Shown one piece after another: positions 1 to 43,227 of a stretch of 43,227 nt of DNA; position 1 is the stretch's first letter; each line of letters starts with the position of its first letter. Under the pieces are notes generated by a model, which worked only from the letters and a program-made list of their open reading frames with translations, did not search any database and was not told where the DNA came from. Both the position numbers and the translations under genes were made by a program. This stretch comes from Deltaproteobacteria bacterium (GTDB taxonomy: Bacteria > Myxococcota_A > UBA9042 > PHBI01), in assembly GCA_006226565.1 (NCBI GenBank), contig SBGO01000067.1, forward strand, positions 1 to 43,227. The letters are read 5' to 3'.

Positions 1-1
1 G

Positions 2-112
2 CTGCGCGCCGCCTTCGTCGACGGCCTCGCCCGCCGCGGGTGGGAGGCCGTCGAGCGGCTCCCGGCGCCGCGCCTCCTCATCGCCCGCGCCGTCGCCGAG
101 GCCCGCCGATGA
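2..112 (+). CDS. 3' end of an unidentified gene (partial)
   Basis: An open frame enters from the left edge and ends at TGA 110-112, giving a 36-residue tail, LRAAFVDGLARRGWEAVERL followed by PAPRLLIARAVAEARR. The stop overlaps the ATG of the next gene in an ATGA arrangement, which is typical of translational coupling and is the main reason to believe the frame. The tail is Ala/Arg-rich and shows no motif I recognise. The family cannot be named from this fragment. Confidence 0.6.
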   Translation: MRAAFVDGLARRGWEAVERLPAPRLLIARAVAEARR

Positions 113-1953
113 TCCACGACGACCTCCTCGCCGCCATCCGCGCCAACGGCGGCCGCGCCACCCTGGCCGACCTCGCCACCCGCACCGCGCTGTCGATGGC
201 CGACATCCAGGGCGCCATCCTCGGCGCGCTCTCCAAGGTCGGCGGCCACGTGGCGGTCGACGACAAGGGCGAGCTCATCTACTCGGTGTCGCGCACGCGC
301 ACGGTGCCCGACGAGACGACCCGCCTCCAGCGCTTCGGGCGGGCGCTCTACGCCGCCTTCAAGGTCTTCTTCTACGCCGGGCTCTCCGTCGTCCTCGTCG
401 CCTACTTCATCTTCTACATCGTGCTCCTCATCGCCCTCGCGTGCGTCGCCATCGCCGGCGCCGCCCAGGGCGGCGACTGCGACTGCGACTGCGACTGCGA
501 CTGCAAGGGCTGCGACGGCTGCGACGCCTGCGGCGGCTGCGCCGACTGCGCCGGGGGCTCGGCGAACAGCTGCGGCGACAGCTGCTTCGCCTGCTTCACC
601 TGCGGCTCCGAGCGCAAGAAGGAGAAGCGCTCGGCGCTCCGCGCGCGCCAGAAGGTCACCCGGGCCGCGCGGCGGGCCGCCCGCAGCGAGCGACGGGCCC
701 ACCGGAGCCAGCGCCGGCGCGAGATGATCCGGCGCCTCGGCTTCGACGACCACTTCGGCCCGTCGGACCTCGGCCTCGCCCTCGCCACCGCCCCGGCGCC
801 GGAGAAGCCGCCCTTCTCGCGCGCCGTCCACGCCTTCATCTTCGGCCCCCCGCGCCCGCCGGAGGAGAGCCGCCGCCGCGAGCGCAACCTCCTCGCCTTC
901 GTCCAGGCCCACGACGGCCGCGCCACCGCCTCCGACGCGGTGTCCCTGACCGGGCTCCCCCTCGACCAGGCCGACGCCCTGCTCCTCTCCCTCGCCGCCC
1001 AGTACGAGGGCGACGTCGAGGTCACCGCGGACGGCGTCGTCGTCTACACCTTCGACCGGCTCCTGGTCAGCGCCAGCGACGACGTCGACGTCCTCGACTG
1101 GGTCGCGGGGCGCGGCGGGGCGGTGACGGTCGAGGAGCTGGCGCGTCACCTCGGCCTCACGGCGGCGTCCGCGCGCGCCCGGCTGACGCACCTGGCGACC
1201 CTCGCCGGGGGGCAGGTCGAGCACGGTGCGACGACGCGGGTGGTCTTCCCGCCCGACGCGCGCGCCCGGCTGGCCGACCTGGCGGCGCGCGGCGACGCGG
1301 CCCGCGAGTACACCTTCGCCTGGGAGCGCCTCGAGGAGGCGGCGTGGGTCGTCGGCGTCCCCGAGGGCCACCGCGGCTGGCTCTACGGCTTCAACAGCCT
1401 CAACCTCTTCGTGTCCGTCGTGCTCTCGATGATGTACGCCGGCGGCGAGCTGTCGCTCTTCGACGTCCTCTTCGACAGCGGCTCCACGGCGTCGGCGGCC
1501 GAGGCGTGGCTCGTCGGCTACCTGCCGCTGCTCTTCTCGCTGGCGGTCTTCGTCATCCCGATGGTGCGCGCCGTGGCCGCGTCCCTCGCCAACCGCGGCC
1601 GGCGCCGGCGAAACCAGCGCCGGGTGGCGCTCCTCGCCGTCTTCCACGCCCTCGAGGAGGAGGACGACCGCGTGTCGGGCCTGGAGCTCGCCAACGTCCT
1701 GCAGGTCCACGCGAGCGAGCGCGCCCAGGCCCTCGACGGGCTCCTCACGGCGCTGGCCGGGGAGCTCGACGGCGAGCTCGACCTCTCGGGTCCCGCCGAG
1801 GAGGGGGGCCGGCGCGTCTTCCGCTTCCCGCGCGTGCACCGCGAGCTCCACGCCATCGAGCGCGAGCGCCTCGCCGTGGACCGCGACGCCTTCGGGCTGG
1901 GCGAGGTGGTCTACGACACCGCCGAGCCCTTCGACCCGGACGCCGGCGCTTGA
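109..1953 (+). CDS. Cys-rich membrane protein with four winged-helix-like segments
   Basis: This 614-residue protein belongs to no family I recognise. I chose the ATG at 109 because it overlaps the preceding stop (ATGA). Four segments of about 60 residues look like winged helix-turn-helix domains ending in a beta wing: residues 1-62, 256-316, 325-382 and 503-575. A long hydrophobic stretch at 88-117 is followed at once by a Cys cluster (123-165) with 14 Cys in 43 residues. The cluster begins as five Asp-Cys pairs and continues with C-x2-C spacings, followed by a strongly basic stretch (167-208). Two more hydrophobic stretches lie at about 427-445 and 467-490. The Cys cluster could bind metal or be lipidated. 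Helix-turn-helix repeats in a membrane protein suggest either protein-protein scaffolding or membrane-tethered DNA binding. Function is unknown. Confidence 0.85.
   Translation: MIHDDLLAAIRANGGRATLADLATRTALSMADIQGAILGALSKVGGHVAVDDKGELIYSVSRTRTVPDETTRLQRFGRALYAAFKVFFYAGLSVVLVAYFIFYIVLLIALACVAIAGAAQGGDCDCDCDCDCKGCDGCDACGGCADCAGGSANSCGDSCFACFTCGSERKKEKRSALRARQKVTRAARRAARSERRAHRSQRRREMIRRLGFDDHFGPSDLGLALATAPAPEKPPFSRAVHAFIFGPPRPPEESRRRERNLLAFVQAHDGRATASDAVSLTGLPLDQADALLLSLAAQYEGDVEVTADGVVVYTFDRLLVSASDDVDVLDWVAGRGGAVTVEELARHLGLTAASARARLTHLATLAGGQVEHGATTRVVFPPDARARLADLAARGDAAREYTFAWERLEEAAWVVGVPEGHRGWLYGFNSLNLFVSVVLSMMYAGGELSLFDVLFDSGSTASAAEAWLVGYLPLLFSLAVFVIPMVRAVAASLANRGRRRRNQRRVALLAVFHALEEEDDRVSGLELANVLQVHASERAQALDGLLTALAGELDGELDLSGPAEEGGRRVFRFPRVHRELHAIERERLAVDRDAFGLGEVVYDTAEPFDPDAGA
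475..504 (+). repeat. Five perfect tandem GACTGC hexamers
   Basis: Five in-frame copies of GACTGC encode (Asp-Cys)5 at the start of the Cys cluster of the surrounding membrane protein. The units are identical at DNA level, so copy number could change by slippage without shifting the frame. Confidence 0.95.
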
Positions 1954-2268
1954 GGCGCATCCGTCGATTTTTCTGAAGGATTTCGACCGCCGCGACAACC
2001 AAGACCGCGGTGCTCCCGCTGACCCGCGCAGCGGCGAGCCCACGCGACTTCTTTGAATATTTCGCGGTCGGTCGGAATGCGGAGGGTCGAGGTGGGGTTG
2101 TCCCCCCCAGAGCCCCGCACGACCCTCGCCTCAGGAGCTGACGTGCACCGAGATCCAGTCTGGAAGAACCATCGCGCCTGGGCGTGCCTCGACCACGTAC
2201 CTCCCATTTCGTTGCCCGCGTCGGCGACGAAGTGCTGGATGCGTGGCTGCGGCGCTCACCGCCCGCCG
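1954..2268. other. Intergenic stretch, no gene seen
   Basis: These 315 bases separate the membrane protein from the small zinc-finger gene. They contain slightly AT-richer patches near 1968-1985 and 2050-2062 that could hold the promoter of the downstream gene. I cannot point to a convincing -35/-10 pair, terminator hairpin or RNA gene. The zinc-finger frame stays open upstream to a TTG at 2053, but the extra residues look non-coding. Confidence 0.5.
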
Positions 2269-2454
2269 ATGGAGGACCGCCCGGAGGAGGAGATTCTCCC
2301 CGAGCCCAAGCCCACCCTCGCCGAGGGCGTGGAGCAGTGTGCGTGGGATGGTTGCACCCAGCCCGCTCGTCCCGGCTCGAAGTACTGCAGCCGGCGCTGC
2401 TCGAACCGTAACGCCCGCAAGCGCTTCCGCGAGCGCAACCGCGACGCGGCGTAG
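2269..2454 (+). CDS. Small zinc-finger protein, CGNR-like C-terminus
   Basis: This is a 61-residue acidic-then-basic protein. Four Cys (24, 29, 40, 44) are spaced C-x4-C-x10-C-x3-C, and the ending YCSRRCSNRNARKRFRER resembles the WCS..CGNR..A.R.R.R signature of CGNR-type zinc fingers. This suggests a structural zinc site with a basic helix, possibly binding nucleic acid. The frame is open further upstream, with an alternative ATG at 2239 and a TTG at 2053. I prefer 2269 because the recognisable protein starts there, but no ribosome binding site decides it. The fold is an inference from the Cys pattern, and the role is unknown. Confidence 0.6.
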   Translation: MEDRPEEEILPEPKPTLAEGVEQCAWDGCTQPARPGSKYCSRRCSNRNARKRFRERNRDAA

Positions 2455-2637
2455 CTCACGAGAACAGCCCGAAGGGGCGGTCGATCTCCACCGCGACCGC
2501 CTCGTGCATCCGACTGCGCTGCGCGGCGCGTCGCCTGCGCGTCCGCGCCGCCGGGGAACGCCCAGCTTCCCCGCGCCGCCGGACCTCCGCGGTCAGGCGG
2601 CGGGCCGGAGGACCTCATCAGGGACCAGGCGAGACGC

Positions 2638-2666
2638 GAAGTAGAGGGGGCTCGCCCCTCTACTTC
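2638..2666 (-). terminator. Hairpin downstream of the dihydropyrimidinase gene
   Basis: A perfect 12-bp stem (arms 2638-2649 and 2655-2666, loop GCTCG) sits 15 bases beyond the dihydropyrimidinase stop. No T-tract follows on either strand, so it may be a Rho-dependent or processing end, or a bidirectional barrier, instead of a classical intrinsic terminator. Confidence 0.55.
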
Positions 2667-2680
2667 ACGCCGCTCTGCGC

Positions 2681-5030
<2,350 letters not shown>

Positions 5031-5042
5031 GGGCGAGGGCCC

Positions 5043-5063
5043 CTCCCGATAGAGACTCGGGAG
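5043..5063 (-). other. Small leader hairpin before the lipoprotein gene
   Basis: Inverted arms CTCCCGA (5043-5049) and TCGGGAG (5057-5063) with a 7-base loop lie 13 bases upstream of the lipoprotein start and overlap its GGAGGG region. It could hide or tune the ribosome binding site. A second inverted repeat, GCCAGGT-GCA-ACCTGGC, is at 5084-5100. Neither is a recognised element. Confidence 0.35.
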
Positions 5064-5121
5064 TGAACATCGCTCGCAATCCGGCCAGGTGCAACCTGGC
5101 TCTTCGTCGGTCGGCCGCCCC

Positions 5122-5180
5122 AAAAAAGAAAAGGGGACGGCGCTTCGACGTGCTCCCCCGGGCCCGTCGAAGCGTCGTCC
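5122..5180 (-). terminator. Intrinsic terminator of the efflux operon
   Basis: Arms 5135-5149 and 5166-5180 pair over 15 bp with a single G-U. Read on the minus strand, the hairpin is followed by CC and a T-rich tract (complement of 5122-5132, TTTTCTTTTTT). It lies about 45 bases after the RND pump stop, in the right orientation. This is one of the two clearest Rho-independent terminators in the window. Confidence 0.88.
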
Positions 5181-5224
5181 CAGCCACCCGCGTCCGCCGC
5201 ATCGCTGCGGCGCGCTGGAGTTGC

Positions 5225-8313
<3,089 letters not shown>

Positions 8314-8317
<4 letters not shown>

Positions 8318-9300
8318 GGGGTGACCTCCGCGGGGGCCGCCTTCTCCGGCGCGGGGGCCGGCTTCTCCTCGGCCGGGGCGGGCTCGTCGGACGCCGGCGA
8401 CAGCACGCGCACCTCGGCGAAGAGGCCGGGGATCAGCGAGCCATCGGGATCCTCGAGCTCGACCACCGCCATCGCCGTGCGCGTCATCGGGTTCATCATC
8501 GGGACGATCCGGGTGACCTCGGCGTCGCGGGTGATGTTGCGCGCCGGCACGGTGATGCGCACGGTCGTCCCGACCTTGACCTCCTCGAGGCGCGACGCGG
8601 GCACCGCCACGTTGACGTCGATGACGCCGACCTCCTGGAGGGTCACGAGCGGGCTCGGGGGCATCACCATGAGGTACTCGCCCTCGTTCGCGTGGCGCTT
8701 GATGATGACCGAGTCGTAGGGCGCCTTGATCTCGGCGTCGATCAGGTGCGACTCCGCCATCTCCTTGGCGACCAGGGCCTGCTGCAGCTGCGCCTTGGCG
8801 CCCCGGTACTGGGCGTTGGCGAGGTCGAACTGCTGCGCCGGGATCGCCTTGTTGGCGAGGAGCTTCTCGGCGCGCTCGGCCTCGACCTTGGCGGTCTCGA
8901 CGCCGACGCGGGCGGCGGCGATGGCGGCGCCGGCCGACTTGACCTGGAGCGCGATGTCGCGCGGGTCGAAGACCACCAGCACGTCGTCCTTGCGCACGCG
9001 GTCGCCCTCGCGGACCTTGACCTCGAGGACGGTGCCGCTGATGCGGGCCGACAGGGTGCTCTGGCGGTGGGCGGCGGTCGACGCGGTCATCGGGAGCGAG
9101 GCCCCCTTGAGGACGTCGCCCTTGTGGACGTTCAGGCCGGCGCCGTGCTCGGTCGGCTGGGCCCCGGCGACGTCGGTGGTGATGACGACGGGCTCCGGCG
9201 CGTCGGGGAGGTGCACCCCCTCCGCCTTCTTGTCACAGGCGGGGGCCGCCGCGGTCGCGACGGCGAGCAGGAGCAGGCTGAGTCTGGGCTGGGTGCTCAT
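8314..9300 (-). CDS. RND periplasmic adaptor (membrane fusion) lipoprotein
   Basis: This 328-residue protein begins with a lipoprotein-type signal (MSTQPRLSLLLLAVATAAAP, then AC; Cys22). The lipoyl half-motifs ARISGTVLEVKVREGDRVRK and APYDSVIIKRHANEGEYL surround an alpha-helical hairpin (about residues 115-185). A beta-barrel and membrane-proximal region follows, and the C-terminal tail is Pro/Ala/Glu-rich and low in complexity. It bridges the inner-membrane pump and the TolC channel. Both ends overlap neighbours by four bases (ATGA), so it lies inside the tetR-tolC-adaptor-pump operon. The start at 9300 is fixed by the signal peptide and the overlap with the TolC stop. It is slightly short compared with AcrA (about 397 residues). 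Confidence 0.93.
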
Positions 9301-10715
9301 CGGGGGGCCCCCTTGTCGGTGGAGGTGATGATGGTGGCGGAGGTGATGGGGTCGCCCACGGCGGCCCGGAGGGTGGCGTTGGCGAGGAGGCACTGGTGCT
9401 CGGCGGCGAGGCGGCGGTCGCGGGCCTCGCGGAGCGCGCTCTCGGCGGTCACCACGTCGGTCGCGGTGGCGGCGCCGGCGGTGTAGCGCGCCGACTCGAT
9501 GCGGAGGGACTCGGCGGCCTGGTGCTCGGCGAGGGCCGCCACCTGGAGCGAGTCGGCGATGGTCTGGAGGTCGAGCTGCGCCTGCTGCACCTGGAGCCGC
9601 ACGCCGTCCTCGACCAGCGCCATCTGCTCGCTCACCTGACGGGCGCGGGCGCGGGAGGCCGCGACCGCCTCGCTGGAGGCGCCCCACTCGAAGGCGTTCC
9701 ACTGGAAGGCCAGGCCGATGAAGCCCTGGTCCTTGTCGGCGAGGCTCTGCCCCTCGACGTGGGTGTAGGAGATCATCGCGTTGAGGCTCGGCCAGAGGTC
9801 CATCTCCTTGACGGAGGCGGCCAGCGAGGCCTGCTGCGCGCCGGTCCGGAGCGTCGCGAGCTCGGTCCGCTGCTGGAGCGCGCGGCTCTGGAGCTCGGTC
9901 AGGGCCGTCGCCTCGGCGACGCAGGTGAAGTCCGGCAGCGCCGCCGTCTCCACCGGCTGCCCGGCGTCGACGCCCATCGCGGTGGCCAGCGCGGCCTGGG
10001 CGAGGCGGACGCGGGCCGCCGCGGCGATGACGTCCTGCTGGGCGGCGGCGCGGGCGACCTGGAGCCGCAGCTGGTCGCTCTCGCGGGCGACGCCCCCCTG
10101 GACGAGGGCGTCGAGGCGCGCGAGCTGGGCGTCGAGCTCGGCCATCTGGGTGCGGGCCGAGCTCTCGAGGGCCATCGAGAGGCGCACCGCGATGTAGCCC
10201 TTGGCGGCGCTCAGGGCCGCGTCCCGCCGCGCGCTGTCGACGCCGATGCGGGCGCTCTCGACGCCGAGGTCGAGCAGCGTGTGGGTGTCGTCCATGAAGA
10301 GGAGCGGCGTGAGCGGCTGGACCACCGTCGCCGTGAGCTGGGCGGTGACCTGATCGCGGATGCGGGTCGGGGTCGACAGGCCGTCGAGGAGGCCGGCCAC
10401 CACCGCCTCGTAGGGCGTGGTGGGCGCAGGCAGCCCGGTGATCGTGGCGCCTCCCGCGAGGGACACCTCGGTCGGCGAGTCCCACACCTGCACGTTGCCC
10501 TCGACCCGGAGGAGCGGCAGGAAGCGCGCGCGGCCCGACGCCCGGTCGGCCTCCGCGGCGTCGACCGCGGCCTTCTGGGACCTGGCCTGGGGGTTGTAGC
10601 CGACGGCCGCTTGGATCGCGTCGTCCAGGCTGACCGGCGTGGCCCACGCGGGGCCCGCGGCGAGCGCGGTGACCGCAGCCAGCCCGGCCGCTGTGATCGG
10701 TGTCAGGGGACGCAT
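9297..10715 (-). CDS. TolC-family outer membrane efflux channel
   Basis: This 472-residue protein has a cleavable signal peptide (MRPLTPITAAGLAAVTALAA, cut after AWA) and the twofold internal repeat of outer-membrane efflux proteins. Each half contributes long amphipathic coiled helices (for example residues 165-245 and 345-450) and short beta strands. The first half opens with SLDDAIQAAVGYNPQARSQ, the classic start of this family. It would form the trimeric outer-membrane exit duct for the pump encoded two genes downstream. Its ATG overlaps the tetR stop as TGATG, and its own stop overlaps the adaptor start. The start at 10715 is chosen because the frame further upstream lies inside tetR. 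Confidence 0.93.
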   Translation of the reverse strand: MRPLTPITAAGLAAVTALAAGPAWATPVSLDDAIQAAVGYNPQARSQKAAVDAAEADRASGRARFLPLLRVEGNVQVWDSPTEVSLAGGATITGLPAPTTPYEAVVAGLLDGLSTPTRIRDQVTAQLTATVVQPLTPLLFMDDTHTLLDLGVESARIGVDSARRDAALSAAKGYIAVRLSMALESSARTQMAELDAQLARLDALVQGGVARESDQLRLQVARAAAQQDVIAAAARVRLAQAALATAMGVDAGQPVETAALPDFTCVAEATALTELQSRALQQRTELATLRTGAQQASLAASVKEMDLWPSLNAMISYTHVEGQSLADKDQGFIGLAFQWNAFEWGASSEAVAASRARARQVSEQMALVEDGVRLQVQQAQLDLQTIADSLQVAALAEHQAAESLRIESARYTAGAATATDVVTAESALREARDRRLAAEHQCLLANATLRAAVGDPITSATIITSTDKGAPR

Positions 10716-11338
10716 CAGTGCTCCTTCGGCGTGGCGACGCCGTGGAAGAAGATGTCGATGATCTGCTCGACCCACTCGGCGACCGGGGTCGTGCGCTGAT
10801 CGGCCGGCCAGCCCTCGGCCATGCCCTTCATCAGCGAGGTGAAGAGGCGCGCGTAGCGCTTCGGGTCCCCGGGGCGGAGGACGCCCTCCTCGATGCCCAG
10901 GGCCATGAGGCCGGCGATGCCGGTGACGAGGTCGTCGAAGAACTGGCAGGCCTTCGCGCCGAGGGTGGTCGTGCGGTCCCACTCGACGGCGGGGTTGTTG
11001 ACGACGAAGGTGGCGAAGAAGTCGCGGTGGTCGTCGGCGAGCTGGGTGTGGCGGATCGCGAACCAGCGGAGGCGGTCGACGAAGTCGAGGCGGACCGGTG
11101 GCTCCTCGCGGACCTGCTCGAGGAAGCGCTCGCCGATGCGCTCGATCACCGCCATCAGGACTTCGTCCTTGCTGTGGAAGTAGCGGTAGATGGCGCCGGG
11201 CGAGTAGCCGGCGAGGCGGGCGATCTCGTCCATCGTCGCGCCGTGGAAGCCCTTCTTCGAGAAGACCTGCACGCCGGCCTCGACGAAGCTCGTGCGCGCG
11301 AGCTCGGCTTCTCTCTGCTTTCGAGAATTCAGCGGCAT
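10715..11338 (-). CDS. TetR-family repressor of the efflux operon
   Basis: This 207-residue protein has an N-terminal TetR helix-turn-helix (about residues 14-60, with the recognition part TMDEIARLAGYSPGAIYRYF and the HSKDEVLMAVIE continuation). A divergent all-helical ligand-binding domain follows. It is the first gene of the efflux operon and overlaps tolC by one base, so it almost certainly regulates itself together with the pump. Two matching palindromes upstream (11370-11387 and 11512-11531) fit its operators. Being in the same operon as the pump would give negative feedback that is released by a pump substrate. The ligand is unknown. Confidence 0.95.
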   Translation of the reverse strand: MPLNSRKQREAELARTSFVEAGVQVFSKKGFHGATMDEIARLAGYSPGAIYRYFHSKDEVLMAVIERIGERFLEQVREEPPVRLDFVDRLRWFAIRHTQLADDHRDFFATFVVNNPAVEWDRTTTLGAKACQFFDDLVTGIAGLMALGIEEGVLRPGDPKRYARLFTSLMKGMAEGWPADQRTTPVAEWVEQIIDIFFHGVATPKEH

Positions 11339-11369
11339 CTGCGTCTACTCCGGGCGCTCCTGAGGCGCC

Positions 11370-11387
11370 GGTAAAGACATCTTCACT
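11370..11387. promoter_or_regulatory. Candidate TetR operator, proximal site
   Basis: GGTAAAGA-CA-TCTTCACT is an imperfect palindrome whose 8-base arms each differ from the distal site by one base, with the same 2-base spacer. It ends 32 bases before the tetR start, where binding would block transcription or early elongation. Assignment to the adjacent TetR protein is an inference. Confidence 0.7.
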
Positions 11388-11511
11388 GAGATGAGTGGTT
11401 CTTCAGGGGTGTGGGCTGTACACGAAATACGCGCAGGTTCGAGGTCTTCGTCGAAAGGCTGGGTCCGCGCTCACCCCTTGGGCAGCGCCAATCTTGGGAA
11501 CGTATGTTTGT

Positions 11512-11531
11512 GAGTAAAGACTTCTTTACTC
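11512..11531. promoter_or_regulatory. Candidate TetR operator, distal site
   Basis: GAGTAAAGA-CT-TCTTTACTC is a perfect 9+9-bp palindrome with a 2-base spacer. It is the most symmetric and AT-richest element in this region and matches the proximal site at 11370 in arm sequence and spacer length. The two centres are 143 bp apart, about 174 and 40 bases upstream of the tetR start. Size and symmetry suit a TetR dimer. Confidence 0.75.
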
Positions 11532-11789
11532 TGGAAGTGGGGTGATTGTCCTGACGGCGATCAAAGTCGCGTCAACCACAGGCGAGGCTCACGCAAAAAG
11601 AAGCGCGCGACGCCCTCCATCCCCAGGACACACGTCCCCCCGTATCCCGCTTCACCCGCGACCATTTCACTGGGCTGGACACTTTCCGGGGGATCGAACG
11701 CGTGCGGCGGGGCTCACCCGTCGGCGCGACCGATCCGCGACGTGAAGGAGCACCACGGTGGGGCGCGGCCGACCGCGCCGGCCCGAACG

Positions 11790-11832
11790 CACGAAGGCGG
11801 CGCCTGCGGGTGTCGCAGGCGCCGCCTTCGTG
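11790..11832 (-). terminator. Very strong hairpin after the polytopic membrane gene
   Basis: A perfect 19-bp stem (11790-11808 with 11814-11832) with a 5-base loop starts 10 bases after the stop of the minus-strand gene ending at 11843. No T-tract follows on either strand. Position suggests the 3' end of the cytochrome/NrfD transcript, possibly as a stabilising or bidirectional hairpin. Confidence 0.65.
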
Positions 11833-11842
11833 GTCGCAGCGG

Positions 11843-13708
11843 TCAGGTCGGGTCGGTCTCGGGCGCGTCGCTGGGAAGCGGCGGGGCCGGGCTCGCGGCC
11901 TCGACCGGGATCGCAGCCTCGGCCGGGCTCGCGGCCTCGGCCGGCCGCGCGGCGACCGGGCGCCGGATGAGGCGTGGCAGCAGCATCAGCAGGCTCCCCA
12001 CGAGCACGAAGGTGATGAAGAGCGTGGTGGGGCGACCGTTCGGGAGATCCTCGACGAGCACCTTGAGGCCGGCGTAGCTAAGCGTCGCGTAGGCGGCCCA
12101 GAGAAGCTCGGGCCGCTGTCGCGAGCGGCCGAGGAAGGCGAGCCCCCAGATGAGGATCGTCAGCGCGCCGGTGCGGGTCGCGGCGAGGGCGCCGGCGTCG
12201 GGATCGGGCGTGCCGACCCGGGCCACGAACGGCGCGATCACCAGGACCGCCGCGGCGGCGAGGCCCCAGGCGGCGATGACGAGCGCCGCGGCGCCGGGAC
12301 CGGTCCACGGCCAGGACGTGCGCTCGTCCCCGGCGCGCCAGCGGAGGATGAGGTAGGTGCTGGCGGCGGCGGCGACGACGAGCAGCGCGCGCCAGGCGAT
12401 CGGGTGCCAGTCGAGGCCGCTGCGCGCGCCGAGCCCGACGACCACGGCGTGGATCAGACCCGAGGTGGCGGCGGCGACGAGGAGCAGCCCGGCGGCGGTG
12501 AGGCGGAGCGCGGGGTTGTCGCTGTCACGGGTCAACCACGCGGCCGCGAGGGCCATGACCAGCCAGCTGACCTCGGCGACGACGGGCGGCACCACCCAGA
12601 GGAGCCCCTGGACCGCCAGGAGCGCGGCCACGCCGGCGTAGCAGCCGAGGTTGGTCGCGACGTCGCGCCGCCAGCGCCACGCCACCAGGGCGAAGCCGAC
12701 CACCGCGAGGCCGGTGGCGATGGCGCCCGGCACGACGAAGCCGGCGCCCTCCGCGGCGAGCACGCGTGGGGCGAGCTCGAGCGCGATGACCGCGCTCGTC
12801 GCGGCCTCGCCGACCTCGAAGAGGCCCATCTTCAGGCCCCTACCGAGGGCCAGCACGAGGATGGTCGCGAGCGACACGCCGGCCACCAGGAGCTGGAGCC
12901 CCACGAGCTGTGACGAGGTGAGGTTGAGCTGCTGGCGCTCGACGAAGAAGGCCAGCGTCGCCCCGAGCACCACCGTGTTCATCACGAGGGCCACGCTCCA
13001 GCGGAGGGGCACCCACCCCGAGTGGTAGCTGATGGCGAGCGCGCCGCCGGCGCTGGCGACCAGCACGGCGATGAACGGCCACGGCTCGAGGGTCTTGAAG
13101 ACGAGCCCGCCGGCGGTCATGAGGGCCGCCGTCGTCGCCACCCAGGCGAGGCCGCGGAGGTTCCGGCGCCAGGCCACCGTCAGCAGGCCGCCGCCGAAGA
13201 GGAGCGTGAGGAGCGCCGCGATGGGCACCGGGAGCGCCTCGAAGCGGGTGGTCGCCTCGAAGATGAGCGGGTTGGCGATGGCGGAGGCGGCGAAGCCGTA
13301 CCAGGTGGCGTCGGACAGGGCGCCGAGGCGCGCCGCCCGGCCGGTGAAGGCGACCCAGATGGCGGCGTAGGCGAGCCCCAGCGCGACGCCGAGGGTCCCG
13401 TCGAGGGTGCCGGACTCGGTCAGGGCGCGCAGCGCGAAGGCGCCACCGAGGATGACGCTGGTGCGGCCGAGGCGGACCGCGGCGCCGAGGTCCACCTGCG
13501 CCTCGCCGGCGGCGGGCTTCACCGCGTCCGCCGGCCGGGCGACCGGCGGGTCGTTCGCGGGGATCACCATCGGGGCCCGCTCCGCGGTCCGCCGAACGCT
13601 GAGCTCGCGCTCGAGCGCGGTGACGCGCGAGCCGAGCTGCGCGACCTCCGCCTCGAGCGCGCGCACGACGTCTTGGAGGGCTTCGGGAGGCGAGATGTTG
13701 GCGGCCAT
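11843..13708 (-). CDS. Large polytopic membrane protein, DUF2339-like
   Basis: A 621-residue protein has an N-terminal coiled coil (about residues 5-40, LQDVVRALEAEVAQLGSRV), a Pro/Ala linker, then some 15 or more hydrophobic helices up to about residue 580. The coiled coil plus a very helix-rich membrane body resembles DUF2339-type proteins of unknown function. The tail (about 583-621) is an Ala/Pro/Glu repeat of the PAEAASPAEAA kind. I start at ATG 13708, which has AGGGGTG just upstream; a GTG at 13714 would sit on that box. It follows the NrfD gene by 49 bases and may be in the same transcript, so a role near a respiratory complex is possible. No catalytic residue is evident. Confidence 0.8.
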   Translation of the reverse strand: MAANISPPEALQDVVRALEAEVAQLGSRVTALERELSVRRTAERAPMVIPANDPPVARPADAVKPAAGEAQVDLGAAVRLGRTSVILGGAFALRALTESGTLDGTLGVALGLAYAAIWVAFTGRAARLGALSDATWYGFAASAIANPLIFEATTRFEALPVPIAALLTLLFGGGLLTVAWRRNLRGLAWVATTAALMTAGGLVFKTLEPWPFIAVLVASAGGALAISYHSGWVPLRWSVALVMNTVVLGATLAFFVERQQLNLTSSQLVGLQLLVAGVSLATILVLALGRGLKMGLFEVGEAATSAVIALELAPRVLAAEGAGFVVPGAIATGLAVVGFALVAWRWRRDVATNLGCYAGVAALLAVQGLLWVVPPVVAEVSWLVMALAAAWLTRDSDNPALRLTAAGLLLVAAATSGLIHAVVVGLGARSGLDWHPIAWRALLVVAAAASTYLILRWRAGDERTSWPWTGPGAAALVIAAWGLAAAAVLVIAPFVARVGTPDPDAGALAATRTGALTILIWGLAFLGRSRQRPELLWAAYATLSYAGLKVLVEDLPNGRPTTLFITFVLVGSLLMLLPRLIRRPVAARPAEAASPAEAAIPVEAASPAPPLPSDAPETDPT

Positions 13709-13757
13709 GGTCACCCCTGGATGGGTCGCGCGCGGACGCGCTCCGGCGATGATGGTG

Positions 13758-14981
13758 TCACTGCGCCCCGTCGGCGCTGGGGGTCTTCTTCATCCTGGCC
13801 AGTCGCCACCTCCCGAGCGCCGAGTCCGGCGGGAAGAGCGGGACGGTGCCGTCCACGAGCCGCAGCAGCAGGAACGGCACGGTGAAGACGACGGCGGCCA
13901 CGATGAGCCCCTCGCGGTCCCAGATCCCGGGGGTGTACTCGGTGTAGCCGCGGAAGCTCTTGGACATCAGCTGGCCGCCGATGACCACGTTCCAGCGCAT
14001 CGCCAGGACCTGCACGAGCAGCAGCACCGCGGACGAGAAGATGAGGAAGTTCGAGAGCTTCGCCTTGAGCGTGAAGAGGGCGTTGGCTCCCAGGAAGAGG
14101 AAGGGGATGAGCGAGGCGACCAGCAGCTGGAGGATGACGTAGGTGTAGAAGAGCTTGTCGCGGATGAGGATCTCGAGCGCCTCCCAGTCCTGGGTCTGCT
14201 CGTAGGCGATGGAGAGGACCTCCATGAGCTCGAGGGCGACGTCGATGATCATGAAGCCCCAGAGGAACTTCGCGAGGGTCTGCACGACGCCGCGGTCGAT
14301 CGGGACGCGGCGGAGCCAGGAGACGAAGTAGAAGAGGAAGAGGAGGACGGCGATCCCCGAGACGATGGCCGAGAGCAGGAAGATGATGAACATCAGCGGG
14401 GTCGACCACCACGGGTTCGCCTTGATGGACCCGAAGAGGAAGCCGACGTAGCCGTGGAGGAAGCAGGCGACGGGGACGCCGATGCCGGCGAGGATCTTGA
14501 CGACCTTGTGGTCGAAGGCGCGGGTGCGGTCGTCGACGGTGAGGTCGAAGAGCGCCAGGGCCCGGAAGATCCAGCCCTTGAAGCCGGTGCGGGTGGTGGC
14601 GAGGCGCACGAAGTCCTCGCGGAGGGCGAACCACACCTCGAGCACGACGATGATGAGGTACGTCAGGTAGACGATGCCGAAGCCCGCCATCGCCGAGGAC
14701 GAGCTCGGCGTGATCATGATGTTGAAGGCACGCGACGGGGTGCCGAGGTGCAGCAGGAGCGGCAGCGGGGCGAAGAGCAGGAAGACCAGCGAGGAGACCA
14801 GCGCGAAGCGCGCGATGGGGCGCAGGGACTCCCGGCCGAAGAGGTGGAAGAGCGACGAGACGATGAAGGCGCCCGCGACCAGCCCCGTGATGTACGGGTA
14901 GAGGACGATCATCACCGTCCAGGTGACGTGGATCTCGTTCGGGAAGACGTAGCCCGAGACCGCGACGAAGGTGTCGAGCAT
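13758..14981 (-). CDS. NrfD/PsrC-family quinol-interacting membrane subunit
   Basis: This 407-residue polytopic protein has about nine or ten transmembrane helices, no haem-ligand pattern, and the NrfD/PsrC family look. It starts NEIHVTWTVMIVLYPYITGLVAGAFIVSSLFHLFG and contains GTPSRAFNIM in the early loop and NPWWSTPLMFIIFLLSAIVSG in the centre. Family members exchange electrons between menaquinone/menaquinol and a periplasmic ferredoxin subunit. The ATG overlaps the ferredoxin stop as TGATG. With the upstream ferredoxin and nine-haem cytochrome it should form a membrane complex linking the quinone pool to periplasmic haems. No molybdopterin catalytic subunit is present, so the terminal reaction is undefined. 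Confidence 0.92.
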   Translation of the reverse strand: MLDTFVAVSGYVFPNEIHVTWTVMIVLYPYITGLVAGAFIVSSLFHLFGRESLRPIARFALVSSLVFLLFAPLPLLLHLGTPSRAFNIMITPSSSSAMAGFGIVYLTYLIIVVLEVWFALREDFVRLATTRTGFKGWIFRALALFDLTVDDRTRAFDHKVVKILAGIGVPVACFLHGYVGFLFGSIKANPWWSTPLMFIIFLLSAIVSGIAVLLFLFYFVSWLRRVPIDRGVVQTLAKFLWGFMIIDVALELMEVLSIAYEQTQDWEALEILIRDKLFYTYVILQLLVASLIPFLFLGANALFTLKAKLSNFLIFSSAVLLLVQVLAMRWNVVIGGQLMSKSFRGYTEYTPGIWDREGLIVAAVVFTVPFLLLRLVDGTVPLFPPDSALGRWRLARMKKTPSADGAQ

Positions 14982-15733
14982 CACAGCACCTCCTGGTCCA
15001 GACCCAGGTAGTAGCACTTCGGGTGGGTGCCGAGCTCGGGCTTGAGGACGCCGTGGCGACGGGTCTCGAGCTCGCGCCGGACCGGGTCGTTCGGGTCCTT
15101 GAGGTCGCCGCAGGCGCGGGCGCCGACCGGGCAGGCGGCGACGCAGGCGGGGGCCTGGCCGCGCGTGAGGCGGTGGAGGCAGAGGGTGCACTTGTCGGCG
15201 GTGCCGACGGGGTTCATGAAGCGGCAGCCGTACGGGCAGGCCTGGATGCAGTAGCCGCAGCCGATGCAGTAGCTCTTGTCGACCAGGACCACGCCGTCCT
15301 TGGTCTCGTAGGAGGCGCCGACGGGGCACACCTGGACGCACGGGGACGAGGTGCAGTGGTTGCAGATCTTGGGGACGAAGAAGCTCTTGGCCACGCGCTC
15401 CGGGGGGACGTCCGGGTCCGAGGCGAAGCCGTTCAGGGCGCCGTCGGGGGAGTCGACGAGCACCTCGCCGTCGTCGAGGAAGGTGTAGCGCTCGACCCAG
15501 GTGCGGAAGAAGCCGTCCGGGACGGCGTTCTCGGCCTTGCAGGCGCGCACGCACGCCCCGCAGCCGATGCACTTGGTGAGGTCCACGACGTAGGCCCAGT
15601 AGTGGTCGCCGGGGACGTAGGTGCTCGCGAGCGCCTCGCCCGGCTCGAACAGGACCATCGCGCCGGCCGCGCCGAAGCACGCGTGGAGGAAGCTGCGCCG
15701 CGAGACGGTCTCGGGGGTCTTGCCGTCGCTCAT
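14981..15733 (-). CDS. Tat-exported four-cluster ferredoxin subunit (PsrB/NrfC type)
   Basis: This 250-residue electron-transfer protein starts with a twin-arginine signal (SRRSFLHACFGAAGAMVLF, residues 11-29), so it folds before export. Sixteen Cys in four clusters follow the standard pattern for four [4Fe-4S] centres: CIGCGACVRACK, CNHCTSSPCVQVCP, CIGCGYCIQACP and CTLCLHRLTRGQAPACVAAC. It should relay electrons between the NrfD membrane subunit and the multihaem cytochrome. It overlaps the cytochrome stop by four bases (ATGA) and the NrfD start by one, so the three are translationally coupled. The missing partner compared with Psr or Phs complexes is the molybdenum enzyme. Confidence 0.95.
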   Translation of the reverse strand: MSDGKTPETVSRRSFLHACFGAAGAMVLFEPGEALASTYVPGDHYWAYVVDLTKCIGCGACVRACKAENAVPDGFFRTWVERYTFLDDGEVLVDSPDGALNGFASDPDVPPERVAKSFFVPKICNHCTSSPCVQVCPVGASYETKDGVVLVDKSYCIGCGYCIQACPYGCRFMNPVGTADKCTLCLHRLTRGQAPACVAACPVGARACGDLKDPNDPVRRELETRRHGVLKPELGTHPKCYYLGLDQEVL

Positions 15734-16851
15734 GGGGTCACTCCCGGGTCGCTGGGGGGCGGGCTCTCCTCGGTGGGGGGCGGGCTCTCCTCGGTGGGGG
15801 GCGGGCCGTCCTCGGTGGGGACAGTGGGGGGAGCGGTGGGGGGCGGCGTCGGGGTGACGGCGCCGGGGGCGCTCGACGGCCGCAGGGCGTGGATGGCGCT
15901 CTCCATGTGGCAGTCCACGCAGCGCTTCTTCAGGTCGGCGTCATCGTCGGCCATCTCCTCGCGGTGCGCCTCGAAGGAGGCGATGAGCGGGACCGCGTCC
16001 TCGTCCTTGAAGGGGTGCTCGAGGTGGCAGAGCAAGCAGAACCTGGGGTTGGCGTTTTTGTGGATGCGGCCCGAGAACGGCGAGTCGGCGTGGAACACGT
16101 GGCAGGTCCGACACGCGAGGTCCTTGTGCCCCTTCGAGCCGACGTCTGCCACGAGCTCCTTGTGGCAGTCGCCGCAGCGGAAGGTCACGACGTGGCCGGC
16201 GGGGAGCTCGCGCTCCTCGACGGTCGGGTCGTGGTGGCAGTCGGAGCAGAGGTGGATCAGCGGGTGGATCCGCGCCTGACTCACGGGGCGCTCGAGGAAG
16301 AGCGGCTGGTGGGGATCGTGGCACGACTGGCAGGGCGTGTCGGGGACCTTCACGCCGACCTTGGTGAAATGTGCCGCGACGTCGATGGTCGGGAACAGCT
16401 TCGGCCGGGCGATGAGCTGCCGGTGGCACGCGAGGCAGTTGGCCTGGGCGAGCTTTCGGAAGAGTCGCCCTTCCTCCGGCGGCCGTTTGGCCGTGCGGGC
16501 GGCGACGTGCTCCCCGGCGGCGCCGTGACAGTCCTCGCAGGGGACGGCCACATGCGCGTCTCGCTCGTGGGCGGCAAATTGCTCGGCGTGGCACTCGGCG
16601 CAGGTCGCCTTGCCCTGGTGGATCGGGGCACGCGCGGCTTCCTCCGCGGGCGCCTGGGGGCGATGGTGCCCATCGCTGCCGAACCCCTCGGGAACGAGCA
16701 GCGCGCGGACGACGAGGCCGAGAATGACGGCGGCCCCTACGAGGGAGAACAAGCGTCGGGAATAGGCGAAGTCGCGGATTCCGGGGACACGCCGCCCCGG
16801 AGGTCCGTCCGAAGACAGACCACCGCCCTTCTCCACGCGTTTCGGTGCCAC
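15730..16851 (-). CDS. Membrane-anchored nine-haem cytochrome c
   Basis: A 373-residue protein has one N-terminal membrane anchor (about residues 34-53) and nine CXXCH haem motifs: CAECH, CEDCH, CLACH, CQSCH, CSDCH, CGDCH, CRTCH, CLLCH and CVDCH. Scattered extra His residues could be distal ligands, as in bis-His NapC/NrfB-like cytochromes. The C-terminal 50 residues are Pro/Thr/Glu-rich with a 7-residue tandem repeat. I start at GTG 16851, preceded by GGAGG at 5-base spacing; a GTG at 16896 would add 15 residues but has no ribosome binding site. It leads the coupled cytochrome-ferredoxin-NrfD set and would be the periplasmic electron hub. Confidence 0.93.
   Translation of the reverse strand: MAPKRVEKGGGLSSDGPPGRRVPGIRDFAYSRRLFSLVGAAVILGLVVRALLVPEGFGSDGHHRPQAPAEEAARAPIHQGKATCAECHAEQFAAHERDAHVAVPCEDCHGAAGEHVAARTAKRPPEEGRLFRKLAQANCLACHRQLIARPKLFPTIDVAAHFTKVGVKVPDTPCQSCHDPHQPLFLERPVSQARIHPLIHLCSDCHHDPTVEERELPAGHVVTFRCGDCHKELVADVGSKGHKDLACRTCHVFHADSPFSGRIHKNANPRFCLLCHLEHPFKDEDAVPLIASFEAHREEMADDDADLKKRCVDCHMESAIHALRPSSAPGAVTPTPPPTAPPTVPTEDGPPPTEESPPPTEESPPPSDPGVTP
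15754..15816 (-). repeat. Three 21-bp tandem repeats in the cytochrome gene
   Basis: Three head-to-tail 21-bp units (15754-15774, 15775-15795, 15796-15816; the last differs at two bases) encode a TEESPPP-type heptad near the C-terminus of the nine-haem cytochrome. The near-identity at DNA level implies recent expansion or ongoing slippage of a flexible tail. Confidence 0.92.
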
Positions 16852-17168
16852 GAGGACCTCCGGACGTGGGAGCACGATCGGCTCTGCACCGCGCACATCG
16901 GTGTGACCCGTTTCCCGCTTGCGGTGCCGAACTATGCTGCCGAGTCAACGCCCGTTCTTGTCCCTCGTCAAGCGAAGGGCAGCGAATCTTGTATATATTT
17001 CACAGCGCCTTGCTGCAATGCGGGGTTGAGCGTGTCGCGCAGGAACTGGCATATTGAGGTGGCGCAAAAAACGACCGAAGGGGCCCGCCTCTGGCCGGTC
17101 CCCTTCGATCCCGCATATCGCTATGATTCGACTGTACTATTTCCGATCCGCGCGGCGTCGGCGTCGAC
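16852..17168. other. Intergenic region before the cytochrome operon
   Basis: About 317 bases containing the terminator of the neighbouring secreted-protein gene (17066-17110) and the likely cytochrome-operon promoter. An unusually AT-rich patch, TTGTATATATTTCAC, lies near 16989-17003. TTGAC-like hexamers occur on the minus strand near 16943-16972, but no pair with correct spacing is convincing. No gene is seen here. Confidence 0.5.
17066..17110 (-). terminator. Intrinsic terminator of the secreted-protein gene
   Basis: Arms 17073-17083 and 17100-17110 pair over 11 bp with one G-U. On the minus strand the hairpin is followed by CG and six T (complement of 17066-17071). It lies about 60 bases past the stop at 17169 in the right orientation. 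Confidence 0.85.
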
Positions 17169-18545
17169 TCAATTCGTCGGCGTCCGAGGGCCGTCGTGTC
17201 CGGCCACGAAGCTCGGAAAGTACCACCAGCGAGTGATGTGCCACATCGTCTCGCTGTCATACCCACTCTCACGCTCGTAGTGGGCCCAGAAGTCGCGCCA
17301 CCAGCCCGGGGGCTCCATGTGGTCGCCCTCCCACTCGGTCGGCCGGCCGGTGTAGCCCTGGGTCACGAGGCTCCCGACGTAGTCGGCGTCCTTGTAGACG
17401 CGCTTGATCTGCGCCTGGATGTTCTTGACGTCGGTGCGCGAGATCACGCCGTTGCTGGTCGCCTTGTAGAACTGGACCGTCACGCGGACGGGGAAGCGCG
17501 GGTCGCGCTCGATCTTCAGCCCGTCCATCTCGACGAACGGCCCCTCGAGGGCGCCGTGCCCGATGACCGCGTTCTCGACGTCGCTCCCGCCGCGGCTCTC
17601 GTCGACCCCGCCGCCGGCCCCGAGCCCCGCGGCCATCTTGGCGGTCGGCGCCAGCGAGCGGCGCCACGTGCGGTGCTTCAGCGGCACCTGGATGAGCATG
17701 ACCATGTTGAGCCCCTGCTCGCCACCGGCGGCCGGGAGCGCCGCGCCGGGCGTCGCGTCGCCGCCCTGGGCGACGAAGTCCGACTCGCGGGTGCCGGTGA
17801 GGCTGGCCTTCTGCCCGCCGGCGTTGAAGAAGAGGCGCTGGCCCCAGGCGCCGCCCGCGTCGAAGCCGTCGCGGGCGTTGTCGATGATGGTGACGCTCGT
17901 GCCCTCGCGGGTGGCGAGGATCGTGAGGACGGCCGGGTTCTTGCGGCCGGACTGGTAGTTGAAGACGACCGGGTTGAAGGTCGCGGTGCCGCCCTGGGGG
18001 ATCGGGAGGTAGGCGCCCTGGGCCGACACGAGCACGTGCGAGTCGCGCTTCTCGGCCAGGAGCGAGGTGCCCTCGCCCGGCCACGACGCGGGGTCGTGGA
18101 GGTAGCTGCGGAGGTCGCCGAGGAAGTCGCGGAGGCTCACGGGGCGCAGCGGCTCGCCCTTCTCGTTGCCGACGAGGAGGGTGATCTTGTCCATCGGGAC
18201 GTCGCCGGTCTTGTCCGAGAAGTTCGGGTAGCGGATGACCGGCATCAGGTAGGTCTGGACGCGCTGATGCTTGCCGTAGGTGCGCTGGACCTGGATGGTC
18301 ACGTCGCTGATGTTCGGGCCGACCGCGGAGCCGTAGTAGCGGCCGGTGTCCTCCCAGGCGACGTTGACGAGGTCGAGCCCGCGCACCGCGGTGAAGCTGA
18401 GGGCGCGCTCGTCGTCGACCATGTTCGCCACGCGCTCGCAGACGGTGCGGTAGCTGGGGGCCGCGAGGGCTGGCGAGCCGCTCACGACGAGCAGCGCGGT
18501 GAGGGTGGCGGTCACGGCGCGGCGGGAGCCAGATGGGGGCTGCAT
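17169..18545 (-). CDS. Secreted protein of unknown function
   Basis: A 458-residue protein has a classical signal peptide (RRAVTATLTALLVVSGSPAL, cleaved about residue 28 after ALA). The start at 18545 has GGAGG about seven bases upstream. The mature protein mixes beta-rich segments with a Gly-rich stretch near residues 305-325 (GLGAGGGVDESRGGSDVE). It ends in a Trp- and His-rich part (GWWRDFWAHYERESGYDSE, MWHITRWWYFPSF). I recognise no domain and no catalytic triad. It has only two Cys, including one just after the signal peptide, and no lipobox or membrane anchor, so it is probably periplasmic or released. A terminator follows it, and a hairpin separates it from the giant surface protein gene upstream. 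Confidence 0.85.
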   Translation of the reverse strand: MQPPSGSRRAVTATLTALLVVSGSPALAAPSYRTVCERVANMVDDERALSFTAVRGLDLVNVAWEDTGRYYGSAVGPNISDVTIQVQRTYGKHQRVQTYLMPVIRYPNFSDKTGDVPMDKITLLVGNEKGEPLRPVSLRDFLGDLRSYLHDPASWPGEGTSLLAEKRDSHVLVSAQGAYLPIPQGGTATFNPVVFNYQSGRKNPAVLTILATREGTSVTIIDNARDGFDAGGAWGQRLFFNAGGQKASLTGTRESDFVAQGGDATPGAALPAAGGEQGLNMVMLIQVPLKHRTWRRSLAPTAKMAAGLGAGGGVDESRGGSDVENAVIGHGALEGPFVEMDGLKIERDPRFPVRVTVQFYKATSNGVISRTDVKNIQAQIKRVYKDADYVGSLVTQGYTGRPTEWEGDHMEPPGWWRDFWAHYERESGYDSETMWHITRWWYFPSFVAGHDGPRTPTN

Positions 18546-18622
18546 GGGGGAACCTCCGTGGGGGACGTCGCCTAGCTACGCGCCACCCGCGGTTTGGTTC
18601 TCACGTCGCGCAGATACGACGA

Positions 18623-18651
18623 GGGCCCGCGCCGAAGCACGGCGCGGGCCC
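18623..18651 (-). terminator. Hairpin after the giant surface protein gene
   Basis: A perfect 12-bp GC stem (18623-18634 with 18640-18651, loop AAGCA) lies 21 bases beyond the stop of the giant gene. No T-tract follows, so its terminator role is inferred from position and stem strength. Confidence 0.6.
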
Positions 18652-18671
18652 CCGGAGTCATGAGCCTCGGC

Positions 18672-26252
<7,581 letters not shown>

Positions 26253-26668
26253 AATTTTCCCCGGGGACATTTGCGGGATTGGCTGACCGGTGTGGAGAGA
26301 AGACTAGCGCGTTTTGAGGCCCATCGAGATGAAAAACGTGGCCTCGCTGCGGCGCCCGCGGAATGGCCGCGCCTTCGACCGTGTTGCCGCGCGCCCTTCG
26401 GCCCTCGGCCCGGTAACCCGCGCGGCCGCGACGCCATCGTGCGGGTCCGTGGCGCGGTCGCCCGCTCGTGGGGTGAGACAGAATGTTGCTGCACCCGGGA
26501 CAGGCGGTGGCGGGATTCGCATCTCCCCTGAGGTCGCGTCGCCGGTCGGTCGGGCCTCCCGACGCGCCATTTCGTTGCCACTGGCGACGCCGGGGCCACC
26601 GGCGCGAGAGGAGGAGGAGGTGCGGACCGCCGCTTCCGTGATGGGTCCGGGCCGGCTACAACGAGGGC
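26253..26668. other. Divergent intergenic region
   Basis: About 416 bases between the starts of the giant surface protein (minus) and the GspG-like lipoprotein (plus), so promoters in both directions are expected. A short AT-rich stretch, AAAATTAT, just precedes the giant gene. I see no convincing promoter hexamers, operator palindrome or RNA gene. The open frames in it are GC-driven. Confidence 0.5.
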
Positions 26669-27046
26669 ATGGCTCGTACACTCTCGCTCATCGCGATGTG
26701 CTCGCTCGCGCTCCTCGGGGGCTGCAAGGACGACGCGCCGGAGGCGCCGGCGGTGGCCGTCGTGACGCCGGCGGGGGACCGGGCGGCGGACGCCGAGGTG
26801 CGGCTGGGGCGGGTCGCGGACGCGCTGGACACCTACCTGAAGCAGCACATGGCGTACCCCGACCTGCTCGAGGTGCTCATTCGCGACGACCTGGCGCGCC
26901 CCGCCGACTTCGACGACCCCTGGGGACACCGCATCGACTACACCCGGAAGGCCGCCCAGGCCTACCGGCTGTGCTCGCGCGGCCCCGACAACCTGCCGAA
27001 GACCGAGGACGACGTGTGCCTGCCCGGAGCGCCGGGCAAGCGCTGA
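26669..27046 (+). CDS. Lipoprotein with a GspG/pseudopilin-like C-terminal domain
   Basis: A 125-residue lipoprotein (signal MARTLSLIAMCSLALLGG, Cys19). Its mature part matches the end of type II secretion major pseudopilins (T2SG domain). A helix (VRLGRVADALDTYLKQHMAYP, residues 44-64) precedes LLEVLIRDD, then FDDPWGHRIDY (81-91), YRLCSRGPDN (99-108) and KTEDDV (111-116). The last four equal the DPWG.xY, S.G.D and GTEDDI calcium-loop landmarks of GspG. The hydrophobic pilin helix and prepilin cleavage site are replaced by a lipoprotein signal, so it is not an assembling pseudopilin. No secretion genes are nearby. Possible roles are interaction with a secretion machine or an unrelated structural use of the fold. 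Confidence 0.85.
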   Translation: MARTLSLIAMCSLALLGGCKDDAPEAPAVAVVTPAGDRAADAEVRLGRVADALDTYLKQHMAYPDLLEVLIRDDLARPADFDDPWGHRIDYTRKAAQAYRLCSRGPDNLPKTEDDVCLPGAPGKR

Positions 27047-27058
27047 GCGTCGACGGCC

Positions 27059-29200
27059 TCAGGGCGCGTAGGACGTGATGGTGCTCAGGGTGTCGACGCG
27101 GCCTTCGACGCGGTAGAGCTGCTGGTCGGGGCCGACGACCAGGAAGCCCGAGCCGGAGAGGCCGGTGTAGCGCGTCACCTGGGTGCCGTCGGGGGCGACC
27201 TCGTAGAGGGCGCCGGCGACCTCGGCGTAGAGCTTCCCGGTGAACGGCGACGCGGCGATGCTCTTGACCGGGGCGGCGAAGGTCGTGAGCACCGCCCGCG
27301 CGCCGGTGGCCTTGTCGACCGTGTAGATGCTGTTCCCCGACGCGGCCCAGAGCGCGCCGCTCGGCAGCATCGCCAGGGACGGGATGTAGCCGGGCAGCGG
27401 CGTCCCCGTCACCGTCACCGGCGGCGAGCCCGCCACCAGGTCCGCCGCCACGAAGCGCGAGATGCCGCCGCTCGTGAGCGCGTTCGCCACGTAGAAGTAG
27501 CCGTCGTGCCCCCACTGCGGGTCGGTCGGGCCGCACACCGCGTAGCTGCTGTAGACCGTGAACGACGCGCACGCCGTGACCGAGGAGTTGTAGACGGGCG
27601 CCACGAAGTTGCTCGCGTTCACCACGCCGATGGCCGGCGCCGAGCTCCAGCTGTACGTCGTCACGACCGTCGACCCGTCCGGCGTCGACGCCACGAAGCC
27701 CATGTTCCAGTTGCTGTTGCCGGCCAGCGTCGCCGTCGTGCCGTCGCCGTGCACCACCTTTACGCTGTCCTGACCGCTGATGTACTCGGCGAAGTACGTG
27801 TTGCCCGCCGCGTCGAAGTCGAGGTCCCAGACCGAGTAGTTCGACGTCCCGTTGTTCAGCTCGGGGATCGTCGCCGGCGCCAGGTCCGTCCGCTCGAAGT
27901 ACGGCGCCTCGGTGGACGACTCCCCGTCCGCGGTCGTCACCACGATCTCCCCCGTGCCGCCGGACGCCGGCACCGTCACGTCGATGGACGTCGAGCTCCA
28001 GCTCTGGACCGTCGCCTCGGCCCCGCCGATGGTGACCGTGCCCGTGCCGCTCCCGAAGTTCGTTCCGGTGATGGTGACCGTGTCCCCGGCCTGCCCGCTG
28101 AGCGGCGCCATCCCGAGCACCGACGGCGGGCCCGGGCTCAGCACCGAGCCGTCGGCGCAGACGAGGCCGTGGCCGAAGGCGTGCGGCGCGTCCGCCGGGG
28201 TGTAGGCGGTGGCGACCTCGGTCCCGGCGTCGACCGCGTAGCGCCCGCAGCTGACCGCGCCCGCGCCGTCCGTCAGCGCCACGTCCCACGCGATGACCGG
28301 CCAGCGCTGCCCATCCGGCGTCGTCAGCCCGTCGAGCGCCTGCGCCGCCGCGCTCCCGGTCGCCGTGAGCTGGCAGTGGGTCCCGAAGGCCGCGCCGACC
28401 CCGATCGCCGCGTTCCAGTAGCACTTGTCGACGAAGCCGAAGGCCTCGCTCCCGCGGTAGGTCGCCGCCTGGAACATCCCGGGCGCCGCGCCCCCGAGGT
28501 TGCCCGGGCCGCCGCTCGGGTCGATGACGTAGCTCACGCCGCCGTCACAGGTGACCACGAGGTCGTCGAGATAGAGCGTCGTGGCCTGCCCGGGCCCCGC
28601 CGTGCAGGCCAGCGCGAGGACGACCGTCTGGGCGCGGTCCCCGTTCTCGTCGTGGAGCAGCTCCAGCGCGCCGCCCGAGTCGTTCGTGCAGTCGAGCTTC
28701 GCCGAGCAGAAGAGGTCGTCGAAGCTCACGCCGATGTCGAAGAAGCCCTGCGCCGCGCGCCGCAGCACCGTCAGATCGAAGTCGACCGCCGTGTCCGCGT
28801 CCGCGACGCACGTGAAGGCGCGCGTCACCGGCGTCGGGTTCAGCCACGCGCTCGCGTCGAGCAGCCCCGACGCGTCGGAGAGCGTCTGCAGGACGACCTC
28901 CACCTCGTTCGGGTTGCTGTCGGCGTCGCACGGGCCGACGTAGCTCAGCGAGCCGGACCCGTCGCCGAACCCCTGCGAGCTGACGTCCGCGCGCGTCCAG
29001 ACGATCTCGTCGGCCGCGTTCCGCACCGTCAGCGTGTAGGTCGCGTCCGTGATGCCCGTCAGGCTCAACGGCGCCACCGCCACCGCCACCCGGGTGCTGG
29101 CGTCGGGCGCCGTGCCCTCGGCGCACCCGGCCAGCGCCACCGCGACGGCCGCGGCCAACCACGGGCCTCTGTTGACGTTGCGTTGCAGCATGCGGCGCAT
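27059..29200 (-). CDS. Lipoprotein with TIG/IPT domain and beta-propeller
   Basis: A 713-residue lipoprotein has the signal NRGPWLAAAVAVALAG followed by Cys26. A beta-rich N-terminal domain (about 30-350) carries paired Cys residues. A TIG/IPT Ig-like domain sits at about 358-440 (PLSGQAGDTVTITGTNFGSG is diagnostic). A C-terminal propeller-like region (about 455-713) repeats strands such as WDLDFDAAGNTYFAEY, HDGYFYVAN and GALWAAS. It resembles SMP-30/NHL-type streptogramin-lyase-like surface proteins. It is probably exposed on the cell surface or in the periplasm and binds polysaccharide or protein. An in-frame ATG at 29191 is an alternative start; the lipobox supports either. It converges with the GspG-like lipoprotein, 12 bases apart. 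Confidence 0.88.
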   Translation of the reverse strand: MRRMLQRNVNRGPWLAAAVAVALAGCAEGTAPDASTRVAVAVAPLSLTGITDATYTLTVRNAADEIVWTRADVSSQGFGDGSGSLSYVGPCDADSNPNEVEVVLQTLSDASGLLDASAWLNPTPVTRAFTCVADADTAVDFDLTVLRRAAQGFFDIGVSFDDLFCSAKLDCTNDSGGALELLHDENGDRAQTVVLALACTAGPGQATTLYLDDLVVTCDGGVSYVIDPSGGPGNLGGAAPGMFQAATYRGSEAFGFVDKCYWNAAIGVGAAFGTHCQLTATGSAAAQALDGLTTPDGQRWPVIAWDVALTDGAGAVSCGRYAVDAGTEVATAYTPADAPHAFGHGLVCADGSVLSPGPPSVLGMAPLSGQAGDTVTITGTNFGSGTGTVTIGGAEATVQSWSSTSIDVTVPASGGTGEIVVTTADGESSTEAPYFERTDLAPATIPELNNGTSNYSVWDLDFDAAGNTYFAEYISGQDSVKVVHGDGTTATLAGNSNWNMGFVASTPDGSTVVTTYSWSSAPAIGVVNASNFVAPVYNSSVTACASFTVYSSYAVCGPTDPQWGHDGYFYVANALTSGGISRFVAADLVAGSPPVTVTGTPLPGYIPSLAMLPSGALWAASGNSIYTVDKATGARAVLTTFAAPVKSIAASPFTGKLYAEVAGALYEVAPDGTQVTRYTGLSGSGFLVVGPDQQLYRVEGRVDTLSTITSYAP

Positions 29201-29290
29201 TCTAGCAGGCGGAATCCGCCGCTGTCACGAGCGTGTTCCGTTGCGCGCGCGGCGCCACCGGACGAGCGCCGGCGCGCGCCGCGCCTGGGG

Positions 29291-30301
29291 TCAGGCGAAG
29301 TGGAGGGCGGAGATCCGCGCCCCCATCACCGTGCCGCTGTAACCGACCGTGCCCGCGCCGCCGGCGGCCGCGCCGGCGATCACCATCAGCGGCAGGAGGT
29401 GCTCCTCCCGCGGGTGCGAGGACCGCGCGCCGGGGGCCTCGGCCCACCGCGTCAGGCGATCGTCGCGCTGCGCGTGCGGCAGCACCGCCGTCTCCGCGAG
29501 CCAGTCGTCGAAGTCGCCGCCGACCGGCGGCGCGCCCCGCCGCGCGCCCATCATCGCGGACCGGAAGCCGCCCATGTTGTGGTAGCTCATGCCGCTGCCG
29601 ACGATGAACACGCCCTCGTCGCGGAGCGGGGCGAGCGCGCGCCCGAGGGCGACGTGCGTCGCCGGATCCAGACCCCGCACCAGCGAGAGCTGCAGCGTCG
29701 GGACGTCGGCGCCCGGGTACGCGAGCTTCAGGGGCACGAAGGTGCCGTGATCGAAGCCGCGCGTCGCGTCCATCGCCGGGGTGAAGCCGGCCCCCGCCAC
29801 CAGCTTTCGCACGCGCTCCGCGAGCTCCGGCGCGCCGGGCGCCGGCCAGGTGATGCGGTACGCCTCGGGCGGGAAGCCGTAGTAGTCGTACAGCATCGGC
29901 GGGCGGGCCGCGGTCATCAGCGTCGGCACCGACTCCTCCCAGTGGGCGGAGACCACGAGCAGCGCCTTCGGACGCTCCGGCAGCTGCGCCGGCAGCCCGC
30001 GGAGGTAGGTCGCGAGCGCGTCGAGCTCGGCCGGCTCTCCCATCGGCAGGTCCACGAACGGCCACGGACCCCCACCGTGGGGCAGGTAGACCGCCGGCAT
30101 CCGCGTCTTCGCGGTCGCCGCGGGGCCGCCGTCGGGGTCCGGCCGGGGCGTCCCGCTCGCGCTCGTCCCGTTCGGGGCAGCCCCGGACGCCTCGCGCCCC
30201 GCGCAGCCCATCATCATCGCCGCGGCGGCCGTTCCCGCCGCCGCCAGCACGTCGCGACGCGACATCTCGAACGACTGCCCTCGATCCTGCTCGTAGCTCA
30301 T
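29291..30301 (-). CDS. Tat-exported LigB/DODA-type dioxygenase homologue
   Basis: This 336-residue protein carries a LigB-fold domain (about 68-336) like the ring-opening extradiol dioxygenases of the YgiD/4,5-DOPA group. Candidate metal and catalytic His are H75 (YLPHGGGPW), H120 (VVSAHWEE), H185 (GFDHGTFVPL), H241 (SYHNMGG) and H296/H301 (SSHPREEHLLPL). Unlike the roughly 260-residue cytoplasmic relatives, it has an N-terminal extension with a twin-arginine motif (SRRDVLAAAG) and a lipobox (MMGC, Cys33), then a Ser/Pro/Gly linker. The start at 30301 is set by GGAGGG five bases upstream. It is probably an exported lipoprotein acting on a catechol-like substrate outside the cytoplasm. The substrate is unknown. 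Confidence 0.88.
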   Translation of the reverse strand: MSYEQDRGQSFEMSRRDVLAAAGTAAAAMMMGCAGREASGAAPNGTSASGTPRPDPDGGPAATAKTRMPAVYLPHGGGPWPFVDLPMGEPAELDALATYLRGLPAQLPERPKALLVVSAHWEESVPTLMTAARPPMLYDYYGFPPEAYRITWPAPGAPELAERVRKLVAGAGFTPAMDATRGFDHGTFVPLKLAYPGADVPTLQLSLVRGLDPATHVALGRALAPLRDEGVFIVGSGMSYHNMGGFRSAMMGARRGAPPVGGDFDDWLAETAVLPHAQRDDRLTRWAEAPGARSSHPREEHLLPLMVIAGAAAGGAGTVGYSGTVMGARISALHFA

Positions 30302-30402
30302 GGTGCCCTCCGTCGGAGGCTCTTGGGTCATCGGCTGGACGACCGACAGAGAGGATATCGGAACCATCGGTGTTCGAAGAAGAGCCCGTTGACGACAAGA
30401 CT

Positions 30403-30418
30403 GTTTCCCTCGGGAAAC
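30403..30418. promoter_or_regulatory. Palindrome in a divergent promoter region
   Basis: GTTTCCC-TC-GGGAAAC is a perfect 7+7 palindrome with a 2-base spacer, between the divergent dioxygenase and GNAT genes. Its centre is about 110 bases from the dioxygenase start and about 57 from the GNAT start. It could be an operator for either gene. No regulator gene is adjacent. Confidence 0.45.
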
Positions 30419-30467
30419 GATGTCCGCGGCCTTGCGTGGCGCGGTCCGTCCCGGCCAGGATGCCCGC

Positions 30468-31358
30468 ATGTCCTCCGCGATCCGGCCCTACGCCGCGCTC
30501 TCCGACGACGCCCGCGCGATCGTCTTCGCCACCCTCCACGCCGCCGCCCCCGAGCGCTGGCCGACCGCCGCGGCCGCCGCCCACGAGCTCGGTGGGCCCG
30601 CCTTCGAGGGCGGCGAGACCGCGTTCACCCTCTGGGACGGCGCGCGCCTGCGCGGGACCCTCGCGGTCGTCGTGCGCGAGGTCCCGGTCAAGGGCGAGGC
30701 GTTCATCACCGCCGTCACCGTCTCCGAGGCCGATCCCGGCGCCTTTCGCCCGCTCCTCGACGCCGCGCTCGCCCGCCTCGCCCCGTTTCCCGACCCGGTC
30801 GTGGTCGCCCTCGGCGCGAGCCCGCGCCCGCACCTCGCCGCCCTGGCCGAGGACGCTGGCTTCCACCTCCACGAGGACGCCCTGCGCATGGCCCTGCGCG
30901 GGCCCGACCCGGCGCCCCCCGGGCCCGAGCTGCGCTTCACCCCCCTCGCCGCGGGCGACCCCGAGGTCTTCCGCGCAGTCGCCAACGCCGCCTTCGCGAC
31001 CTCGCCTAACGGCGCGACGCTGACCGACGCCGAGGTGGCCGACCTGCGCTCCGGCGCCAGCGCCCCGGACCTCGTGGGCACCTGGCACATCGGCGCCACC
31101 CCGGTCGGCTTCCACATCCTCGCCCTCGACGACGGCGAGGGCGTCATCGACACGATCGGCCTCGTCCCGGAGCAGCAGGGGCGCGGCCTCGGGCGACAGC
31201 TCCTCGGCGGCGCGGTCGCCACGCTGCGCGGCCATGGCGCCGACCGCGTCACGCTCAGCGTCATGAGCTCGAACACGCCCGCGGTTCGCCTCTACACCCG
31301 CCACGGGTTCGTCCGTGAAGCCGTCACAGCCCGGTGGTATCGGCGTCTGCTGCGGTGA
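30468..31358 (+). CDS. Tandem GNAT N-acetyltransferase
   Basis: This 296-residue protein has two GNAT folds, the layout of mycothiol-synthase-like and other double acetyltransferases. The N-terminal copy (about 1-140) is degenerate. The C-terminal copy (about 155-296) keeps motif A, IDTIGLVPEQQGRGLGRQLL, whose Q-x-x-G-x-G loop binds acetyl-CoA pyrophosphate, followed by VTLSVMSSNTPAVRLYTRHGFV (motif B). I start at 30468, with AGGA about nine bases upstream; an ATG at 30420 is possible but less well placed. It is cytoplasmic, and the acceptor substrate is unknown. It is a single gene, divergent from the exported dioxygenase. Confidence 0.9.
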   Translation: MSSAIRPYAALSDDARAIVFATLHAAAPERWPTAAAAAHELGGPAFEGGETAFTLWDGARLRGTLAVVVREVPVKGEAFITAVTVSEADPGAFRPLLDAALARLAPFPDPVVVALGASPRPHLAALAEDAGFHLHEDALRMALRGPDPAPPGPELRFTPLAAGDPEVFRAVANAAFATSPNGATLTDAEVADLRSGASAPDLVGTWHIGATPVGFHILALDDGEGVIDTIGLVPEQQGRGLGRQLLGGAVATLRGHGADRVTLSVMSSNTPAVRLYTRHGFVREAVTARWYRRLLR

Positions 31359-31429
31359 GCGCGGGTCGGTCTTGCTTGCCTCCGCGCGCGCCCGCGGCGT
31401 AGGCTCCGCCCGAACCGAGGAGGCCAAGG

Positions 31430-31987
31430 ATGAGCGCGGGCGCCCGGTCGATGCTGCGGGACACCACCCTGGTCGTAGTGGGGGCGGCGCTGGTCGCCCT
31501 GGTCACCAACGCCGTGCGGGAAGACGGGCTCCCGCTGGTCGCGAGCGCGCCCCACGCCGTCGTCGTGCCGTGCCCCGCCGAGGTGACCGGCCCGGCGAGC
31601 CCCATCGAGGCCACCGACCCCCGCCTGCACGACGCCGGGACCGTCGTCGTCGACGCGCGCGAGGCCGAGGAGTTCGCCGCCTGGCACGCCCCAGGCGCCG
31701 AGCACCTCTACTACGACCTCCTCGCCGAGAGCCCGGAGTACCACGACGCCATCGCCGCGCTGCTCCAGACGCACCGCAGCGCGCGCCTCGTGGCCGTCTA
31801 CGGCGACGACGAGGCGGGCCTCACCACCGCCGACGGGCAGCCCGGGGACGAGGCGGGCACCGGCTTCCGTCTGGCGGGCGCGCTCTCGGCGCAGGGGCTC
31901 AAGAACGTCCACTACGTCGTCGGTGGCGCCGCGGCCCTCCGCGCCGCGCTCGGGGCCGGCGACCCGCCCGCGGGAGGCGCGCCGTGA
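31430..31987 (+). CDS. Membrane-anchored rhodanese-like protein lacking the catalytic Cys
   Basis: A 185-residue protein has one N-terminal membrane helix (about 8-28), so the domain should face the periplasm. The rhodanese landmarks are present: VVVDAREAEEFAAWHAPGA and, near the end, LSAQGLKNVHYVVGGAAALR. The active-site loop, normally VVYCxxGxRS, reads VAVYGDDEAGLTTADGQPG, so the persulfide Cys is Gly and the loop is longer. It therefore probably binds or senses and does not transfer sulfur. AGGAGG seven bases upstream makes the start firm. It is the first gene of a four-gene overlapping set with MauE-like, DsbA-like and TPR/barrel proteins. Confidence 0.85.
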   Translation: MSAGARSMLRDTTLVVVGAALVALVTNAVREDGLPLVASAPHAVVVPCPAEVTGPASPIEATDPRLHDAGTVVVDAREAEEFAAWHAPGAEHLYYDLLAESPEYHDAIAALLQTHRSARLVAVYGDDEAGLTTADGQPGDEAGTGFRLAGALSAQGLKNVHYVVGGAAALRAALGAGDPPAGGAP

Positions 31988-32478
31988 CCGCGTCCAATCG
32001 CTTCGTCGCCTGGCCCGGCCACGCCTGGCTCGGGCTCGCCGCGCGCGTCTACCTGGGCGTCGTCTTCCTGATGGCGTGCGTCCACAAGATCGCCCACCCC
32101 GAGGTCTTCGCCCTCGACATCGCCGCCTACGACTTCCTGCCGACCGAGCTCGTCAACGGCTTCGCCATCATCCTGCCCTGGGTCGAGCTGGTGGTCGGCG
32201 TGATGGTCGTCGTGGGATTCCGCGCCCGCGCGGCGACGTTGTTGATGCTGCTGATGCTGGTCTCCTTCATCATCCCCCTGGCCGTGGCGCTCGCCCGTGG
32301 CCTCGATCTCTCCTGCGGTTGCTTCGCGCCGGGCGTGGGCGAGGCCGATCCCATCTCCGGCTGGACGCTCGTCCGTGACGGGTCCTGGCTCGCCCTCTGC
32401 CTCTACGTCCTCTTCCTCGACCGGGTCCCGCTGGGGCTCGATGCTCTCCTCGCGCGCCGCCGCCGCGCGACCCTCTGA
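31984..32478 (+). CDS. MauE/DoxX-family membrane protein
   Basis: This 164-residue protein has four predicted membrane helices and the DoxX/MauE signatures RVYLGVVFLMACVHKIAHP (helix 1) and LDLSCGCFAPG (before helix 4). The Cys-Gly-Cys-Phe element is typical of MauE, a protein needed with thioredoxin-like MauD for disulfide formation during methylamine dehydrogenase assembly. The GTG start overlaps the rhodanese-like stop as GTGA. The following gene encodes a DsbA-like thiol protein, which repeats the MauE plus thioredoxin pairing and suggests quinone-linked or transmembrane thiol-disulfide transfer. No methylamine dehydrogenase genes are present. Confidence 0.88.
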   Translation: MTASNRFVAWPGHAWLGLAARVYLGVVFLMACVHKIAHPEVFALDIAAYDFLPTELVNGFAIILPWVELVVGVMVVVGFRARAATLLMLLMLVSFIIPLAVALARGLDLSCGCFAPGVGEADPISGWTLVRDGSWLALCLYVLFLDRVPLGLDALLARRRRATL

Positions 32479-32493
32479 ACCGGAGTGCCCTCG

Positions 32494-33351
32494 ATGCGCC
32501 TCGTCCTGCTCACCGCCGCCGCCCTCCTCGTGGCCCTCGCCTCCGCAAGCGCCCAGGCGGCCGGCCCCTGCGAGACCCTCGAGCCCGAGGCGAAGGCGGT
32601 CGTCGACAAGGTCTTCGCCACCGTCCACCCGCACGACTGCTGCGACGACACCCTCGACAAGTGCGTCGCCGCCGAGAAGCCGTCGAAGCTCGTCCGGCGC
32701 CTCGCCGACGTCATCTGCCGCCGCGCCGCGGCCGGGCAGGAGGCCGACAAGATCATCGAGGCGATGCAGCGCCGCGCCGTGTCGATGCTCGGCAACGGCC
32801 GCCCCGCGAAGATCGAGACCGACGGCCTCCAGTGGGCGGGCGCCGCGGACGCCAAGGTCGAGATCGTCGCCTACGTCTGCACGCGCTGTCCCTACTGCAT
32901 CCGCTGGGTCCCCGAGGTCTACAAGGCCGTCAGCGAGGGCGGGCCCCTCTACGGCAAGGCCCGCTTCGCCATCCGCCCGTTCCCGCTCTCGAGCCACTCC
33001 GGCGCGAAGGAGGGCGGCATCGCCATCGAGGCCGCGCGGCAGCTGGGCGCCTTCTGGCCCTACTTCCTGCTCGTGCTCGAGCGGCACAACACGTTCCAGG
33101 CCGACCAGCTCGCCGCTTGGTCGGCGACCGTCGGGCTCGACCCGGCCGCCTTCCAGGCGAAGATGGAGGACCCCGCCACCGAGCAGGCGGTCGTCCGGAG
33201 CAAGAAGGAAGGCATCCGCAACGGCGTCCAGGGCACCCCGACGCCGTTCCTCGACCTCAAGATGTACGATGGCGACCTGAGCCTCGCGGCGTTCGTGGAC
33301 GCCGTCCTCGAGGAGGCCGATCGTGTCGACGGGACGCTCTGCAAGCCGTAG
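32494..33351 (+). CDS. Secreted DsbA/DsbG-like thiol-disulfide protein
   Basis: This 285-residue protein has a signal peptide (MRLVLLTAAALLVALASASA, cleaved after QAA). A Cys-rich helical segment (Cys26, 49, 50, 57, 75) recalls the CcmH-like modules of apocytochrome handling. A DsbA-type thioredoxin domain (about 112-285) follows. The active site is CPYC (Cys132, Cys135), with an extra Cys at 129, in AYVCTRCPYC. The cis-proline loop is GVQGTPTPFL. It should oxidise, reduce or isomerise Cys in exported proteins. I start at ATG 32494, with GGAG nine bases before; the GTG at 32485 abuts that box. The next gene starts inside its 3' end. Confidence 0.9.
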   Translation: MRLVLLTAAALLVALASASAQAAGPCETLEPEAKAVVDKVFATVHPHDCCDDTLDKCVAAEKPSKLVRRLADVICRRAAAGQEADKIIEAMQRRAVSMLGNGRPAKIETDGLQWAGAADAKVEIVAYVCTRCPYCIRWVPEVYKAVSEGGPLYGKARFAIRPFPLSSHSGAKEGGIAIEAARQLGAFWPYFLLVLERHNTFQADQLAAWSATVGLDPAAFQAKMEDPATEQAVVRSKKEGIRNGVQGTPTPFLDLKMYDGDLSLAAFVDAVLEEADRVDGTLCKP

Positions 33352-34912
33352 CGTCGCGCTCACCGCGCTGCTGACCGCGCTCGCCGCGGCCCCGGCGAGC
33401 GCCGCTCCGTGTCCGACCGCGCTCGCCGGCTGCGCCGACGAGGCCTGCGCCATCCGCTACGCCCGCTGCGCCCTCGACGCCGAGGCCGACCCCGTGGCCG
33501 CCACGCGCGCCGCCCAGAAGGCGTGGCCCGACTCCGGGCCGCTCGCCGTCCTGGTCGCGGCCGCCTACCTCAAGGTCGACAACCCCGTCTGGGCGCTCCG
33601 GACGCTCCTCTACCGCGTCATCGACGCGCCCGAGGACTGCGGCGCGACGGTCTGGCTCGCCTGGGTGAAGCTCCGGCTCGGGCGCGCCGACGAGGCGACG
33701 GCGGTCCTGGCCGACGACCTCTGCATCGGCCGCGACGCCACCGGGACACGGGCGCTCCTGGTCCGCGCCGCGGCGGCCCACAAGAGCGGCGCGGTCGACG
33801 CCGCGACGGCGGCGCTCGATGAGGCGCGCCGCCAGCCCCTCATCGACGCCAGCGACGTCACGGCGCTCGACGCCCTGTCGCGCGCCGTCGAGCCCAACCG
33901 CCTGCGCGCCGTCGCCTGGCGCTTCGAGCCGGCGGCCGGCTACGCGACGAACCCCCTCCTCGGGGCGCCCAACGATCCCGAGGTGGCGAGGGCGACCGAC
34001 GGCAGCGGGTTCCTCCAGCTCGACGCCTGGATGCGCTTCGCGCCGGACCTCGGGAGCACCGTGCGCCCCTTCGTCGAGGCGCAGCCGCGCGTCGTCCGCT
34101 ACCTCGGCGCGGCCGCCGAGGAGCTGTCGACCGTCACCCTGTCCGGTCGCGCCGGCGTGCTCGTCGGGCGGGGCTTCCCGCGCGTGACCCTCGGGTGGCG
34201 TCCCGACTACGTGCTCATCGAGCTCGGAGACACCTACGCGCCCGGCCCGCTCTGGTACTACGGCGCCCACCGCGCCGAGCTGGAGCTCGAGGTCTCCCCG
34301 CGCCTGCTGCTGCTCGCGGGCGGCGGCCGGCGCGACTTTCGGGAGCTCGGTCGGAGCCGCTGGGAGGTCGACCTCGGCGCCGGCGGCGGGCTCCAGCTGG
34401 TGCGGCCGGTCGCCCTCGTGTGGGCCGTCACCGGCCGCAGCCACACCGCGCAGGACGAGGCCTACGATCTGCTCGGCGCCACCGCGCTCTTCAGCCTCGA
34501 CGTCCGGCTGCCGGCGTCCCTCTGGGCGCGCGCGAACGGTGGGCTCGGGCTCGACTGGTACGCGCGCTCGGCTGGCGCCTTCGGGATCGCCGACGAGCGT
34601 CGCGACGTCGCCGTGCGCGCCGGCGCCCAGCTGGGGGTGACCGTCGCTTCGGCCATGCGCGTCGGGCTCGGCTGGGAGATGACCTGGCGCGACAGCACGG
34701 TGCCCGACTACGTCGCCACCGACCACCGGCTCGTGCTGCGGGTCAGCTGGGCGCGGGAGGCCGACGTCGCCGGGCCGACCCCGGTGGACGAAGCGCTGGC
34801 CGCGCCGCTGGGCTGGGGCTTCGACGCGGCAGACGGCGCCGCGGGCGAGCGCGTCCAGGACCTCCTGCGGCGGGACGAGCAGGTCCGGCCAGGCTGCGGC
34901 TGCGGCCTCTGA
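33323..34912 (+). CDS. TPR-like protein with C-terminal outer-membrane barrel
   Basis: A 529-residue exported protein has a signal peptide (VALTALLTALAAAPASA, cut near residue 28), then Ala-rich helical repeats of TPR type (about 40-195) with several Cys. From about residue 205 to 480, alternating strands with aromatic girdles (VTLGWRPDYVLIEL, RLVLRVSW) look like an outer-membrane barrel. The GTG start at 33323 overlaps the DsbA-like gene by 29 bases and has a perfect AGGAGG six bases upstream. The chain ends in an unusual Cys tail, RPGCGCGL, not the aromatic residue usual for barrels. It could be the outer-membrane partner or a client of the thiol system encoded upstream. The family is not identified. 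Confidence 0.82.
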   Translation: MSTGRSASRSVALTALLTALAAAPASAAPCPTALAGCADEACAIRYARCALDAEADPVAATRAAQKAWPDSGPLAVLVAAAYLKVDNPVWALRTLLYRVIDAPEDCGATVWLAWVKLRLGRADEATAVLADDLCIGRDATGTRALLVRAAAAHKSGAVDAATAALDEARRQPLIDASDVTALDALSRAVEPNRLRAVAWRFEPAAGYATNPLLGAPNDPEVARATDGSGFLQLDAWMRFAPDLGSTVRPFVEAQPRVVRYLGAAAEELSTVTLSGRAGVLVGRGFPRVTLGWRPDYVLIELGDTYAPGPLWYYGAHRAELELEVSPRLLLLAGGGRRDFRELGRSRWEVDLGAGGGLQLVRPVALVWAVTGRSHTAQDEAYDLLGATALFSLDVRLPASLWARANGGLGLDWYARSAGAFGIADERRDVAVRAGAQLGVTVASAMRVGLGWEMTWRDSTVPDYVATDHRLVLRVSWAREADVAGPTPVDEALAAPLGWGFDAADGAAGERVQDLLRRDEQVRPGCGCGL

Positions 34913-34914
34913 GT

Positions 34915-34957
34915 AAAGTGTGAACAATTGGGGTCAGACCCCGAATGCTCACACTTT
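34915..34957. repeat. 43-bp nested palindrome, copy A
   Basis: Outer arms AAAGTGTGA / TCACACTTT pair perfectly around the core GGGGTCAGACCCC. The copy begins two bases after the TPR/barrel stop codon. Length and architecture equal copies B, C and F, so it is a member of a dispersed REP/MITE-like family. In RNA it would fold into a strong hairpin. Confidence 0.9.
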
Positions 34958-34977
34958 CACGTCACCGGGCGGCCAGG

Positions 34978-35020
34978 AAAATGTGAAGTGATGGGGTCTG
35001 ACCCCAGAACTTCACATTTT
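34978..35020. repeat. 43-bp nested palindrome, copy B
   Basis: Outer arms AAAATGTGAAGT / ACTTCACATTTT pair over 12 bp around GGGGTCTGACCCC, in inverted orientation relative to copy A judged by the central base. Its last two bases form part of the TAA stop (35019-35021) of the minus-strand lipoprotein gene. With copy A it occupies most of the 106-bp gap between two convergent genes and could act as a bidirectional terminator. Confidence 0.9.
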
Positions 35021-35804
35021 ACTCCGCGCTGTCGGCCGGGCAGGCGCCCGTCAGCGCGTTCGTCCACGCGGCGCTCATCTCGACGCCGACGTCCCCCTCG
35101 ATGTCCGCCGGCACCAGCGGCCCCCAGTGCCCCGCCAGGCAGCCGTGGTCGTCGACGAGCACCACGTGGTACCAGTCCGCCGAGTAGGAGTGCCAGATGT
35201 CCAGCGCCTCGCCGTCCGGCAGGACCGGGACCGTGTAGGCGGCGAAGTGCGTGCCGACCGCGGCCTCGTCGACCGGGATGCTTCCGATCTGCATGAAGGA
35301 CACCGGCGGCACGGCCTCGTCCCCGACCGCCTCGCCCAGCACCAGCAGCGCGTCGAGCAGCGCCCGGCAGTGGGAGCAGCCGACGTTGCCGAAGAGGAAG
35401 AGCGTGGTCGGCTGGTCGGCGCTGCACACGACCTCCCCCACCGTCGCCGACCGCGGGTTCAGGTCGGTCACGCAGAAGCTCGGCGCCAGCGGGCACCCGC
35501 AGTCCGTCCCGACCGGCACGCAGCGCTTCTCGAGGCACGCGTAGTCGGCGGGGCAGTCCGTCACGCTGCGGCAGCCGGCGACGCACTGATAGTCGTTGCA
35601 GACCTGCCCCTCGCCGCACTCGGCGTCGCGCGTGCACTCCGGCACCTGGCAGGCGCCGGTGGCGAGCTCGCAGATCTGCCCCACCGGGCACTCCCGATTC
35701 TGGGTGCAGCGCGAGTCGATGCACGACGGCGCCGCGGTCCAGGTCAGGAGCGCCAGAACCCCCGACAACAGCGCGAGTGGCGCGCGCTCGAAGCTCGTGG
35801 TCAT
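35019..35804 (-). CDS. Cys-rich lipoprotein with thioredoxin-fold domain
   Basis: This 261-residue protein has an N-terminal hydrophobic segment and a lipobox-like APSC (Cys28). Residues 28-104 hold four EB/Dickkopf-like Cys modules of the form C..dreCp.Gq.C...C (CTQNRECPVGQICELATGAC, CTRDAECGEGQVC, CRSVTDCPADYAC). A thioredoxin-like domain (about 120-255) follows, with CSHC (Cys143, Cys146) in LFLFGNVGCSHCRALLDALL. Such Cys modules are frequent in myxobacterial surface proteins. The CxxC domain suggests a redox or peroxiredoxin-like role in the periplasm. The frame is open upstream, but the signal sequence sets the start at 35804. Its stop codon is formed at the edge of repeat copy B. Confidence 0.86.
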   Translation of the reverse strand: MTTSFERAPLALLSGVLALLTWTAAPSCIDSRCTQNRECPVGQICELATGACQVPECTRDAECGEGQVCNDYQCVAGCRSVTDCPADYACLEKRCVPVGTDCGCPLAPSFCVTDLNPRSATVGEVVCSADQPTTLFLFGNVGCSHCRALLDALLVLGEAVGDEAVPPVSFMQIGSIPVDEAAVGTHFAAYTVPVLPDGEALDIWHSYSADWYHVVLVDDHGCLAGHWGPLVPADIEGDVGVEMSAAWTNALTGACPADSAE

Positions 35805-35951
35805 GACGCCGGCAGTATGCGCCGCGCCCCCGGCCGGGCCAAGCGGGATCTCACCCCGTCCCGGCCGGCGACGAGGTCCGTCCAGCCTCCCTGAGGCCCC
35901 TCCGACGTGCGTGGCTTGCGTCCCCCCGCTCAGCGTGCGACACAGACCCCG

Positions 35952-37712
35952 ATGTCGCCCGAGAAGTCCAGCTGGCGCCGCCTCGCGACACCTCTCATGC
36001 CGATCGTCCGGACCTTCCGGACCTACCGCACCCGCGACCTGCCCCACGACCTCCTCGCCGGGCTCACCGTCAGCGTCGTCGACCTCCCCCAGTCGATGGC
36101 CTTCGCCGTCATCGCCGGCGTCCCCCCGGTCTACGGGCTCTACACCGCGATCTTCCTCGCCTTCCTCGGCGCGCTCTTCACCTCGAGCCGCTTCCTCTCG
36201 GTCGGCCCCACGAACACCCAGAGCCTGCTCATCGCGGCGACGGTGTCGCGCCTCACGCACGACCCCGAGGTCTACGTCCAGCTCGTCATCGCGCTCGCTT
36301 TCGTCAAGGGGGCCATCCAGCTCGTCTTCGCGGCCGTGCGCATGGGGCAGTTCGTGCGCTACGTCAGCGCCACCGTGATGGTCGGCTTCACCGCCGGCGC
36401 CGGCGTCCTCATCTTCGCCGAGCAGGTCCCCAACTTCCTCGGCTTCGCCCGCTCCCACGGCGGCGCCGAGCACCTCCCCGGCGTCCTCGACGTCTTCCGC
36501 GACGTCGCCGCCCACGTCGCCGACATCAACCCCCACGCGGTCCTCCTCGGCGCCGGCTCGCTGACCGTCATGCTGGTCCTGCGCCGCGTCTCCGAGGTCC
36601 TCCCCGGCCCCCTCATCGCCGTGGGCCTCTCGGCCCTCGTCGTCGCCAACGCCGGCTGGACCGACGTCGCCATCGTCGGCGCCCTCCCCGAGGGGCTCCC
36701 CGCCGTCCAGCTGCCCCACCTCGACCTCCCGATCGTCGAGAAGCTCCTCCCCGGCGCCCTCGCCCTCGCGCTCCTCGGGATGCTCGAGTCGGTCGCCATC
36801 GCCAAGTCCATCGCCCACAAGACCGGCCAGCGCATCGACGCCGACCAGGAGTTCTTCGGCCAGGGCTTCGCCAACCTCGTCGGCGCGCTCTTCCAGTCGA
36901 TGCCGGGCTCCGGCAGCTTCTCCCGCACGGCGCTCCAGTACACGGTCGGCGCCCGCACCCGCGTCGCGAGCCTCTTCACGGCCTTCGCCAACGCCGTCTT
37001 CTTCCTGGCCCTGGCGCCGCTCGCCTACCACATCCCGCTGGCCTCGCTCGCGGCCATCCTCTTCTACGTCGCCTACAAGCTCATCGACGGCCGCGCCATC
37101 TGGCGGATCGTCCGCTCGAGCCGCGCGGACGCCGTCGTCGCCCTCGTCACCCTCGCCTCGGCCCTGCTGCTCCCGCTGACCTACGCCATCTACGTCGGCA
37201 TCTTCCTCAACATCGCCCTCTACCTGAAGCGCGCGAGCCAGCTGCATCTGCTCCACATGGAGCCGATCAGCGCCGCCGGCTTCCGCGAGCACCCGGTCGC
37301 CCCCGGCGACGAGCCCGAGGACGACATCCTCATCCTGCACCTCGAGGGGGACCTCTTCTTCGGCATCGCCGACGAGCTCGAGGACCGCCTCCGCGCCATC
37401 GAGGCGGGGCCCACCCAGGTGGTCATCTTCCGCCTCAAGCGGACCCACTCGATCGACGCCTCCATCCTCTTCGTCCTCGACCGCTTCGTCGGCCGGATGC
37501 ACGAGGGCGATCGGCACGTGCTCATGTGCGGCGTCCCGGCCGGCGCGCGGCGCGCGATGCGCGGCTTCGGCCTCGAGGAGCGCATCGGCCGCGACAACCT
37601 CTGGGACGCCGTGCCCGACACCTTCACGACCACGCGCGCCGCCCTGAAGCACGCGCGGGCGCTGATCGGCAAGCGATCGGCGCCCGACGCGTTCCTCGGC
37701 GCCGGCATCTGA
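35952..37712 (+). CDS. SulP-family anion transporter with STAS domain
   Basis: This 586-residue inner-membrane protein has the SulP signature region (DLPQSMAFAVIAGVPPVYGL, early helices), about 12 or more membrane helices to about residue 430, and a cytoplasmic STAS domain (about 455-565). The STAS part starts DILILHLEGDLFFGIADEL and contains VIFRLKRTHSIDAS, where the Ser-Ile-Asp-Ala-Ser loop lines the nucleotide-binding-like groove. The family moves sulfate, bicarbonate or other anions with Na+ or H+. I prefer ATG 35952; an upstream start at 35907 would add 15 residues, and neither has a clear ribosome site. Its neighbours on both sides handle thiols, so sulfate is a plausible but unproven substrate. 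No carbonic anhydrase is fused or adjacent. Confidence 0.93.
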   Translation: MSPEKSSWRRLATPLMPIVRTFRTYRTRDLPHDLLAGLTVSVVDLPQSMAFAVIAGVPPVYGLYTAIFLAFLGALFTSSRFLSVGPTNTQSLLIAATVSRLTHDPEVYVQLVIALAFVKGAIQLVFAAVRMGQFVRYVSATVMVGFTAGAGVLIFAEQVPNFLGFARSHGGAEHLPGVLDVFRDVAAHVADINPHAVLLGAGSLTVMLVLRRVSEVLPGPLIAVGLSALVVANAGWTDVAIVGALPEGLPAVQLPHLDLPIVEKLLPGALALALLGMLESVAIAKSIAHKTGQRIDADQEFFGQGFANLVGALFQSMPGSGSFSRTALQYTVGARTRVASLFTAFANAVFFLALAPLAYHIPLASLAAILFYVAYKLIDGRAIWRIVRSSRADAVVALVTLASALLLPLTYAIYVGIFLNIALYLKRASQLHLLHMEPISAAGFREHPVAPGDEPEDDILILHLEGDLFFGIADELEDRLRAIEAGPTQVVIFRLKRTHSIDASILFVLDRFVGRMHEGDRHVLMCGVPAGARRAMRGFGLEERIGRDNLWDAVPDTFTTTRAALKHARALIGKRSAPDAFLGAGI

Positions 37713-37734
37713 CCGGCGCCGCTCGCGCTCGGCC

Positions 37735-38976
37735 CTAGAGGGGCGTGAAGTCGGCGCAGCGCTCGCCGGTGAGGACCGCGAGGGCCTCGTGCACCTGGTC
37801 GAAGGTGACCCCGCCCACGAAGCGGGCGACCTCGGTCCCGTCGACGTCCTCGAAGACCAGGGTCGGGGTGCCGCGGACGCCGCGCTTGTTCGCGAAGCCC
37901 TTGTTGGCGCTCTCGCTGATGTCGACCCGCTCGACGCGCAGCCCGCGCCCGCTGCACGTCTGCCCGAGCGCGGCGACGAGCGGCGCGATCTTGTGGCAGT
38001 TCGGGCAGTCGGGCTTATGGAAGAAGAGGACGCGCGCCTCGCCCACGTTCTTGGCGGCGGCGGCGCTGTCGGCGGCCGCGAGGTCGGCGGCGGTGACCGG
38101 GTCGGCCTCGCAGTACTCGCCGGCGCCGTCGCACGCCTCGGCGCCCGGATCGGAGGTGGGCGCCGCGTGGTCGGCGCCCGGGCTCGCCTGGGCGATGCGC
38201 GGGCTCGGGTGCTCGAGCGCGTTGGCCTTGGCCTCGTGGGCGAGGTCGACCGACATCTCGGCGGAGGCGTCCTCGCCGATGCCGAAGCCGAGCAGCGTGA
38301 TGTTGTCGGTCACCATGAGGACGCCGATGACGGCGAGGGCCACGCCGGTCGCCTTCTCGATCCTGGGGATGAAGCGCTTGATGCGGTTGAGGAGCGTGAC
38401 GCCGCCGCCGGCGAGGACGGCCACGACGAGGAGCGGCACGCCGATGCCCGCCGAGTAGACGAGGAGGTTGAGCGCGCCCTCGGAGATGTGGGCGGTGCTG
38501 ACGGCGGTGTAGGTCAGGATGGCGCCGAGGACCGGCCCGATGCACGGGGTCCAGCCGAAGGCGAAGGTGAGGCCCATGGTGAACGCGCCGAGCGGCCCGA
38601 TGCGCTTGCCGCCGCCGCTCAGGTGGAAGCGCTTCTCCCGCTCGAGGAAGGAGATGTGGAGCCAGCCGAGGAACTTCAAGCCGAAGACGAAGACGAGGAG
38701 GCCGCCGAGCTGCTGCAAGAGCAGGCGGTTCTCGAGCAGGGAGGCCCCGAGCGCCGTCGCGGTCAGCCCGAGCAGGATGAAGACCACGGTGAAGCCCATG
38801 ATGAACGAGAAGCCGTTCACGAAGAGCCGCATGCGGGCGCGGGGCGAGATCTCCTCGCCGTCGCCCAGGGCGCCGCCCATCAGGACAGAGAGGTAGATGG
38901 GGATGAGCGGCAGCACGCACGGGCTCGCGAAGGTCGCGAGGCCTGCGAGGAAGATGGTACCGGTCTCGAGCTCCAT
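37735..38976 (-). CDS. CcdA-type membrane protein fused to a thioredoxin domain
   Basis: This 413-residue protein is built like a compact DsbD. Six to seven membrane helices of the CcdA/DsbD-beta family (residues 5-232) carry the two redox Cys, C20 (SPCVLPLIP) and C145 (GWTPCIGP). An Ala/Asp-rich linker (about 233-312) precedes a thioredoxin domain with CPNC (C324, C327) and the cis-Pro loop GVRGTPTLVFED. It takes electrons from cytoplasmic thioredoxin and delivers them to the periplasm for cytochrome c maturation or disulfide reduction. I start at ATG 38976, with GGAAGG five bases before. It converges with the SulP gene (22-base gap). It fits the thiol genes and the nine-haem cytochrome in this window. 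Confidence 0.93.
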   Translation of the reverse strand: MELETGTIFLAGLATFASPCVLPLIPIYLSVLMGGALGDGEEISPRARMRLFVNGFSFIMGFTVVFILLGLTATALGASLLENRLLLQQLGGLLVFVFGLKFLGWLHISFLEREKRFHLSGGGKRIGPLGAFTMGLTFAFGWTPCIGPVLGAILTYTAVSTAHISEGALNLLVYSAGIGVPLLVVAVLAGGGVTLLNRIKRFIPRIEKATGVALAVIGVLMVTDNITLLGFGIGEDASAEMSVDLAHEAKANALEHPSPRIAQASPGADHAAPTSDPGAEACDGAGEYCEADPVTAADLAAADSAAAAKNVGEARVLFFHKPDCPNCHKIAPLVAALGQTCSGRGLRVERVDISESANKGFANKRGVRGTPTLVFEDVDGTEVARFVGGVTFDQVHEALAVLTGERCADFTPL

Positions 38977-39143
38977 GGCGCCTTCCGTCGGCTGGGGTCC
39001 GGAACCAGGAGCCATCACCTCTCCAGAGTGTGCCGCGCTCGGTGCGCTTCTTGGGCGCGGCGCGGTGACGCACGCGGGCGGCGGTGGGCGATCTCGCCGC
39101 GCAAATTCTTGCCCCAGCGGCACACCGGTCGTACGACGCGCGA

Positions 39144-39638
39144 ATGGATAAACGCGCGCTGACGACCCAGATGATCGCCCAGGTCCGAGAGGCCATCGCC
39201 GTGGCGGAGCGCGAGGCCGCCGCCGCCGCCGAGGCCGCCCGCGACGGAGAGGAGCCGGCCGCCCGGCGCGAGGACGCGCGCATGGCCATCGAGTACGGCG
39301 GGCTCGCGCGCGGCCAGCAGCAGCGCGTGAAGCAGGCGCGCCTGATGCTCGCGGCCATCGAGTCGTTCCACCCGGGGCCCATCGCCCGCGGGGGGGCCAT
39401 CGAGGTCGGCGCGATCATCGAGATCGAGGACGAGGAGACCGGCGCGGGCCGCACCCTCTTCCTCGCGCCGGCGGGCGCCGGGCTCGAGCTGACCGGACCG
39501 GACGGCGACGGCTTCCTCCAGGTCGTCACGCCCAGCTCGCCGATCGGCAAGGCGGCCATGGGCCAGCGCGAGGGCGACTCCATCGACGTCACGGTCGACG
39601 GCGAGACGCGGAGCTGGGAGATCACCTGGGTCGCCTGA
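39144..39638 (+). CDS. GreA/GreB-like transcription elongation factor
   Basis: This 164-residue protein has the Gre layout. An N-terminal coiled coil (about 3-75) carries acidic residues near its tip (ARDGEEPAARREDARMAIEY). A C-terminal FKBP-like domain ends with VVTPSSPIGKAAMGQREGDS, equal to the family's SP.S.LGRAL.G...GD signature. Gre factors enter the RNA polymerase secondary channel and stimulate cleavage of backtracked RNA. The coiled-coil sequence is more Ala-rich than in E. coli GreA, so this may be a Gre-like paralogue. The ATG at 39144 is preferred over an upstream GTG because the domain starts there. It lies 76 bases before menB on the same strand. Confidence 0.83.
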   Translation: MDKRALTTQMIAQVREAIAVAEREAAAAAEAARDGEEPAARREDARMAIEYGGLARGQQQRVKQARLMLAAIESFHPGPIARGGAIEVGAIIEIEDEETGAGRTLFLAPAGAGLELTGPDGDGFLQVVTPSSPIGKAAMGQREGDSIDVTVDGETRSWEITWVA

Positions 39639-39714
39639 GTGGTTTCTCCGTGGCCCGAGCGGGGCGTTCGCGGGTAAGGTGCCGCCGCCAGACCCGACGA
39701 CAGGAGCGCCCCCG

Positions 39715-40608
<894 letters not shown>

Positions 40609-40621
40609 GTCACCGTCTCTG

Positions 40622-40664
40622 AAAATGTGAAGTCGTGGGGTCAGACCCCAAGATCTCACATTTT
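40622..40664. repeat. 43-bp nested palindrome, copy C
   Basis: AAAATGTGA / TCACATTTT outer arms flank GGGGTCAGACCCC, the same size and plan as copies A, B and F. It begins 13 bases after the menB stop. The flanks CTGAAAA and TTTTCTCC recur in the next copy, at a period of 50 bp. Confidence 0.9.
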
Positions 40665-40671
40665 CTCCTGA

Positions 40672-40732
40672 AAAGTGTGAAGTCGTGGGGTCAGACCCCA
40701 AGATCTCACCAGACCCCACGATCTCACATTTT
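40672..40732. repeat. Rearranged palindrome copies D and E
   Basis: Bases 40672-40709 match the first 38 positions of copy C (one difference), then 40710-40732 repeat its last 23 positions (one difference). The result is a 61-bp composite with a duplicated 3' half. It looks like a fusion of two copies by unequal recombination or replication slippage. Confidence 0.85.
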
Positions 40733-40738
40733 CTCCAT

Positions 40739-40823
40739 CCAGCACCCGACCCGCGTGGAAGAAAGTGTGAAGTGATGGGGTCTGACCCCCGATCTTCACA
40801 TTTTCGTCCAGCACCCGCGTGGA
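40739..40823. repeat. Direct repeat flanking palindrome copy F
   Basis: CCAGCACCCGACCCGCGTGGA (40739-40759, with a central GACCC variation) recurs as CCAGCACCCGCGTGGA at 40808-40823, on either side of copy F. It may be a duplication created when the element arrived, or an older tandem repeat into which it moved. The second copy ends at the GGAG ribosome site of the lipase gene. Confidence 0.75.
40762..40804. repeat. 43-bp nested palindrome, copy F
   Basis: AAAGTGTGAAG / CTTCACATTTT arms flank GGGGTCTGACCCC, in the same orientation as copy B. It ends 24 bases before the lipase-like lipoprotein start, so its hairpin would lie in that gene's leader or just upstream of its promoter. Confidence 0.9.
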
Positions 40824-40828
40824 GTGAC

Positions 40829-41959
40829 ATGCGCACGAACCGACTCGACCTCGTCCTCGTCGTCGTCGCCCTCGGAGCCTCTCCCGCCTGCGACGACGGG
40901 GCGGACGCCGGCGACCCCGAGACCGCCACGCCGACCAAGGCCGAGGCGGCCGAGCGCACCGACACGGGCAAGGCCGACTGGTCGCTCGACGTCTGCCAGA
41001 GCCGGGGCTGGTACGGCGACGGCGCCTGCGACTGGTTCTGCCCGAAGGCCGACCCCGACTGCGCGCTGCCCCCCCTCGGCGCCGAGCCGGAGGGCTTCCC
41101 GACCCGCTATCCGATCGTCCTCCACCACGGCTTCAACGCCAGCACGACCAACAGCTGGGCCTTCAACGGCGTGAAGGAGGTCCTCGAGGCGGACGGCCAC
41201 ACGGTCGCCCTCGGCAGCGCGCCGCCCTACGACAGCCCCATGGTCCGCGCCGGCTACCTCGCGGCCATCGTGGACGACGTCATCGACCGCACCGGCGCCG
41301 ACAAGGTCAACCTCGTCTGCCACTCGATGGGCGGCCTCGACTGCCGCTACCTCGTCGCGGGCCTGGGCTACGGCGACCAGGTCGCCTCCATCACCACCCT
41401 CTCGACCCCCCACCGCGGCACGCGCATCGCCGACGTGGCGCTGAGCCTCGTCCCCGGCGCCTTCGAGGACGCCATCGACCAGCTCGCCTCGCTCTGGGGG
41501 ATGACCTTCAGCGACCTCGCCGCCGACAGCCACGTCCTCGACGCCCTCTACTGGCTCTCCGAGGCCCACGCGCCCGAGCTCAACGACGCCTACCCCGACG
41601 ACCCGGGGGTCTATTACCAGTCCTGGGCCGGCGTCTCGAGCGTCTTCGGGATCCCCAACCCCAAGGACGCCGCCGCCTGTCGGGGCCTCGACCAGCGCCA
41701 CCCCGGGACCGTGGACAAGATGGACGCGCGCCTCGCTGGCGGCGCCGCCGTCGTCGCCCACGGCGTCCAGCTCCTCCCCAACGACGGCATGGCGACCGTC
41801 GAGAGCGCCCTGTGGGGGGAGTTTCGCGGCTGCGTCCCGGCCGATCACCTCGACGAGGTGGGCCAGGTCGGCGACGTCGGCCCCGACCCCCACACCGGCT
41901 TCGACCACCTGCGCTGGTACCGCAACATCGCGTACGACCTGGCCGCGCGCGGCTTCTGA
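40829..41959 (+). CDS. Lipase-like alpha/beta hydrolase lipoprotein
   Basis: This 376-residue protein has a lipoprotein-type signal (MRTNRLDLVLVVVALGASPA, then Cys). A short Cys-rich spacer (about 55-80, VCQSRGWYGDGACDWFC) precedes a bacterial triacylglycerol-lipase-like domain. The triad is visible: Ser166 in VCHSMGGLD, Asp319 in LPNDGMATVES and His360 in GFDHLRW. The oxyanion segment is YPIVLHHGFNAS. The first position of the lipase box is Cys-His, not the usual Gly-His. It probably hydrolyses long-chain esters or polyester at the cell surface. The start at 40829 has GGAG four bases before, within the direct repeat that flanks palindrome F. No foldase gene is adjacent. Confidence 0.9.
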   Translation: MRTNRLDLVLVVVALGASPACDDGADAGDPETATPTKAEAAERTDTGKADWSLDVCQSRGWYGDGACDWFCPKADPDCALPPLGAEPEGFPTRYPIVLHHGFNASTTNSWAFNGVKEVLEADGHTVALGSAPPYDSPMVRAGYLAAIVDDVIDRTGADKVNLVCHSMGGLDCRYLVAGLGYGDQVASITTLSTPHRGTRIADVALSLVPGAFEDAIDQLASLWGMTFSDLAADSHVLDALYWLSEAHAPELNDAYPDDPGVYYQSWAGVSSVFGIPNPKDAAACRGLDQRHPGTVDKMDARLAGGAAVVAHGVQLLPNDGMATVESALWGEFRGCVPADHLDEVGQVGDVGPDPHTGFDHLRWYRNIAYDLAARGF

Positions 41960-41973
41960 GGGAGGGGATGGCG

Positions 41974-42705
41974 ATGGCGACGCCTGACGCGCTCGAGATC
42001 CTCGACGAGGTCCACGCCCGCTTCGGCACGCGCGGGCTCGAGCGCGTCGAGCGCGTGCTCCGCGACAAGGCCGCCGGGACCTCGCCCAAACCCGCGGAGA
42101 AGTTCCAGCGCAGCGACCTCCTCTACATCCCCGGCCTCGACGTCCGCCCCTTCCACGACCGCGCGCGCTTCCCCTGGGCCGCCGCCTTCGAGGCCGCGAC
42201 CGACGAGGTCCGAGGCGAGTGGGAGCGCCTCGAGCGCGACGGCGTCCCCGACGACGAGACCTTCGAGGACCACGGCGACGCCTGGCGCGGGTGGCTCCTC
42301 TACCAGCACGGTCGCTGGCAGGAGCCGGTCGCGAGCCGCAGCCCGAGGACCGTCGACCTCATCCGCTCGACTCCCTACACGGTCGGTGAGTTCCTCTTCT
42401 CCGAGGTCGGCCCCGGCGGCGAGATCCCGTGGCACTCCGGCGGCTGCAACGCGGTGCTCACGGCCCACCTCCCGCTCATCGTCCCCGACGGCTGCCGCAT
42501 CGGCGTGGGCGTCGCGCGCCGGAGCTGGCGGGTGGGCGAGGTCCTCGTCTTCGACGACAGCTTCATCCACGCCGTCTGGAACGACAGCGACCAGCGCCGC
42601 ATCGTGCTCGTCTGGGAGGTGTGGCACCCGGACCTCGTCGGCGTCGAGCGCGAGGCCGTCCACTACGTCTACCAGCGCCTCGTCAACGAGGGGATCTGCG
42701 CGTGA
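41974..42705 (+). CDS. Aspartyl/asparaginyl beta-hydroxylase family protein
   Basis: This 243-residue cytoplasmic protein has a C-terminal double-stranded beta-helix domain (about 130-225) like the Asp/Asn beta-hydroxylases, which are 2-oxoglutarate/Fe(II) oxygenases. Candidate iron ligands are the His of GGEIPWHSGGCNAVLTAHLP and the later His of VFDDSFIHAVWNDSD. The Arg of QRRIVLVWEVWHP would bind 2-oxoglutarate. As in this family, the usual acidic ligand (HxD) is replaced by Gly. I take ATG 41974, which has GGAGGGG at proper spacing; ATG 41968 is too close to that box. It follows the lipase gene by 14 bases, so co-transcription is likely. The protein substrate is unknown. Confidence 0.88.
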   Translation: MATPDALEILDEVHARFGTRGLERVERVLRDKAAGTSPKPAEKFQRSDLLYIPGLDVRPFHDRARFPWAAAFEAATDEVRGEWERLERDGVPDDETFEDHGDAWRGWLLYQHGRWQEPVASRSPRTVDLIRSTPYTVGEFLFSEVGPGGEIPWHSGGCNAVLTAHLPLIVPDGCRIGVGVARRSWRVGEVLVFDDSFIHAVWNDSDQRRIVLVWEVWHPDLVGVEREAVHYVYQRLVNEGICA

Positions 42706-43227
42706 GCGCCACGACAGCCGTCGCCCCGACCGCCAGGACCGCCGCGAGGCCGACGAAGGCCGCGCTCATCCCGAACGAGTCGGCCGTCACCCCCACCGCC
42801 ATCGACGGAAGGCTGAAGCCGACGTAGGCCACCAGGAAGTAGCCGCTGACCGCGCGCGCCCGCGTCTCGGCGTCCCGGGCGACCAACGCCAGCCCGCCGA
42901 GATAGCCGTACCCGTGGGTCGAGACGCCGCCGATCCCCGCGCCCACGAGCACCATCACCGGCTCGCCCAGCGCCACGCCGACCGCGATGATCGCCGCGCC
43001 CACGGGCAGGATGAGCGCGCCCGCGAGGATCGCCCGCAGCGGCGCCAGCCGGCGCGCGAACGGCTGCGCCGAGACCCCCGCGCCGATCAGCACGAAGACC
43101 GCCAGGCCCGCCAGCTCCGGCGCGCCGATGGCCGCCAGAGCGCGCGGCACGACCGCGATGACCGACCCGGACAAGCTCCAGCCCACCACGATCGACAGCG
43201 CCGCCACCCGGGTCCCGCGCGGGAAGG
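42683..43227 (-). CDS. MFS transporter, C-terminal part (cut by window edge)
   Basis: The frame runs in from the right edge (FPRGTRVAALSIVVGW, then on) and ends at TGA 42683-42685, giving about 181 residues with six hydrophobic helices. This is the C-terminal half of a major facilitator superfamily permease. Small-residue helices such as GAGIGGVSTHGYGYLGGLAL and AVSGYFLVAYVGFSLPSMAV fit MFS helices 10-11. The real start lies outside the window; an in-frame GTG at 43207 is only an internal codon. It converges with and overlaps the 3' end of the hydroxylase gene by 23 bases. The substrate is unknown. Confidence 0.85.
   Translation of the reverse strand, partial: FPRGTRVAALSIVVGWSLSGSVIAVVPRALAAIGAPELAGLAVFVLIGAGVSAQPFARRLAPLRAILAGALILPVGAAIIAVGVALGEPVMVLVGAGIGGVSTHGYGYLGGLALVARDAETRARAVSGYFLVAYVGFSLPSMAVGVTADSFGMSAAFVGLAAVLAVGATAVVALTRRSPR

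Follow-up and report, generated by a model that had tools for sequence, protein, structure and literature searches.

A conserved gene set for thiol-redox proteins and an outer-membrane barrel in Myxococcota and Acidobacteriota, possibly a dedicated disulfide pathway

Location and layout of the gene set

The window, i.e. the whole stretch of 43,227 nucleotides analysed here, contains four consecutive genes for a rhodanese-like protein, a MauE-like protein, a DsbA-like oxidoreductase and a predicted outer-membrane barrel protein (Table 1). The first two genes overlap by 4 bp, a 15-base gap separates the MauE-like from the DsbA-like gene, and the DsbA-like and barrel genes overlap by 29 bp. GTG is the start codon of both the MauE-like and the barrel gene. 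An earlier note on this DNA had described an overlapping set of four genes, and their coordinates and shared forward strand were confirmed. Its assignment of the parts as thiol-redox proteins and an outer-membrane barrel also holds, with both the CGCF and the CPYC motif present.

Table 1 Features of the gene set and its neighbours in the window
Feature	Position	Strand	Description
Cys-rich giant with MopE repeats	18672-26252	-	157 Cys; MYXO-CTERM signal; about 5 kb from the set
Membrane-anchored rhodanese-like protein	31430..31987	+	185 aa; helix at the N-terminus, Cys48 ('VPCP') invariant, catalytic Cys absent
MauE/DoxX-type membrane protein	31984..32478	+	164 aa; SCGCF motif, predicted periplasmic loop; Pfam MauE
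DsbA-like oxidoreductase	32494..33351	+	285 aa; signal peptide, then a helical N-domain with four Cys and a thioredoxin domain (CxxCPxC site, Thr-Pro)
TPR and 14-strand outer-membrane barrel protein (AlphaFold2)	33323..34912	+	529 aa; C-tail ends CGCGL
Two palindromic GGGGTCWGACCCC repeats	34925..35022	.	between convergent genes; matches at 34930 and 34993
Cys-rich lipoprotein-like protein, thioredoxin fold	35019..35804	-	261 aa, 21 Cys; NCBIfam redoxin_TUGYCR 4.8e-11, below cut-off
DsbD-like gene	37735-38976		near the four-gene set

Literature searches for the gene set yielded no description, and no orthology to a described system was found, in line with the note's suggestion of a possibly new system. 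The set seemingly is undescribed and matches no described system.

Features of the four proteins

The rhodanese-like protein is matched by Pfam Rhodanese above the cut-off (30.5 bits, 5.2e-07) and matches rhodaneses in the PDB. The catalytic Cys position is occupied by Gly in the GDGxxPDSG loop, and Gly is found there in nearly all members. The Rhodanese fold assigned previously stands, but the protein cannot be a normal sulfurtransferase because its catalytic Cys is replaced. It has one hydrophobic segment near residues 8-29, and Cys48, located beside the membrane, is conserved in all members (51/51).

The MauE-like protein was assigned by Pfam MauE (PF07291) with 93.5 bits (cut-off 27; 1.6e-26). 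Its CGC cysteines C110 and C112 are invariant (13/13; 163-aa numbering starting at 31987), and the charges of the loops favour a periplasmic position of the CGC loop. In the MauE/MauD system, which matures methylamine dehydrogenase, a MauE-family membrane protein pairs with a periplasmic thioredoxin-fold protein, and the same pairing is found here. However, the partner is of the DsbA type instead of the MauD type and is accompanied by a rhodanese-like member and a barrel. The stated absence of methylamine dehydrogenase was confirmed by eye among the listed neighbours of the window and its relatives.

The MauE-like protein also shows weak DoxD similarity. Together with the Rhodanese fold, this would fit a set that handles sulfur by persulfide or thiosulfate transfer to the quinone pool, as rhodanese and DoxX-type proteins have roles in sulfur metabolism. 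We regard this as very improbable, since the rhodanese catalytic Cys is lost, no sulfur-oxidation genes recur among the listed neighbours of the set, and the DsbA-like and barrel genes would be left unexplained.

The DsbA-like protein has the features of its type, namely domain matches above the cut-off (Thioredoxin_4, 64.9 bits; DSBA, 52.6 bits), a CxxC motif and a cis-Pro. Its AlphaFold2 model has a pLDDT of 95.2, and the nearest solved structures in the PDB are 3gyk, BdbD and ScsC. Compared to BdbD, ScsC and DsbA, which its thioredoxin domain resembles, the protein features an additional N-terminal helical domain with four Cys, and its active site is preceded by a third Cys. C50, C57, C75, C129 and C135 are conserved in 49/49 members, C26 in 47/47 and C132 in 48/49. 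A CcmH origin of the N-domain appeared plausible by eye, but the hhalign score of 14.2 falls within the column-shuffled controls (up to 15.6). T248-P249 is invariant in the family; Thr also precedes the cis-Pro in known disulfide isomerases.

For the barrel protein, all Pfam matches (TPR and barrel) are sub-threshold. The AlphaFold2 model (pLDDT 82.8) predicts helices at residues 40-189, assigned to the TPR part, and 14 long strands at 197-480, followed by the tail. Cys527 of this C-tail is invariant (35/35). The window protein is sister to the CGCGK-tailed protein of genome G039. Oxidative maturation of another barrel protein, LptD, uses the general DsbA, whereas the redox genes described here seem to be dedicated and are co-encoded. 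Activation of LptD depends on disulfides (PMC10567701).

A TPR part followed by a 14-strand barrel, with cargo encoded nearby, is also the reported architecture of DUF560 proteins of type 11 secretion (PMC8406197), and relatives of the window have an adjoining lipoprotein gene. The barrel may therefore be a Slam-like translocon, with the Cys-rich lipoprotein as cargo that is folded by the three redox proteins. Weak SlipAM matches in four genomes all fall on the barrel gene, which is in line with this possibility. However, the best PF04575 match (16.6 bits) is below the cut-off of 22, as are those in every genome tested, so that membership in this family was rejected. The barrel here differs in its Cys-containing C-tail and its redox genes. 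Fold searches in PDB and viral structures yielded general porins and the cellulose exporter BcsC only, at a low TM-score of about 0.33, with BcsC as the best PDB match. One gut clade has the lipoprotein fused to the N-terminal end of the barrel protein, as seen in four f41 genomes that were read through; such a fusion suits a subunit of a complex better than a free cargo. We consider the translocon explanation possible, though clearly not probable.

Conservation and neighbourhood of the gene set

Relatives were collected through the MauE-like gene alone, with an alignment search that yielded 49 named contigs of Myxococcota and Acidobacteriota. Searching named genomes with the single DsbA-like sequence of the window gave no matches. 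The rhodanese-like gene was present on all 49 contigs, the DsbA-like gene on 48 and the barrel gene on 36. Some of the 13 loci without an adjoining barrel gene lie at contig ends or belong to genomes with the barrel elsewhere. Among 379 genomes of the phylum, the barrel and rhodanese-like genes co-occur in 24 of the 26 genomes found for each (p = 1.8e-33), including genomes in which the barrel gene is not linked to the redox genes. Conservation of the neighbourhood, the check proposed in the note, goes far beyond chance and bears out the idea that the four genes form a single conserved unit.

Usually, a gene for a Cys-rich FGE-fold lipoprotein comes first, followed by the barrel, rhodanese-like, MauE-like and DsbA-like genes. 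The window operon is a rearranged variant of this order that lacks the FGE-fold lipoprotein. The lipoprotein adjoins the set in 22 of the 49 loci; at L038, it contains the FGE-sulfatase domain PF03781 (98.5 bits). These genomes are rich in FGE-like domains, so some of this adjacency could be incidental. The active-site Cys pair of the formylglycine-generating enzyme is five residues apart, whereas the Cys after RGGxY are nine columns apart in the alignment of the partner domains.

Cys-rich proteins are commoner near the unit (19/95) than far from it (7/218; p = 3e-6). Redox genes without a barrel adjoin proteins of 116 or 152 Cys. At L061 and L049, the redox genes adjoin Cys giants other than the MopE-repeat protein.

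The substrates proposed previously were Cys-rich surface proteins such as the MopE-repeat giant of the window. The enrichment agrees with the general part of this proposal, but the giant itself is not specifically linked to the unit. Its short distance, its 157 Cys, its surface-sorting signal and the giants at the two loci named above would fit maturation by the three redox proteins. However, it is the FGE-fold lipoprotein that is usually linked to the set, and no neighbouring giant of the MopE type was noted in the part of the relatives that was scanned, making this explanation improbable.

A proposed disulfide pathway and its lipoprotein partner

VKOR, the general oxidant, is present in 20 of 21 genomes, so an extra pathway may reduce or isomerise instead of oxidise. 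The three redox proteins could accordingly act as an isomerase or reductase, like DsbC and DsbD, that repairs mispaired disulfides in highly Cys-rich exports, with the barrel merely exporting or displaying these. The Cys-rich neighbours, the DsbD-like gene nearby and the invariant Thr-Pro also point in this direction. VKOR-type genes beside the set in several loci point to oxidation instead, no DsbC-type dimerisation domain was seen in the set, and the invariant Cys of the barrel tail would be left unexplained. We regard this explanation as rather unlikely.

Our best reading is that, in addition to the general VKOR system, these bacteria have a thiol-disulfide pathway dedicated to the barrel and a Cys-rich partner. 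The gene set, its conservation and co-occurrence, the motifs, the gene fusion and the predicted folds support it, and from these we infer redox activity, its direction and the substrates. That the four genes form a dedicated maturation system for an outer-membrane complex is, in our view, about evenly balanced between true and false. The MauE-like protein, via its periplasmic CGC, would exchange electrons with the DsbA-like protein and its seven Cys. Anchored at the inner membrane and catalytically dead, the rhodanese-like protein may serve as docking or resolving partner through the one Cys that is invariant in it. The role of the DsbA-like protein would be to make or shuffle disulfides in the Cys-rich outer-membrane partner and at the barrel C-tail Cys. 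This partner would be the FGE-fold lipoprotein in most genomes and probably a thioredoxin-fold lipoprotein in the genome of the window. As to what the barrel transports, the guess we favour is protein export resembling type 11 secretion. If real, the pathway would suggest a function to try for a catalytically dead rhodanese and a MauE-family protein.

The barrel tail Cys probably bonds the partner lipoprotein in this scheme, for which Bacteroidota provide the closest experimental parallel. GldK has an FGE fold. The C-tails of PorG and SprF are disulfide-bonded to GldK, and the 2025 report of this covalent linkage to a moving track calls it without analogy in other mechanical systems (PMC12635249). 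The PorG/SprF-GldK/PorK system of T9SS and gliding shares a barrel with a periplasmic C-tail carrying one Cys or Cys-Xaa-Cys, and an FGE-fold lipoprotein partner. This combination of tail and partner is found in relatives and not in the window operon. In contrast to the 8 strands of PorG, the barrel here has 14 strands and a TPR part, is encoded alongside DsbA-like, MauE-like and rhodanese-like proteins, and has a tail bond that is a proposed one. Membership in T9SS was rejected, as the GldM motor had no match above cut-off in 17 genomes. By analogy, we tentatively suggest, as less likely than not, a disulfide-tethered outer-membrane machine in Myxococcota and Acidobacteriota, in which the C-tail Cys of the barrel would be covalently bound to an FGE- or thioredoxin-fold lipoprotein and the disulfide-forming enzymes are co-encoded. 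If true, two phyla would share a disulfide pathway reserved for a single outer-membrane complex and would offer a testable case of barrel-lipoprotein disulfide attachment outside Bacteroidota.

In the genome of the window, the search for the FGE-fold lipoprotein yielded partial matches only and no full-length match. Here, the thioredoxin-fold lipoprotein-like protein encoded convergently to the CGCG-tailed barrel is a candidate for its partner; a homologue is located in the same convergent position by the CGCG-tailed barrel of genome G155. The GGGGTCWGACCCC repeats between the two convergent genes possibly represent a terminator or repeat element. Five matches are present in the window compared to 0.11 expected, the other three at 40637-40789.

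Gene array and conservation of the four-gene set

The overlapping four-gene array described in the earlier note was borne out. On the plus strand, the genes are joined successively by a 4-bp overlap, a 15-base gap and a 29-bp overlap. An AlphaFold2 model of the barrel protein (input 11 sequences, pLDDT 82.8) features helices at positions 40–189, 14 long strands at 197–480, a linker and a C-terminal helix with a tail.

Genes of the redox set in the window
Gene	Position	Strand	Pfam evidence
Rhodanese-like	31430–31987	+	Rhodanese over cut-off
MauE-like	31984–32478	+	MauE over cut-off
DsbA-like	32494–33351	+	DSBA/Thioredoxin_4 over cut-off
Barrel	33323–34912	+	weak TPR and barrel signals only

The proposal that these genes form a system of their own was examined by conserved-neighbourhood analysis, and conservation was well above chance (49 contigs and a 379-genome survey). 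Full-length relatives of the DsbA-like protein (35–44% identity) are encoded by 11 genomes from the window's class. The remaining three genes adjoin the DsbA-like gene in all of them save genome G039, where the barrel gene lies elsewhere. Named genomes were scanned with only the MauE-like alignment and one peptide pattern as seeds, which yielded 49 contigs. Most belong to MAGs of Myxococcota and Acidobacteriota, and about 10 duplicate contigs drawn from the whole genomes. Based on gene calls of our own script, a rhodanese-like gene is adjacent in 49/49, a DsbA-like gene in 48/49 and a barrel gene in 36/49. Four of the 13 barrel-less contigs (L051, L056, L069, L096) start less than 500 bases from the other three genes, so the barrel gene could be cut off. 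L067, L080, L090 and L096 correspond in length to contigs of genomes G039, G197, G166 and G155, which carry it elsewhere.

In a survey covering 379 genomes from the phylum, 26 match the barrel profile and 26 the rhodanese-like profile, with 24 common to both (Fisher p = 1.8 × 10−33, a guide only, since the rhodanese-like threshold of > 130 bits was set once the matches had been viewed, and related genomes do not count as independent). The association is kept in genomes of family f41, where both genes are found on separate contigs, some well inside them.

Cysteine-rich partners and the proposed pathway

The genes usually run in the order lipoprotein, barrel, rhodanese-like, MauE-like and DsbA-like, and most of them are separated by short gaps or overlap by 4 bp. 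Besides a lipobox-like start and Cys-rich repeats, the lipoprotein has either one or two FGE-sulfatase domains (PF03781 at 98.5 bits in locus L038), with about 10 Cys conserved per unit; it adjoins the set in 22/49 loci. Many-Cys genes are more common beside the set (19/95 near versus 7/218 far, p = 3 × 10−6). At locus L049 the redox genes adjoin a 116-Cys protein, and at L061 the rhodanese-like and MauE-like genes adjoin one for a protein that has 152 Cys and a MYXO-CTERM signal. Five Acidobacteriota loci (L083, L085, L086, L094, L098) feature the set without the FGE-fold lipoprotein alongside; the gene after the set is conserved, mostly encodes about 350 aa and starts near DRLAVLE-F. At L051:4051–5030 and L052:5473–6431, rhodanese-like and MauE-like genes form a second pair that lacks DsbA and barrel companions; by eye, the preceding gene has a start similar to that of an NAD(P)-dependent disulfide oxidoreductase.

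GldK/PorK are related to FGE. Consistent with this, the lipoprotein matches the GldK profile weakly, as do, below its cut-off, many FGE-like domains in these genomes. Such domains are very numerous in genome G017 (99 matches) and others of family f8, forming an expanded family. In the Bacteroidota barrels SprF and PorG, a C-tail Cys is disulfide-bonded to Cys343 of GldK; the tail motif is Cys-Xaa-Cys, with a single Cys instead in one species (PMC12635249). The present set likewise shows both tail forms and an FGE-fold partner. GldM gave no match over cut-off in 17 genomes, so the set is not claimed as a T9SS.

All four proteins differ from the families after which they are named. The rhodanese-like family has Gly at the catalytic Cys position, and its Cys48, about 20 residues past a predicted membrane helix, is kept in 51/51. 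The CGC motif of the MauE-like protein is invariant (13/13) and, as judged from hydropathy and the charges of the loops, probably periplasmic. In the DsbA-like family, C50, C57, C75, C129 and C135 are found in 49/49, C26 in 47/47 and C132 in 48/49, and a helical N-domain is predicted (pLDDT 95). A suspected similarity of this domain to CcmH did not hold up when tested. The tail of the barrel protein has its Cys in 35/35; given the even strand number and periplasmic TPR domain, this tail should be periplasmic.

Most likely, the set is a dedicated thiol-disulfide pathway. The MauE-like and DsbA-like proteins would exchange electrons with each other, the rhodanese-like protein may act as docking or resolving partner, and oxidation or isomerisation would yield disulfides in the lipoprotein and at the barrel tail. 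The general oxidant VKOR was detected in 20/21 genomes tested and VKOR-type genes adjoin the set in several loci, indicating that the pathway is additional. Such genes lie beside the conserved operon at L045:925–2226 (minus strand, a VKOR-DsbA fusion), L046 and L058. At 37735–38976 (minus strand), about 3 kb from the operon, the window encodes a fusion of a DsbD-type transmembrane domain with a thioredoxin domain.

The function of the barrel is less certain. It could be a DUF560/type 11 secretion-like protein with the lipoprotein as cargo: proteins of that family are reported to share its architecture and often have their cargo genes close by (PMC8406197). PF04575 matches are all below the cut-off, but in 4/17 genomes they fall on the barrel gene and nowhere else. 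In four f41 genomes, a stop-free frame links Cys-rich FGE domains with the TPR-barrel after them, starting from a lipobox in L163; such a fusion favours a subunit of a complex over free cargo.

The window as a variant of the set

The window is a variant of the usual set: its barrel gene follows the other three, the barrel tail is CGCGL in place of SSSC, and the FGE-fold lipoprotein is absent from the operon, the window's genome giving no more than partial matches to one. The barrel of the closest relative, G039, is sister to that of the window (98% SH-aLRT) and ends in CGCGK. A third CGCG tail occurs in G155, where the barrel gene is convergent with a gene for a Cys-rich thioredoxin-fold lipoprotein. 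This lipoprotein is homologous (28% identity) to the product of window gene 35019–35804, likewise convergent with the barrel gene. Based on these two cases, that product is a candidate partner of the window barrel.

A full-text literature search of partial coverage returned no description of the set. Its individual parts are of known kinds, while the combination is apparently new, at least to us.

The window also encodes a 2526-aa protein with 157 Cys (18672–26252, minus strand), featuring seven MopE repeats, HYR and TSP_3 domains and a MYXO-CTERM signal. Five GGGGTCWGACCCC palindromes (0.11 expected) form two clusters at 34930–35005 and 40637–40789 and probably represent a terminator or a dispersed repeat element.
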